Shown: positions 1 to 64,000 of the stretch, piece by piece
Numbering within the stretch: the first letter of the stretch is position 1
Layout of the letters: each line of letters begins with the position of its first letter
Origin: Aurantimonas endophytica
GTDB lineage: Bacteria; Pseudomonadota; Alphaproteobacteria; Rhizobiales; Rhizobiaceae
Length of the DNA stretch: 64,000 nt
NCBI RefSeq assembly: GCF_014196845.1
Contig: NZ_JACIEM010000006.1
Location: 124,001-188,000 of the forward strand
Reading direction: 5' to 3'
Position numbers and translations under genes: made by a program
The notes under the pieces: model-generated
Databases searched by the model: none
Told to the model about the DNA's origin: nothing
What the model saw: only the letters and a program-made list of their open reading frames with translations

Positions 1-543
1 TGGACCTTTGGCGCCAACATCCTGCGTGACGAACTCGGCTTCAGCGACGGCGGCATCGCGCTTGCCTGGAGCGTGCTGGGTGCCGCAGGCATTGCCGGCG
101 CCGCGACCGGTATCCTGACGGTCCGCTTCGGGATCGGCCAGGTCCATCGGCTGGCCGTGTTCGCCATGGTCGTTGCGCTGACTGGGCTCGTCGGCGCGGG
201 CCATGCTCCCGCGGTCGCCTTCGCCGTCATGGGCCTGTTCGGCGTTGCCTACATCGTCTCGAGCGGTGCCTTTCTCCTGTGGGGAATCATGCTGTATCCG
301 GCCCGGCCGGATATCGGGCTCGGCCTGCCCTTCCTGATGATCGCGCTCGGGCAGACGGCCGGCGCACCGCTGTTCGGATTCCTGTGGGACGCGGCCGGGA
401 GCGCCGCAGCCCTCGCGACCTTCGCGGTGATCATGGCGAGTGCCGCGTTCTGGACTCCAGGCCAGCCCTCGGCACGAAGGAGGAGCAGCCGGGTGGCGTC
501 CCCTGCCGCGACAGCGAACGCGTTGTCCGCCGATTGCGGTTGA
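1..543 (+). CDS. MFS transporter, C-terminal part (cut by window start)
   Basis: The reading frame is open at base 1 and ends at 543, so only about 180 C-terminal residues are visible. They contain alternating hydrophobic segments separated by short basic loops, as in the second half of a major facilitator superfamily carrier. The GQTAGAPLFGFLWD segment in the penultimate helix pair resembles YbfB/YjiJ-like MFS proteins. The last 30 residues are a polar, Ser/Arg-rich cytoplasmic tail. Substrate cannot be inferred. An internal ATG at 73 is not the true start, because the frame and the membrane pattern continue upstream of it. Confidence 0.75.
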   Translation, partial: WTFGANILRDELGFSDGGIALAWSVLGAAGIAGAATGILTVRFGIGQVHRLAVFAMVVALTGLVGAGHAPAVAFAVMGLFGVAYIVSSGAFLLWGIMLYPARPDIGLGLPFLMIALGQTAGAPLFGFLWDAAGSAAALATFAVIMASAAFWTPGQPSARRRSSRVASPAATANALSADCG

Positions 544-687
544 CGGGATGCGAGGCCGAGGGCTCGGGGGCCGGACGCGACGATGATTGCCCTCGACATG
601 GTCACGTAATAGGTCCCATGCCCGAGCACTGCATGCCCGGCCAAGGCCTCTGCCATGCGTGACGCAACCGGGCAGAAGGAAGCCGGG

Positions 688-1266
688 ATGGGGCTGCTGC
701 CGTTGGACTTCTTCCGCCGCGATGCCGTCAGCGTCGCCCGGGACCTCCTTGGAACGACCCTCCTGGTCGGAGGCGTCGGCGGCGCGATCGTCGAGACGGA
801 AGCCTACGGTCACGACGACCCGGCCTCCCACTCGTTTCGCGGCCCCACGCCGCGCAATGCCGCGATGTTCGGGCCGCCGGGGCATGCCTATGTCTACCGG
901 TCATACGGTATCCACTGGTGTTTCAACGTCGTTTGCGCGGAAGGCCCTGCGGGAAGCGCCGTCCTGATCCGGGCGCTCGAGCCTCTGGTGGAACTGGATG
1001 CGATGCGCGAGCGCCGGCGCGCCGAAGACCCGCGCCTCCTCTGTTCGGGCCCCGGACGGCTGACGCAGGCACTCGGCATCACCAGCGCCCACGATGCCCT
1101 GCCGCTCGATGCGGCACCGTTTCGCCTGGAGCAGGGTTTGCCGCCGGCGGAGATCCTCGTAGGGCCGCGCATCGGCATCACGCGGGCGGCAGACATGCCA
1201 TGGCGCTTCGGCGTGGCCGGCTCGCGCTTCCTCAGCCGTCCGTTTCCCCGGGCGGCGAGACGGTAG
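688..1266 (+). CDS. mpg: DNA-3-methyladenine glycosylase (AAG/MPG family)
   Basis: This 192-aa protein matches the alkyladenine DNA glycosylase family, which excises 3-methyladenine, 7-methylguanine and hypoxanthine in base-excision repair. The catalytic region reads IVETEAY (residues 34-40), followed by [15 protein letters not shown] and YVYRSYGIH. These contain the family's active-site Glu and the DNA-intercalating and base-contacting residues. The protein ends in the usual LSRPFPR-type tail. ATG 688 is chosen over the upstream ATG at 655 because AAGGA lies 7 bases before it and the conserved fold starts at LLPLDFF. Length is typical for bacterial members. It has no evident operon partner. 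Confidence 0.93.
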
Positions 1267-1381
1267 ACACCGGTGCGGGCCGGGCGCGCTTCCTGGAGCC
1301 TGCATCCCCCGCCGGGAGATTTGTGGCAAACCGCGCCGGCGGCCATAGTTGACCGGGGGTCAACGCGGCGGGAGCGAACGC

Positions 1382-2851
1382 ATGGAACTGATCTACCAGT
1401 TCTTCGGGCTGATCGAAGACCTCACCTGGGGATGGGCGCTCATCCCGATCCTGGTGATCTTCGGCCTGTTCATCACGGCAATGACGGGCTTCGTCCAGTT
1501 CCAGTTCTTCGGCCGGATGTTCCGCGTGCTGTCCTCGAAGAACCAGACGGGGGATCCGAACGCGATCAGCGCGCGCGAAGCGCTGCTCATCTCGGTCGGC
1601 GGGCGGGTCGGCGGCGGCAACATCGCGGGTGTCGCGGTGGCGATCACGATCGGCGGGCCCGGCGCGGTCTTCTGGATGTGGGCGATCGCCCTCGTCGGCA
1701 TGGCGACCAGCCTCGTCGAATCCTCGCTCGCGCAGCTCTACAAGCGGTCCGCCGGTGACGGCACCTACAAGGGCGGCCCGGCCGGCTACATCCTTTACGG
1801 ACTCGGGCACCAGTACCGCTGGCTCGCGGTGATCTACGCCCTGTGCCTGCTTCTGTCCTTCGCGTTCGGATTCAACGCCTTCCAGGGCAACACCTTCGCC
1901 GGCGCGGCCAACGACAGCCTCGGCATCGACCGCATCTGGAGCGCCCTGCTGCTTGCCGTCATCACCGGCTTCATCGTCTATGGCGGCATCAAGCGCATCG
2001 CCAAGGTGGCGGACGTCATCATCCCGATCATGGCGATCAGCTACATCGCCATGGCGCTCGTCATCATCGTCATCAACATCACGTCGCTGCCGGGCGTGCT
2101 CTGGATGATCGTCGCCAACGCCTTCGGGTTCGAGGAAGCGGTCGGCGGCGGCATGGGGGCTGCCATCGCGCAAGGACTGCGGCGCGGCCTCTTCTCCAAC
2201 GAGGCAGGCCTCGGGTCGGCGCCGAACGTTGCCGCCACCGCGCATGTGCGCCACCCGATCAGCCAGGGGATCACCCAGTCCTTCTCGGTCTTCATCGACA
2301 CCATCGTCATCTGCTCCTGCACCGCCTTCGTCATCCTCCTGAGCCCGCTCTACACGCCGGGCGCGGAGATCGACGGGGTCGTGCTGACGCAGCAGTCGCT
2401 GGTGAGCCATCTCGGTGATTGGTCACAGTACTACCTCACCTTCGCCATCCTGCTCTTCGCGTTCAGCTCCATCATCTACAACTACTATCTGGGGGAGGTG
2501 GCGCTCGGGGTGATGACGAAACATCCGGCCTCGCTGCACGTCCTGAGGATCGCCATCGTCGGCGTCGTGTTCCTCGGCGCCACCGCGCCCGGGGCGACGG
2601 CCGTGTTCTTCTTCTCGGACCCGCTGATGGGCATCCTCGCACTGGTCAACCTCATCGCCATCATGATGCTGTTCCCGGTGCTCATGCGGATCCTGAACGA
2701 CTTCAGGGCTCAGCTGAAAAACGGCGCGCTGCGACCGGTCTTCGATCCTGCGAAATTCCCCGATCTCGACCTCGACCACACGGCATGGCCGGATGCGCAC
2801 CTGGCAGAACCGGCACGGGATGTCCCGAACGCTGCGCGGGTCGCGGGCTAG
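1382..2851 (+). CDS. sodium:alanine/glycine symporter, AGCS family
   Basis: The 489-aa multi-pass inner-membrane protein is of the alanine or glycine:cation symporter (AGCS) family, which imports small neutral amino acids with Na+. About ten hydrophobic helices are visible. Conserved AGCS stretches include GGGNIAGVAVAI near residue 78, the YKGGPAGY loop near 135, GLRRGLFSNEAGLGSAPN near 265 and the late SSIIYNYYLGE helix. ATG 1382 is preferred to ATG 1349 because GGGAG lies about 8 bases upstream and the family begins near MELIYQFF. The C-terminal 50 residues are hydrophilic. Amino-acid specificity cannot be assigned from sequence. Confidence 0.92.
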   Translation: MELIYQFFGLIEDLTWGWALIPILVIFGLFITAMTGFVQFQFFGRMFRVLSSKNQTGDPNAISAREALLISVGGRVGGGNIAGVAVAITIGGPGAVFWMWAIALVGMATSLVESSLAQLYKRSAGDGTYKGGPAGYILYGLGHQYRWLAVIYALCLLLSFAFGFNAFQGNTFAGAANDSLGIDRIWSALLLAVITGFIVYGGIKRIAKVADVIIPIMAISYIAMALVIIVINITSLPGVLWMIVANAFGFEEAVGGGMGAAIAQGLRRGLFSNEAGLGSAPNVAATAHVRHPISQGITQSFSVFIDTIVICSCTAFVILLSPLYTPGAEIDGVVLTQQSLVSHLGDWSQYYLTFAILLFAFSSIIYNYYLGEVALGVMTKHPASLHVLRIAIVGVVFLGATAPGATAVFFFSDPLMGILALVNLIAIMMLFPVLMRILNDFRAQLKNGALRPVFDPAKFPDLDLDHTAWPDAHLAEPARDVPNAARVAG

Positions 2852-2902
2852 CCGAACCCGGCGGGAGCTGCAGGGCTGTTCGCAAGGAAGTCCACGCTGA
2901 TC

Positions 2903-3187
2903 ATGGCTTATGACAGCGTCTTCGGCGACGTGAAGGCCCCACGCGAAAGCGACGAGTTCAGGAAGGATGCCGCGCGCTGGATCGGCAGCCACGGCAAAAC
3001 TACGCTCGGTCAAATGCTGACTGAATCGAGGCCAGCGGTCGAGATGACAGACGAGGCGTTCGCGCCGGTGGCTGACAGCTGGCAATATACGAGTACCGCT
3101 ACGGCCATGGTCACGAGTGATTTCCGTGCACGCTTTGGCCGTCCGCGTAGCGTTCGCGACGAAATCTCGCTCGAGCTTCGGATGTGA
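2903..3187 (+). CDS. doubtful small ORF, hypothetical protein
   Basis: A 94-aa frame in the 418-bp gap between the AGCS symporter and the exporter operon. A weak AAGGAAG sits about 13 bases before the ATG. The product is soluble and acidic at first, with no signal peptide, helix-turn-helix or motif I recognise. The only support is that the frame is open with a possible ribosome site, and a longer antisense frame covers the same DNA, so this may not be a gene. Apart from it I see nothing in 2852-3293. Confidence 0.22.
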   Translation: MAYDSVFGDVKAPRESDEFRKDAARWIGSHGKTTLGQMLTESRPAVEMTDEAFAPVADSWQYTSTATAMVTSDFRARFGRPRSVRDEISLELRM

Positions 3188-3293
3188 AGTTGTCAATGCG
3201 TCATGCTTCTCATTTACTGGCAACCGCATAGGCACCTGTCGCGAGTCCAGCACGATCGGCCTGTAAGTTGTGCGAATGCCGGAACGACTGAAA

Positions 3294-4361
3294 ATGATCT
3301 CCCGAAGCCGGTGGTATTGGCTGGCGGCCGCCATCGTCGCGCTCGCAGCGGGCTGGTATCTCACCCGGTATGTCGCGGAAGACGCGTTGCCGCCTGGCAT
3401 GGCCTCGGGCAATGGCCGCATCGAAGCCGTGGCCATCGACATCGCCGCGCGCACGGGTGGCCGCATCAGGGAGATACTGGTTCAGGAGGGGGAAGCCGTG
3501 GCGGCGGGCGATGTGTTGGCGCGTCTCGACACGCAGCAGCTCGAAGCCCAGTTGCGCGAGGCGCAGGCACAGCATCGGCGCGGCCGGATTGGAAGGGACG
3601 TCGCCGAAAGCGGCGTGGCACAAGCCGAGGCCGAACTCTCCGCGGCGCTCGCGGTCGTTGCGCAGCGGGAAGCCGAACTGGGCTCGGCGGAAAGCCAGTA
3701 CAATCGCTCGCGCCAGCTTGTGGACCGCAATGCCGTTGCGCAGCAGGTCGTTGATGACAACCGTGCCCGTGTCGAAGGCGCGCGTGCCGTGCTCAATGCC
3801 GCGCGCGCCCAGGTTGCCGCCGCCGAGGCCGGTGTCTCGACGGCCCAGCTGCGGATCGTGGATGCGGATGCGACGGTCGAAGCGACCGAGGCGGCCATCG
3901 AACGCATCAAGGCCGACATCGACGACAGCTCCTTGCGGGCGCCGCGGAGCGGCCGCGTGCAATACCTCGTTGCGCAGCCGGGCGAGGTGGTCGCAGGCGG
4001 TGGGCGCGTGCTCAACCTCATCGACCTCGAGGACGTCTTCATGACGGTTTTCCTCTCGACTGTGGACGCCGGCCGACTTGCCATGGGCGCGGAGGCGCGC
4101 ATCGTGCTCGACACCGCCCCGGACGTGGTCATTCCGGCACAGGTCTCGTTCCTCTCCGACGTCGCGCAGTTTACGCCGCGCATGGTCGAGACCGCCGAAG
4201 AGCGGCAGGGACTGATGTTCCGGGTGAAGGTCCGCGTTCCCCCGGAGCTGCTGCAGAAATATGCCGACTACGTGAAGCCCGGCCTCCCGGGGATCGCCTA
4301 TGTGCTTATCGATCCCTCGGCCGAATGGCCGCAAAGCCTGCGCACCGGACTGCTCGAATGA
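3294..4361 (+). CDS. HlyD-family membrane fusion protein (YhiI/YbhG type)
   Basis: Periplasmic adaptor of an ABC exporter. The order is an N-terminal membrane anchor (about residues 5-22), a lipoyl half-motif around [19 protein letters not shown], a long Ala/Glu/Arg-rich coiled-coil hairpin (roughly 75-215), the second lipoyl half around [12 protein letters not shown], and a beta-barrel segment. Possible starts are GTG 3270, ATG 3276 and ATG 3294. The last is chosen because GGAA lies 9 bases upstream and it places the anchor at the very N-terminus as in relatives. Its stop overlaps the next start by 4 bases (ATGA), so it is translationally coupled to the RbbA-type ATPase, matching the E. coli yhiI-rbbA-yhhJ order. 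Confidence 0.9.
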
Positions 4362-7141
4362 ACGGCCCGGCCAGAAGCGGCGACGCGCCGCCGTGTGCCG
4401 CGCGCGTAAAGGCAGTCAGTCACGTCTTCAAGAAGACGCGTGCGCTCGACGGGGTCTCGATCGACTTCCCGTCGGGTAAGATCCTGGGCCTGATCGGTCC
4501 GGACGGCGTGGGCAAGTCAACCTTGCTGTCGCTCATCGCCGGCGCGCGCAAGGTGCAGCAGGGCGAAGTCGAAGCGCTCGGCGCCGACATGAGGAACGCG
4601 CGCCAGCGCGGCGAGATCGGCCCGCGCATCGCCTACATGCCGCAGGGGCTCGGCATGAACCTCTATCCGACGCTGTCCGTCTTCGAGAACGTCGACTTCT
4701 TCGGCCGCCTCTTTGGCCATGCCCGGAAGGAGCGTGCGCAGCGCATTCACGAACTCCTCGCCGCGACGGGCCTGGACCCGTTTCCCGATCGCCCGGCGGG
4801 CAAGCTGTCGGGCGGGATGAAGCAGAAGCTCGGCCTGTGCTGCGCGCTGATCCACGATCCCGACCTCCTGATCCTCGACGAGCCGACGACCGGCGTGGAT
4901 CCGCTCGCGCGCCGCCAGGTCTGGGAGCTGATCGGCGAGATTCGGACAGGCAGACCCGGCATGGGCGTCATCGTCGCCACCGCCTACATGGACGAGGCGG
5001 CCGATTTCGACTGGCTCGTCGCGATGGATGCAGGGCGCGTGCTCGCATCCGGAACCCCGGCAGAACTGCGGGAGCAAACCGGGAGGCCCTCGCTTGACGA
5101 GGCCTTCATCGCGCTCCTGCCGGAGGCAAAGCGCAGTCGGCATCGCAAGGTCGAGATTCCCCCCCGTCGGGAAGCCGATGGCGACCGGCCCGCGATCGAG
5201 GCGGAGGGGCTGACGATGCGCTTCGGCAGTTTCACGGCCGTCGACGATGTCAGCTTCCGCATCCCGCGCGGCGAGATCTTCGGCTTCCTCGGCTCGAATG
5301 GCTGCGGCAAGACCACCACCATGAAGATGCTGACCGGACTGCTGCCGGCCAGCGACGGCACGGCCCGGCTGTTCGGCCAGGAGGTCGACCCGCACGATAT
5401 CGATACGCGGCGACGCGTCGGATACATGTCGCAGTCCTTCTCGCTCTATTCCGAGCTGACCGTCCGGCAGAATCTCGACCTCCACGCCCGGCTCTTCCAG
5501 ATGCAGGCGGGCAGTATTCCCGGGCGCATACAGGAAATGGCCAAGCGCTTCGATCTCATGGAGGTGCTCGACGCATTGCCCGGCGCGCTGCCGCTCGGCG
5601 TGACCCAGCGCCTGTCGCTCGCCGCGGCAATGATCCACGCGCCCGAAATCCTGATCCTCGACGAGCCGACCTCCGGCGTCGATCCCGTCGCGCGCGATTC
5701 GCTGTGGCAGAGTTTTGCTGACCTCTCCCGCCAGGACGGCGTGACGATCTTCATCTCCACCCATTTCATGAACGAGGCGGAACGTTGCGACCGCATCTCG
5801 CTGATGCATGCGGGCAAGGTGCTCGTCAGCGATACGCCGGATGCAATCGTAAGAAAGCGCGGCAGCGCCGACCTGGAAGATGCTTTCGTCACTTATCTGA
5901 AGGAGGCGATCGATCGGGAGGAGGGCCCGCAGGCCACCAGGCCGGGAGCGGACTCCGCCTCGCCGAAGGTCGTCCATGCTGCTGCTCACGAGTCCGGACC
6001 AGCCCGAAGCCGCTTCCTCGATCCTCGACGGATCATGAGTTATGCCCATCGTGAGGCACTGGAGCTGCGTCGCGATCCGATCCGCGCTTCCTTCGCCCTC
6101 ATTGGCAGCCTGCTGCTGCTCTTCGTGCTCGGCTACGGCATCAGCATGGATGTCGAAGATCTGCCATTCGCCGTCCTGGACTACGACCAGACGACCTTGA
6201 GCCGGGACTATACGCTCGACATCTCGGGCTCGCGCTACTTCATCGAACGGCCCCCGATACTCGACCCGGCCGACATGGACCGGAGGATGCGCAGCGGCGA
6301 ACTCAGCCTCGCCATCGAGATACCGCCCGGCTTTGCGCGCGAGGTGGCTCGCGGCCGGAACGTGGAGATCGGCGCGTGGATCGACGGCGCCATGCCCTCG
6401 CGCGCGGAGACGGCCCAGGGCTACGTCGAGGGCCTGCATGCGCACTGGCTGCAACGCCAGGCACGGGAGGCGCGAGGCGACGAGGCGATGGCGAGCGACT
6501 TCCGGCTGGAGACGCGCTTTCGCTACAATCCGAACGTCGAGAGCCTCATCGCCATGGTCCCCGCGGTCATAGCGCTCGTCCTGCTCTTCATCCCGACCAT
6601 GCTGGCGACGCTCTCGATCGTCAGGGAAAAGGACGTCGGTTCCATCGTCAATCTCTACGTGACGCCCGTGACGCGTCTGGAATTCCTGCTCGGCAAGCAA
6701 CTTCCCTATGTCGCACTGGCGATGTTGAACCTCGTCACCCTGACGGCTTCGGCCATCCTCCTCCAGCGCGTTCCGTTCACAGGCAGTCTTTCTGCCTACG
6801 CTCTGGGAGGTCTTCTCTACGTCATTGCCGCGACGGGGCTCGGCCTCCTGGTGTCGAGCTTCATGAACAGCCAGATCGCGGCGATCTTCCTGACGACCGT
6901 CGTGACCATGGTGCTGGCGGTTCAGTATTCCGGCATGATCGACCCGGTCGCCTCGATGGAAGGGGAGGCCGCAATCATCGGCGCGCTCAACCCCGCGACC
7001 CACTTCGTGACCATCGCCCGCGGAACCTTCTCCAAGGCGCTCGGCGTCGGGGACCTGACCACACCGATCCTGTCACTGCTTGCCACCGGCCCCGTTCTAC
7101 TGGCCCTGAGCGTTCTGTTCCTCAAGAAGCAGGCACGCTGA
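4358..7141 (+). CDS. rbbA: RbbA-type ABC transporter: two ATPase domains fused to an ABC-2 permease
   Basis: The 927-aa fusion has ATPase domain 1 (about residues 20-250; Walker [10 protein letters not shown], signature LSGGMKQK, Walker [13 protein letters not shown]), ATPase domain 2 (about 285-520; [20 protein letters not shown]) and an ABC-2 permease (about 565-927) with a large periplasmic loop after the first helix. The second domain lacks a canonical LSGGQ and reads [10 protein letters not shown]. coli RbbA (911 aa), described as a ribosome-associated ATPase, has the same architecture. ATG 4358 overlaps the previous stop and is preferred to ATG 4325. With its neighbours it should form an exporter; the substrate is unknown. 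Confidence 0.9.
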
Positions 7142-7143
7142 GC

Positions 7144-8232
7144 ATGCGGATTGCCACCATCTGGCGACTGGGTATCAAGGAATTATGGGGCCTGCTGCGC
7201 TCGCCGGCACTCCTTGTCCTGATCGCAGCGGTGTTCTCGATCCAGGTATATGCGTCGGCCGTCGCGACCCCGTTCTCGCTCAACAAGGCGCCGATATCGA
7301 TCGTGGACGAAGACGTCTCGCCGCTTTCGGCACGCGTCGCCTCGGCATTCTACCTGCCCTATTTCAATCCGCCGCGGGCGATCACCCTGACGGAGATGAA
7401 CCGGCGGATGGATGAAGGCACCGACACCTTCGCGCTGGTCATCCCGCCCCACTTCCAGCGGGACCTGCTGGCCGGCAGCGAGCCCACCATGCAGCTCAAC
7501 GTCGATGCGACCCGCATGACCCAGGCCTTTACCGGCGCCGGCTATGTCCAGGCGATCGTCGCTGGCGAAGTCGCAGAATTCCTGCAGCGTTACCGCGCCG
7601 TCACGACCCCGCCGGTGGAACTGATACTCCGCGCCCGCTTCAATCCGGAACTTAATCTCGGCTGGTTCAGCGGGTTGATGGAGGTCGTCAACAACATCGC
7701 CCTGCTGTCGGTCATTCTGGCTGGCGCCGCCCTCATCCGCGAACGCGAACGCGGCACGATCGACCACCTTCTCGTCATGCCGGTGAAGCCGGTGGAGATC
7801 GTGCTCGGCAAGATCTGGCCGATGGCGATGGTGGTGCTGGTGGCGGCGTGCCTTTCCATCACTGTGGTGGTGCAGACGTGGCTGGCCATCCCCGTGGCGG
7901 GCTCGCTCTGGCTCTTCGTGCTTGGCATGGCGCTGCAACTCTTCGCGACGACCTCGCTCGGCATCCTGCTTGCGACGATTGCCGGATCAATGCCGCAATT
8001 CGGTCTGCTCCTCATGCTGGTTCTCTTTCCGCTTCAGATCCTGGCCGGCGGGCTGACGCCGATCGAGAACATGCCGGGTGGGCTTCGGCAGCTTATGGCG
8101 CTGGCGCCCGACACGCATTTCGTCTCGCTCTCGCAGGCGATCATGTTCCGCGGGGCGGGGCTAGAGGTCATCTGGCCAGAGCTGTTGAGCCTCCTCGCCA
8201 TCGGCCTGGCGTTTTTCGCGATATCCTTGTGA
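7144..8232 (+). CDS. ABC-2 permease (YhhJ type), with a premature TGA
   Basis: The 362-aa permease has one N-terminal membrane helix, a periplasmic domain of about 150 residues, and then five helices, the last being ELLSLLAIGLAFFAISL. It starts 2 bases after the rbbA stop and completes the YhiI/RbbA/YhhJ-type exporter. After the TGA at 8230-8232 the same frame continues with codons for RFRKSLR and then a TAG at 8254-8256. Relatives usually end in an Arg-Phe-Arg-Lys tail directly after the last helix. The gene therefore seems to have lost its last eight or so residues to a nonsense change, or the base is a sequencing error. The membrane core is intact and may still work. Confidence 0.87.
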   Translation: MRIATIWRLGIKELWGLLRSPALLVLIAAVFSIQVYASAVATPFSLNKAPISIVDEDVSPLSARVASAFYLPYFNPPRAITLTEMNRRMDEGTDTFALVIPPHFQRDLLAGSEPTMQLNVDATRMTQAFTGAGYVQAIVAGEVAEFLQRYRAVTTPPVELILRARFNPELNLGWFSGLMEVVNNIALLSVILAGAALIRERERGTIDHLLVMPVKPVEIVLGKIWPMAMVVLVAACLSITVVVQTWLAIPVAGSLWLFVLGMALQLFATTSLGILLATIAGSMPQFGLLLMLVLFPLQILAGGLTPIENMPGGLRQLMALAPDTHFVSLSQAIMFRGAGLEVIWPELLSLLAIGLAFFAISL

Positions 8233-8470
8233 CGCTTCCGAAAGTCACTGCGATAGCGACGATGCCACGGTGGCCGGCCCTGAGTTCGGACCGCCTTGCG
8301 GGATAATCTCCAGGTGATGCTGCTCCGGCCGGCGAACTGCTGAAACGTCAGGCCCTGTGCTTTGCGGCAGCGCTGATGTGGTCTCAATCCGTCGCGTTGA
8401 CCAGCCGGGGTAACCGGCACCGCCCGCTTGAAGGGAGACGAAACGCACCGGTCTTGGTATTCGTCGTGCC

Positions 8471-9568
8471 ATGCCGTCGATCCCGTTGCCGTTCGTCATC
8501 TCCCTTGTCCTGTGCCTTCTCCTCGTCCGCATGGGCCGGCAGGATGACGGGAGGCTCGGCCTGTTTCCGTTGCTCGTCGGCGCCTTCGCCCTTCAGGCGG
8601 CTCTGTCCGGACTGAACTGGAGCCTCGGCTGGCATCCGGTTCGGCTCGTGCAGCCGATCCTCGCGGCCGTTCTGCCCGCCCTCGCCTTCGTCGCGTTCGA
8701 CCATCTGCGCCGGAGCGGCAAGCCAGACCCGGCCCGACTCTGGCCGCATCTCGCACCAGCCCTTCTCGTTTCAGTCCTCATCGTCATCCGGCGCGAGCCG
8801 ATCGACCTCGTGCTCTTCGCCGTCTATCTCGGCTACGGCATCGCGCTCCTGCGGATGAGCCGAGCCGGGCCGGGCGCGCTGGTCGCGGCGCGTATCGGCG
8901 ACGAAAATGTCGCCCATCGAGCGCTCGTCGCGCTCGGCTCGCTTCTCATCGCCACCGCCTTCATCGATGCCGCCGTCTCCCTCGACCTCGCGTTCGGTGG
9001 CGGGCGGCTCGCCGGGACGATCCTTACGGTCTCCGGCGTCCTGTGGCTCGCCGCCGCCGGCTATGCCGCGACCGCCGCCGAAGGCAGTCGCCCCGCATCC
9101 GAACCGGACGGCATACAGGACGTGCCGGCATCGCCTACGGCAACGATCGACGGGGGGATCGATGCCGGACCACCACCGGAGGATGCCGCCATCGTCGCGC
9201 GGATCGATCGCCTGATGCGCGAGCACCATCTCTACCGCGACCCGGACCTGACGCTCGAACGCCTCGCCCGCCGCGCCGGCACCCCGGCCCGCCAGATATC
9301 GGCCGCGCTGAATCGCATCCATGGCCGCAACGTCTCGCAAATCGTCAACGAGTACCGGGTGGCGGAGGCGCGAAAGCGCCTCGTCGAGACGCGCGAACCG
9401 GTGACGACCGTGATGCTGGAATCAGGCTTCGGCACGAAGTCCAACTTCAACCGGGAGTTCCTGCGCGTCACGGGCATGAGCCCGAGCGCCTACCGGCAGT
9501 CCAACGGCAGCATCCCTGGCGAAGCGACCTCCGCGCCGGGGAGGGGATCGACCGCAGCCGCGTCCTGA
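8471..9568 (+). CDS. membrane-anchored AraC-family transcriptional regulator
   Basis: A 365-aa protein with an N-terminal half of about seven hydrophobic segments (residues 1-205) and a C-terminal AraC/XylS DNA-binding domain (about 240-345). The recognition region reads LTLERLARRAGTPARQIS, followed by the second helix-turn-helix ending FNREFLRVTGMSPSAYR. This architecture, a membrane sensor joined directly to an AraC domain, lets a cytoplasmic DNA binder respond to a membrane or envelope signal. It lies just before a MacA/MacB-like exporter on the same strand (107-bp gap) and is the obvious candidate regulator. The signal is unknown. Confidence 0.85.
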   Translation: MPSIPLPFVISLVLCLLLVRMGRQDDGRLGLFPLLVGAFALQAALSGLNWSLGWHPVRLVQPILAAVLPALAFVAFDHLRRSGKPDPARLWPHLAPALLVSVLIVIRREPIDLVLFAVYLGYGIALLRMSRAGPGALVAARIGDENVAHRALVALGSLLIATAFIDAAVSLDLAFGGGRLAGTILTVSGVLWLAAAGYAATAAEGSRPASEPDGIQDVPASPTATIDGGIDAGPPPEDAAIVARIDRLMREHHLYRDPDLTLERLARRAGTPARQISAALNRIHGRNVSQIVNEYRVAEARKRLVETREPVTTVMLESGFGTKSNFNREFLRVTGMSPSAYRQSNGSIPGEATSAPGRGSTAAAS

Positions 9569-9675
9569 GCTTTCGCGCGCGAGCGGGGGGCGCCGCTCGA
9601 CCCTGATCGCGATCTCGGACGTCCTCGATCCTGTTCGAGGTCGAACAGTGGAGGACCGCCGGCCATCGTCGGGGC

Positions 9676-10807
9676 ATGAACGCTCACGCCCATCCCGACC
9701 CCCGCCTGTTCGAGAAGCTGAACGCTCTCTCCCTGACCTCTGCCCCGTCCGGCTCCCGTCCGCGGGTGCGTCGCGGCGGATGGGCCCTTCCCGTGCTCGG
9801 CGTTCTCGCGCTCGTCGCGATGGGCGTCGCGGCCGTCCCTATCCTGTCCGGAGTCCGGTTCGACACGGTCCTCGACACATCCGACTGGAGTGCCATCGGT
9901 GCCTCGCCGTCGGATGCATCGGGCTCCTCTCGGGCAACGAGGACGGCGCTGACGGATTTCGCGGCAACTGGAACTCCCGTTCCCCCGCCGCCTCCCGCCG
10001 CGTCCGTCGTCACCGGCTCCGGCCATGTCGTCGCGCTTGCGGAGGCCAGGGTCCATCCCCGGCGCGGCGGCACGATCGCCTGGCTTGCTGCAGATGTCGG
10101 CACTGTCGTGACGGCGGGTCAGGTCCTCCTGCGGCTCGACGATCCCGAAACGAGCTTCGCGCAGCAGGCGGCTGAACTCGCACGGGACCGCGCGCGGCTC
10201 GTCCTCGCCGCCCGCCGCCTCGATCAGGACGAGGCGCAAACCGCCGCCCGGCGCTTGGCGGGGCTGGCGAGGAGCGGTGCCGTCAACGCGCAGATGGCGA
10301 TCGATGCCGACAGCGCGGCCAGGCGGGCGGCCAACCTCGTCGACCAGGGCGTGCAGGATGTGGCCGAGGCCGACCTCGCTCTCGACCGGGGGCGACAGGC
10401 CGTCTCCGAACTCACCATCACCGCCCCCATCGCAGGCATCGTGACGGCCCGGGGCGCGCGTCTCGGCGAGACCGTCCTCGCCCAGCTCGACGCACGCGGC
10501 GACGCCCCGCTCTTCACGATCACCGACCCGGACCGTCTCGGCATCGACGTCGACATCGCCGAGACCGCCATCGCCGCCATGCGGCCCGCCCTTCGCGGCG
10601 AGGCGGTGCTCGACGGCTATCCCCGACCATCCCTTCGCCGTCGAGATCGTCCGGATAGCGCCCGTCGCCTCGGCCGAGCGGGGGACCGTCACGCTGCGCC
10701 TGTCGCCTCTCGCGCCGCCGCCCGGCATCCGCCCTGCCATGGCCGTGCGGGTCCGCATCGAGACGGATGCCGCCGTCAACGCCGCCGCCACCAGCCAAGG
10801 ACACTGA
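9676..10807 (+). pseudogene. MacA/HlyD-like efflux adaptor, frameshifted near its 3' end
   Basis: Periplasmic adaptor with a membrane anchor at residues 37-58, a Pro/Ala-rich linker, lipoyl halves (VHPRRGGTIAWL and ITAPIAGIVTARG) and a short coiled coil. The frame is good to about residue 315 (GEAVLDGYP). There, four C residues at 10621-10624 shift it, and the rest reads as an Arg/His-rich run into the next gene, to a stop at 10845. Removing one C restores a typical adaptor tail (DHPFAVEIVRIAP, then RPAMAVRVRIE) that stops at 10807, four bases before the next ATG. Either the gene is broken by a one-base homopolymer insertion or this is a sequencing error. It is first in a four-gene exporter operon. 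Confidence 0.85.
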
Positions 10808-10811
10808 CAAG

Positions 10812-11528
10812 ATGGACGCCGAGAATAGCCCCTTCATCGCCCTGACGGGCGTCACCAAGAGCTTCGGCAAGGGCAAGGACAGGATCGCGATCTTCTCCGA
10901 TCTCTCGCTGACCATTCCCCGCGGCGACTTCGTTGCCATCATGGGTCCGTCAGGATCCGGAAAGTCGACGCTGCTCAACCTCCTCGCCGGTCTCGACGGC
11001 GTCGACGCCGGCCGGGTCGCGATCGACGGATGCGACATCGGCGCGATGGGCGAAGGGAACCGGGCCGGCTGGCGGACGCAGACCCTCGGCATCGTCTTCC
11101 AGTTCTACAATCTCCTTCCGATGCTGACGGCGGCCGAGAACGTCGAGCTGCCGCTCCTCCTGAAAGATCTCTCCCGCCGGGAGCGGCGCGAACGCGTCGA
11201 GACCGTTCTCGACCTCGTCGGTCTGTCCGGGCGGGCGAGGCACTATCCGCGCCAGATGTCCGGCGGACAGCAGCAACGTGTCGGCATAGCGCGTGCGATC
11301 GTCGGCGACCCCGCGCTCCTCCTCTGCGACGAGCCGACCGGCGATCTCGACCGCCGCTCCGCTGACGAGGCGCTGGAGATGCTCGGCCTTCTCAACCGTG
11401 ACCTCGGCAAGACCATCGTTATGGTGACGCACGATCCCGCCGCCGCCTCGGCCGCCCGGCGAACGCTCCATCTCGACAAGGGCGTCTTCCGGGACGCGTC
11501 CGGGATCGGGGAAGGAGCCGTGCAATGA
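10812..11528 (+). CDS. ABC transporter ATP-binding protein (MacB/LolD type)
   Basis: The 238-aa single-domain ATPase is of the family that pairs with FtsX-like permeases for lipoprotein release, peptide or macrolide export. Visible motifs are Walker [10 protein letters not shown], a Q-loop in [19 protein letters not shown], signature [15 protein letters not shown], Walker [13 protein letters not shown] and the switch His in MVTHD. The FQFYNLL and GDLDRRS stretches are diagnostic of the LolD/MacB branch. ATG 10812 starts 4 bases after the restored stop of the adaptor, and the gene's own stop overlaps the next start by 4 bases. Confidence 0.93.
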
Positions 11529-12667
11529 GCTTCTTTCGTCTCATGCGGCTGAACGCCTGGCGCAGGCCGCTGCGTACCGTCCTGATGATGCTCTGCGTAG
11601 CCGTCGCCTTCCTCATCCACGGCCTCGGCGCGGGCTTTCTCGCGGGCTTGCAAGGGTCGGGAGGCGCGGACGAGAGCCGCCTCGTCGTCGCCAGCCGCAG
11701 CGGCCGGGCACAGCCTCTGCCGCTCAGCCATTTCGCCCGCATCGCCGCCGATCCCGACGTCGCGTCCGCCGCCTATTCCGCCCGCATCCGCGGCTTCGTC
11801 GAGACGGAGCGGAACGTCGTCGTCGCCAGCGCCGTCGATCCCGCGGCCATGGCCGCGGCGATGGGCGACGAGCTTGGGCTGACGACGGATCTCCTCGCCG
11901 CGCTGGCGGGGGCGCGCGACCGGGTGCTGGTCGGCCGGGCGCTGGCAGAGACCATGGGCTGGAGCGTCGGCCGGCGCGTCGCCCTTACGCCCTTCCAGAC
12001 GATGCGGGCGGACGGCGCGAGGACCTGGAGCTTCGAGATCGCCGGGATCTTCGACGGCGCGCGGGCCGACGTCGACACCCACTTCATGCTGGCCCGCTAC
12101 GACTATCTGAACGCCGCCAGAGCCGGGGACCGGGACACGGTCGACGGCATCGTCGTCGTGCCGCGCCCCGGCGTGTCGCCAGGCGTCCTCGCCGCCAGGA
12201 TCGACGCGATGTTCGCAAGCTCCGCGGCTCCGACGCGGACGCAGTCGGAGAAGGCGTTCCTCGAGGCACTGATCCGCCAGATCGCCGATTTCGGCCTGAT
12301 CGTGACCCTCGTCACATCGGCCGCCTTCGTCACGATCCTGATGATCGTGGTCAACACCATGGCCTTCGCGATCCGCGAGCGGACCTTCGAGATCGGCGTC
12401 CTCAAGGTGCTGGGCTTCTCGCCGCGCCGGGTCATGGCGCTGGTGCTGGGCGAGACGCTCTTCGTTTTCCTCGTCGGAGGGCTTGCGGGCCTCGGCCTCG
12501 CCAAGGCCGGCTCGCTCCTCCTCGGCGCCGAACTCGGACTCGCCCTGCCGCCGTTGGCGCTGGCGAAGGCCGTCCTCATCCTCCTCGCTCTCGGCCTCTT
12601 TGCGGGTCTCGTACCCGCGGCACAAGCCGTGCGGATTCCCATCGCCAACGCCCTGAAGTCGAGGTGA
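11525..12667 (+). CDS. FtsX-like ABC permease (first of two)
   Basis: The 380-aa inner-membrane protein has the FtsX/MacB permease layout: one N-terminal helix (about residues 18-38), a large periplasmic MacB-core-like domain (about 40-250), then three C-terminal helices (about 260-375). The cytoplasmic loop [20 protein letters not shown] is the coupling segment typical of FtsX permeases and contacts the ATPase. The ATGA overlap with the ATPase gene shows tight coupling. It probably forms a heterodimer with the permease encoded next. Confidence 0.9.
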
Positions 12668-12671
12668 TCCC

Positions 12672-13871
12672 GTGTCCACCATTCCACGCCAAATGCTCGT
12701 CCTCACTCGAGCCTCGCTCGCCAGCCTGCCGCGCCGGACCGCGATCTCGCTCTCCATGGTCCTCTCGGTCGCCCTCGTCGTCGCCGTGCTGATCGGCTTT
12801 CTGTCCATGGCGGACGGGCTTCGCCAGACGCTCGGCGCCGGCGGGTCGCCCGATGTCGCCATCATCCTCGGCGGCGGCGGCACCCAGGAGGTCGGCTCCA
12901 GCATCCCCCCGGAAGCCGCCCGCAGCATCCAGGCGGCCGGCACGTCCGGCGGCATCGCGAGCGACCCGGCCGGACGCCTCCTTCTCTCGCGCGAGATCGT
13001 CGTTCCGGTGGAGGCGACGGGCGCGGACGGCACGCCGCGGATGATCGCGCTCCGGGGCATGGAGGCGGCAGGCCCGGCCCTGCGCTCGAGCACGTCGATG
13101 AGTGACGGCCGATCCTTTGCGCCGGGGTCGCGTGACATCGTGGTCGGCGTCCGCCTCGCCCGCGATCTCGGCGGCCTCGCGCCGGGGCAGCAGATCCGCC
13201 TCGGCCCGGTCGAATGGACCGTCGCGGGCATCCTCTCGGCCGACGGGGGCATCGCGGAGTCCGAGATCTGGGCCGACCTCGACGTTGTCCGCTCGTCCTT
13301 CGACCGCCTGGGCGAGATCCAGACGCTGCGCGTCCGGCTTGCCGGGCCGGTCGGGCTTGCAGCGCTTCAGGCCGCGTTGCAGTCGACATCGACGACACCG
13401 CTGATCGCCGTTTCCGAGGCCGAATTCCTGGCGGGGCAGTCCGCGCGGACGGAGCGTCTCGTCACCCTCTTCGGCTGGCCGATCGCCCTCCTGATGGCGG
13501 TCGGCGCGACGGCCGGCGCGCTCAACACGATGATGAGCTCGGTCTCGGACCGTTCGGTCGAGATCGCAACGCTTCGCGTCCTCGGCTTCAGCCGCCTGGC
13601 GGCCTTCACCGCGACCTTCACTGAAGCGGCGCTGCTCTCGCTTGCCGGAGGCGTGCTCGGCGCCTTCGCATCCTGGGCGATCCTCGACGGCTGGCAGGCC
13701 TCGACGCTTGGGGCCAACGACACGCAACTCGCCTTCCAGCTCAGCGTCACGCCCCTCGCCATGCTCCAGGCCGGGGCCCTCGCCATCCTCATAGGATGCG
13801 TAGGCGGTGCACTGCCCGCCTTCGCCGCGACACGGTTGCCGCTCGTCTCGGCGCTACGGGGCAATGGCTGA
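12672..13871 (+). CDS. FtsX-like ABC permease (second of two)
   Basis: The 399-aa paralogue of the preceding permease has an N-terminal helix (about residues 20-42), a periplasmic domain and three C-terminal helices. The coupling segment [18 protein letters not shown] corresponds to the one in the first permease. The start is taken as GTG 12672, with GAGGTGA 7-13 bases upstream; ATG 12693 is the alternative and would remove seven residues. The two permeases, one ATPase and a periplasmic adaptor make a complete MacAB-like exporter of unknown substrate. In 13872-14094 I see nothing but a short perfect palindrome (CGTGTCC, A, GGACACG) at 13873-13887. Confidence 0.9.
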
Positions 13872-14094
13872 CGTGTCCAGGACACGGTTACGCTGCGCGC
13901 ATCCTGTGGCGGGGTGCCGACCGGCCGGCGCCCCGGCGCGTGCGCGATACGGTGGCCGCCGCCCGTCGTTCTGCCTGGCTCGGATCAGATCTGACACTCC
14001 GGCGCTCCCGCCTTCGGCCAGAGACCCTGGCAGGCCCCGTGAAACCATGAACGGATCGGCATCGCCAGGGGCGTCGCGGGGGATCGCCTCACGC

Positions 14095-14577
14095 TCATGG
14101 GCCTCTCGCCGCCGCCTCGAGCGTGGCGATGTCGATCTTCCCCATCGTCAGCATCGCATCGAAGACACGTTTCGCCTTGCCTCGGTCGGAACCCGTCGTT
14201 AGGTCGAGCAGCAGCCTCGGCGTGATCTGCCACGAATGGCCCCAGCGGTCCTTGCACCAGCCGCAGGCGCTTTCCTTGCCGCCATTGCCGACGATCGCAT
14301 TCCAGTATCGGTCGGTTTCTTCCTGGTCCTCGGGGATGACCATGAAGGAAACGGACTCGTTCGGCGTGAAGTTCGGGCCGCCGTTGAGGCCGACGAACTT
14401 GCGGCCGAGCACGGTGAACTCCACGGTCAGCTCGCTGCCCTCCCTGCCGCCGGGATAGTCAGCCGCGGCCGCATTCACCCGCCCGACCCGGCTGTCGGGA
14501 AAGACCGTGGCGTAGAATTCCGCTGCCTTCTTCGCTTCGCCGTGGTCGAACCACAGGCAGGTGACGAGTTCGGTCAT
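14095..14577 (-). CDS. VOC-family (PhnB-like) protein
   Basis: The 160-aa protein is of the vicinal-oxygen-chelate fold, in the PhnB/3-demethylubiquinone-methyltransferase-like group. It starts [23 protein letters not shown], has the GLNGGPNF strand, and then [20 protein letters not shown] and a [12 protein letters not shown] segment. Members are often annotated as glyoxalase/bleomycin-resistance-like, but catalytic activity is usually undemonstrated. The start at 14577 has AGGAGAA 6 bases upstream and is preferred to an in-frame ATG at 14592. The C-terminal [20 protein letters not shown] helix is typical. It is monocistronic. Confidence 0.88.
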
Positions 14578-15019
14578 GTCCGTTCTCCTCATTTCGAACG
14601 GGGTGCGCTACCCGCGGTCGATCTTACAGGCACCTCGTCACCTGTCCGCCCGCAGGCTCGGGTACGGAACTGGGAGTGAGCAGGCAGCCGCCGAACTGGT
14701 CGGCTGTATCGAGGCTCGGGCCCGCCCCCGACTCGCAGAACCCTGAATGAAATGTAGAGTTCCGCTCGGCGCGATGGGGAGAAAGAGGGCTTGTACGGCT
14801 CTCTTTCCAGATCAGCTCAGGGTCCGCCTTACGGCGTTGTTGCCCTGACCCCGCCATCCGGCACTTGTCGCGGGCCAGACGCCACGCCTTCTCCGGCCCG
14901 TGGAGATAATTTATCACTATCGGGGGGATTGAGGTCCGGATGCCTGCGAACGGAGCGGACGCGTCGGCGTTGCAACGGCCGCCGCCGGACGACGTGCTGC
15001 GGGCCGTGGCGCGTGGGAC
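14578..15019. other. intergenic stretch, no gene seen
   Basis: About 440 bases lie between the divergent VOC gene and the AraC regulator. Frames that cross it on either strand encode low-complexity Arg/Ser/Pro-rich products with no recognisable domain. The stretch around 14905-14935 (TAATTTATCACTATC) is noticeably AT-rich and could hold a promoter for the AraC gene, but no clear -35/-10 pair stands out. Confidence 0.4.
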
Positions 15020-16051
15020 ATGCCGGCTGACCTGAGACACGCGGTATTTGTCATGAAGACAGTAGATTCTGACGAGCCGGGAGCACACCTTTCCGGAGCC
15101 AACCGGGCCGGAGACAGGCTCCCCGTTGCGTCACCCGTGTCTCTCCCAGACGAAGCGCCACCGGATCGGACTTCCCCCCGTGCTCTCGGGGAATATGTCG
15201 CTGGCCGCACTCTGGTGAGCGGCGACGGTCCGGCATGGGCCGACCTGTTCGTGCAGGTCTACTCCCGGAACGACAATCAGGAACCGTTTCTCGTACCGGC
15301 TGTCGCGGAACCACTGATCGTCTGGATCATGTCCGGGCAAGCCATCGTCGAAGAACGAGACTTGCAGGGAGAATGGCTCGCCAGTCACGTCGGAGTCGAC
15401 GACTTCTTCCTGACCCGTTCCCCGACACCCTATGAGATGCGGTGGCGATCGACAGGCGCCGACCCTTTCCAGGTCATGCACCTTTATCTGTCTGTCCCGC
15501 TGTTCGAGCGTGTCGCCTGCGAGGTGCTCGGCCGCGTCGCTCCTCCGGTACTGCGCGACATATCCGGCGGCAAGGACGAGCAGCTGTCACACCTTCTGGC
15601 CCTGATCCGTCAGGAGCTTACTGCCGGAGGCAAGGGAAGCCACCTGTTCATCCAAGGCCTTGCCCAGAGCCTTGCGGTCCACCTGATCCGGACCTACGCC
15701 TCGGGCGAGACAAGCGACGACAGGCATAACGCGCTGCCCGGCTTCAAGCTTCGGCGGGCGGTTGCGCATCTCGAAGAACATCTGGCGGAGCCGTTCAGTC
15801 TCGCGCATCTGGCGGAAGCAGTCGGCATGAGCGCGTTCCACTTCAGCCGTCTGTTCAAGAAGGCGACAGGGCTTTCGCCGTCCCGCCATCTCATCCGCCA
15901 GCGCATTGCGAAGGCGCAGCAGCTTCTGCAGGAGACGGATTTGAGCATTATCGAGATCGGCACGTCCGTGGGCTATTCGAGCCCGAGCCACTTCGCCCAG
16001 GTCTTCCGGCGCGAGACCGGTCTGCCGCCAAGCCACTATCGCCGTGGCTAA
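15020..16051 (+). CDS. AraC-family transcriptional regulator with cupin-like N-terminal domain
   Basis: A regulator of up to 343 aa. The N-terminal half (about residues 55-215) resembles an AraC-type ligand-binding cupin. The C-terminal double helix-turn-helix (about 245-343) includes FSLAHLAEAVGMSAFHFSRL and ends SSPSHFAQVFRRETGLPPSHY. The first 45 residues look unstructured and poorly conserved. ATG 15020 and ATG 15053 are both possible and neither has a strong ribosome site. The gene lies 142 bases upstream of a short-chain dehydrogenase on the same strand, an arrangement in which the AraC protein often controls the adjacent oxidoreductase. Confidence 0.88.
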   Translation: MPADLRHAVFVMKTVDSDEPGAHLSGANRAGDRLPVASPVSLPDEAPPDRTSPRALGEYVAGRTLVSGDGPAWADLFVQVYSRNDNQEPFLVPAVAEPLIVWIMSGQAIVEERDLQGEWLASHVGVDDFFLTRSPTPYEMRWRSTGADPFQVMHLYLSVPLFERVACEVLGRVAPPVLRDISGGKDEQLSHLLALIRQELTAGGKGSHLFIQGLAQSLAVHLIRTYASGETSDDRHNALPGFKLRRAVAHLEEHLAEPFSLAHLAEAVGMSAFHFSRLFKKATGLSPSRHLIRQRIAKAQQLLQETDLSIIEIGTSVGYSSPSHFAQVFRRETGLPPSHYRRG

Positions 16052-16193
16052 GGTTTCGGCTGATGCAATTCGAGCAAGATCGCGACAGGTCGAGCAAGGG
16101 TCCGTGAGAAGGCCGGGAAAGAAAGGCTTAGTTCCCTCCCTGTGAGACTAAGCGTCGACAGCGGCGCTGATCTCAAGACAAGGAGTGAAGACA

Positions 16194-16943
16194 ATGACCA
16201 ACCTTAACGGAAAGATCGCCCTGGTGACCGGCGCATCGAGCGGCATCGGCGCTGCGACCGCTGCAAGACTCGCCGAAGCAGGTGCCAAAGTCGGTATCGC
16301 TGCTCGCCGCATCGAGAAGCTCGAGGGTCTCAAGAGGCAGATCGAAGCCAAGGGCGGTGAAGCTCAGGTCATCGAGATGGATGTCGTCGACCCGGCCTCG
16401 ATCGAAGCGGGCGTCAAGAAGCTCGTCGATGCCTATGGCGCGATCGACATCCTCGTCAACAATGCCGGCCTTATGCCGCTCTCCGATATCGACCAGTTCA
16501 AGGTCGACGAATGGCACCGGATGGTGGACGTGAACGTGAAGGGCCTGCTCAACACCACGGCCGCCGTTCTTCCCGAGATGATCAAGCAGCGTTCTGGCCA
16601 TATCTTCAATATGTCCTCGATCGCAGGCCGCAAGGTTTTCAAGGGTCTCGCGGTCTACTGCGCCACCAAGCATGCTGTCGCGGCCTTCTCCGACGGCCTG
16701 CGGATGGAGGTCGGCCAGAAGCACAATATCCGCGTGACCTGCATTCAGCCCGGCGCGGTCGCCACCGAACTCTACGACCACATCACGGATCCCGGCTATC
16801 GCCAGCAGATGGACGAGCTGTCGGGCCAGATGACCTTCCTTCAAGGAGAGGATATCGGCGACACGATCGTCTTCGCGGCCGAGGCCCCGGCTCATGTCGA
16901 TGTCGCCGAGCTGTTCGTCATGCCTGTCGAACAAGGTTGGTGA
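16194..16943 (+). CDS. SDR-family NAD(P)-dependent oxidoreductase
   Basis: The 249-aa classical short-chain dehydrogenase has the cofactor motif TGASSGIG (residues 12-19), a basic AARR after the second strand (suggesting NADP preference), NNAG near 89-92, the catalytic Ser in MSSIAG near 140 and YCATK near 154-158. ATG 16194 is used because AAGGAG lies 8 bases upstream; an in-frame GTG at 16185 overlaps that site. The substrate is unknown. The adjacent AraC regulator and a decayed flavin-reductase fragment suggest a small redox-responsive cluster. Confidence 0.93.
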   Translation: MTNLNGKIALVTGASSGIGAATAARLAEAGAKVGIAARRIEKLEGLKRQIEAKGGEAQVIEMDVVDPASIEAGVKKLVDAYGAIDILVNNAGLMPLSDIDQFKVDEWHRMVDVNVKGLLNTTAAVLPEMIKQRSGHIFNMSSIAGRKVFKGLAVYCATKHAVAAFSDGLRMEVGQKHNIRVTCIQPGAVATELYDHITDPGYRQQMDELSGQMTFLQGEDIGDTIVFAAEAPAHVDVAELFVMPVEQGW

Positions 16944-16953
16944 CGAGCCGGCT

Positions 16954-16991
16954 CCCGACAGGTCCCCGCCTCGGTGCGGGGACCTGTCGGG
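16954..16991 (+). terminator. perfect 16-bp hairpin after the SDR gene
   Basis: Arms CCCGACAGGTCCCCGC (16954-16969) and GCGGGGACCTGTCGGG (16976-16991) pair perfectly around a 6-base loop, 10 bases after the SDR stop. There is no U-tract, so it is not a textbook intrinsic terminator. The 3' arm runs into GGGGAGG just before the ATG at 16996, so it could also have masked the ribosome site of the following gene, now a remnant. Confidence 0.7.
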
Positions 16992-16995
16992 GAGG

Positions 16996-17156
16996 ATGAA
17001 GGCGATCCCCGCATCTCAGAACGATCGCCGGAGCCGCGCCCGATCGTGATGGTCTCCACCCGCGATGACGGAAAGCCCAATGGGATGACGATGAGCTTCC
17101 ATAGGGTGATCATGTCGCCGTCGGAGGCCGAGGCCGTTTTTGCGGCAGAATGGTGA
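16996..17156 (+). pseudogene. flavin reductase family remnant (frameshifted, truncated)
   Basis: From ATG 16996 one frame gives MKAIP, the usual N-terminus of NtaB/DIM6-type flavin reductases, but it stops at about 17050. The next frame supplies PRPIVMVSTRDDGKPNGMTMSF (about 17030-17100), which matches the family's first conserved block, and ends at 17156 without any further family sequence. This looks like a gene that has lost frame near 17027-17035 and most of its length. Intact members run about 170-200 aa and reduce FMN or FAD. The identification rests on two short blocks only. Confidence 0.5.
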
Positions 17157-17425
17157 GAGCTTGCTGCAGCCAACCAAGGAAAGCATCCGCTCCCACTCCT
17201 CGGCGCTGCCTTCAACAGCGCTATGTGGGGCGCGACGGCGGCCTCGAGGAAAGCGAACTACCCTCGTTGCTCGATCGCTAACGCTCCGTTGGGATATGAC
17301 CAATGGCGTCGCCGCCAAGGGAAGCCGTGGAAAAGGCCAGCCCGGATCGACAAGCAATGCGCGCTAGCCGGTGCTACCCGAACATTTCAGGGGCTGGAGA
17401 CCAATAGCCAACCCATTGGAAATAA
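17157..17425. other. non-coding stretch after the flavin-reductase remnant
   Basis: I see no convincing gene here on either strand. Short frames present are compositionally unlike the neighbouring genes. The stretch probably contains decayed DNA, because it joins a truncated gene on its left and a degenerate tRNA end-like sequence on its right. Confidence 0.4.
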
Positions 17426-17451
17426 TTGGTGCGCCGGGCAGGATGAAACCA
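17426..17451 (-). repeat. degenerate copy of a tRNA 3' end (att-like remnant)
   Basis: Plus-strand TTGGTGCGCCGGGCAGGAT (17426-17444) matches the complement of the 3' end of the tRNA-Arg at 18503 (TTGGTGCACCCGACAGGAT) at 16 of 19 positions. It is followed by GAAACC in place of TCGAACC. It includes the CCA complement and acceptor/T-arm strand but no anticodon arm, and the T-loop is damaged, so it is not a functional tRNA. Copies of a tRNA 3' end close to the tRNA are what integrases leave behind. No integrase gene is seen. Beyond it, 17452-17587 is AT-richer and apparently empty. Confidence 0.45.
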
Positions 17452-17587
17452 GGTACCAGTACATCATTGTACGTACTTTATAATTTCTGGGCGACGATCC
17501 GGTCGTTGCCAGCCCTAGTGGGGCGATAATCCAGACTGGTCGGCATTCGGGCGGTAAAAAAGGATGGTCAGGCTCGGGCGATGGGTA

Positions 17588-18250
17588 TCACGCGTCTGGG
17601 GACGGAACTCCAGGCTTCGTGGTGTGCGGAAAATCGCCAGTAGCGATGTAGTCCAATTCCTCTGGCGTGCTGTCGCGCCCGAGAACCGCATTGCGGTGGG
17701 GGTGGCGACCGAAGCGGGCGATCACCGCGCGATGCTTGCGTGGTTGGCCCGCGCCCATCACGCTGACCTGCCGCAGGTGCGGCGGCGCCTCGTCGATGAG
17801 GCGGTCCGCGATGGCGATGGCGATATCGAGGTTCGCGAGGTGGTCGGCCGGATCGGCGCATTCGCAGTGTTCCAGCGGGATCTTGAAGGCGGTCTTCTGC
17901 CAGACGTTCTCCAGCGCGTCGAAATGGCCGTTCCTCAGCCCTTCCAGGCAAAGGTCTCGAGCCTTCTCGTCGTAGGCATAAGCGCGCGGCGTGCCCGCCC
18001 AGACCGACCGGGTAAACTGATCGAAGATCAGAATCAGAGCCAGTCGCCCCATGGGCGTATCTGCCCAATGGTCCAGTTCGCCCGCAGCGGCGCCTGTCGT
18101 GAGGTCGGAGAATCGCCTGATCACCTCATCATTGGCGCCACCTCGCATACGCCAGCTCCACAGACGCATGTGCTCGTCTGCTGTCGGCGCATCGCCATCG
18201 GGGAACCAAAAGGCGACGATGTCTTCGGGGATATGGTCCTGGGTGTGCAT
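17588..18250 (-). CDS. DUF924 family protein
   Basis: The 220-aa protein carries the DUF924 hallmarks: FWFPDG near the start, LILIFDQFTRSVWAGTPRAYAYD in the middle, and ARFGRHPHRNAVLGR with STPEE near the end. The family is all-helical and TPR-like with no established biochemical role. ATG 18250 has AGGAA about 10 bases upstream and gives the usual short lead-in before FWF. A GTG at 18289 with a good GAGGGG site would add 13 residues and cannot be excluded. The gene lies between tRNA-Arg and the degenerate tRNA end. The 18290-18502 gap shows nothing. Confidence 0.9.
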   Translation of the reverse strand: MHTQDHIPEDIVAFWFPDGDAPTADEHMRLWSWRMRGGANDEVIRRFSDLTTGAAAGELDHWADTPMGRLALILIFDQFTRSVWAGTPRAYAYDEKARDLCLEGLRNGHFDALENVWQKTAFKIPLEHCECADPADHLANLDIAIAIADRLIDEAPPHLRQVSVMGAGQPRKHRAVIARFGRHPHRNAVLGRDSTPEELDYIATGDFPHTTKPGVPSPDA

Positions 18251-18502
18251 TGGCGTCCGGTTCCTGTCTTCCGGGGCAATGAAAGACACGTTGAACCCCT
18301 CAACGGATTATTGTCGGGTGCTCAATGCGCGAGTATTGCGGATGCGCACAGGAATTACCATCGTCGCTACGCCCGCCGAACCGCTCCCCGGATCTGGCTC
18401 TGGTATGGCGATGAAGGATCATCCCCGGCAGCATTGGCTCAGTGTCCGCTTCGGGCCGATGGCGAGCGATGGTGCCCAGCTTTATTCTGGATTGGTGGAT
18501 TT

Positions 18503-18579
<77 letters not shown>

Positions 18580-18750
18580 GAGGGCCGCCGCGAGGGCGGG
18601 CCGGATATCGTCACTCGATAACCGATCCGGCCGGCGCCCGCAAGGAAGCTTCGCGCGTCGCGAGACGCGAGCCTCAGCCAAGCCGGGGCTCGCCTCCGGC
18701 AGCCCTCGCTGCGGACAGGAGAAGTCCGATACCGGAATGTCCTCGTACGA

Positions 18751-20145
18751 TCAGGAAACGTCGAGGATGATGACACTCAACGGTTCGACGAGGCTTCCGG
18801 GAGCGGGAAACTGGCTTCTCACCCTGGCACCTGGACGACTCGCATCGCCGCGGACCTCAGGCTGCACTCCGCTGCGAAGCGTCACGAAGAAGAAATCCCC
18901 CAATTCCCGCGGGTCGAGCCCCAGTGCGTCCATGTCGTTGCCGAGAAACGCCAGGCAGTGGTCGACGCCCTCCATCTGGATGCACGCCAGCAGACCGACG
19001 ACGGGATCGGCCATCTGTCCGACCAAATTGGGCATGGCATTCGGGGCGGACAGCGAGCCCGCCGACTCCCTCTTCACGAGCGGCGGCAGGACAGGCTCGG
19101 CGAGCGGGGGAGAGAGCGAACCCGGATCGAAGAACTGGGGCGGATTGATCTGTCCTTTCGACAACCTGACTGCATGCGACGTCACCGCATTCATCAGTTT
19201 CGTGTAAGCGGCGGACACGCCCAGAAGATCGCTGGCAGGAGGAGGGTCCTGGAAGAACTCCGGAAACCTCAGGGCGAATTCGACGTCGTTGCGCGTCTGG
19301 ATGTAACGCAGTTTCTTCTCCCTCGCGTCGGCGAGAGCCTCCAGGAAAGCCTCCTGCTCAGTGGGGGTCGGGACGGGTAGGGGAATCGTGTCGTATGTCG
19401 CGACCTCGGTCTCGTAAGCGGAGGCACTCGCCTCGGCGATTTCCGGGAACTTTTTGTATCGCTCGATGACCTCTTCGATGGTCACGGTGGGCGAGATCGT
19501 CGAGCCCGATCCCGCACGCTGATACATAACGGACGTAAATTCTGATCGGCTCGAAGCGCTGTTCTTTGTTTTCTCGAACTCCAGCTTGAACTCTCCGGAC
19601 GCGACCAGACCGTTGTATTCGGCCTGCAGCGCAGCAGCGAGAGCGGTCTGCGTGGCTGTCGAGACGGAGGTGATGCGCACCACGGCGTAGAATTCTCCAC
19701 CTGTCTGCAGACCCCTGACGAAGCTGTCTCCGAACGCGCGCTCGAATTTCTCCATCTGCAGGGAATCCAGAAGAGCCTTGGCTTCCGCCGTGATGCGGAA
19801 ATTGCGTCCTCGAACCAGCGGGTTCTCGACGACGACGCTCGCGACCACGAAGGTCGACATGGAGTTGTAGTTGGTCCGCTCCGAGAACTGCGCCTTGGCC
19901 GACCCTGCCACGAGCCCGTACCGACCCTGCGCCTCGAACGACATGCCTAGCGCTTCCTGGAGTTCTTCATGCGTGGAGATGATCGAGATCGACGAGGCCA
20001 CCTCCGCCCCGGTCGCGGCGGGATTGGCCTGGATGGTGAAGCCCTCCAGGGCGCTGCCCACGGCCTGACCCGTCCGGCTGTTGAACCCCATGCCTATTTC
20101 CTCGTCGTTGAAGGCCAGACGACGAACCTGCGGTACCTCCGGCAT
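18751..20145 (-). CDS. putative MACPF-domain (perforin-like) protein with a C-terminal PASTA-like domain
   Basis: A 464-aa protein without an N-terminal signal peptide. The segment FGDSFVRGLQTGG (residues 138-150) fits the MACPF signature of aromatic-Gly-x-x-aromatic, then six residues to Gly-Gly. It is flanked by Ser/Ala/Gly-rich amphipathic stretches at about 65-90 and 166-191, where MACPF proteins have their membrane-inserting helix clusters. The last 94 residues begin MPNLVGQ and end SQFPAPGSLVEPLSVIILDVS, the opening and closing pattern of a PASTA domain, but with a long insertion. The start at 20145 has GGAGA 6 bases upstream; the longer frame from 20280 would overlap the next gene. It could be a pore-forming effector or a surface/wall-binding protein. 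Evidence is motif-level only. Confidence 0.6.
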   Translation of the reverse strand: MPEVPQVRRLAFNDEEIGMGFNSRTGQAVGSALEGFTIQANPAATGAEVASSISIISTHEELQEALGMSFEAQGRYGLVAGSAKAQFSERTNYNSMSTFVVASVVVENPLVRGRNFRITAEAKALLDSLQMEKFERAFGDSFVRGLQTGGEFYAVVRITSVSTATQTALAAALQAEYNGLVASGEFKLEFEKTKNSASSRSEFTSVMYQRAGSGSTISPTVTIEEVIERYKKFPEIAEASASAYETEVATYDTIPLPVPTPTEQEAFLEALADAREKKLRYIQTRNDVEFALRFPEFFQDPPPASDLLGVSAAYTKLMNAVTSHAVRLSKGQINPPQFFDPGSLSPPLAEPVLPPLVKRESAGSLSAPNAMPNLVGQMADPVVGLLACIQMEGVDHCLAFLGNDMDALGLDPRELGDFFFVTLRSGVQPEVRGDASRPGARVRSQFPAPGSLVEPLSVIILDVS

Positions 20146-20222
20146 GGCAATCTCCAGACGAAGAAACGATCGGCTGGCCCGCGCTATCTTGGGCTCTGCG
20201 TAATGATGAAGAACGGGCCGAT

Positions 20223-20855
20223 CTAGAACTGGTTTGAGCTGGAAACGATACGAAAGCTGTTCGACTGATCCGTCCGCCAACTGACGACTATCCAGCCATC
20301 GGGCCCTGCCGCCTCTTCGGCTGAGGCCTGGGCCTGTTCCAGCGACATGAAGAGCGGCGACATCGACATGGTGCAGTCTTCGGAGGAAAGGTCGAGATTC
20401 ACGCCGGAGAAGAACTCCAGAGACCCAGTTCCGAGCGCTTCGAGCGTCGCCGTGATCTCATCTCCGAGGCCGGGAAGCACCTGCTCCGCGGGGAGCGAAT
20501 GATGCGCGGACGTTCCGACCGAGACAATAACCACCAGAAGGCCCGCGAATGCCCCTGCCAGACCTGCCAGATGACGTGCGTGCCAGCCGGCGTGCAGCAG
20601 ATGCGCCCCATCGATTGCCAGAGCCACCCCATGGCCGGGGCTCCCTTCCAAAGCAGCGACGCATGGAGAATCGAAGGCAATGCCGTTTTCCGCTACGTCC
20701 GCGCCGACTGCGACCCCGTCATTGAATGCATCGAAGTCTTCTTCGGAGATGGAATCGCTGGGGACCGGAGAGGTGATCGCGGCCAATCCGTTGCAGAAAC
20801 CCTCAGCCCAGGCAGCTTCCTTGAAGGGCACCGCCTCGAATGGATTGCGGATCAT
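20223..20855 (-). CDS. single-pass membrane protein of unknown function, upstream of the MACPF-like gene
   Basis: I do not recognise this 210-aa protein. The N-terminal part (1-60) has a FEAVPFKEAAWAEGFCNGL segment and Gly/Ala-spaced pseudo-repeats (GFCNGL, NDGVAVGADVAENGI). One transmembrane helix lies at about residues 96-114. A soluble C-terminal domain of about 90 residues carries an EQAQASAEEA helix and ends DGWIVVSWRTDQSNSFRIVSS. ATG 20855 has AAGGA 6 bases upstream. The gene precedes the MACPF-like gene by 77 bases on the same strand, so the two are probably co-transcribed and may act together. Composition appears less GC-rich than the flanks. Confidence 0.7.
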   Translation of the reverse strand: MIRNPFEAVPFKEAAWAEGFCNGLAAITSPVPSDSISEEDFDAFNDGVAVGADVAENGIAFDSPCVAALEGSPGHGVALAIDGAHLLHAGWHARHLAGLAGAFAGLLVVIVSVGTSAHHSLPAEQVLPGLGDEITATLEALGTGSLEFFSGVNLDLSSEDCTMSMSPLFMSLEQAQASAEEAAGPDGWIVVSWRTDQSNSFRIVSSSNQF

Positions 20856-21304
20856 CACTTATCCTTAACCTAGACATATCTGGTAAGCGAACGCTCCAGA
20901 TAAAAAGGAAAGCCGGATTTTGAATATTAGCGAAGACAATATTACACCTATCATTACCTTGCGTCAATCAAGCGGGCTGAAATTACTCCGTCGGGCTTCA
21001 TTGCTGAATTGTGGCGATGGACCTGGCTCTTCGCAAAGACGGCAGTCTCCGATGCATTTGAGACGGGCTGGCGTGCGAGAATGGATCTCGCTCGCGATGC
21101 TGAAGGCGGCGAGCTGCAATTGCGCCGAAAATGCCGACCGATCGCAAAGTGAATATTGCCGGCCCGCAAACGGTGCGGATCACTGTCCTCCGGGCAGGGC
21201 GCGTTAGACACCGCAGCCGGGCGCGGAGATTCCCGTCGCCTTCCGGCGTGGTGCGATCTATAGATGCGCGCACCGGCGCCAGTGTGGCGTCACTGGCTTC
21301 ACCG
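20856..21304. other. AT-rich divergent intergenic region
   Basis: About 450 bases separate the membrane-protein gene from the divergent GNAT-C39 gene. The first 120 bases, with runs such as TTTTGAATATTAGCG, are clearly AT-rich compared with the surrounding genes. This fits a promoter and an acquired module boundary. A frame from 21131 could extend the GNAT-C39 protein N-terminally by 58 residues, but that stretch is Arg-rich and unlike the family. Confidence 0.45.
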
Positions 21305-22456
21305 ATGTCGCACGCGTCCCGCTCCGTCTCGCCCGTCGCCGACCTCGTCCTGCGGCGTGCCGGCCCCGACGACGTCGAGCGGCTCGAGCGTCTGGAGAAT
21401 GCGGCGTTCGACGCCGACCGGATCTCCCGCCGTTCCTTCCGGCGGCTGGTCGCTGCGTCCAGCGCCATTCTGCTCGTCGCCGAGACCACCGGGGCCGGTC
21501 CCGACGCCCCGTTCGCCGGCTATGCGGCGCTGCTGCTGCGGCGCGGCACCGGCCTTGCCCGCCTCTACTCCCTCGCGGTCGCGCCGGATGCGGCGGGAGC
21601 CGGCGTCGGCCGGGCGCTTCTCGAGGCGGCCGAGAAGGCAGCCTACGAGAGCGACCGCATCGCGCTGCGGCTGGAAGTGCGCGAGGACAATGCCCGCGCG
21701 CTGTCGCTCTACCGGTCGGCAGGCTACCGCAGGATCGGCAGGAGCCTCGACTATTATGCCGACCACAGCCCGGCGCTGCGCTTCGAGAAGACGCTGCGCG
21801 GCGAGACGGCGATCGATACGGGCGTTCCCTATTATGCCCAGACCACCGATTTCACCTGCGGTGCCTGCTGCCTGATGATGGCGATGGCGCGCGACGTGGC
21901 GGACTTCCCCCTCGAGCCAGTCACCGAAATCCGGCTGTGGCGGGAGGCGACGACCGTCTTCATGATGTCCGGTCCCGGCGGCTGCGACCCCTACGGCCTG
22001 GCGGTGGCGGCGCACGAATTCGGTCTCGACGCGCAGATCCACGTCTCCGAGCCGGGCGACCTGTTCCTCGAGAGCGTCCGCAGCGCCGAAAAGCAGATGG
22101 TGATGGCGCTTGCCCAGGAGGATTTCCGCCGCCGCGCGGTCTCCTACGGCATTCCGGTGCTGATCCGGCCGTTCACCCTGATGGACCTGCGCGCCGCGAT
22201 CGCCGCGGGAAAGACCGCGGTGGTGCTGATCTCCGGCTACCACATGTTCGACAAGAAGGTGCCGCACTGGGTCCTCGCCCACGGGGACGACGGACGCCAC
22301 ATCGTCATCCACGACCCCTGGGTGGCCGACGAACGCGGCGAGACGGCCGCGGACGCGGCCAGCCTGCCGATCCCCTACGAGACCTTCGACCGGATCGCCC
22401 GCTTCGGCAAGGTGGGGCTTCGGGCGGCCGTCTTCCTTTCCAGACGCGAGGCCTGA
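21305..22456 (+). CDS. GNAT acetyltransferase fused to a C39-like cysteine peptidase
   Basis: A 383-aa two-domain protein. Residues about 15-150 are a GNAT (RimI-like) N-acyltransferase, with the acetyl-CoA loop in LYSLAVAPDAAGAGVGRALLEAAE and the LSLYRSAGYRRIGRSLDYY end. Residues about 170-383 are a C39-like papain-fold peptidase: catalytic Cys185 in TDFTCGACC, a His in VPHWVLAHGDD and an Asp in HDPW. The start at 21305 is chosen by where the GNAT fold begins; its ribosome site is weak. It ends 8 bases before a RimK-like ATP-grasp gene. Such pairs recur in proteobacteria, but I know of no demonstrated substrate. Peptide or protein N-terminal processing is a reasonable inference. Confidence 0.85.
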   Translation: MSHASRSVSPVADLVLRRAGPDDVERLERLENAAFDADRISRRSFRRLVAASSAILLVAETTGAGPDAPFAGYAALLLRRGTGLARLYSLAVAPDAAGAGVGRALLEAAEKAAYESDRIALRLEVREDNARALSLYRSAGYRRIGRSLDYYADHSPALRFEKTLRGETAIDTGVPYYAQTTDFTCGACCLMMAMARDVADFPLEPVTEIRLWREATTVFMMSGPGGCDPYGLAVAAHEFGLDAQIHVSEPGDLFLESVRSAEKQMVMALAQEDFRRRAVSYGIPVLIRPFTLMDLRAAIAAGKTAVVLISGYHMFDKKVPHWVLAHGDDGRHIVIHDPWVADERGETAADAASLPIPYETFDRIARFGKVGLRAAVFLSRREA

Positions 22457-22464
22457 GTTCCGTC

Positions 22465-23919
22465 ATGTCGCAATGGGTGGTGCTGGTCGGCCGGGCGGCC
22501 GATCTCGACAACGGCCTGACGCCGCACAAGATCATGACCAGCCGCGACTATCTGGCGCGACCGGTCCTGTTCCAAGGCCAGCGGCCGAAGATCATCAATT
22601 TGTCGCGCTCCTACGCCTACCAGAGCCGCGGCTACTATGCCTCGCTGCTCGCCGAAGCGCGCGGCCACCGCATCATTCCCTCCGTCGAGACGATGATCGA
22701 CCTGTCGGAGAGGAAACTCTACGAGAACGCTTTGCCGGAGCTCGACGCCGTCCTCGGCAAGGCGCTTGGTGATGCGCCACTGCCGCAATCGCCGATCCGG
22801 ATCTATTTCGGCTATGGCGAGGATCCGCGCCTCGAGCGCTTCGCCAAGCTGGTGTTCGACTGGTTCCGCGCGCCGGCGCTGGAGATCCACCTGGAAACAA
22901 GAGCCGGACGCCCGGCGATCAAGCGCATCGGCTTCGCCTCGCTCGGCAAGCTCGATGCGACCCAGATGGAGCGGCTGCTGGCGGCGATGGCCCGGCACAC
23001 GGCGCGCGAATGGCGCGAGGCGAAGGCCAAGACGCCGGCGAAATACGCCTTCGCGACCCTCTACGACCCCAAGGAGACGCTGCCGCCCTCCTCGGTCGCC
23101 AGCCTCAAGCACTGGGCGCGCATCGCCGGGCGGCTCGGCGTCGATGTCGAGCCGATCACCCGCAAGGACCTGCCGCGGCTCGCCAATTTCGACGCGCTGT
23201 TCATCCGCGAGACGACGTCGATCTCCAACCACACCTACCGCTTCGCTCGGCGCGCCATGCAGGAGGGGATGCCGGTCATCGACGACCCGATCTCGATGAT
23301 CCGCTGCACCAACAAGGTCTACTGCAACGAGCTGATGGCGCAGAACGGCATCGCGACGCCGCCCTCGGTGATGATCGGCAGCAAGGAGGACCTGGTGCGC
23401 GCGGCCGACCTGCTCGGCTTCCCGATGGTGCTGAAGATCCCCGACGGCTCGTTCTCGCGCGGCGTCAAGAAGGTCGACGACAAGGCCGGGCTGGAAGCCT
23501 TGGCGACGTCCTGGCTCGAGGACAGCGACCTCCTGATCGCGCAGAAATTCATGCCGACCCGCTTCGACTGGCGCATCGGCGTTCTCGGCGGCGAGCCGCT
23601 CTTCGCCGTGCAGTATCTGATGGCCGGCGAACACTGGCAGATCATCAATCACGAGGCGGGCGGGCGGCCGCTGGAAGGCGGGTTCCGGGCGTTCTCGCTG
23701 GCCGACGCGCCGCCGCACGTGCTCGATGCCGGGCTGAAGGGCGCCCGCTGCATCGGCGACGGGCTCTACGGCGTCGACCTCAAGGAGACCGACGACGGCG
23801 TCTTCCTCATCGAGATCAACGACAACCCCAATCTCGAGCACGGCGTCGAGGACGCCGCCGAGAAGGACGAGGTCTGGACCCGGCTCACCCGCTGGTTCAT
23901 CGACCGGATCGAGCGGTAG
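22465..23919 (+). CDS. RimK-like ATP-grasp ligase with an N-terminal extension
   Basis: The 484-aa protein has an N-terminal region of about 170 residues (opening WVVLVGRAADLDNGL) of the type found only in long RimK-family proteins. An ATP-grasp ligase domain follows, about 200-484: MIRCTNKVYCNELMAQNGIATP, the ATP-binding VLKIPDGSFSRGVKKV, and the metal-binding FLIEINDNPNLEHGVED. RimK-type ligases add amino acids to the C-terminus of proteins or peptides or join peptides. The adjacency to a GNAT-C39 protein suggests a combined cleave/acylate/ligate activity, which is inference. It converges on the response-regulator gene with a 36-base gap. Confidence 0.88.
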   Translation: MSQWVVLVGRAADLDNGLTPHKIMTSRDYLARPVLFQGQRPKIINLSRSYAYQSRGYYASLLAEARGHRIIPSVETMIDLSERKLYENALPELDAVLGKALGDAPLPQSPIRIYFGYGEDPRLERFAKLVFDWFRAPALEIHLETRAGRPAIKRIGFASLGKLDATQMERLLAAMARHTAREWREAKAKTPAKYAFATLYDPKETLPPSSVASLKHWARIAGRLGVDVEPITRKDLPRLANFDALFIRETTSISNHTYRFARRAMQEGMPVIDDPISMIRCTNKVYCNELMAQNGIATPPSVMIGSKEDLVRAADLLGFPMVLKIPDGSFSRGVKKVDDKAGLEALATSWLEDSDLLIAQKFMPTRFDWRIGVLGGEPLFAVQYLMAGEHWQIINHEAGGRPLEGGFRAFSLADAPPHVLDAGLKGARCIGDGLYGVDLKETDDGVFLIEINDNPNLEHGVEDAAEKDEVWTRLTRWFIDRIER

Positions 23920-23955
23920 CGGGGCGGGCGGCGCCGCTGAACTCCGGCTCTGCCC

Positions 23956-24855
23956 TTAGCGGCGTTCGGCCAGGAGGTTCATCGCCGAGGCGGTGGCGGA
24001 GGAGCGGTTCTCGACGCCGAGCTTGCGGAAGATCGTTTCGAGATGCTTGTTCACCGTGCGCGGGCTCAGCGCCAGGATCTCGGCGACGTCGCGGTTGGAC
24101 TTGCCTCTAGCGATCCACAGCAGCACCTCGGCTTCCCGCGCGGTGAGGCCGAAGCCGTCGCGGAGCGCCGCGGCGTCGGTCTCGTCGCCTTCGATCCGCG
24201 ACAGCCGCAGCAGGAACTCGTCCGCGCCGATCTGCCCGAGCAGGGCGAAGCCGAGGCCGGGATTGCCGGGATGGCGCGCCGCCTCGCCCCGGCGCAGGCG
24301 CTGAAGCTCGCTCGCCAGTGCGCCGGGCAGGGGGTCGGCCTCGCCTTCGCCGGTCAGCAGCCGACGCGCCTGCGGCGTCATCCAGCGCACCGTGCCGTCG
24401 CCGTCGACGGCGAGCAGGAACCGCCCCGTCGTGTCGAGCGCCAGGCGCGCGGCACGGGTCATGCGGGCGTTTTCCTGGTGGACGCGCATCCGCGCCAGGA
24501 TCTGCTCGATCACCACCGGCTTGGTGACGTAGTCGACCCCGCCGACGGCGAAGGCGTGGACGATGTGCTCGGTCTCGCTGAGCCCGGTCATGAAGATCAC
24601 CGGGACGTGGGCGAGCGAGGCGTCCTGCTTCAGCCGGCGGCAGGTCTCGAACCCGTCCATGCCGGGCATCACTGCGTCGAGCAGCACCACGTCCGGGGTG
24701 ATGCGCCGGGCTATGGCGATCGCCTTGCCGCCGTCGAGCGCGACGAGCACGGTGAGGCCCTGTTCCTCGAGCGCCGTGGTCAGGAACTCGATCGTCTCGG
24801 GCGAATCGTCGACGACGAGGACGATGCGGCGGGGGGCGGCGCCGTCACAAGGCAT
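23956..24855 (-). CDS. response regulator, receiver plus LuxR-type HTH
   Basis: A 299-aa two-component regulator. The receiver domain (about 8-125) has the acidic pair VVDD and phospho-acceptor Asp in VVLLDAVMPGMDG. A linker region of about 100 residues follows, resembling a short PAS-like segment (FLLAVDGDGTVRWMTPQA). The LuxR/NarL helix-turn-helix (about 230-295) reads LTAREAEVLLWIARGKSNRDVAEIL. The start at 24855 overlaps the end of the hybrid kinase gene by 11 bases, so kinase and regulator are one operon. It probably controls the divergent amide transport genes and may bind the inverted repeat at 28428-28447 (inference). Confidence 0.9.
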   Translation of the reverse strand: MPCDGAAPRRIVLVVDDSPETIEFLTTALEEQGLTVLVALDGGKAIAIARRITPDVVLLDAVMPGMDGFETCRRLKQDASLAHVPVIFMTGLSETEHIVHAFAVGGVDYVTKPVVIEQILARMRVHQENARMTRAARLALDTTGRFLLAVDGDGTVRWMTPQARRLLTGEGEADPLPGALASELQRLRRGEAARHPGNPGLGFALLGQIGADEFLLRLSRIEGDETDAAALRDGFGLTAREAEVLLWIARGKSNRDVAEILALSPRTVNKHLETIFRKLGVENRSSATASAMNLLAERR

Positions 24856-27800
24856 CGTCGAGGCCCTCGATGAAGCCGAGGCACGCGTCGAGGTCGAAGC
24901 GATCCACGCGGCTGCGGATGCGGGCGACGAAGCGTTGGGTTCGCGGTTGCCGCGAAGCGAGGTCGTCGAGCTTGGCATGGATCCCTCTGACGAAGCCGAT
25001 TTGCAGGAGTGAGACGAGATCGCGCAGGTCCCCCCGGTCGGGAATCTCGAACGCTTCGAGCTCGACCTCCCCGGGAACCGAAGCCCCGACCGGCGCATCG
25101 TCGTAGAGCCAGGCGACGCCCAGCAGCCGGCGCACGCTTTCGAGCAGCATCGGCACGGCCAGCGGCTTGCCGATCCAGTCGTCGCAGAGCCGCATGTCCG
25201 GCGAGGCGGGACGCGCGTCGGCCGACAGCATGGCGATCGGCGTGTCGACGCCGCTCTCGCGCAGCCTCGTGGCGAGTTCCCAGCCGTTCATGCCGGGCAT
25301 GGTGATGTCGACGATCAGGAGATCCGGCTCGGCCAGCGGCACCAGCTTGAGACAGGCCGCGCCGCCTTCGACGGTGAGCACGGTGAAGCCGAGCGGCGAC
25401 AGGATCTCTTCCAGCAGCTGGCGGTGCGCCGGCTCGTCGTCGACGGCGAGCACCGTCATCCGGCGGCCGGCATAGCCGACGATCCGCCGCTCGCGGGAGA
25501 CGGCGATCGGCATGGCGCTGACCGAGGGGAGGAACAGCCGCACGGCGAAGATGCTGCCCTGGCCGGGCGTGCTGGTGACGCGGATGTCGCCGCCGAGGAT
25601 TTCGGTCAGGAGCTTGGTGATGGTGAGCCCGAGCCCGGTGCCGGGCACCGCGCTGGCGCCGCCCTCCAGTCGTTCGAACGGCTCGAAGATGCGCGTCAGG
25701 TCCTTCGCCGCCATGCCGGGGCCGGTATCGACGACCCGGAACTCGGCCACCTGGCTGCGATAGCTCACCCGGAGCGTGACGGAGCCTTCATGGGTGAACT
25801 TGATGGCATTGGAGAGGAGGTTGATCAGGATCTGCCGCAGCCGCTTCTCGTCGCCGCGGACGAAATCCGGCAGCGTCCGCTCGACCTCGAACGCAAAGCC
25901 GATCCCGGCGCCGTCGGCCTGCAGGCGGAACATCTCGACGATCTCGCCGAGCAGGGGCCCGAGCGCGATCTGGTCGCGATAGACCTGCAGCTTGCCGGCC
26001 TCGATCCGCGAGATGTCGAGGAGCCCGTCGATCAGCCCCGCCAGATGCTCGCCACTGCGGCGGATCACCTTGACCGCGCCGCGGCGCTTGCCCGGCAGGG
26101 CCGGGTCCTGCTCGAGGATCTGCGCGAAGCCGAGGATCGAATTCAGCGGCGTCCGCAGTTCGTGGCTCATGCCGACGAGAAAGCGCGTCTTGGCAAGGCT
26201 TGCCGCCTCGGCCTTTTCCTTGGCGAGCTGCAGTTCGGCGTCGGTGCGCCGGTGCGCGTCGATCTCCTGGGTCAGGAGCAGGGTCTGCCGGCTGGATTCC
26301 TCCTGGGCGACGCGGCGGCTGGCATGGGCAAGCACGAACAGCCACGAGGCGACGCCGGCGACGATGACGAAGACGGCGAAGACCCGCACCAGGATCGCGG
26401 TTATCGTCGCTTGGTTGTGCGGCTGGTCGAGGCTCGCCTGGAAGCCGATCAGCGCCAGGATGCTGCCGGTGACCGCCAGCATCGTCACGAAGATCGCAAG
26501 GTAATGGCCGCGCGGTGAGTCGGCGAAACCGGCGAGGCGTTCCGAGACGTTGCGGCGCAACGCCCCGACCACCTGCTCGCGCACCCGGCTGTCGGTCTTG
26601 CAGAGATCGTGGCAGCGCGCGTCGAGCGAGCAGCAGAGCGAGCAGATCGGACCGGAATAGGCCGGGCAGGAGGCCATGTCCTCGGCCTCGAAATGATGCT
26701 CGCAGATGCAGCAGGCGATAGTCGGCAGCCCGGCCCAGTCCTCGCGCGGGCGGCGCGCGATATAGTAGCGGCCGCCCGTCGCCAGCGCGATCAGCGGCGA
26801 GGCGACGAAGGCGGTGCCGATTGCCGCGAAGGCGGCGAGCGCGCTCATCGTCTCGCCGAACAGGCCGGTGTGGCAGAGGCTGGCGACGAGGATGCCGGCG
26901 CCCATGGCGCCGAAGCCGACGGGATTGATGTCGTAGAGATGCGCTCGCTTGAACTCGATGTGCCGGGGCGACAGGCCGAGCGGCTTGTTGACGACGAGGT
27001 CGGCCACCAAAGCGGCCACCCACGACACCGCGAGAATGGCGTAGAGGCCGAGGATCTCCTCCAGCGCGCGCAGGATGCCCATCTCCATCAGCATCAGCGC
27101 GATGGCGACGTTGAACACCAGCCAGACGACGCGGCCAGGATGGCTGTGGGTCAGGCGCGAGAAGAAGTTCGACCAGGCGATCGAGCCGGCATAGGCGTTG
27201 GTGACGTTGATCTTCATCTGCGCGATGACGACGAAGATCCCGGTGGCGGCGATCACCAGCGCCTCCTGGGAGAAGACGTGGCCGAAGGCGACGCGGTACA
27301 TCTCGGTCGGGTGCTGGGCGGTCTCCGCCGGCAGGCCCTGGCTGACGACCAGCACCGCCAGCAGCGAGCCGGCAAGGATCTTCACCGCCCCGATCAGGAT
27401 CCAGCCGGGACCGCCGGCGATCAGTGCGCTCCACCAGCCGAGCTGCGTCTCGCGCGTGCGGCGCGGCATGAAGCGCAGGAAATCGACCTGCTCGCCGATC
27501 TGCGCCGTCAGCGCGAAGAGGATCGCCGTGGCGCTGCCGAAGAGCAGGACGTCGAAGCCGCCACCGGCCGGGCTGCGGACGCCCTCATAGGCCTGCCACT
27601 CCTCGAGCGGCAGCGCGCCCTGGGCGGCGAGGAAGACGAAGGGTGCGAGGTTGAGGATGATCCAGGCCGGCTGGGTCCACATCTGGAACCGGCTGATCAG
27701 GGTGATTCCGTGGGTGACGATCGGGATCACCGCGACGGCGCAGACGACGTAGCCCGCCCAGAGCGGGAGGCCGAGCATCATCTCCAGCGCCATCGCCATG

Positions 27801-28207
27801 ATGGCCGCCTCGATGGCGAAGAAGATGAAGGTGAAGCAGGCGTAGATCAGCGAGGTGACGGTGGAGCCGAGATAGCCGAAGCCGGCGCCGCGGGTCAGAA
27901 GGTCGATGTCGACGCCGTATTTCGCCGCATAGAAGCTGATCGGCAGCCCGGCGCCGAAGATCAGCAGCGCCACGACGAGGATCGCCGGCAGGGCGTTGTC
28001 GAAGCCGTAATGCAGCGTCACCGTGCCGCCGATGGCTTCCAGCGCCAGGAACGAGATGCCACCGCAGGCCGTCATCGCGAGCTGCCAGGGAGACCAGCGG
28101 CGGCCGCGCTTGGCAGTGAAGCGCAGCGCGTAATCCTCGAGCGTTTCGTCCGCGACCCACTGATTGTAGCTCCGCCGAACCCGGAGTATGCGCTGCGGCG
28201 CCGTCAT
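24845..28207 (-). CDS. hybrid histidine kinase with an NCS1-type permease as sensor domain
   Basis: A 1120-aa protein. Residues about 1-490 are a full set of membrane helices of the NCS1 nucleobase-cation-symport family (opening SYNQWVADETLEDYALRF). A Cys/His-rich segment at about 496-540 contains CCICEHHFE, CSLCC and CHDLCK, probably a metal site. Two more helices follow at about 565-640. The HisKA domain has the phospho-acceptor in MSHELRTPLNSILGF near 680. The HATPase has NLLSNAIKFTHEG and GTGLGLTI, and a receiver has its Asp in LLIVDITMPGMNGW near 965. It parallels CbrA-like kinases that use an SSS transporter as sensor. Placement beside a urea/amide importer suggests a nitrogen-compound signal (inference). 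Confidence 0.9.
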   Translation of the reverse strand: MTAPQRILRVRRSYNQWVADETLEDYALRFTAKRGRRWSPWQLAMTACGGISFLALEAIGGTVTLHYGFDNALPAILVVALLIFGAGLPISFYAAKYGVDIDLLTRGAGFGYLGSTVTSLIYACFTFIFFAIEAAIMAMALEMMLGLPLWAGYVVCAVAVIPIVTHGITLISRFQMWTQPAWIILNLAPFVFLAAQGALPLEEWQAYEGVRSPAGGGFDVLLFGSATAILFALTAQIGEQVDFLRFMPRRTRETQLGWWSALIAGGPGWILIGAVKILAGSLLAVLVVSQGLPAETAQHPTEMYRVAFGHVFSQEALVIAATGIFVVIAQMKINVTNAYAGSIAWSNFFSRLTHSHPGRVVWLVFNVAIALMLMEMGILRALEEILGLYAILAVSWVAALVADLVVNKPLGLSPRHIEFKRAHLYDINPVGFGAMGAGILVASLCHTGLFGETMSALAAFAAIGTAFVASPLIALATGGRYYIARRPREDWAGLPTIACCICEHHFEAEDMASCPAYSGPICSLCCSLDARCHDLCKTDSRVREQVVGALRRNVSERLAGFADSPRGHYLAIFVTMLAVTGSILALIGFQASLDQPHNQATITAILVRVFAVFVIVAGVASWLFVLAHASRRVAQEESSRQTLLLTQEIDAHRRTDAELQLAKEKAEAASLAKTRFLVGMSHELRTPLNSILGFAQILEQDPALPGKRRGAVKVIRRSGEHLAGLIDGLLDISRIEAGKLQVYRDQIALGPLLGEIVEMFRLQADGAGIGFAFEVERTLPDFVRGDEKRLRQILINLLSNAIKFTHEGSVTLRVSYRSQVAEFRVVDTGPGMAAKDLTRIFEPFERLEGGASAVPGTGLGLTITKLLTEILGGDIRVTSTPGQGSIFAVRLFLPSVSAMPIAVSRERRIVGYAGRRMTVLAVDDEPAHRQLLEEILSPLGFTVLTVEGGAACLKLVPLAEPDLLIVDITMPGMNGWELATRLRESGVDTPIAMLSADARPASPDMRLCDDWIGKPLAVPMLLESVRRLLGVAWLYDDAPVGASVPGEVELEAFEIPDRGDLRDLVSLLQIGFVRGIHAKLDDLASRQPRTQRFVARIRSRVDRFDLDACLGFIEGLDDAL

Positions 28208-28427
28208 TCCATTCGCGCCCTCCTGCCGATACTCGTGTCGTCTCGCGACAATTCAATCCCCCCAGCATTTCTGCTGATTAGTAATCAAGACTTGCAGTTA
28301 TATGCGCTGCACGTTTCTTGGTCAGGATGCAGATTTTCATTGCACTCGAATAATCGATCGGAATTCGACGTTCCCCGCGCCGCGCGTGATTAGCGCATGT
28401 CATCATCGCCAAGTCACGCGGTTTCGG

Positions 28428-28447
28428 AATACGTAATTTGACGTATT
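28428..28447. promoter_or_regulatory. perfect inverted repeat in the kinase/urtA divergent promoter
   Basis: Arms AATACGT (28428-28434) and ACGTATT (28441-28447) flank a 6-base spacer. It lies 95 bases upstream of the urtA start and about 220 bases from the divergent kinase start. NarL/LuxR-type regulators commonly bind such short inverted repeats, so it is a good candidate operator for the response regulator at 23956-24855. A TTGACG inside it could be a -35 element. The rest of the 334-base gap (28208-28541) is AT-rich with no gene. Confidence 0.5.
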
Positions 28448-28541
28448 GTTGCGGCGCAAGATCGGAGCGGATGATCCTCCCGTGAACCGACCCGTCCGAC
28501 CCAGATGGCGGACCCACCAACGCTCACCACAGGGGGATCAG

Positions 28542-29810
28542 ATGAAAGACCGCATGTCCGGCCCGGACGGGCCCAGCTCCGTCTACCGACGCAAGCTTTT
28601 GCTCGGCTCGGCGGCTCTCGCCATCGCCGCCATGGCACCGCGCTTCGCCTGGGGCCAGGGGCCGGCCACCGCCGAGGTCAACACAACGGGTCTCGCCGTC
28701 ACCGACGACACCGTCACGGTCGGCATCCTGCATTCGGTGACCGGCACGATGTCGATCTCCGAGACCGGATCCGTGCAGGCCGAGAAGCTCGCCATCGATC
28801 AGATCAACGCCATGGGCGGCGTGCTCGGCCGCAAGATCGAGTTCATCCAGGAGGACGGCGCCTCGGACTGGCCGACCTTCGCCGAGAAGGCCAAGAAGCT
28901 GCTGGTCGAGGACAAAGTCGCATCGGTCTTCGGCTGCTGGACCTCGGCGTCGCGCAAGGCGGTGCTGCCGGTGTTCGAGCAGTATAACGGCATGCTCTAC
29001 TATCCGACCTTCTACGAGGGTCTCGAGGAGAGCCCGAACGTCATCTACACCGGCCAGGAGGCGACGCAGCAGATCCTCGCCGGCATCGACTGGGTGGTCG
29101 AGACCAAGGGCGCCAAGAGCTTCTATCTGCTGGGCTCGGACTACATCTGGCCGCGGACCTCCAACAAGATCGCCCGCAAGCACATCGAGAAGCTGGGGCT
29201 CGAGGTGGTAGGCGAGGAGTACTATCCGCTCGGCCACACCCAGTTCAACTCGGTAATCAACAAGATCAAGCTGCGCAAGCCCGACGTCATCTACGCGATT
29301 GTCGTCGGCGGCTCGAACGTTGCCTTCTACAAGCAGCTGAAGGCGGCCGGCATCGACATGACCAAGGAAGCGCCGCTGCTCCTCACCATCTCGGTGACCG
29401 AGGACGAGATCCGCGGCATCGGCGGCGAGAACATGGTCGGCGCCTACGCGGCGATGAAGTATTTCGAGAGCCTCGAGAACGAGAACAACCAGAAATTCGT
29501 CGCGGCCTTCAAGGAGATGTGGGGCGAGGACATCGTCGTCGGCGACGTCACCCAGGCGGCCTATCTCGGCCCCTGGTTGTGGAAGGCGGCAGTGGAGAAG
29601 GCCGGTAGCTTCGACATCGACAAGGTGCGCGAGGCCTCGCCCGGGATCGAGCTCGACACCGCGCCCGAGGGCTACGTGAAGATCCACGAGAACCATCACC
29701 TCTGGTCGAAGACCCGCATCGGCCACGCCCAGATGGATGGCCAGTACGAGGTGGTGTTCGAGACGGCGGAGCTGATGGAGCCCGATCCGTTCCCGGAAGG
29801 CTACCAGTAA
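28542..29810 (+). CDS. urtA: urea/short-chain amide ABC transporter, substrate-binding protein
   Basis: The 422-aa periplasmic receptor is of the UrtA/FmdD family (type I periplasmic-binding fold, branched-chain amino acid class). The signal has a twin arginine (YRRKLLLGSAALAIAAMAP), suggesting Tat export. Family blocks are VGILHSVTGTMSISE, ASDWPTFAEKAKKLL, SVFGCWTSASRKAVLPVFE and the NGMLYYPTFYEG motif. ATG 28542 has AGGGGGAT just upstream, while the frame extends to 28446 without sense. It is the first gene of urtABCDE-fmdAB. With formamidase downstream rather than urease, short-chain amides are at least as likely a substrate as urea. Confidence 0.9.
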   Translation: MKDRMSGPDGPSSVYRRKLLLGSAALAIAAMAPRFAWGQGPATAEVNTTGLAVTDDTVTVGILHSVTGTMSISETGSVQAEKLAIDQINAMGGVLGRKIEFIQEDGASDWPTFAEKAKKLLVEDKVASVFGCWTSASRKAVLPVFEQYNGMLYYPTFYEGLEESPNVIYTGQEATQQILAGIDWVVETKGAKSFYLLGSDYIWPRTSNKIARKHIEKLGLEVVGEEYYPLGHTQFNSVINKIKLRKPDVIYAIVVGGSNVAFYKQLKAAGIDMTKEAPLLLTISVTEDEIRGIGGENMVGAYAAMKYFESLENENNQKFVAAFKEMWGEDIVVGDVTQAAYLGPWLWKAAVEKAGSFDIDKVREASPGIELDTAPEGYVKIHENHHLWSKTRIGHAQMDGQYEVVFETAELMEPDPFPEGYQ

Positions 29811-29824
29811 GCCCGGAGCCCGTT

Positions 29825-29849
29825 CCCCGGTCCCGTCGCGGGGCCGGGG
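29825..29849 (+). other. hairpin between urtA and urtB
   Basis: Arms CCCCGGTCCC (29825-29834) and GGGGCCGGGG (29840-29849) pair over 10 bp with one G-U pair and a 5-base loop, 14 bases after the urtA stop. There is no U-run, so it more likely protects the urtA message from 3' decay or partly stops transcription than ends the operon. Confidence 0.6.
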
Positions 29850-29902
29850 CGCCCTTCGCCTTCTCCTGATCACGCCCTTTTCTCGAACTCCCGGAGATAC
29901 GG

Positions 29903-30829
29903 ATGTTCGCCGACTACAGCTGGAGCGAACTCGGCTCGATCTTTGCCATGCAAGGCTTTGCCGGGCTGGTGCTCTTCTCGGTGCTTCTGCTGATGGCGCT
30001 CGGGCTCGCCATCATCTTCGGCCAGATGGGCGTGATCAACATGGCGCACGGGGAGTTCATGATCCTCGGCGCCTACGTCACCTATCTCTGCTCGAACTTC
30101 TTCCAGGCCTTCGCGCCGGCGCTGATGGGGATCTCGTTCTTCATCGCCATGGCCCTCGCCTTCGTCGCCAGCGGCGCCCTCGGCATGGGCGTCGAGCGCT
30201 ACCTGATCCGGTATCTCTACAAGCGCCCGCTCGACACGCTGCTCGCCACCTGGGGCCTGTCGCTGATCATGCAGCAATCCTTCCGCACGATCTTCGGCCC
30301 GCGCGAGGTCGGCGTGACGCTGCCGGACTGGATGATGGGCTCGCTCCCCGTCACCGACATGGTGGAGGTGCCGATCAACGGCCTGATCGTCATGGCGATC
30401 ACGCTGCTGATCACCTTCATGGTCTATCTCATCATGTTCCGCTCGCGCTGGGGCGCGCAGGTCCGGGCCGTCGTCCAGAACCGCACCATGGCCGGCGCCG
30501 TCGGCATCGACACCGAGCGGGTGGACTGCGTCACCTTCGGCCTCGGCTGCGGCATCGCCGGAATCGCCGGCAGCGCCTTCACCATGATCGGCTCGACCGG
30601 CCCGAGCGCCGGCCAGCTCTACATCGTCGACACCTTCCTCGTCGTGGTGTTCGGCGGCGCCGCCAGCCTGCTCGGCACGGTCGCCTCGGCCTTCACCATC
30701 TCGCAGGCCCAGTCGACGCTCGAATTCTTCCTCTCCGGCTCGATGGCCAAGGTGCTGACGCTTCTGACCGTCGTCGCGATCATCATGCTGAGGCCGCAGG
30801 GCCTCTTCGTCCTCAAGGTGCGTCGATGA
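29903..30829 (+). CDS. urtB: urea/amide ABC transporter permease UrtB
   Basis: The 308-aa LivH-type inner-membrane permease has about eight helices. Conserved segments are LGLAIIFGQMGVINMAHGEFMILGAY near residue 35, the QSFRTIFGPREVGVTLPDW loop typical of UrtB, and VQNRTMAGAVGIDTERVD, which includes the ATPase-contact loop. The downstream urtC start overlaps its stop by 4 bases (ATGA). It forms the translocation channel with UrtC. Confidence 0.93.
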   Translation: MFADYSWSELGSIFAMQGFAGLVLFSVLLLMALGLAIIFGQMGVINMAHGEFMILGAYVTYLCSNFFQAFAPALMGISFFIAMALAFVASGALGMGVERYLIRYLYKRPLDTLLATWGLSLIMQQSFRTIFGPREVGVTLPDWMMGSLPVTDMVEVPINGLIVMAITLLITFMVYLIMFRSRWGAQVRAVVQNRTMAGAVGIDTERVDCVTFGLGCGIAGIAGSAFTMIGSTGPSAGQLYIVDTFLVVVFGGAASLLGTVASAFTISQAQSTLEFFLSGSMAKVLTLLTVVAIIMLRPQGLFVLKVRR

Positions 30830-31992
30830 ACCCGATGAAAAGCCTCGCCGCCGGCGGCCGCCAGACCGAGATCGTCGGCTTCGTCATCCTTGCCGCCGTG
30901 CTTCTGGTGCTCCTGCCGGCGGTTACCGACGTCTTTCGCCTCAACCTCTATGGCAAGTACCTGACCTACGCCTTCGTCGCCGTGGGCCTGGTGCTCTGCT
31001 GGGGCAGCGCCGGCATCCTCAGCCTCGGCCAGGGCATCTTCTTCGGCCTCGGCGGCTACTGCATGGCGATGTTCCTCAAGCTGGAATCCTCCACCCCCGA
31101 GGCCACCGCCATCCAGTCGACGCCGGGCATTCCCGACTTCATGGACTGGAACCAGATCACCGAGCTGCCGTGGTTCTGGGAGCCGTTCCATTCCTTCGGC
31201 TTCACGCTGGTCGCCGTCGTGCTGGTGCCCGTCGCGCTCGCCTTCGTCATCGGCTTCGCGATGTTCACAAGGCGGGTCGGCGGCGTCTATTTCGCCATCA
31301 TCACCCAGGCCATCGCGGCGATCCTGACCATCCTGATCATCGGCCAGCAGGGCTATACGGGGGGCGTCAACGGCATCACCGACCTGCGTACGCTGCTCGG
31401 CTTCGACATCCGCTCCGACCAGGCGAAGTTCGTCCTCTACTTCGTCAACGCCTTCCTGTTGCTCGGCGCGATCGTGCTGGCGATGATCGTGCGGCGCTCC
31501 AAGCTCGGCCGCATCCTCGTCGCGATGCGCGACAAGGAGGATCGCGTCCGCTTCTCCGGCTACGGCGTCGCCGGCTTCAAGATCTTCGTGTTCTGCTTCG
31601 CCGCGGCGCTGGCGGGGGTCGGCGGCGCGATGTTCACTTTGCAGGTCGGGTTCATGTCACCGACCTTCGTCGGCATCGTCCCGTCCATCGAGATGGTCAT
31701 CTATTGCGCGGTCGGCGGCCGGCTGTCGCTGATCGGCGCGGTCTACGGCACGCTGCTGGTCAACTGGGCGAAGACCTCGTTTTCCGAAAGCTTTCCGGAA
31801 CTGTGGCTGTTCGCCATGGGCGCGCTGTTCATCGCCGTGGTGCTCGCCTTCCCGAACGGTCTTGCCGGTGTCTACTCGGCGCATGTCGCGCCGCGCCTGA
31901 AGCGCGTCTTCGCCCGCTCCGCCGCCGCGTCCAAGGCCGGCGACATGGCCGCCCCGGGTGCCGCTACCCCCTCCGCCGCCGCGGCCGAATAG
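30826..31992 (+). CDS. urtC: urea/amide ABC transporter permease UrtC
   Basis: The 388-aa LivM-type permease has about ten helices. It shows GLVLCWGSAGILSLGQGIFFGLGGY near residue 60, YTGGVNGITDL in the family loop, and the ATPase-contact segment VAMRDKEDRVRFSGYGV. The C-terminus (from about 355) is an Ala-rich cytoplasmic tail. It overlaps urtB by 4 bases and lies 11 bases before urtD. Confidence 0.93.
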   Translation: MNPMKSLAAGGRQTEIVGFVILAAVLLVLLPAVTDVFRLNLYGKYLTYAFVAVGLVLCWGSAGILSLGQGIFFGLGGYCMAMFLKLESSTPEATAIQSTPGIPDFMDWNQITELPWFWEPFHSFGFTLVAVVLVPVALAFVIGFAMFTRRVGGVYFAIITQAIAAILTILIIGQQGYTGGVNGITDLRTLLGFDIRSDQAKFVLYFVNAFLLLGAIVLAMIVRRSKLGRILVAMRDKEDRVRFSGYGVAGFKIFVFCFAAALAGVGGAMFTLQVGFMSPTFVGIVPSIEMVIYCAVGGRLSLIGAVYGTLLVNWAKTSFSESFPELWLFAMGALFIAVVLAFPNGLAGVYSAHVAPRLKRVFARSAAASKAGDMAAPGAATPSAAAAE

Positions 31993-32003
31993 GAGACGGT
32001 GCC

Positions 32004-32750
<747 letters not shown>

Positions 32751-32760
32751 GGGACCGATC

Positions 32761-33450
32761 ATGTTGAACGTCGCCAACCTCCATGCCGCCTACGGATCGA
32801 GCGAGGTCCTGCACGGGCTGAACTTCGACGTCGCGAAGAACGAGATCATCGCCATCATGGGCCGCAACGGCATGGGCAAGACGACGCTCATGAAGTCGCT
32901 GATGGGCATCGTGCCGGCGACCGGCGGGACGATCACCGTCGACGGCAGCGACATCACAAAAGCCAAGAGCCACGAGCGGGTGAAGGGCGGCGTCGCCTAC
33001 GTGCCGCAGGGGCGGATGATCTTCTCCACCATGACGGTGCGCGAGAACATCGAGACCGGTCTGACGGTGACCGGCGAGCGCGAGGTGCCGGGCGACATCT
33101 ACGAATTGTTCCCGGTGCTCCTCGAGATGCGCAAGCGCCGCGGCGGCAATCTCTCCGGCGGCCAGCAGCAGCAGCTCGCCATCGCAAGGGCGCTGGCCTC
33201 GCGGCCGAAGGTGCTGCTGCTCGACGAGCCGACCGAGGGCATCCAGCCCTCGATCATCCGCGAGATCGGCCGGACGCTGAAGAAGATCCGCGACGAGCGG
33301 GGCCTGTCGATCGTCGTGTCGGAGCAGGTCCTCTCCTTCGCCCTCGACATCGCCGACCGCGTCCTCGTGCTCGAGAACGGCGCCATCGTTCACGACGAGC
33401 CGGTCGCCTCCGTCAACGAGGCGAAGATCGCGCGATTCCTGTCGGTCTGA
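32761..33450 (+). CDS. urtE: urea/amide ABC transporter ATPase UrtE
   Basis: The 229-aa LivF-type ATPase opens MLNVANLHAAYGSSEVLHGL and has Walker A GRNGMGKTT, VAYVPQGRMIFSTMTVRENIETGL, signature LSGGQQQQLAIARAL and Walker B LLLDEPTEGIQPS. These are the UrtE forms of the motifs. It starts 10 bases after urtD and is followed by fmdA after 51 bases, on the same strand. Confidence 0.94.
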   Translation: MLNVANLHAAYGSSEVLHGLNFDVAKNEIIAIMGRNGMGKTTLMKSLMGIVPATGGTITVDGSDITKAKSHERVKGGVAYVPQGRMIFSTMTVRENIETGLTVTGEREVPGDIYELFPVLLEMRKRRGGNLSGGQQQQLAIARALASRPKVLLLDEPTEGIQPSIIREIGRTLKKIRDERGLSIVVSEQVLSFALDIADRVLVLENGAIVHDEPVASVNEAKIARFLSV

Positions 33451-33501
33451 CGGGACCCGCACCAGCCACACGCACCATCCAGGATAACAGGGGGACAGCA
33501 C

Positions 33502-34734
33502 ATGACCGACACGCTCATCAAGGTCGATCTCGAGACATCGCCGTACGACAACGAGATGATCCACAATCGCTGGCACCCGGACATCCCGATGGCCTGCTGG
33601 GTGGAGCCGGGCGACGACTTCAAGATCGAGACCTTCGACTGGACCGGCGGCCAGATCAAGAACGACGACGACGCCGCGGACGTGCGCGACGTCGACCTTT
33701 CCCAGGTGCATTTCCTGTCCGGCCCGATCGGCGTCAAGGGCGCCGAGGCGGGCGACCTGCTGGTCGTCGACATCCTCGACATCGGAGCCTTCGACCACAG
33801 CCTCTGGGGCTTCAACGGCTTCTTCTCCAAGCAGAACGGCGGCGGCTTCCTGACCGAGCACTACCCGCTGGCGCAGAAGTCGATCTGGGACTTCGAGGGC
33901 ATGTTCACCAAGTCGCGCCACATCCCCGGCGTGCGCTATGCCGGCCTGATCCATCCGGGCCTCATCGGCTGCCTGCCCGACCAGAAGATGCTCGATACCT
34001 GGAACACCCGCGAGAAGGCGCTGTTCGACACCGACCCGACCCGCGTGCCGACGCTGGCGACGCTGCCCGACGGCGGACCGAGCGCCCACATGGGCAAGCT
34101 GAAGGGCGAAGCGCGCGACAAGGCGGCGGCCGAGGGCGCCCGCACCGTTCCGCCGCGCGAACATGGCGGCAATTGCGACATCAAGGATCTGTCGCGCGGC
34201 TCGAAGGTCTATTTCCCGGTCTATGTCGACGGGGCGGGGCTCTCGATGGGCGACCTGCATTTCAGCCAGGGCGACGGCGAGATCACCTTCTGCGGCGCCA
34301 TCGAGATGGCCGGCTGGCTGCACATCAAGGTGTCGCTGATCAAGGACGGCATGGCCAAATATGGCATCAAGAACCCGATCTTCCGGCCCTCGCCGATGGC
34401 GCCGAAATACGATGACTTCCTGATCTTCGAGGGGATCTCGGTCGACGAGGGCGGCAAGCAGCATTATCTCGACGTCCACATCGCCTACCGGCAGGCCTGC
34501 CTCAACGCTATCGAGTACCTGAAGAAGTTCGGCTATTCCGGCGCCCAGGCCTATTCGATCCTCGGCACGGCGCCGGTGCAGGGCCATATCTCCGGCGTCG
34601 TCGACGTGCCCAATGCCTGCGCGACGCTGTGGCTGCCCACCGACATCTTCGAGTTCGACCTGATGCCGGGCATAGACGGGCCGACGAAATATCTCGATGG
34701 CTCGGTCGACATGCCGCTGGCGCCGGATCTCTGA
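33502..34734 (+). CDS. fmdA: formamidase (acetamidase/formamidase family)
   Basis: The 410-aa cytoplasmic hydrolase is of the FmdA/AmdA family (PF03069), close in length to Methylophilus FmdA (about 407 aa). It hydrolyses formamide to formate and ammonia. Typical segments are NRWHPDIPMACWVEPGDDF near the N-terminus, GPIGVKGAEAGDLLVVDILDIG, HPGLIGCLPDQ, the PPREHGGNCDIKDLSRGS metal/active-site region and GQ-rich YVDGAGLSMGDLHFSQGDGE. GGGGGA lies before the ATG. Coupled to urtABCDE, it implies import and hydrolysis of small amides as a nitrogen source. Confidence 0.95.
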   Translation: MTDTLIKVDLETSPYDNEMIHNRWHPDIPMACWVEPGDDFKIETFDWTGGQIKNDDDAADVRDVDLSQVHFLSGPIGVKGAEAGDLLVVDILDIGAFDHSLWGFNGFFSKQNGGGFLTEHYPLAQKSIWDFEGMFTKSRHIPGVRYAGLIHPGLIGCLPDQKMLDTWNTREKALFDTDPTRVPTLATLPDGGPSAHMGKLKGEARDKAAAEGARTVPPREHGGNCDIKDLSRGSKVYFPVYVDGAGLSMGDLHFSQGDGEITFCGAIEMAGWLHIKVSLIKDGMAKYGIKNPIFRPSPMAPKYDDFLIFEGISVDEGGKQHYLDVHIAYRQACLNAIEYLKKFGYSGAQAYSILGTAPVQGHISGVVDVPNACATLWLPTDIFEFDLMPGIDGPTKYLDGSVDMPLAPDL

Positions 34735-34735
34735 G

Positions 34736-35065
34736 ATGCCGTTCTACGACTATGCCTGCGATGATTGCGGCACCTTCACGCGCCTCCGCCCGATGGCGGA
34801 GGCCGCCGAGGCGTCGCCCTGTCCGGAATGCGGGGAGGCGGCGCGGCGGGTGATCCTCACCGCGCCGCGCCTGTCGATGATGGATGCCGGGCGGCGTAGC
34901 GCCAGCGCGACCAACGAGCGCAGCGCCCACGAGCCCAAGCGCGCTTCCGGCGGCCACGGCGCCGGCTGCGGCTGCTGCGGGCCGAAGCCGAAGGGCTTCT
35001 CGCCGCCGGCCGCGAACGCCGCCAAGGGCTTCCCGTCGAAGCGGCCCTGGATGATCAGCCACTGA
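34736..35065 (+). CDS. fmdB: FmdB-family zinc-ribbon protein
   Basis: The 109-aa protein has an N-terminal FmdB zinc ribbon: MPFYDYACDDCGTFTRLRPM with a CxxC pair, then CPECGEAARRV as the second pair. The C-terminal half is low-complexity and ends in a Cys-rich GCGCCGPKPKG stretch. FmdB was proposed as a regulator of the formamidase locus in Methylophilus, although the function is not firmly shown. It starts 1 base after the fmdA stop. The longer frame from 34697 overlaps fmdA and is not used. Confidence 0.9.
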   Translation: MPFYDYACDDCGTFTRLRPMAEAAEASPCPECGEAARRVILTAPRLSMMDAGRRSASATNERSAHEPKRASGGHGAGCGCCGPKPKGFSPPAANAAKGFPSKRPWMISH

Positions 35066-35094
35066 CGGTCGGCCCTCACGGTAAGTGCGACAGG

Positions 35095-35119
35095 ACGGGC
35101 AGCCCTGGCTGCCCGTTTC
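35095..35119 (+). terminator. intrinsic terminator after fmdB
   Basis: Arms ACGGGCAGC (35095-35103) and GCTGCCCGT (35108-35116) pair perfectly around a 4-base loop and are followed by a short T run. It lies 30 bases after the fmdB stop and probably ends the urt-fmd transcript. The opposite-strand gene ends at 35163, so it may serve both directions. Confidence 0.7.
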
Positions 35120-35162
35120 CGCGTCTGGCGGACGAAACGGCGGATGGGCCGCGCCGAGACCG

Positions 35163-35753
35163 TCAGATGCCGCTCGTGCCGAGCTTGCGCATCGCCGCGA
35201 GCCAGCGGTCGCGCCGATCCTTGCCGATGGACTCCACCTGGCCAAAAAGCGTCTCGCGCACCGGCTTGATGCCGACGAAGTTGAGGATGTTTCGCCTGAG
35301 GCAGGCGATGCCGTGGCTGCGGAACCAGAGCCGGTAGGCCAGCGCCGGCATGCCCATGGTGACGACGATCCGGGCCGAGCGGCCGGCAAGCGCCGGCTTC
35401 GGCGTGCCCGCGGGCCCCGCGCCGTACAGGAAGGCGAGGCCGGGCCGTATCGTCTGTTCGAGGAAGGCCTTGAGCAGCGCCGGCATGGTGCCGAGCCAGA
35501 GCGGGAAGATCAGGACGATGTGCTCGGCCTCGACGAGCGCCGCGCTGGCCTCTTCAAGGCTCGCCGGCAGGTTGCCATGGAGAAAGTCCTCCTGGCTGCG
35601 CAGGATCGGAATTTCCAGGGTGGCGAGATCGATCTGGCGGACGCTGTGCCCGGCGCTTTCGGCGCCCTCGCGATAGGCGTCGGCGAGGGCGCGGCAGAAG
35701 CGGCCGGGCTCGGGGTCTGGATGCGCGAGGATGATCAGGATGCGACGGGGCAT
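35163..35753 (-). CDS. NAD(P)H dehydrogenase (quinone)/flavodoxin-fold oxidoreductase
   Basis: The 196-aa protein is of the NQO1/MdaB/KefF-type flavodoxin-like family (Flavodoxin_2). The FMN/FAD phosphate loop region reads ILIILAHPDPEPGRFCRAL, the LIFPLWLGTMPALLKAFLEQTI segment is the family's second flavin-contact block, and GIACLRRNILNFVGIKPVRE follows near the C-terminus. It transfers two electrons from NAD(P)H to quinones or similar acceptors. ATG 35753 is internal to a much longer minus-strand frame whose upstream part is only the antisense of the metal ATPase. Confidence 0.9.
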   Translation of the reverse strand: MPRRILIILAHPDPEPGRFCRALADAYREGAESAGHSVRQIDLATLEIPILRSQEDFLHGNLPASLEEASAALVEAEHIVLIFPLWLGTMPALLKAFLEQTIRPGLAFLYGAGPAGTPKPALAGRSARIVVTMGMPALAYRLWFRSHGIACLRRNILNFVGIKPVRETLFGQVESIGKDRRDRWLAAMRKLGTSGI

Positions 35754-36140
35754 GGGCTGGCTCCGGCGGCGGGAGACCGTCATACTGCCCTCGCTGGCAG
35801 GCGGCGCCTTGATGCCGGTCAAGCGCCTCGACGCGGCGGGCTGGTTGCGCCAGATCAAGGCCGGCATTGCCCCGGGCGGGCAATGTCCGGAAGGGTCGCG
35901 CATCTGGGAGGCTTCGCATGCCATTTCTGACGCCGTCCGAACGCCCCGCCGATAGCGCCGGCTCTTGCCCGATTCCGCCTTGTGCGCCGAAACCCGCTGC
36001 CCATCCGCAGGAGAATTGGCACGATCGGCTGGCGCACGTCGCACTTTCCGAAAGCCTGCTGGCCCATTGCGACCGGGCGACGGTGATAGCCGGGACGCGT
36101 CCTCGGTGAGCAGGACTGGACCGGCCATGGCAGCAAGGCG
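35754..36140. other. intergenic stretch, no gene supported
   Basis: About 390 bases lie between the divergent quinone-reductase and metal-ATPase genes. A plus-strand frame from ATG 35918 to 36109 would give 63 residues (ending SESLLAHCDRATVIAGTRPR), but it lacks a ribosome site and recognisable features. Promoters for the two flanking genes are presumably here, but none is evident. Confidence 0.35.
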
Positions 36141-38024
36141 ATGACCACCCGGCTTCTGCACGGCGCCATGCTGGCCGTCGCCCTTGCCGGCCTTGTCCTT
36201 GGCGGCGTCTTGTGGTGGCGCGGCGCAGGTGACACGGCGGCGGTGGTATGGGCCGTGGCGACCGGCCCGGTCGTCGCGGTGCTGGCCGGGTCGATCGCCC
36301 TGAAGCTCTGGCAGCGACGGGTCGGCGTCGACGCGATCGCCCTCGTCTCGATGAGCGCGGCGCTGGCGCTCGGCGAGCCGCTCGCGGCGCTGGTCGTGGC
36401 GATCATGTTTGCCGGCGGCAACGTCCTCGAGGATTTCGCGATGCGGCGTGCCGAGGCGGACCTGACGGCGCTGACCGACCGCACGCCGCGCCTCGCCCAC
36501 CGCCAGTCCGACGACGGCTATGTCGACGTTCCCGTCGCCGAGGTCGAGGTGGACGACCGGTTGCTGGTACGTGCGGGGGAGGTTCTGCCGGTCGACGGCG
36601 CGCTGCTCGATAAGGAGGCGAGCCTCGACGAATCCGCCCTTACCGGCGAGCCGATCGCGGTCCGGCACAAGAGCGGCGACGTGCTGCGCAGCGGCAGCGT
36701 CAACGCCGGCGAGACGTTCCACCTGCGCGCCACGGCGCGGGTCGAGGCGAGCGCTTACGCCGGCATCGTGCGCATGGTCGAGGCGGCGCAGACGGAGAAG
36801 GCGCCGTTCATTCGCATGGCCGACCGCTTTGCGATCCTGCTCCTGCCGCTGACGCTGGCGGTTGCCGGGGCGGCCTGGGCGCTGTCGGGCGACCCGATCC
36901 GGGGCCTGGCGGTGCTGGTGGTGGCGACACCGTGCCCGCTGATCCTCGCGGCGCCCGTGGCGCTGATCGGCGGCGTCTCGCGCGCGGCCCGCCGCGGCAT
37001 CCTGATGAAGGGCGGTGCGGCCCTGGAGGCGCTGTCGGAAGTGCGCACGGCGCTGTTCGACAAGACCGGCACCCTGACCGAGGGCGGCGCCCGCCTCGTC
37101 GCGATCCGGACGGCGCCGGGCATCGAGCCGGTGGAGGCGCTGGCGCTCGCCGCTTCGCTCGAGCAGGGTTCGCACCACGTCCTCGCCGAAGCCGTCATGG
37201 ATGCGGCCCGCCAGCGCGGGGCGTCGCTGAGCTTCCCTTCCGAAATCCGCGAGACCCGGGGCGCCGGCATCGAGGGCAGGGTCGAAGGTCGGCTGGTGCG
37301 CGCCGGCTCGCGCCAGATGGTCTGGCCGAACGGCTCCCTGCCCGGATGGGCAGCGCTTGGGAACGAGAGCGAAACGCTCCGGATCTTCGTGAGCATCGAC
37401 GACGAACTGGCCGCCCTTCTGGTGATGGGCGATGCGCTGCGACCGGATGCGGCCGCCACCGTGCAGGCGCTGCGCCGCGCCGGCATCGTCCGCGTCGGCA
37501 TGGTGACGGGCGACGACGCGGCGACGGCGAATGCCATCGATGCCGTCCTCGGTCTCGATTTCGTCCATGCCGACTGCACGCCGGCGCAGAAGGTCGATGT
37601 CGTGCGGGCCGAACATCGCCTCGCCCCGACGATGATGGTGGGTGACGGCATCAACGATGCGCCGGCGCTTGCCGCCGCCAGTGTCGGCATCGCCCTGGGC
37701 GCCCGCGGCGCCACCGCCTCCTCGCAGGCGGCCGACGTCGTCCTTCTCGTCGACAGCATCGACCGCGTTGCCGAGGCGGTCGTCATTGCCCGCCGGTCTC
37801 GCGGCATCGCCATGCAGAGCGTCGTCGTCGGGCTGGCGCTCTCAGGCCTCGGCATGGTCGCCGCCGCCTTCGGCTATTTGACGCCGATTGCCGGCGCGCT
37901 GTTCCAGGAGGCGATCGACGTGGCGGTGATCCTCAACGCCCTGCGAGCCCTGTCCGGGCCCCGTTCGGCGGGACCCGCGCGCGTGACGACGGTTCGGTCG
38001 GCACATTCCCCCGCCCGCCAATGA
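36141..38024 (+). CDS. heavy-metal-translocating P-type ATPase (P1B)
   Basis: A 627-aa metal efflux pump. There is no N-terminal metal-binding HMA domain; the protein starts with two pairs of membrane helices. It has the actuator motif DESALTGEP (about 170), the transport-site motif TPCPL (263-267), the phosphorylation motif DKTGTLT with Asp307, and the hinge GDGINDAPAL. The SQAADVVLL segment follows, and two final helices. A CPx-type site with Pro-Leu after the Cys, combined with the absence of HMA domains, leaves the metal unassigned. No adjacent metal-responsive regulator is seen, although a MerR- or ArsR-type regulator would be usual. Confidence 0.93.
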   Translation: MTTRLLHGAMLAVALAGLVLGGVLWWRGAGDTAAVVWAVATGPVVAVLAGSIALKLWQRRVGVDAIALVSMSAALALGEPLAALVVAIMFAGGNVLEDFAMRRAEADLTALTDRTPRLAHRQSDDGYVDVPVAEVEVDDRLLVRAGEVLPVDGALLDKEASLDESALTGEPIAVRHKSGDVLRSGSVNAGETFHLRATARVEASAYAGIVRMVEAAQTEKAPFIRMADRFAILLLPLTLAVAGAAWALSGDPIRGLAVLVVATPCPLILAAPVALIGGVSRAARRGILMKGGAALEALSEVRTALFDKTGTLTEGGARLVAIRTAPGIEPVEALALAASLEQGSHHVLAEAVMDAARQRGASLSFPSEIRETRGAGIEGRVEGRLVRAGSRQMVWPNGSLPGWAALGNESETLRIFVSIDDELAALLVMGDALRPDAAATVQALRRAGIVRVGMVTGDDAATANAIDAVLGLDFVHADCTPAQKVDVVRAEHRLAPTMMVGDGINDAPALAAASVGIALGARGATASSQAADVVLLVDSIDRVAEAVVIARRSRGIAMQSVVVGLALSGLGMVAAAFGYLTPIAGALFQEAIDVAVILNALRALSGPRSAGPARVTTVRSAHSPARQ

Positions 38025-38280
38025 TCTTGGCCTGCCGGTGAAAGTCTTGACCGGGTGCGGCAGCTCGCCGCACTTGGCGTAACGACTGGCGGAAAGCAGT
38101 CACCCACAGGTCGGCAGGTTCCCACGATCTGTCGTTCACGCGATCGTACACGTTTCGTTGACAGTCCGTGAAGAAACCATTCCGCCCACAAGCGGTTAGC
38201 CCCTCGACGACGATGCACAGACATCGATCATCTCGAAAAAATAGATTAAATCGACATTGCAGAAGAAAGACTGATCACAA

Positions 38281-38697
38281 ATGAGAAACGTTCGTCCTTT
38301 CACTATCGCTGTATTTTCGGCCACTTTGCTCTCCGGCGCGGCGCTGGCGCAGGAAGCGACCCCGCAGATCCCGGGCTCGGACGCGACGATCGAACTGAAC
38401 CGCGCCGCCGAGCGTGAAGCCGTGGCAGCGACGCCGGGCAACGAGACGGCGCCCAAGGTCAACAGCCCGGTCAACGACACGATCGTGCCGGGCAACGACG
38501 CCGAGATCCAGCTGAACCGTGCCGCCGAGCGCGAAGCCGTCGCCGAAGGCGTGACGGGCGGAACGGTTGGTACCGCTGACACCGCCTCGGACGTCCTCGT
38601 CCCGGGCTCCGGCGCGACCTTCTCGCCGAGCACTTCGCCGGTGACCCAGTCGGGTGAGGCTCTGCAGGACACGGCGGACACCACCGTCGTCCAGTAA
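38281..38697 (+). CDS. small secreted repeat protein, hypothetical
   Basis: A 138-aa precursor with a Sec signal peptide (MRNVRPFTIAVFSATLLSGAALA, cleavage expected near Ala-Gln). The mature part is acidic, Thr/Ala/Pro-rich and contains two copies of a block with LNRAAEREAVA (about residues 40-50 and 80-90). Each copy is preceded by a PGSDATI or PGNDAEI lead, and a third partial lead (PGSGATF) follows. No catalytic motif is visible. A strong terminator follows the gene. The ribosome site is weak (AGAAGA). The 38025-38280 gap upstream is AT-rich toward its 3' end and shows no other feature. Function is unknown; it could be an envelope or surface protein. Confidence 0.75.
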   Translation: MRNVRPFTIAVFSATLLSGAALAQEATPQIPGSDATIELNRAAEREAVAATPGNETAPKVNSPVNDTIVPGNDAEIQLNRAAEREAVAEGVTGGTVGTADTASDVLVPGSGATFSPSTSPVTQSGEALQDTADTTVVQ

Positions 38698-38737
38698 GCC
38701 GGAAACCGGGTCGCCGCGACCCGTCCACTGCTTCATC

Positions 38738-38766
38738 AAGGGTCGTCCTCCGGGACGGCCCTTTTT
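38738..38766 (+). terminator. intrinsic terminator after the secreted repeat protein gene
   Basis: Arms AAGGGTCGTCC (38738-38748) and GGACGGCCCTT (38753-38763) pair over 11 bp with one G-U pair and a TCCG tetraloop, followed by T residues to 38766. It lies 40 bases after the stop. Confidence 0.9.
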
Positions 38767-38889
38767 GCGCGCTGTCAGGCGTGGCAAGTCGAACTGCTTC
38801 CCGCGGTGACGCGATGGGCGAGCTGAGTTAGGAACGACGCGTCTGCTGCCGAGATGCCGATACCGAATCGGCCCCTAGAGGAGCCAGCC

Positions 38890-40044
38890 ATGTCGCCAGC
38901 GCCGCACCCTCGGCCAACGCTCAGCCAGGACGCGGCCCGGCGCATCTGGCTCGGCGCGCAGTGCCTCGACCGCATAGCGCCCTTCGGCGCGGGCCCCGCC
39001 GCAACGCCGGCGGCAGTGGCGCAACTCGGCTATGTCCAGATCGACACGATCCATGTCGTCGAACGCTGCCATCATCACATTCTGTGGACGCGGATCCCCG
39101 CCTATGAGCGCGCCGATCTCCACCATGCTCAGAGCGTCGACAAGACCGTCTTCGAATACTGGACCCACGCGCTCGCTTTCGTGCCGACGAGCGACATCGG
39201 CTTCTTCCTGCCCGCGATGAAGCGCCACCGCGCGGCGCCGGCCAAATGGTTCGGCTCGGTGAGCAAGGCCGACAAGCGCAAGGTCCTCGACCTGATCCGC
39301 GAAAACGGCCCGCTCACCATCCGCGACATCGACGACGACGTATTGGTCGACAAGGACCATGCCTGGGCCAGCCGCAAGCCCTCCAAGCGGGCCCTGCAGC
39401 TCGCCTTCTACAATGGCGACCTGGTGGTCTCGGCGCGCGCCGGCATGCTGAAGACCTACGAGCTGACGGATCGGCATTTCGGCTGGGAGAAGCTGCCGCG
39501 CCCCGCGACCGCCCGCCAGGTTCTCGACTACCGGATCGATCGTGCCCTGCGGTCGCAGGGCGTGGCGAGCCTCGACTCGATCTGCCATCTGCAGCCATCC
39601 CTGAAGCCGGCAATCCGCCCGCTGCTCGATGCGCGGGTGAAACGTCGGCAGTTGGTGGAACTGCGGATCGAGGGCGCGGGCGACGCGCCGCACTGGGCGC
39701 TGCCGGAGACGCTCGACACCGTCCCCGAGCCAGGATCGACCCTCGTCCACATCCTGTCGCCCTTCGACCCGCTGGTCATCCAGCGCAAGCGGCTGGCGCA
39801 GTTCTTCGGCTACGCCCATCGCTTCGAGGCCTATGTGCCGAGGGAGAAACGCGTGCTCGGCTATTTCGCGCTGCCGGTGCTGGTCGGCGATCGCATCGTC
39901 GCGGCGCTCGACCTCAAGACCGACCGCGCTGCCGGCAAGGTGCTGATCCAGAAATGGAACTGGGTCGGCGAGGGATCCTCGGCTGACAAGCCGGCGATCG
40001 AGGAAGCGCTGCAGCGCTTCGAGCGGTTCCAGCTGGCAAGGTGA
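38890..40044 (+). CDS. YcaQ-family DNA glycosylase (winged-helix)
   Basis: The 384-aa protein is of the HTH_42/YcaQ (AlkX) family, which unhooks DNA interstrand crosslinks and removes bulky alkylated bases. The catalytic Gln-hydrophobic-Asp motif of the YcaQ branch is present as QID at residues 50-52 (LGYVQIDTIHVVERCHHHILW), distinguishing it from the AlkZ branch that has Gln-x-Gln. Tandem winged-helix segments follow, then the C-terminal beta-barrel region DPLVIQRKRLAQFFGYAHRFEAYVP. ATG 38890 has GAGGAG 7 bases upstream, while the alternative at 38854 has none. Confidence 0.9.
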   Translation: MSPAPHPRPTLSQDAARRIWLGAQCLDRIAPFGAGPAATPAAVAQLGYVQIDTIHVVERCHHHILWTRIPAYERADLHHAQSVDKTVFEYWTHALAFVPTSDIGFFLPAMKRHRAAPAKWFGSVSKADKRKVLDLIRENGPLTIRDIDDDVLVDKDHAWASRKPSKRALQLAFYNGDLVVSARAGMLKTYELTDRHFGWEKLPRPATARQVLDYRIDRALRSQGVASLDSICHLQPSLKPAIRPLLDARVKRRQLVELRIEGAGDAPHWALPETLDTVPEPGSTLVHILSPFDPLVIQRKRLAQFFGYAHRFEAYVPREKRVLGYFALPVLVGDRIVAALDLKTDRAAGKVLIQKWNWVGEGSSADKPAIEEALQRFERFQLAR

Positions 40045-40070
40045 GGATCGCGACGGAAGGGATGGAAGGC

Positions 40071-40358
40071 ATGGACGACGACCACGATGGCGGCACGGCG
40101 GGCTCCAGCCGCCTCTATCTCGTCGTCGCGGAGGGCGGCGCGTCGCTGGCCGAGATTGCCGGCGAACTCGACGCTTTCGCGCTCGCACCGACGATGCTGC
40201 TGGTGCGCACCGGCGAGAGCCGCTCGCGGCTCTACCACTTCGTCAAGCGGCGCGTTTCGCCGGAACGCCTGCTCGTCGCGGGCCTCGACGCGGTACCGAA
40301 GTTCAAGGGCTTTGCCGCCGGCGCGCTCAACTGGCTGCGCCGGACTCCGGCGGATTAG
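40071..40358 (+). CDS. small hypothetical protein downstream of the YcaQ gene
   Basis: A 95-aa soluble protein (from ATG 40071, with GGAAGG 10 bases upstream; ATG 40062 and a GTG at 40041 are alternatives). The core, SSRLYLVVAEGGASLAEIAGEL and RTGESRSRLYHFVKRRV, looks like a compact alpha/beta protein. I do not recognise the family. It begins shortly after the YcaQ-type stop on the same strand and is probably in one operon with it. I cannot infer its role. Confidence 0.6.
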   Translation: MDDDHDGGTAGSSRLYLVVAEGGASLAEIAGELDAFALAPTMLLVRTGESRSRLYHFVKRRVSPERLLVAGLDAVPKFKGFAAGALNWLRRTPAD

Positions 40359-40707
40359 GCGAGGGCCATCCGGCCCGCGAGCGTGATCGCGCCGGCGTAT
40401 GGTCGCTGCTCACGAAGGTTTCATGTCGAGTTTAACGCGCGTTTCCATGGGAGACGAGCACAGGATCACGGGTCTTCTGCGTGCTGTAACCCCGCGTAAA
40501 CCGGGCCTGCGGCAGGATCCTCCGCAACGGAGGCCAGGCGTCGGTTGCCGCGATCTTCCGGCATGCGAACGGCGCCGTGTCGCCGACCTGCCAGTGTCGC
40601 CGCCGTGCACTACGCAACGGCAGCCCGATCGGCTAGGGAACCTGTAATTCACAACGCTCGAGCGCAACCAGGCTGGTTGCCCGATCCGCAACGACGAGGA
40701 AGACGAC
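40359..40707. other. intergenic stretch upstream of the lytic transglycosylase gene
   Basis: About 350 bases without a gene. A short perfect hairpin, CCTCCG/CGGAGG with a 3-base loop, lies at 40519-40533. I looked for a riboswitch or small RNA and found no matching consensus. Confidence 0.35.
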
Positions 40708-41535
40708 ATGATGGCCAGACTGAAGAACGCGAGAAGGCTCGCCGCAATGGCGGCTTTGGCGCTCGGTGTGACCGCCGGCCCGGCATTGGCCGCCCAGTGC
40801 GGCAACAGCGCCGCGGGCTTCAACGAATGGAAGCAGCAGTTCGCCGCCGAGGCCCAGCAGGCCGGCATCTCGCAGCGGACGATCCAGTCGGCGCTGATGC
40901 CGACCCAGTACTCGTCCAAGGTCGTCAGCCTCGACCGCAACCAGCATTCGATGAACATCTCGCTGGAAGCGTTCATGGAACGCCGCGCGCCGGCATCCTT
41001 CGTCGCCAAGGGCAAGCGCATCATCCAGCAGAACGCCCGCCTGCTCGACGCCGTCGAGCAGCGCTACGGCGTCCAGAAGGAAGTGCTGGTCGCGATCTGG
41101 GGCATGGAAACCGGCTTCGGCGCCAATTCCGGAAACATGAACATCTTCTCGTCGCTGGCGACGCTGTCCTATGACTGCCGCCGCTCGGCCTTCTTCACCG
41201 AGGAACTGCTGGCTGCGCTCATGATCGTCGAGCGTGGCGACATGCAGCCGAGCCAGATGCGCGGCGCCTGGGCCGGCGAAATCGGCCAGACCCAGTTCCT
41301 CGCCAAGAACTATCTGCGCTTTGCCGTCGACGGCGACGGCAACGGCCGCCGTGACCTGATCAACTCGACGCCGGACGTGCTGTACTCGACCGCCAACTTC
41401 CTGCGCCAGCACGGCTGGCAGCCGGGTGCTGGCTACCAGGAAGGCCAGCCGAACTTCGCCCGCCTGCGCGACTGGAACCGCGCGGGCGTCTACCAGAAGG
41501 CCCTGGCACTGTTCGCGACCAAGCTCGCCAACTAA
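40708..41535 (+). CDS. lytic murein transglycosylase (MltB-like)
   Basis: The 275-aa secreted enzyme cleaves the glycan strand of peptidoglycan, forming 1,6-anhydro-muramyl ends. It has a Sec signal peptide (about residues 1-28, ending AGPALAA). The catalytic Glu134 lies in AIWGMETGFGANSG, followed by ATLSYDCRRSAFFTEELLAAL, GAWAGEIGQTQFLAKNYLRFAVDGDGN and the C-terminal DVLYSTANFLRQHGW segment, all MltB-family. It is somewhat short and lacks a C-terminal peptidoglycan-binding domain. GAGGAAG precedes ATG 40708. Confidence 0.93.
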   Translation: MMARLKNARRLAAMAALALGVTAGPALAAQCGNSAAGFNEWKQQFAAEAQQAGISQRTIQSALMPTQYSSKVVSLDRNQHSMNISLEAFMERRAPASFVAKGKRIIQQNARLLDAVEQRYGVQKEVLVAIWGMETGFGANSGNMNIFSSLATLSYDCRRSAFFTEELLAALMIVERGDMQPSQMRGAWAGEIGQTQFLAKNYLRFAVDGDGNGRRDLINSTPDVLYSTANFLRQHGWQPGAGYQEGQPNFARLRDWNRAGVYQKALALFATKLAN

Positions 41536-41568
41536 CAACGACAGGCTTTCGGCCCGTACAGTCAGGCG

Positions 41569-41595
41569 ACGCCCCGGTCATCGACCGGGGCGTTT
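41569..41595 (+). terminator. intrinsic terminator after the lytic transglycosylase gene
   Basis: Arms ACGCCCCGGTC (41569-41579) and GACCGGGGCGT (41583-41593) form a perfect 11-bp stem with a 3-base loop, followed by TT. It sits between convergent genes and probably serves both. Confidence 0.8.
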
Positions 41596-41612
41596 GCGTA
41601 TCCGCCGCTGGT

Positions 41613-42344
41613 TCAGGCGGCGTCGAGCTCTGGATAGTGGCGGAAGATCCCGTCCTCGTTGAACGCCATGCGCCGATCGCTCTTCAGATAGGCGGCGACC
41701 GGCTTGTGGGCCGCGACCCGGTCACGCAGCGCCGTCACCCGCGGATAATCGGCCATCAGCGTCTGCATCCGCTTGGGGAAAGCGTAGGCGAGCCCCTCGA
41801 CGGTCTGGAACAGGCCGAGATCGGCGTGGCTGAGCCTGTCCCCGACGAGATAGGCGTCGCCATTCGGGTTGCGGGCCAGCAACTGCTCGTACCAGCCGAG
41901 GAATTTCGGCATCCGCTCGTCGCGAAATTCTTCCGCCCGCCGTTTTGCTTCCGGCTTCTGGTCCTCGTAGTAGAGCCCGACCCCGACCGGATGGTGGACG
42001 TCGTGCGCCTCGGCAACGAGATCGGCGGTGGTCAGGGCCACCGAGCGGGCGAAATGGCGCTCGGGCTCGGTCAGCGGGGCGAGGCCGTGGCGTTCGCCGA
42101 CATAGGCCGAGATCTCGGCCGCCTGGGCGACGACGATGTCGTCGTCGACGAGAAACGGCGGCGCGAAGGGGATGAAGGCGCCGCGTTCGCCCTCCATGAA
42201 GGCCGTCATCGCTGCCATGCCGCCGCCATCCGATGCGGGCAGCCTTGCGACGTCGCGATAGGGGGCCTCGGCCGCCTCGAGCACGAGGCGCGGATACTCG
42301 CCGCGGCCGGGGATCATCGGCCAGTAATAGAGGTCGTAAGCCAT
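41613..42344 (-). CDS. glutathione S-transferase-like protein
   Basis: A 243-aa protein with an N-terminal thioredoxin-like domain (DLYYWPMIPGRGEYPRLVLEA, about residues 1-85, PPFLVDDD at the cis-Pro position) and an all-helical C-terminal domain (about 95-243) with YLVGDRLSHADLGLFQTVEGL, which contains the GST N-capping motif region. It probably conjugates glutathione to electrophiles; the substrate is unknown. It converges with the lytic transglycosylase. Confidence 0.9.
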   Translation of the reverse strand: MAYDLYYWPMIPGRGEYPRLVLEAAEAPYRDVARLPASDGGGMAAMTAFMEGERGAFIPFAPPFLVDDDIVVAQAAEISAYVGERHGLAPLTEPERHFARSVALTTADLVAEAHDVHHPVGVGLYYEDQKPEAKRRAEEFRDERMPKFLGWYEQLLARNPNGDAYLVGDRLSHADLGLFQTVEGLAYAFPKRMQTLMADYPRVTALRDRVAAHKPVAAYLKSDRRMAFNEDGIFRHYPELDAA

Positions 42345-42710
42345 GGGACGCTCCGGTCATTCGCTTCTTCGTTTCAGGTGTAACGGTCTCGCGCGACGTC
42401 AACCGGTGAGAACATCCGATCGATCGGCATTCGCCTCAGGGTGGCAGCAGTAACTCCGCGGGCATTGCCACGCCGACAAAGCCCGGCAGATCAGGACGCG
42501 GCTGCCGCGGCCTGCGCAAAACCCACAGAAATTATCTGGCCGTCTTACCAACCTCGGTCTCGATCCGACGGCTGCCTGCGTTCGCGCCGCCCTTACGTCA
42601 TGCCAATTTGTTAGGCTTCCGGGCTCTGGACATCTTCAAATCCTCGGGTGACACATAAGGCCTGGTGCAGCGCCGTGGGCCGCGCTGCCGCCGTATCGCG
42701 AGGATCCAGA
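42345..42710. other. intergenic region between the GST and opp operons
   Basis: About 370 bases of divergent upstream sequence. No gene, tRNA or riboswitch is recognised. The frame from 42648 leading into the binding-protein gene lacks a signal-peptide context and is treated as leader sequence. A promoter for the opp operon is expected here. Confidence 0.35.
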
Positions 42711-44297
42711 ATGATTTTTGCCTTCCGCCGCGCAGCCGCCGCGCTCGCGCTTTCCACCGTGCTCGGCGTCAGCGCCGCCGGTGCCGTCCAGCTCAACCTT
42801 CACAATGGCGGTGACGTGGCGTCGCTGGATCCCCAGCGCCTGTCGGGCGACTGGGAGAACCGCGTCTCGGGAGACATCTTCGAAGGTCTGATGACCGAAG
42901 ATGCCAAGGCCGAGCCGGTGCCGGGCCAGGCGGAGAGCTATACGCTCTCCGACGACAAGCTCGTCTACACCTTCAAGCTGCGCGAGGACGCCAAGTGGTC
43001 CGATGGCGAGCCGGTGACGGCGGACGACTTCGTCTTCGCCTTCCGCCGGCTCCTCGACCCGGCCAACGCGTCCGAATACGCCTATCTGCAATACGCCATC
43101 AGGAATGCCGAGAAGATCAACAAGGGCGAGATCACCGATCCCGAGCAGCTCGGCGTCAAGGCGATCGACGACCGGACGCTGGAGATCACGCTCGAGCAGC
43201 CGACGCCATATTTCCTCGGCGCGCTGACCCATTACACCGCCTATCCGGTTCCCAAGCATGTCATCGAGGAGAAGGGCGGCGACTGGGTCCAGATCGACAA
43301 TATCGTCACCAACGGGCCCTACCGGCCGATCGAGTGGATCCCCGGCAGCCACGTGCTGACCGAGAAGAACCCCGAATGGTACGACAGCGAGAGTCTGGCC
43401 ATCGACGGCGTCAAGTTCTTCACGCTGGAGGACAATGCCGCCGCGCTCCGCCGCTACCGCGCCGGCGAGTTCGACATCATCACCGCCTTCCCGACTGACC
43501 AGTACGAATGGCTCGAGGAGAACCTGCCGGGCGAGGCACATGTCGCGCCCTTCGCCGGCCTCTATTACTACGTCGTCAATTCGAGCAAGCCGCCCTTCGA
43601 CGATGCCAAGGTGCGCCAGGCGCTGTCGATGGCCGTCTATCGCGAGGTGATCGGGCCGGACATCCTCGGCACCGGCGAACTGCCAGCCTATGGCTGGGTG
43701 CCGCCGGGCATGGCCAATTACGACGGGCCGGACGTCAAGGTCGACTGGTCCGAGCTGCCTTATCCGGAAAAGCTGGAACAGGCCAAGGCGCTGCTCGCCG
43801 AGGCCGGCTACGGGCCGGACGAGCCGCTGAACGTGACGCTGCGCTACAACACCGACGACAACCACAAGCGCGTCGCGGTGGCGATCGCCGCCATGTGGAA
43901 GCCGCTGGGCGTCAATGTCGAGCTGCTCAACACCGAGGTGAAGGTGCATTACGCGGACCTTCGCCAGGGCGACTTCCAGGTGGCGCGGGCCGGCTGGCTG
44001 GCCGACTACAACGACCCCGACAACTTCCTCAATCTCCTGAAATCCGGCGTCGAGATGAATTACGGCCGGTGGACCAACCCGGACTTCGACCGGCTGCTGA
44101 CCGAGGCCGCCGCAAGCACCGACATGGCGGCGCGCGCCGATCTCCTGAAGCAGGCCGAGACGCTCGCCATGGCCGAGACGGCGGCGATCCCGATCTATTT
44201 CTACGCCTCGCGCAGCGTCGTCTCGCCGAAGATCTCCGGCTACGAGGACAATGCCTTCGACATCCATCGCACCCGCTGGCTCACCAAGGCCGAGTGA
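42711..44297 (+). CDS. oppA: oligopeptide ABC transporter, substrate-binding protein
   Basis: The 528-aa periplasmic receptor is of the OppA/DppA (SBP_bac_5) family. It has a Sec signal peptide (residues 1-26, ending SAAGA). Conserved blocks are LNLHNGGDVASLDPQRLSG, YTFKLREDAKWSDGEPVTADDFVFAFRRLLDP and the Tyr-rich AYLQYAIRNAEKI. C-terminal blocks are VQIDNIVTNGPYRPIEW and DFQVARAGWLADYNDPDNFL, the OppA-type pocket segment. ATG 42711 has AGGAT upstream. It is the first gene of oppABCDF, for peptide uptake. Confidence 0.93.
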   Translation: MIFAFRRAAAALALSTVLGVSAAGAVQLNLHNGGDVASLDPQRLSGDWENRVSGDIFEGLMTEDAKAEPVPGQAESYTLSDDKLVYTFKLREDAKWSDGEPVTADDFVFAFRRLLDPANASEYAYLQYAIRNAEKINKGEITDPEQLGVKAIDDRTLEITLEQPTPYFLGALTHYTAYPVPKHVIEEKGGDWVQIDNIVTNGPYRPIEWIPGSHVLTEKNPEWYDSESLAIDGVKFFTLEDNAAALRRYRAGEFDIITAFPTDQYEWLEENLPGEAHVAPFAGLYYYVVNSSKPPFDDAKVRQALSMAVYREVIGPDILGTGELPAYGWVPPGMANYDGPDVKVDWSELPYPEKLEQAKALLAEAGYGPDEPLNVTLRYNTDDNHKRVAVAIAAMWKPLGVNVELLNTEVKVHYADLRQGDFQVARAGWLADYNDPDNFLNLLKSGVEMNYGRWTNPDFDRLLTEAAASTDMAARADLLKQAETLAMAETAAIPIYFYASRSVVSPKISGYEDNAFDIHRTRWLTKAE

Positions 44298-44317
44298 GCG
44301 TGGCACGCCTGTCGAGC

Positions 44318-44344
44318 GGGAGGGCGGCGCCGGGCCGCCTTCCC
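44318..44344 (+). other. hairpin between oppA and oppB
   Basis: Arms GGGAGGGCGGC (44318-44328) and GCCGCCTTCCC (44334-44344) pair over 11 bp with one G-U pair and a 5-base loop. No T run follows. Its place, 20 bases after the binding-protein stop, fits selective stabilisation or attenuation. Confidence 0.6.
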
Positions 44345-44374
44345 GTCGTGTCCCCGTCGGGGGAGTGCTGAGCG

Positions 44375-45298
44375 ATGCTGGCCTTCGCCCTCAGACGTCT
44401 CCTGTCGACCATCCCGGTCCTCCTGATCGCCGTCACCGCCTGCTTCTTCATCCTGCGGCTCGCCCCCGGCGGACCGTTCGATCAGGAACGCGCGCTGCCG
44501 CCCGAGGTGCTGGCCAACCTGCGGGCCTACTACCACCTCGATGATCCGCTGATCATGCAGTACCTGCGCTATCTCGGGCGGCTGGCGCAGTTCGATCTCG
44601 GCCCGTCCTTCGTCACCAAGGACTTCACGGTGGCGCGCCAGCTCGCCATAGGCCTGCCCTACACGCTGATCCTCGGCGGCACGGCCTTCGTGGTGGCCGT
44701 TCTCGGCGGGATCGCTGCCGGCATCTATGGGGCGCTCTACCAGAACCGCGCCGCCGACTATGCCATCGCCGCTTTGGTGATGGCTGGGCTGGTCGTGCCG
44801 AACTTCCTGGTCGCGCCGATCCTGCAGCTGGTCTTCGGCATCAAGCTCGACTGGCTCCCGGTCGGCGGCTGGGGCGACGGGTCGCTGCGGTTCCTGGCCC
44901 TACCGGTGATCGTGCTCGCCCTGCCGCACATCGCGCGGATCTCGCGGCTGATGCGCGGCTCGATGATCGAGACGCTGAACGCCAATTTCGTCAAGACCGC
45001 CCGGGCCAAGGGGATCGGCCGGCGCCGCATCATCCTGCGCCATGCGCTGCGCCCGGCGCTGACGCCGGTCGTTTCCTATCTCGGGCCCGCCGCCGGCTAC
45101 CTCCTCACCGGCTCGATCGTCGTCGAGCAGATCTTCGGTCTTCCGGGCATCGGGCGCTATTTCATCGGCGCCGCCCTCAACCGCGACTACGGCATGGTGC
45201 TCGGTACGGTGATCTTCTACATGGTGCTGATCGTCGTCCTGAACCTCCTGGTCGATCTCGCCTATGCCTGGCTGGACCCCAAGGTGCGGACGCGATGA
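44375..45298 (+). CDS. oppB: oligopeptide ABC transporter permease OppB
   Basis: The 307-aa BPD_transp_1 permease has six helices. The N-terminal LAFALRRLLSTIPVLLIAV helix is typical of OppB/DppB, and the ATPase-contact EAA loop is ETLNANFVKTARAKGIGRRRI. The family C-terminus YAWLDPKVRTR is present. The stop overlaps oppC by 4 bases. Confidence 0.94.
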   Translation: MLAFALRRLLSTIPVLLIAVTACFFILRLAPGGPFDQERALPPEVLANLRAYYHLDDPLIMQYLRYLGRLAQFDLGPSFVTKDFTVARQLAIGLPYTLILGGTAFVVAVLGGIAAGIYGALYQNRAADYAIAALVMAGLVVPNFLVAPILQLVFGIKLDWLPVGGWGDGSLRFLALPVIVLALPHIARISRLMRGSMIETLNANFVKTARAKGIGRRRIILRHALRPALTPVVSYLGPAAGYLLTGSIVVEQIFGLPGIGRYFIGAALNRDYGMVLGTVIFYMVLIVVLNLLVDLAYAWLDPKVRTR

Positions 45299-46218
45299 CG
45301 CTTTTCGTCGACAAGCGCGAGGCGCTGGAAAAGGCGTTCGTTCCCACCGACACCGAGATGCCGGCGGGCCGGCCGCGCTCGCTGACCCGCGACGCCATGC
45401 GGCGGCTCTTCGCAAACAAGGCGGCCGTGGTCTCGCTTTTCCTGCTCGCCCTGATCGTGCTCGCCGCCCTGATCGGCCCCTATCTGCTTCCCTATGACTA
45501 CGAGACGCCCGACTGGTCGGCCTTCGGCGCGCCGCCGTCGATCGAGAGCGGGCATTATTTCGGCACCGACCAGAACGGCCGCGATCTCCTCGCCCGCACC
45601 CTTTACGGCACACGGATCTCGCTGCTCGTGGCGATCATCGCCACCACCGTCTCGGTGATCGTCGGGGTGCTGTACGGCGCCATTTCCGGCTTCGTCGGCG
45701 GCCGTGTCGACCAGGCGATGATGCGCTTCGTCGATGTGATGTACGCGCTGCCCTACATCCTGTTCGTCATCCTCTTGATGGTGATCTTCGGCCGCAACGT
45801 CTATCTGCTCTTCGCCGCGATCGGCCTCCTGGAATGGCTGACCATGGCGCGAATCGTCCGCGGCCAGACGCTCAGCCTCAAGGAACGCGAATTCGTCGAG
45901 GCCGCGCGCGCCTCGGGCGTCGCCACATTCCCGATCATCCTGCGGCACATCGTGCCCAACCTGGTCGGGCCGGTGGTGATCTACGCGACGCTGACCATCC
46001 CGGAGATCGTCATCACCGAGAGCTTCCTGTCCTATCTCGGTTTCGGCGTGCAGGAGCCGCTGACCTCGCTCGGCACGTTGATCTCCGAGGGCTCGGACGT
46101 TCTCGAGGTAAGTCCGTGGCTGCTGCTGTTTCCCGGCGGTGTCCTCGTCGCGCTGCTGCTTGCCTTCGCCTTCGTCGGCGACGGGCTGCGCGACGCCTTC
46201 GACCCGAAGGACCGGTAG
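45295..46218 (+). CDS. oppC: oligopeptide ABC transporter permease OppC
   Basis: The 307-aa permease has a cytoplasmic N-terminus with the OppC_N segment (residues about 20-75, ending LIGPYLLPYDYETPDWS), GTDQNGRDLLARTLYGTRISLL and the EAA-like loop LKEREFVEAARASGVATFPI. C-terminal DGLRDAFDPKDR closes the protein as usual. ATGA overlap with oppB. Confidence 0.94.
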   Translation: MTLFVDKREALEKAFVPTDTEMPAGRPRSLTRDAMRRLFANKAAVVSLFLLALIVLAALIGPYLLPYDYETPDWSAFGAPPSIESGHYFGTDQNGRDLLARTLYGTRISLLVAIIATTVSVIVGVLYGAISGFVGGRVDQAMMRFVDVMYALPYILFVILLMVIFGRNVYLLFAAIGLLEWLTMARIVRGQTLSLKEREFVEAARASGVATFPIILRHIVPNLVGPVVIYATLTIPEIVITESFLSYLGFGVQEPLTSLGTLISEGSDVLEVSPWLLLFPGGVLVALLLAFAFVGDGLRDAFDPKDR

Positions 46219-46222
46219 AGCC

Positions 46223-47239
46223 ATGGATGCATCCACGTTGCCTGTTCTCGAACTGCGAGACTATTCGGTCCGCTTCTCGACCCCGGACGGCGAGGTCGCG
46301 GCGGTCAGCAGCCTCGATCTTTCGGTCGGGGCGGGCGAGACGCTCGCCGTCGTCGGCGAGTCAGGCTCCGGCAAGAGCCAGACCTTCAACGGCGTGTTCG
46401 GCCTGCTGTCGCGCAACGGCCGCGCCACCGGGGCGGCGCTTATCGAGGGCCGGGATCTTCTGGCGATGTCGGAGAAGGGTCTCGACGCCATCCGCGGCCA
46501 GGACATGGCCATGGTCTTCCAGGATCCGATGACGGCGCTCAACCCGGCGATGAAGATCCGTCACCAGCTGTCCGAGACGCTGCAGGTGCACAAGGGCATG
46601 AAGCGCCGCGACGCGGAGTCCGCGGCGCTGGCGATGCTGCGCCAGGTCGGCATCCCCGAGGCCGAGCGGCGCTTCGAGCAATATCCGCACCAGTTGTCAG
46701 GCGGCATGCGCCAGCGCGTCGTCATCGCCATGGCGCTGCTCTGCCGGCCGAAGCTGATCGTCGCGGACGAGCCGACCACCGCGCTCGACGTCACCATCCA
46801 GGCGCAGATCCTCGACCTCTTCCGCGACCTGACCGCCGAGTTCGGCACCGCCCTGGTGCTGATCACACATGATCTCGGCGTCGTCGCCGGCATCGCGACC
46901 CGTGTGGCGGTGATGTATGCCGGCCGCGTCGTCGAGGAGGCGGGGGTGGACGCGCTGTTCGCCCGCCCGGCGCATCCGTACACGGCGGCGCTGATGCGCT
47001 CGATCCCTCGCGTCGATCGCGAGATCGAGGCGGTGGATTCGATTCCCGGAAGGCCGCCGGACGCGATGCGCCCGCCGCCGGGATGTCCGTTCCATCCGCG
47101 CTGCCGCCATGCCGAGGATCGCTGCCGACGCGAACGCCCGCCGCTGGGCGAGGTCGCGCCCGGCCGCAGCGCGGCCTGCTGGTTCCCCTTCGTCGACGCG
47201 GCTTCCGGCGCCCTGACCGCGGAGTCCGCCCATGGCTGA
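46223..47239 (+). CDS. oppD: oligopeptide ABC transporter ATPase OppD
   Basis: A 338-aa ATPase: Walker A GESGSGKSQ, Q-loop in MAMVFQDPMTALNPAMKI, signature LSGGMRQRVVIAMAL, Walker B LIVADEPTTALD. The C-terminal oligo_HPY region includes the Cys-rich CPFHPRCRHAEDRC, which can bind a cluster or metal. Start ATG 46223 lies 4 bases after the oppC stop. Overlaps oppF by 8 bases. Confidence 0.94.
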   Translation: MDASTLPVLELRDYSVRFSTPDGEVAAVSSLDLSVGAGETLAVVGESGSGKSQTFNGVFGLLSRNGRATGAALIEGRDLLAMSEKGLDAIRGQDMAMVFQDPMTALNPAMKIRHQLSETLQVHKGMKRRDAESAALAMLRQVGIPEAERRFEQYPHQLSGGMRQRVVIAMALLCRPKLIVADEPTTALDVTIQAQILDLFRDLTAEFGTALVLITHDLGVVAGIATRVAVMYAGRVVEEAGVDALFARPAHPYTAALMRSIPRVDREIEAVDSIPGRPPDAMRPPPGCPFHPRCRHAEDRCRRERPPLGEVAPGRSAACWFPFVDAASGALTAESAHG

Positions 47240-48299
47240 GACGCTGCTTTCGGTCCAGAACCTGTCGACCGTTTTCGAGCTGCGCGGCCGGACGATGTTC
47301 TCCAAGCCCGCGCGGCTCGCCGCCGTCAACGACGTGTCCTTCGACCTCAGGCGGGGCGAAACGCTTGGCATCGTCGGGGAATCGGGCTGCGGCAAGTCCA
47401 CCCTCGGCCGCTCGATCCTGCGGCTGATCGAGCCGACGGCGGGCCGCGTCGTCTGGCAGGGGCGCAACCTCACCGAACTTTCGGACGGCGACATGCGCCG
47501 GGCGCGGCGGGACCTTTCGATCATCTTCCAGGACCCGATCGCCTCGCTCGATCCGCGCATGACGGTGGCCGAGATCATCGCCGAGCCTTTGCGCGTCGCC
47601 GAACCTACGCTCGACCGCAAGGCGAGGCGGGAGCGCGTGCTCAGGGCGATGGACGAGGTCGGCCTCGCGCCGGAGATGGCGAGCCGATACCCGCACGAAT
47701 TCTCCGGCGGCCAGGCGCAGCGCATCGGGATTGCCCGGGCGATCATCACCGAGCCGAAGCTGATCGTCTGCGACGAGCCGGTCTCGGCGCTCGACGTCTC
47801 GATCCAGGCGCAGATCGTCAACCTCTTGAAGAGCCTGAAGGAGCGGCTTGGCCTGACGCTGATCTTCATCAGCCATGATCTGTCGGTGGTGCGCCTGGTC
47901 TCGGACCGGATTCTGGTGCTGTATCTTGGCCGGGTCGTCGAGATCGGCACCCGGGCCGCGGTATTCGAGGCCCCGGCGCATCCCTATACCCAGGCGCTGC
48001 TGTCGGCCGCGCCGATCCCCGATCCGGCGGTCGCCCGCCAGCGCCGGCGCACGGTGCTGAAGGGCGATCCGCCGTCGCCGATCGACCCGCCGTCCGGCTG
48101 TGCCTTCCGCACCCGCTGCCCGATCGCCGAGCCGGTATGTGCAGAGGAAGTGCCGCCGCTGATCGCGGTTTCCGACGACCACCGCGCGGCCTGCCTGTTC
48201 GCCGGCGAGGAGGCGCGCGCACGGGTGGCACGGGCAAGCCTTGCCGCCGCACCGCTCGGCGCCGGCCTCGAAAGCCCGCCGGCCATCGGCGTCGGCTGA
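47232..48299 (+). CDS. oppF: oligopeptide ABC transporter ATPase OppF
   Basis: The 355-aa second ATPase has Walker A GESGCGKST, FQDPIASLDPRMTV at the Q-loop, signature FSGGQAQRIGIARAI, Walker B LIVCDEPVSALD and the oligo_HPY tail with CAFRTRCPIAEPVCAEE. The C-terminal 40 residues after CLFAGEEARARVA form an Ala/Pro-rich tail longer than typical. It converges with the frc operon, ending 13 bases before the frcA stop. Confidence 0.94.
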   Translation: MAETLLSVQNLSTVFELRGRTMFSKPARLAAVNDVSFDLRRGETLGIVGESGCGKSTLGRSILRLIEPTAGRVVWQGRNLTELSDGDMRRARRDLSIIFQDPIASLDPRMTVAEIIAEPLRVAEPTLDRKARRERVLRAMDEVGLAPEMASRYPHEFSGGQAQRIGIARAIITEPKLIVCDEPVSALDVSIQAQIVNLLKSLKERLGLTLIFISHDLSVVRLVSDRILVLYLGRVVEIGTRAAVFEAPAHPYTQALLSAAPIPDPAVARQRRRTVLKGDPPSPIDPPSGCAFRTRCPIAEPVCAEEVPPLIAVSDDHRAACLFAGEEARARVARASLAAAPLGAGLESPPAIGVG

Positions 48300-48312
48300 C
48301 AGAGCCGGCGCG

Positions 48313-49098
48313 TCAGGCTGCGAGCATCTCCGCTTCCGGCTGCTTGGCGCCGGTCATCAGCGCCACCGCGTCGTTCATCGTCGAGAATTTCGGGTCGATG
48401 ACGCAGAGGCGGCGGCCGAGCCGGTGGATGTGGATGCGGTCGGCGACCTCGAAGACATGCGGCATGTTGTGGGAGATCAGCACGATCGGCATGCCGCGCG
48501 AGCGCACGTCCTGGATCAGTTCCAGCACCTTGCGCGATTCCTTGACGCCGAGCGCCGCGGTCGGCTCGTCGAGGATCAGCACCTTCGACCCGAAGGCGGC
48601 GGCCCGGGCGACAGCGACGCCCTGGCGCTGGCCGCCGGACAGCGTCTCCACCGCCTGGCCGATGTTCTGGATGGTCATCAGCCCGAGCTCGGAGAGCTTC
48701 TCGCGGGCCACTCGTTCCATCGCCGGACGGTCGAGCATCTTCAGGTATTTGCCGAGGAAACCCGGCTTGCGGATTTCGCGGCCGAGAAACATGTTGTCGG
48801 CGATCGACAGCGCCGGCGACAAAGCGAGGTTCTGGTAGACCGTCTCGATGCCGGCGTCGCGCGCCTGCATCGGCGAGGTGAAGCGCACAGCGTCGCCATT
48901 GAGGCGGATCTCGCCCTCGTCGATGGTGATGGCGCCGGACAGCGCCTTGATCAGCGACGATTTGCCGGCGCCGTTGTCGCCGATCACCGCCAGGATCTCG
49001 CCGGCATAGAGGTCGAAATCGGCATGGTCGAGGGCGGTGACGCGGCCGTAATTCTTGACGATGCCACGGGCGGAGAGAACCGGGGGCTGGACGCTCAT
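48313..49098 (-). CDS. frcA: fructose-type sugar ABC transporter ATPase
   Basis: The 261-aa single-domain sugar ATPase has Walker A GDNGAGKSS, signature LSGGQRQGVAVARAA and Walker B VLILDEPTAALG. The length fits FrcA of Sinorhizobium (about 260 aa), not the double-domain RbsA/XylG. The start at 49098 overlaps the permease stop by 4 bases (ATGA on the minus strand), which is preferred to the upstream ATG at 49119. It is the last gene of frcBCA. Confidence 0.9.
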   Translation of the reverse strand: MSVQPPVLSARGIVKNYGRVTALDHADFDLYAGEILAVIGDNGAGKSSLIKALSGAITIDEGEIRLNGDAVRFTSPMQARDAGIETVYQNLALSPALSIADNMFLGREIRKPGFLGKYLKMLDRPAMERVAREKLSELGLMTIQNIGQAVETLSGGQRQGVAVARAAAFGSKVLILDEPTAALGVKESRKVLELIQDVRSRGMPIVLISHNMPHVFEVADRIHIHRLGRRLCVIDPKFSTMNDAVALMTGAKQPEAEMLAA

Positions 49099-50165
49099 GC
49101 GGACACCTTCCTGATCCATTGATCGATGGCGACGGCGAGGATGATCAGCCAGCCGGTAGCGAAGACCTGCCAGAGCACGTCGACGCCGGCGAGCCGCAGG
49201 CCGGAATTGAACACGCCGACAATCAGCGCACCGATCATCGGGCCGAGGATCGAGCCGCGCCCGCCGAACAGCGAGATGCCGCCGATCACCACGGCGGTGA
49301 TCGATTCCAGGTTGGCTTCGAAGAACGAGGTGGGGCTGACCGAGCCGACGCGGCCGATCGAGGCCCAGGCGGCGATCGCGGCGATGAAGCCGGCCAGCAC
49401 GTAGACCGAGACGAGCGTGCGGTCGGTGCGGATGCCGGCGAGTTCCGCCGCCTCCTTGTCGTCGCCGATGGCGTAGACGTGGCGGCCCCAGGCCGTGCGG
49501 TTCAGCATGTACCAGAGCACCGCGAAGATCACGATCATCAGCACGACGCCCCAGGTGAGCACCGCGCCGCCGAGGGTGAAGCGCTCGCCGAAGACCTTCA
49601 GCAATGGCGCCTCGGCGTCGAGCGTCTGGCTGCGGATCGTCTCGCGATTGGAGAGATAATAGTTCAGCGCCAGGAAGACGTTCCAGGTACCGAGCGTGGT
49701 GATGAAAGGCGGCAGCCGGACCTTGGTGATGAGGATGCCGTTGAGCAGCCCGGTGAGCGAGCCGACGATCAGGCCGACGGCGATCGCCAGCGGCACCGGC
49801 AGGCCATAGTCGATGCTGAGCCGGCCCATGATCACCGACACCATCACCATCACCGCGGCGATCGACAGATCGATGCCGGCGGTGAGGATGACGAGGCTCT
49901 GGGCCGCGGCCAGGATGCCGACGATCGCCACCTGCTGCATGATCAGCGACAGGTTGAAGGCGGAGAAGAAATTGTTCGACACCATGCCGAACACCGCCAC
50001 CGAGATCAGCAGCACGATGATCGGCACCATGGTCGGCGAGCCGTGCAGGAAGTGCTGGACGGTATCGAGCGGCCCGCGCGAGCGGTGCTGGAAGGCGGCG
50101 ACGGCGCCGTCACTGCCGGCGAGTGCCGTCTCGTAGTCGGCGGGCGTCTTGCGGCTGTCACTCAT
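49095..50165 (-). CDS. frcC: fructose-type sugar ABC transporter permease
   Basis: The 356-aa BPD_transp_2 permease has about nine helices. Conserved segments are AAQSLVILTAGIDLSIAAVMVM near residue 90, GLLNGILITKVRLPPFITTLGTWN and AAELAGIRTDRTLVSVYVLAG, plus GGISLFGGRGSILGPMIGALIVG. The length is close to FrcC (about 360 aa). ATG 50165 has GGAG at 10-13 bases, while the longer frame starts from TTG. The cytoplasmic N-terminus is about 50 residues. Confidence 0.92.
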   Translation of the reverse strand: MSDSRKTPADYETALAGSDGAVAAFQHRSRGPLDTVQHFLHGSPTMVPIIVLLISVAVFGMVSNNFFSAFNLSLIMQQVAIVGILAAAQSLVILTAGIDLSIAAVMVMVSVIMGRLSIDYGLPVPLAIAVGLIVGSLTGLLNGILITKVRLPPFITTLGTWNVFLALNYYLSNRETIRSQTLDAEAPLLKVFGERFTLGGAVLTWGVVLMIVIFAVLWYMLNRTAWGRHVYAIGDDKEAAELAGIRTDRTLVSVYVLAGFIAAIAAWASIGRVGSVSPTSFFEANLESITAVVIGGISLFGGRGSILGPMIGALIVGVFNSGLRLAGVDVLWQVFATGWLIILAVAIDQWIRKVSA

Positions 50166-50227
50166 GGCGTCTCGCTCCGGCAAGGGTCCCGGCGTTCCGT
50201 CCGGACGCCGGCAAGCGCATCAGGAAA

Positions 50228-50253
50228 GGGTGGCCCCCGGTCGGGAGCCACCC
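50228..50253 (-). other. hairpin between frcB and frcC
   Basis: Arms GGGTGGC and GCCACCC (50228-50234 and 50247-50253) enclose a further CCC/GGG pairing. It is in the 100-base gap after the frcB stop (minus strand) and before the frcC start. No U-run follows, matching the other binding-protein hairpins in this window. Confidence 0.55.
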
Positions 50254-50265
50254 GTCGCGACAGAA

Positions 50266-51294
50266 TCAGCCCCAGCAGCGCGACGTGCCTTCCTCGACGC
50301 TGATCGAGGAAACGCCGTCGACCGGCTTGTCGGTGACGAGATTGACGCCGGTGTCGAAGAAGTCCAGCCCCTCGCTCGGCTGCGGCACGGTGCCGTCCTT
50401 GGCGAAGGCGGCGATCGCCTCGATGCCCTTGGATGCCATGTCGAGCGGGTATTGCTGCGAGGTCGCGCCGATGACGCCTTCCTCGACATTCTTGACGCCC
50501 GGGCAGCCACCGTCGATCGAGACGATCAGGACGTCGTTCTCCTTGCCGAAGGAGCGCAGCGCCTCGTAGGCGCCGGCGGCCGCCGGTTCGTTGATCGTGT
50601 AGACGACGTTGATGTCCGGATCCTGCTGGAGAAGGTTCTCCATCGCGGTCCGCCCGCCTTCCTCGTTGCCGTTGGTGATGTCGTGGCCGACGATGCGCGG
50701 ATCGTCCTCGTCGCCGATCCGGTTCGGATCCTTGATGTCGATGCCGAAGCCCTGCAGGAAGCCCTGGTCGCGCAGCACGTCGACCGAGGGCGCCGACGGC
50801 GTCAGGTCGAGCATGGCGATCTTGGCGTTCGCCGCCTCCTCGCCGAGCGTGCCCTTGGCCCACTGGCCGATCAGCTCGCCGGCCTTGAAATTGTCGGTCG
50901 CAAAGGTCGCGTCGGCCGCGTCGATCGGCTCCAGTGGCGTGTCGAGGGCGATGACCAGGAGGCCGTTGTCGCGGGCCTGCTGGGTGACGTCGGTGATCGC
51001 CTTGGTGTCGGAGGCGGTGATCAGGATGCCCTTGGCGCCCGCCGCGATGCAGCTCTCCACCGCCTGGACCTGGGTCTCGTGGTCGCCGTCCACCTTGCCG
51101 GCATAGGTCGAGAGCTCGACGCCGAGCTCGGCGGCCTTGGCGGTGGCGCCTTCCTTCATCTTGACGAAGAACGGGTTGATGTCGGTCTTGGTGATCAGGC
51201 AGGCGCGCACCGGCCCGTCCTGGGCGAGGGCGGGCGAAGCGACGGTGGCGACCGCGGCAATGGCGGTCGAAGCAAAGAGCGTGCGGAATCTCAC
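50266..51294 (-). CDS. frcB: fructose-type sugar ABC transporter, substrate-binding protein
   Basis: The 342-aa periplasmic receptor has a Sec signal peptide (residues about 2-24, ending ASPALA). The body matches FrcB very closely over segments I recall: [40 protein letters not shown] and the [18 protein letters not shown] stretch. It also has [19 protein letters not shown], then [10 protein letters not shown] and the C-terminal CWG. The start is GTG 51294 with GGGAGGA 7 bases upstream; the frame upstream is arginine-rich and not a leader. It binds fructose and probably ribose or mannose in the family. Confidence 0.93.
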
Positions 51295-51419
51295 GGACAA
51301 TCCTCCCGAAAGTCGATGTCCCCGGCGCCGGTTTCGTAATCGGACGGCGAGGCCGGGCCGCCTCCTCGCGGACCCGATCGCCTCTACGAAACACCAGCCG
51401 TGACGGCTTGTCAACGAAC

Positions 51420-51438
51420 ATAAATCAGATGGATTTAT
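51420..51438. promoter_or_regulatory. inverted repeat in the frcB/ROK divergent promoter (putative operator)
   Basis: Arms ATAAATC (51420-51426) and GATTTAT (51432-51438) form a perfect 7-bp inverted repeat with a 5-base spacer, inside an AT-rich block that continues TTTATTGAC. ROK/NagC/Mlc-type regulators bind AT-rich sites with TTT/AAA arms, so this is a plausible operator for the adjacent ROK gene. It lies 126 bases from the frcB start and 100 from the ROK start. Confidence 0.55.
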
Positions 51439-51537
51439 TTATTGACGGGGAGACCCGCGAATGAGATTTTGCCTGCTGGACCAAAGAGGGGCTGTCGACA
51501 TGCACGCGCCACGGCCGGGGCGCAGAGGGAGGCGGCG

Positions 51538-52767
51538 ATGCAAGCGAACGATGCCATGACGCAGACGCCGCGAAATCGGGGCGACGAGCGGATGCGTGGC
51601 TCCAATCAGGCGGGCCTGCGCGCCCACAACGAGCGCGCGGTGCTGACCCTGATCCGTCGCCACGGCGAGATTGCCCGGGCCGATATCGCGCGCCGCTCCG
51701 GCCTGTCGCCGCAGACCGCCTCGGTGATCATGCGTTTGCTCGAGGCCGAAGCGCTGGTGCTGCGCGAGACACCCCGCCGCGGCCGGGTCGGTCAGCCTTC
51801 CGTGCCCATGCGGCTCAACCCGGACGGGGCGTTCTCGCTGGGGCTGAAGATCGGCCGGCGGACGGTGGAGCTGGTGCTGATGGATTTCGTCGGCGTGGTG
51901 CGGGCGCGCCGCCGGCTCGCCTACGCCTATCCGCGCCTCGCCGAGATCCTCGCCTTCGTGCGCCAGGCGGAAGTCGAGGTGACGTCAGGCCTCGCGCCGG
52001 CCCTGGCGGCCCGGATCGCCGGGCTCGGCGTCGCCATCCCCTTCGATCTGTGGTCCTGGCCGGACTCGGTCGGGGCGCCCGTTGCAGCGATGGACGAGTG
52101 GCGCACCGTCGACATCGTCGCCGAGCTGGCAAAAGTCACCGGCCTGTCGGTGCATCTCGCCAACGACGCGACGGCGGCCTGCGCCGCCGAGAACGTCTTC
52201 GGCGCGACGCGTTCTACCGACTATATCTACCTGTTCGTCGGCGCCTTCGTGGGCGGCGGCATCGTCATCGACGGCGACCTCGTCACCGGACGGACGGGCA
52301 ACGCCGCGGCGATAGGCTCGATGCCGGTTCCGGACGGGGCGGGCGGCGTCTGCCAGCTGATCGGCGTCGCCTCGATCCATGTGCTGGAAAAGATGATCGC
52401 GGCCGAAGGCGGCGATCCCCTAGCTATCTGGCGCCATGCAGCCGCCTGGGATGGGCTCGGTCCTGTGCTGGAGCGCTGGCTGACGGCGGCGGCAAAGGCG
52501 CTGGCGCATGCGCTGGTGTCGGCGAGCGCCGTCTACGACTTCGAATGCGCCGTCATCGACGGCAGCTTTCCGCCTTCCATTCGCGGCCGGCTGGTCGCTG
52601 CGACGGCGGGCGAGATGGCGAGGCTGGAGCGCCAGGGCCTGTCGCCGCTCGACATCCGCGAAGGCACGATCGGCGCCGGCGCGCGGGAAATCGGGGCGGC
52701 GAGCCTGCCGCTCTTCGCGCGGTTCCTGCTCGACCACCGGGTGCTCTACGCCGACGGCGGGAGCTAA
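51538..52767 (+). CDS. ROK-family transcriptional regulator (FrcR-like)
   Basis: A 409-aa regulator. The N-terminal winged helix (about residues 20-80; LIRRHGEIARADIARRSGLS, then QTASVIMRLLEAEAL) is followed by an actin-like ROK sugar-sensing domain (about 95-405). The domain has GLGVAIPFDLWSW, ANDATAACAAENVFGA and a GGGIVIDGDLVTGRTGNAAAIG segment where the phosphate and sugar motifs lie. The usual CxCGxxGC zinc motif region reads DGAGGVCQLIGVASI, so the zinc cluster seems to be missing. The gene is divergent from frcB and probably represses or activates it with a sugar or sugar-phosphate effector (inference). ATG 51538 has GGAGG 5-9 bases upstream. Confidence 0.9.
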   Translation: MQANDAMTQTPRNRGDERMRGSNQAGLRAHNERAVLTLIRRHGEIARADIARRSGLSPQTASVIMRLLEAEALVLRETPRRGRVGQPSVPMRLNPDGAFSLGLKIGRRTVELVLMDFVGVVRARRRLAYAYPRLAEILAFVRQAEVEVTSGLAPALAARIAGLGVAIPFDLWSWPDSVGAPVAAMDEWRTVDIVAELAKVTGLSVHLANDATAACAAENVFGATRSTDYIYLFVGAFVGGGIVIDGDLVTGRTGNAAAIGSMPVPDGAGGVCQLIGVASIHVLEKMIAAEGGDPLAIWRHAAAWDGLGPVLERWLTAAAKALAHALVSASAVYDFECAVIDGSFPPSIRGRLVAATAGEMARLERQGLSPLDIREGTIGAGAREIGAASLPLFARFLLDHRVLYADGGS

Positions 52768-52789
52768 CGGCCCGCGCGAAGACGGGCCG
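52768..52789. terminator. possible bidirectional terminator between the ROK and rsgA genes
   Basis: Arms CGGCCCG (52768-52774) and CGGGCCG (52783-52789) form a 7-bp hairpin exactly between the two convergent stop codons. No T run is present on either side. Confidence 0.35.
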
Positions 52790-52790
52790 G

Positions 52791-53861
52791 TCAGCGCTTG
52801 CGGCTGCGCCCCGTGGTGCCGGCGCCGCGGTGGCTGACGACCGGCGTGTTGTCGCGGTTTTCGTCCCGGAGCTTGCGCCATCGTGCAAGGCGTTCCGGAT
52901 CGAGCGTGCCGGCCTCGACCGCCGCCAGCACCGCGCAGCCGGGCTCATGCTGGTGCGTGCAGTCGCGGAACCGGCAGTTCGGCGCGAGCTCGATGATCTC
53001 GGCGAACAGCGTGTCGATGCCGCCCTCGGAATCGCTGACATGCAGCGTCCGCATGCCGGGCGAGTCGATCACCCAGCCGCCCGCCGCGATGGCGTGCAGC
53101 GAGCGCGAGGTCGTGGTGTGGCGGCCCTTGGCATCGTGCTCGCGGATCGCGCCTGTCTCCTGCGGGCGCTCCTGCCCGGGTCCGGCCAGCGTGTTCAGCA
53201 GCGTCGACTTGCCGACGCCGGATGAGCCGATCAGCGCCACGGTCTGCCCGGGCCCGCACCAGGGCGCCAATGTCTCTGCGGCATCCGGGCTGCGGGCGTT
53301 GAGCGTGACGACCGCGAGCCCGCGCTGCAGCGCCGCGGCCTGGCGCACGAAATCCGCGGCATCCTCGACCGTATCGGCCTTGGTCAGCACGATCACCGGC
53401 TCGGTCCCGGCCTCGTTGGCGAGCGCCAGATAGCGCTCCAGCCGGGCGGGATTGAAGTCGGCGTTGCAGGAGGTGACGATGAACAGCGTGTCGACATTGG
53501 CGCCGGTCAGCTGCGGCACGCGGCTGCCTTCGAGGCGCCGCGAGATCAGCGTGCGGCGTTCCAGCCGCCGATGCAGCACGTGGGTCTGCGGGTCGGCGAG
53601 GACCCAGTCGCCGACCGCGAATCCGGCGGTGCTGGCATGCGGCGGCAGCGCCAGCCGGACCTGCCCGGTTGGGGTGACCGCGGTCAGGCGCGTGCGGTGG
53701 ACGGCGGATATGCGGGCGCGAACGAAACCCGTCTCGTCCGGCGTCAGCTGTTCGGCAAAGAATTCGCTCCAGCCGAGCCCGGCGAGGAAGTCGGACGGCG
53801 CGCCGTCGGCGGACCCGGTGGGCAAGACGGGCGGATGGGTCGGCAGGTCAGATTCGGGCAC
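52791..53861 (-). CDS. rsgA: ribosome small subunit-dependent GTPase A
   Basis: The 356-aa circularly permuted GTPase matures the 30S subunit. It has an N-terminal OB-fold (about 45-110), then G motifs in permuted order: TKAD (G4), GSSGVGKSTL (G1) and the DSPGM G3. The C-terminal zinc knuckle is CRFRDCTHQHEPGC. The start is taken as GTG 53861 with AGGAAA about 10 bases upstream; a longer frame begins at 53948 but adds an arginine/proline-rich stretch. The C-terminus has a basic RSRKR end. Confidence 0.93.
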   Translation of the reverse strand: MPESDLPTHPPVLPTGSADGAPSDFLAGLGWSEFFAEQLTPDETGFVRARISAVHRTRLTAVTPTGQVRLALPPHASTAGFAVGDWVLADPQTHVLHRRLERRTLISRRLEGSRVPQLTGANVDTLFIVTSCNADFNPARLERYLALANEAGTEPVIVLTKADTVEDAADFVRQAAALQRGLAVVTLNARSPDAAETLAPWCGPGQTVALIGSSGVGKSTLLNTLAGPGQERPQETGAIREHDAKGRHTTTSRSLHAIAAGGWVIDSPGMRTLHVSDSEGGIDTLFAEIIELAPNCRFRDCTHQHEPGCAVLAAVEAGTLDPERLARWRKLRDENRDNTPVVSHRGAGTTGRSRKR

Positions 53862-53987
53862 GCGGCGGTGGTTTCCTGCTCCGATGCCGGGCGGTGCGAG
53901 CGGCGCGGCCGGATCCCTTCTATAGGGGCGTGCCGCGCGGTCTGGCAAGCCGAGCGGGCCGGCGCGGTCCTTAAGCGGCTCCCGCCA

Positions 53988-54635
53988 TCATCCGCACCAG
54001 GGATTGCCGCGGTTCGGCCAGCGCTGCGACAGACCTTCGGCCACCAGCACCTCGCCGGCGTCGCGCCCGTCCGATAGCCTCACGGTGACCAGCCGGCGCC
54101 CGTAGCGGTCAGTTCCGTGACCCGCCAGCGAATAGCCGCCGCCCATCAGCGTCTGCATCCGGTCCCGCGCCGCCACGGCCGCCCGCCGTTCGGCGGCGCA
54201 TTCCGGCTTGCTGAGCTCGGGCGTGTCGATTCCGGCGATCCGCCATTTCTCGCCCTTCTCCCAGCCGGTATCGCCGTCGACGAGGCAGGTGACGCCGCGC
54301 TCCGCCCGCGCGCCGCCGCTGCAGGTCGGCATCGAGCGATATTGCAAGGGGCGGTTTGCCGGCCTGACGGCGACGGAACGCGGCATGACCTCATGGCCGC
54401 CTGCGATGACGCGCGGCAGTTCCGGAAGTTTCACGGCGGCGAGGCTGAGGCCGGCGAGCCGATCGGCGGCAAAGGGCGACGCAAAGGCGATGGCGCAGGC
54501 AACGAGGAGCAGCGGCCAGAACCGTGACTGGCGCCGCCGCTTCGGCCGGCCGCCGAAAAGCCGCCGCGGCGAGGAAGTCGAGCCGCTGGGGCGGCGGGAC
54601 ACATTGCGCTGTCGTGACCGTCGTTTCGGAGCCAT
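53988..54635 (-). CDS. membrane-anchored thermonuclease-like protein (SNase fold)
   Basis: A 215-aa protein: a very basic N-terminal tail (1-38, many Arg/Ser), a membrane anchor (about 40-60), a linker, then a staphylococcal-nuclease-like domain (about 110-215). The domain has CLVDGDTGW, the catalytic-type RIAGIDTPE and the DRYGRRLVTV segment. Such proteins cleave DNA or RNA in the periplasm or extracellularly. The DGDT, RI-GIDTPE and DRYGR motifs are intact. Confidence 0.88.
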   Translation of the reverse strand: MAPKRRSRQRNVSRRPSGSTSSPRRLFGGRPKRRRQSRFWPLLLVACAIAFASPFAADRLAGLSLAAVKLPELPRVIAGGHEVMPRSVAVRPANRPLQYRSMPTCSGGARAERGVTCLVDGDTGWEKGEKWRIAGIDTPELSKPECAAERRAAVAARDRMQTLMGGGYSLAGHGTDRYGRRLVTVRLSDGRDAGEVLVAEGLSQRWPNRGNPWCG

Positions 54636-54712
54636 GCTCCGACGGTAGCGGCGGCGCTGCTAATGCGCGGTTACCGCGCTCCGGGCAATTCTCGCGGTCG
54701 GTGCTGCGCCCG

Positions 54713-64000: not shown

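What the first reader, a model, noticed from the sequence alone, without database searches (positions are those of the whole stretch)
18751..20145. MACPF-like protein ending in a PASTA-like domain, in a bacterial genome
The 464-aa product has an FGDSFVRGLQTGG motif that matches the perforin/MAC signature spacing, Ser/Gly-rich amphipathic stretches on both sides at the right distances, and a C-terminal segment that opens and closes like PASTA. MACPF proteins are rare in alphaproteobacteria, and the joining to a PASTA-like ending is not something I know described. There is no signal peptide, so delivery would need another route. It could be a pore-forming effector, or a predator- or host-directed protein. 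This is inference from motifs.
Basis: partly seen in the sequence, partly recalled or inferred. Interest (0 to 1): 0.75.

Follow-up and report, generated by a model that had tools for sequence, protein, structure and literature searches.

The report
Mobile bacterial perforin with PASTA-like tail
This gene encodes a perforin-like, probably pore-forming protein whose tail resembles a cell-wall-binding PASTA domain; it belongs to a rare bacterial family, found in unrelated bacteria, whose members carry different tails on the same kind of core, which suggests a weapon with exchangeable aiming parts.

Summary
Window 20145..18751 (-) encodes a 464-aa protein with the MACPF signature FGDSFVRGLQTGG (22 of 20,000 shuffles have such a motif). 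Pfam alone misses MACPF, but a profile of 17 related cores retrieves only MACPF chains from the PDB (4 of 4 at E<=0.1, best 7e-11). The core modelled poorly, so its fold is not shown independently. The last ~95 aa, folded alone (pLDDT 87), match PASTA structures first (ranks 1-17 of 59, weak E-values), with a ~25-aa helical insert.

Most likely a pore-forming effector aimed by exchangeable heads. Pore formation, target and export are inferred.

The parts
18751..20145 (-). MACPF / PASTA-like protein gene, 464 aa (P0001)
19096..20145 (-). MACPF core, residues 1-350
   Evidence: profile A3 against PDB; coordinates
19696..19734 (-). MACPF signature FGDSFVRGLQTGG, residues 138-150
19858..19965 (-). 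presumed first hairpin-forming region, residues 61-96 (inferred by position before the signature)
   Evidence: alignment; amphipathy weak
19540..19662 (-). presumed second hairpin-forming region, residues 162-202 (inferred)
   Evidence: alignment; amphipathy weak
19039..19095 (-). linker, residues 351-369, poorly conserved
   Evidence: 28-50% identity
18754..19038 (-). PASTA-like C-terminal module, residues 370-464
18940..19014 (-). helical insert within the PASTA-like module, residues 378-402, with Cys388 and Cys397
20223..20858 (-). P0002, partner gene, 211 aa counted from GTG 20858 (ATG 20855 next); one membrane-like stretch; 77 bp upstream of P0001
20938..20967 (-). promoter-like site upstream of P0002 (consensus match only; 2 overlapping sites against 0.4 expected)
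18671..21210 (.). 2,540-bp stretch replaced by 103 bp in congener G002 (L055)
18503..18579 (-). tRNA-Arg (ccg) next to the stretch, on the side of the tRNA's 5' end

Best explanation
P0001 is a protein of the MACPF/CDC superfamily whose core most likely oligomerises on a membrane and inserts two hairpins to make a pore, and whose C-terminal PASTA-like module most likely recognises the target. Shown by tool results: MACPF homology of the core, the PASTA-like fold of the module, the same module on a second, very different core, other modules on related cores, a conserved partner gene, and absence of the stretch in a congener. Inferred: pore formation, targeting by the module, and that the PASTA-like head binds peptidoglycan or another envelope component. 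P0002, encoded just upstream and with one membrane-like helix, is most simply an accessory (immunity, or help with release). No export signal is visible; release by lysis or by an unknown route is assumed.
For: Profile A3 against PDB: 4 of 4 hits MACPF, best 6.9e-11. Signature motif. Profile-retrieved L067 is Pfam MACPF 3.3e-12 with RYGTHVVTKVLLGG. First 8 Foldseek rows of the weak full model are MACPF structures, 5 of them astrotactin-2. Module folds well and matches PASTA first. Module 78% identical on a 28%-identical core; informative columns 172:9 for the core, 3:18 for the module, p=0.0015. Lectin, LRR and crystallin tails on related cores. P0002 equivalent, 74%, before L001's gene. By analogy: BSAP-1's C-terminal domain drives receptor recognition (PMC12853789, passages); PknB PASTA domains bind muropeptides (PMC3145798, abstract).
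Confidence: 0.6

Rival explanations
1. A pore-former aimed at eukaryotic cells (insects, nematodes, grazing protists); the PASTA-like head has been turned to some eukaryotic surface ligand, as the lectin heads of relatives suggest.
For: Bacterial MACPF Mpf2Ba1 is insecticidal (PMC10344926, abstract in the listing and passages) and is among the profile's hits. Jacalin and ricin-like heads on related cores. Passages of PMC12853789 say most MACPF/CDC proteins act across kingdoms.
Against: The best-studied PASTA function is binding of muropeptides (PMC3145798, abstract), which points to bacteria.
Confidence: 0.25
2. An intracellular, self-directed pore-former that kills or arrests its own cell (as bacterial gasdermins do), with P0002 as regulator.
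For: No export signal; a two-gene mobile cassette; patchy distribution.
Against: No protease-like neighbour and no PADLOC match; exchange of heads of lectin type fits extracellular targets; a conserved Cys pair hints at an oxidising place.
Confidence: 0.07
3. A MACPF-fold protein that makes no pore and serves adhesion or a structural role.
For: The MACPF relative astrotactin-2 (top Foldseek rows) acts in neural development (abstract in the listing). Amphipathy of the presumed hairpin regions is weak.
Against: Strong conservation of the core across phyla together with exchange of heads fits an effector better (inference).
Confidence: 0.08

Closest known systems
Aeg-L (PDB 9uj0)
   Same: Best profile match: E 6.9e-11, profile positions 10-324 of 340; GD and GG of the signature kept in the aligned rows
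   Different: Its paper was not found (0 papers), so its function is not known to me; that it is a MACPF protein is my reading of the alignment; its tail was not compared
Mpf2Ba1, insecticidal MACPF
   Same: MACPF core followed by one C-terminal domain (PMC10344926, passages); profile E 7e-4 and 1.6e-3
   Different: Its C-terminal domain is a beta-prism, not PASTA-like
BSAP-1 and other Bacteroidales antimicrobial MACPF proteins
   Same: C-terminal domain gives receptor specificity there (PMC12853789, passages); the same division of labour is proposed here
   Different: BSAPs carry a lipidated N-terminal cysteine; P0001 has no such signal
CDC-like proteins (CDCL)
   Same: Same superfamily; over 300 members in eight phyla (PMC11952106, passages)
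   Different: Two-part long and short CDCL pairs; no second MACPF gene was found in the window's genome (one match)
PASTA domains of PknB, StkP, PBP1, PBP2x
   Different: The window module has a ~25-aa helical insert with two Cys, is below Pfam's cut-off, and sits on a MACPF core, not on a kinase or transpeptidase

Membership tests
MACPF (PF01823) | Signature [YF]Gx2[FY]x6GG | tested here: met
   Residues 138-150; 22 of 20,000 shuffles; motif form from PMC9505663
MACPF (PF01823) | Sequence homology to known MACPF proteins by family profile | tested here: met
   4 of 4 PDB hits at E<=0.1 are MACPF, best 6.9e-11; L067 links to Pfam MACPF
MACPF (PF01823) | Direct Pfam score above the curated cut-off (a database criterion, not a biological one) | tested here: not met
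   No PF01823 hit for P0001; 2 of 17 cores at E<=0.1
MACPF (PF01823) | Bent four-stranded sheet with two helix clusters | tested here: inconclusive
   Core model poor; first 8 Foldseek rows MACPF, E 0.05-0.2
MACPF (PF01823) | Pore formation | not testable with these tools
   Needs protein
PASTA (PF03793) | PASTA fold | tested here: met
PASTA (PF03793) | Pfam score above the curated cut-off | tested here: not met
   14.3 bits against 23.2; L006 18.7; broken Nonomuraea piece 22.7; L001 and L002 no hit. Hence 'PASTA-like'
PASTA (PF03793) | Binding of peptidoglycan fragments | not testable with these tools
   Needs protein
BSAP antimicrobial MACPF | N-terminal lipoprotein signal with lipidated cysteine | tested here: not met
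   No hydrophobic N-terminus; the only two Cys are residues 388 and 397
CDC-like proteins (CDCL) | Paired long and short CDCL genes | tested here: not met
   One family match in the window's genome; neighbour P0002 has no family hit

The most novel reading that the evidence does not exclude
A bacterium-against-bacterium perforin outside Bacteroidales whose PASTA-like head docks on peptidoglycan, belonging to a cross-phylum family of mobile perforins with exchangeable heads that choose the victim: PASTA-like for bacterial walls, lectins for eukaryotic glycans.
Probability: 0.25. Interest if true: 0.82.

Novelty: new variant of a known kind. Interest (0 to 1): 0.62.

Why it matters
Perforin-like proteins are known as immune effectors and as a few bacterial toxins. 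This family shows one core carried by bacteria of five phyla besides the window's host, with different C-terminal heads, and one head found on two very different cores. A MACPF joined to a PASTA domain was not found in print: 0 papers of the held library contain both 'MACPF' and 'PASTA domain', and none of the 10 rows listed (of 93) in a broader search holds both 'perforin domain' and 'pasta'; most subscription papers are not in that library. If the head binds peptidoglycan, this is a directly testable case of a perforin aimed at bacterial walls, and the family makes testable how bacterial MACPFs change targets.

Tried and rejected
Chance motif: rejected. Phage-borne: no match in phage records or viral contigs. 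Known defence protein: no PADLOC match. The module elsewhere: in 14 genomes searched it was found in 4, each time at a MACPF end, but these four are the profile's own rows, so no new occurrence was found and none elsewhere is excluded. Likewise P0002: 1 of 13 genomes, and that one is a row of its profile. Four-taxon trees for core and module keep all three topologies by the AU test, so the exchange claim rests on identities, not on trees. VIA rows for the full model are helical look-alikes over 255-354 and were not used. Module profile against the PDB: no hit at E<=1. A profile hit at E 3.9e-4 in a genome of the planctomycete phylum (L068) reads as a coiled coil, has no Pfam hit and is almost surely false, so single hits near E 1e-3 were not trusted. 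Tails of L028 (laminin-G-like), L018 (phage-tail-collar-like), L003 (C2-like) and L005 (a repeat) are impressions from reading: Pfam gave nothing to name them (for L005 only TrkA_N at E 0.0045, below cut-off). P0002: no family and no PDB relative (PDB best E 0.97). L001 has a further small ORF upstream of its P0002 equivalent with no counterpart in the window.

Rows left out of profile A3: L007 and L008 (33-aa contig ends), the broken Nonomuraea copies (L030, L032, L034, L035), L022-L027 (repeats of L001-L006), the partial L028 and L031, L033; L066, L067, L068 and L072 came later and were not added.

Full report
OBSERVATION. The ORF at 20145..18751 (-) gives 464 aa. FGDSFVRGLQTGG at residues 138-150 fits the MACPF signature as printed in a legend of PMC9505663 (passages). 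It is the only match among 85,747 residues of the window's stop-to-stop frames of 80 aa or more, and 22 of 20,000 shuffles of the protein contain such a motif. The amphipathic stretches exist but are weak evidence: p 0.013 and 0.048 uncorrected, with three other windows of the core in the same range. No hydrophobic N-terminus was found.

IS IT MACPF? Direct tests are weak. Pfam gives only PASTA at E 0.04, NCBIfam nothing, and phmmer against the PDB 0.17 at best, although three of the four entries listed are Aeg-L and Mpf2Ba1. That Aeg-L is a MACPF protein is my reading of its alignment; no paper on it was found. With seven homologues Aeg-L rises to 3.9e-4. With 17 cores (A3) the PDB list at E<=0.1 is four sequences: Aeg-L 6.9e-11, a perforin-like protein 1 (5oup) 3.4e-4, Mpf2Ba1 7.1e-4 and 1.6e-3. 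The same profile retrieves L067, from a genome of the planctomycete phylum, at 5.8e-6; it holds RYGTHVVTKVLLGG and Pfam scores it as MACPF at 3.3e-12. Against this: Pfam MACPF touches only 2 of the 17 cores at E<=0.1, neither above cut-off (best E 0.0014). AlphaFold2 with 7 rows gave a poor core (mean pLDDT 57.9 over the whole protein; 10-residue block means 20-69 over residues 1-260, better from 261 on). Even so its first eight Foldseek rows, of 204, are MACPF structures: C8 alpha, astrotactin-2 (five rows), a C5b9 chain and GNIP1Aa, at E 0.05-0.2. I take MACPF homology as established by sequence, the fold as probable, pore formation as inferred.

RELATIVES. One scan of GTDB genomes found 8 loci (from 35 pattern stretches), two of them 33-aa contig ends: Pirellula MAG 73%, Thermomicrobiales MAG 63%, Nonomuraea 68%, Paenibacillus 63%, Hymenobacter 61% (the last three over the core), Allorhizocola 38% over the whole. 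Over residues 1-350 the first five are 62-78% identical. Their phyla are Planctomycetota, Thermomicrobiota, Actinomycetota, Bacillota and Bacteroidota (others recalled; Allorhizocola is Actinomycetota). L001 and L002 are MAG contigs; L003-L006 come from named strains. Plasmid records add three remote relatives, in Streptomyces, Indioceanicola and Paracoccus, all annotated 'hypothetical protein'. The family is rare: own genome only, of 60 relatives; 3 of 385 in the class; 5 of 398 in the phylum; 4 of 374 in the family, of which two others are rows of the profile; 1 of 396 in the phylum of Nonomuraea, that genome itself; 4 of 324 in the phylum of the Pirellula MAG, one being that genome and one, L068, almost surely false. 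Each count includes the genome at the centre, and large groups were sampled.

HEADS. The window core is 78% identical to L001 and 28% to L006, but the module is 63% and 78%. Of informative columns, 172 against 9 place the window core with L001, and 3 against 18 place the module with L006 (p=0.0015, bootstrap 0.9997). Four-taxon trees are unresolved, so exchange of the module between cores is inferred from identities; unequal rates of core and module are not formally excluded. Other heads with Pfam support: jacalin (L019, 1.2e-12), LRR (L029, 2.6e-9), GON (L020, 4.4e-5), ricin-like (L014, 5e-5, below cut-off), and beta/gamma crystallin (L010, 2e-6).

NEIGHBOURHOOD. P0002 (20858..20223, -) ends 77 bp upstream of P0001. 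An equivalent, 74% identical over 208 aa, lies just upstream of the L001 gene. It was found in 1 of 13 other genomes, that of L001, and in no plasmid record or viral contig. It has one membrane-like stretch, kept in L001 (KD19 2.32 and 2.07). In congener G002 (L055) the flanks 18503-18670 and 21211-23920 are 96% and 92% identical, with 103 bp between instead of 2,540. In congener G003 (L056) the same site holds other DNA, with a 568-aa ORF that reads like a transporter. In the three other congener regions fetched the right flank aligns but the tRNA-Arg side does not. The site adjoins tRNA-Arg(ccg) on its 5' side, so it is not the usual 3' integration point. None of the 7 congeners has the gene. 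The stretch has G+C 0.605 against 0.671 for the window; three nearby genes at 15-18 kb are also low in third-position G+C, so composition is only mild support for import.

MECHANISM. Best reading: soluble monomer, head binds target, oligomerisation, pore. [quoted passage not shown] PASTA domains of PknB bind muropeptides (PMC3145798, abstract), which makes a bacterial wall a reasonable target here; that step is inference. Export is unexplained; the conserved Cys pair hints at an oxidising place.

NOVELTY. MACPF proteins in bacteria, their horizontal transfer and varied C-terminal domains are known (PMC2954219, passages; PMC11952106, passages). What I did not find in print is a MACPF joined to a PASTA domain (0 papers with both terms). 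Hence: new variant of a known kind.

Noticed in passing
L056 5852-8577 (congener G003): The site that holds the MACPF cassette in the window holds about 2.7 kb of other DNA in this congener, with a 568-aa ORF at 6188-7894 that reads like a betaine-type transporter: a variable site.
   Followed up: partly
L007, L008, L028 (Streptomyces sp. SA15): Two contigs end at the same point with the same first 33 aa of the family, and a third contig begins within a core: suggests two near-identical copies that broke the assembly.
   Followed up: no
L030, L032, L034, L035 (Nonomuraea): Besides the intact gene, this genome holds a core fragment and a copy split over two reading frames, the latter ending in a PASTA-like stretch closer to the Pfam cut-off.
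   Followed up: partly
L029 (Allorhizocola, second gene): A second family member in the genome of L006, 707-aa open frame, with leucine-rich repeats as its tail.
   Followed up: partly
L001 7747-9460: Genes that read like an IS66-type transposon lie just downstream of the planctomycete MACPF gene (naming by reading).
   Followed up: no
L010 (Streptomyces plasmid CP146838.1): A remote relative with a crystallin tail lies among IS5 and Tn3 transposase genes on a linear plasmid, next to a small gene of repeated motifs.
   Followed up: no
window 17588-18289: A gene on the other side of the tRNA whose closest matches in congeners are only 38-43% identical, while the own genome has a second, 39%-identical copy elsewhere: possibly another acquired gene.
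   Followed up: no
window 21131-23919: An acetyltransferase plus C39-peptidase-like gene next to a RimK-like ATP-grasp gene (names by reading). The first is found in all 8 genomes of the genus searched, and the stretch aligns at least in part in all five congener regions fetched.
   Followed up: no
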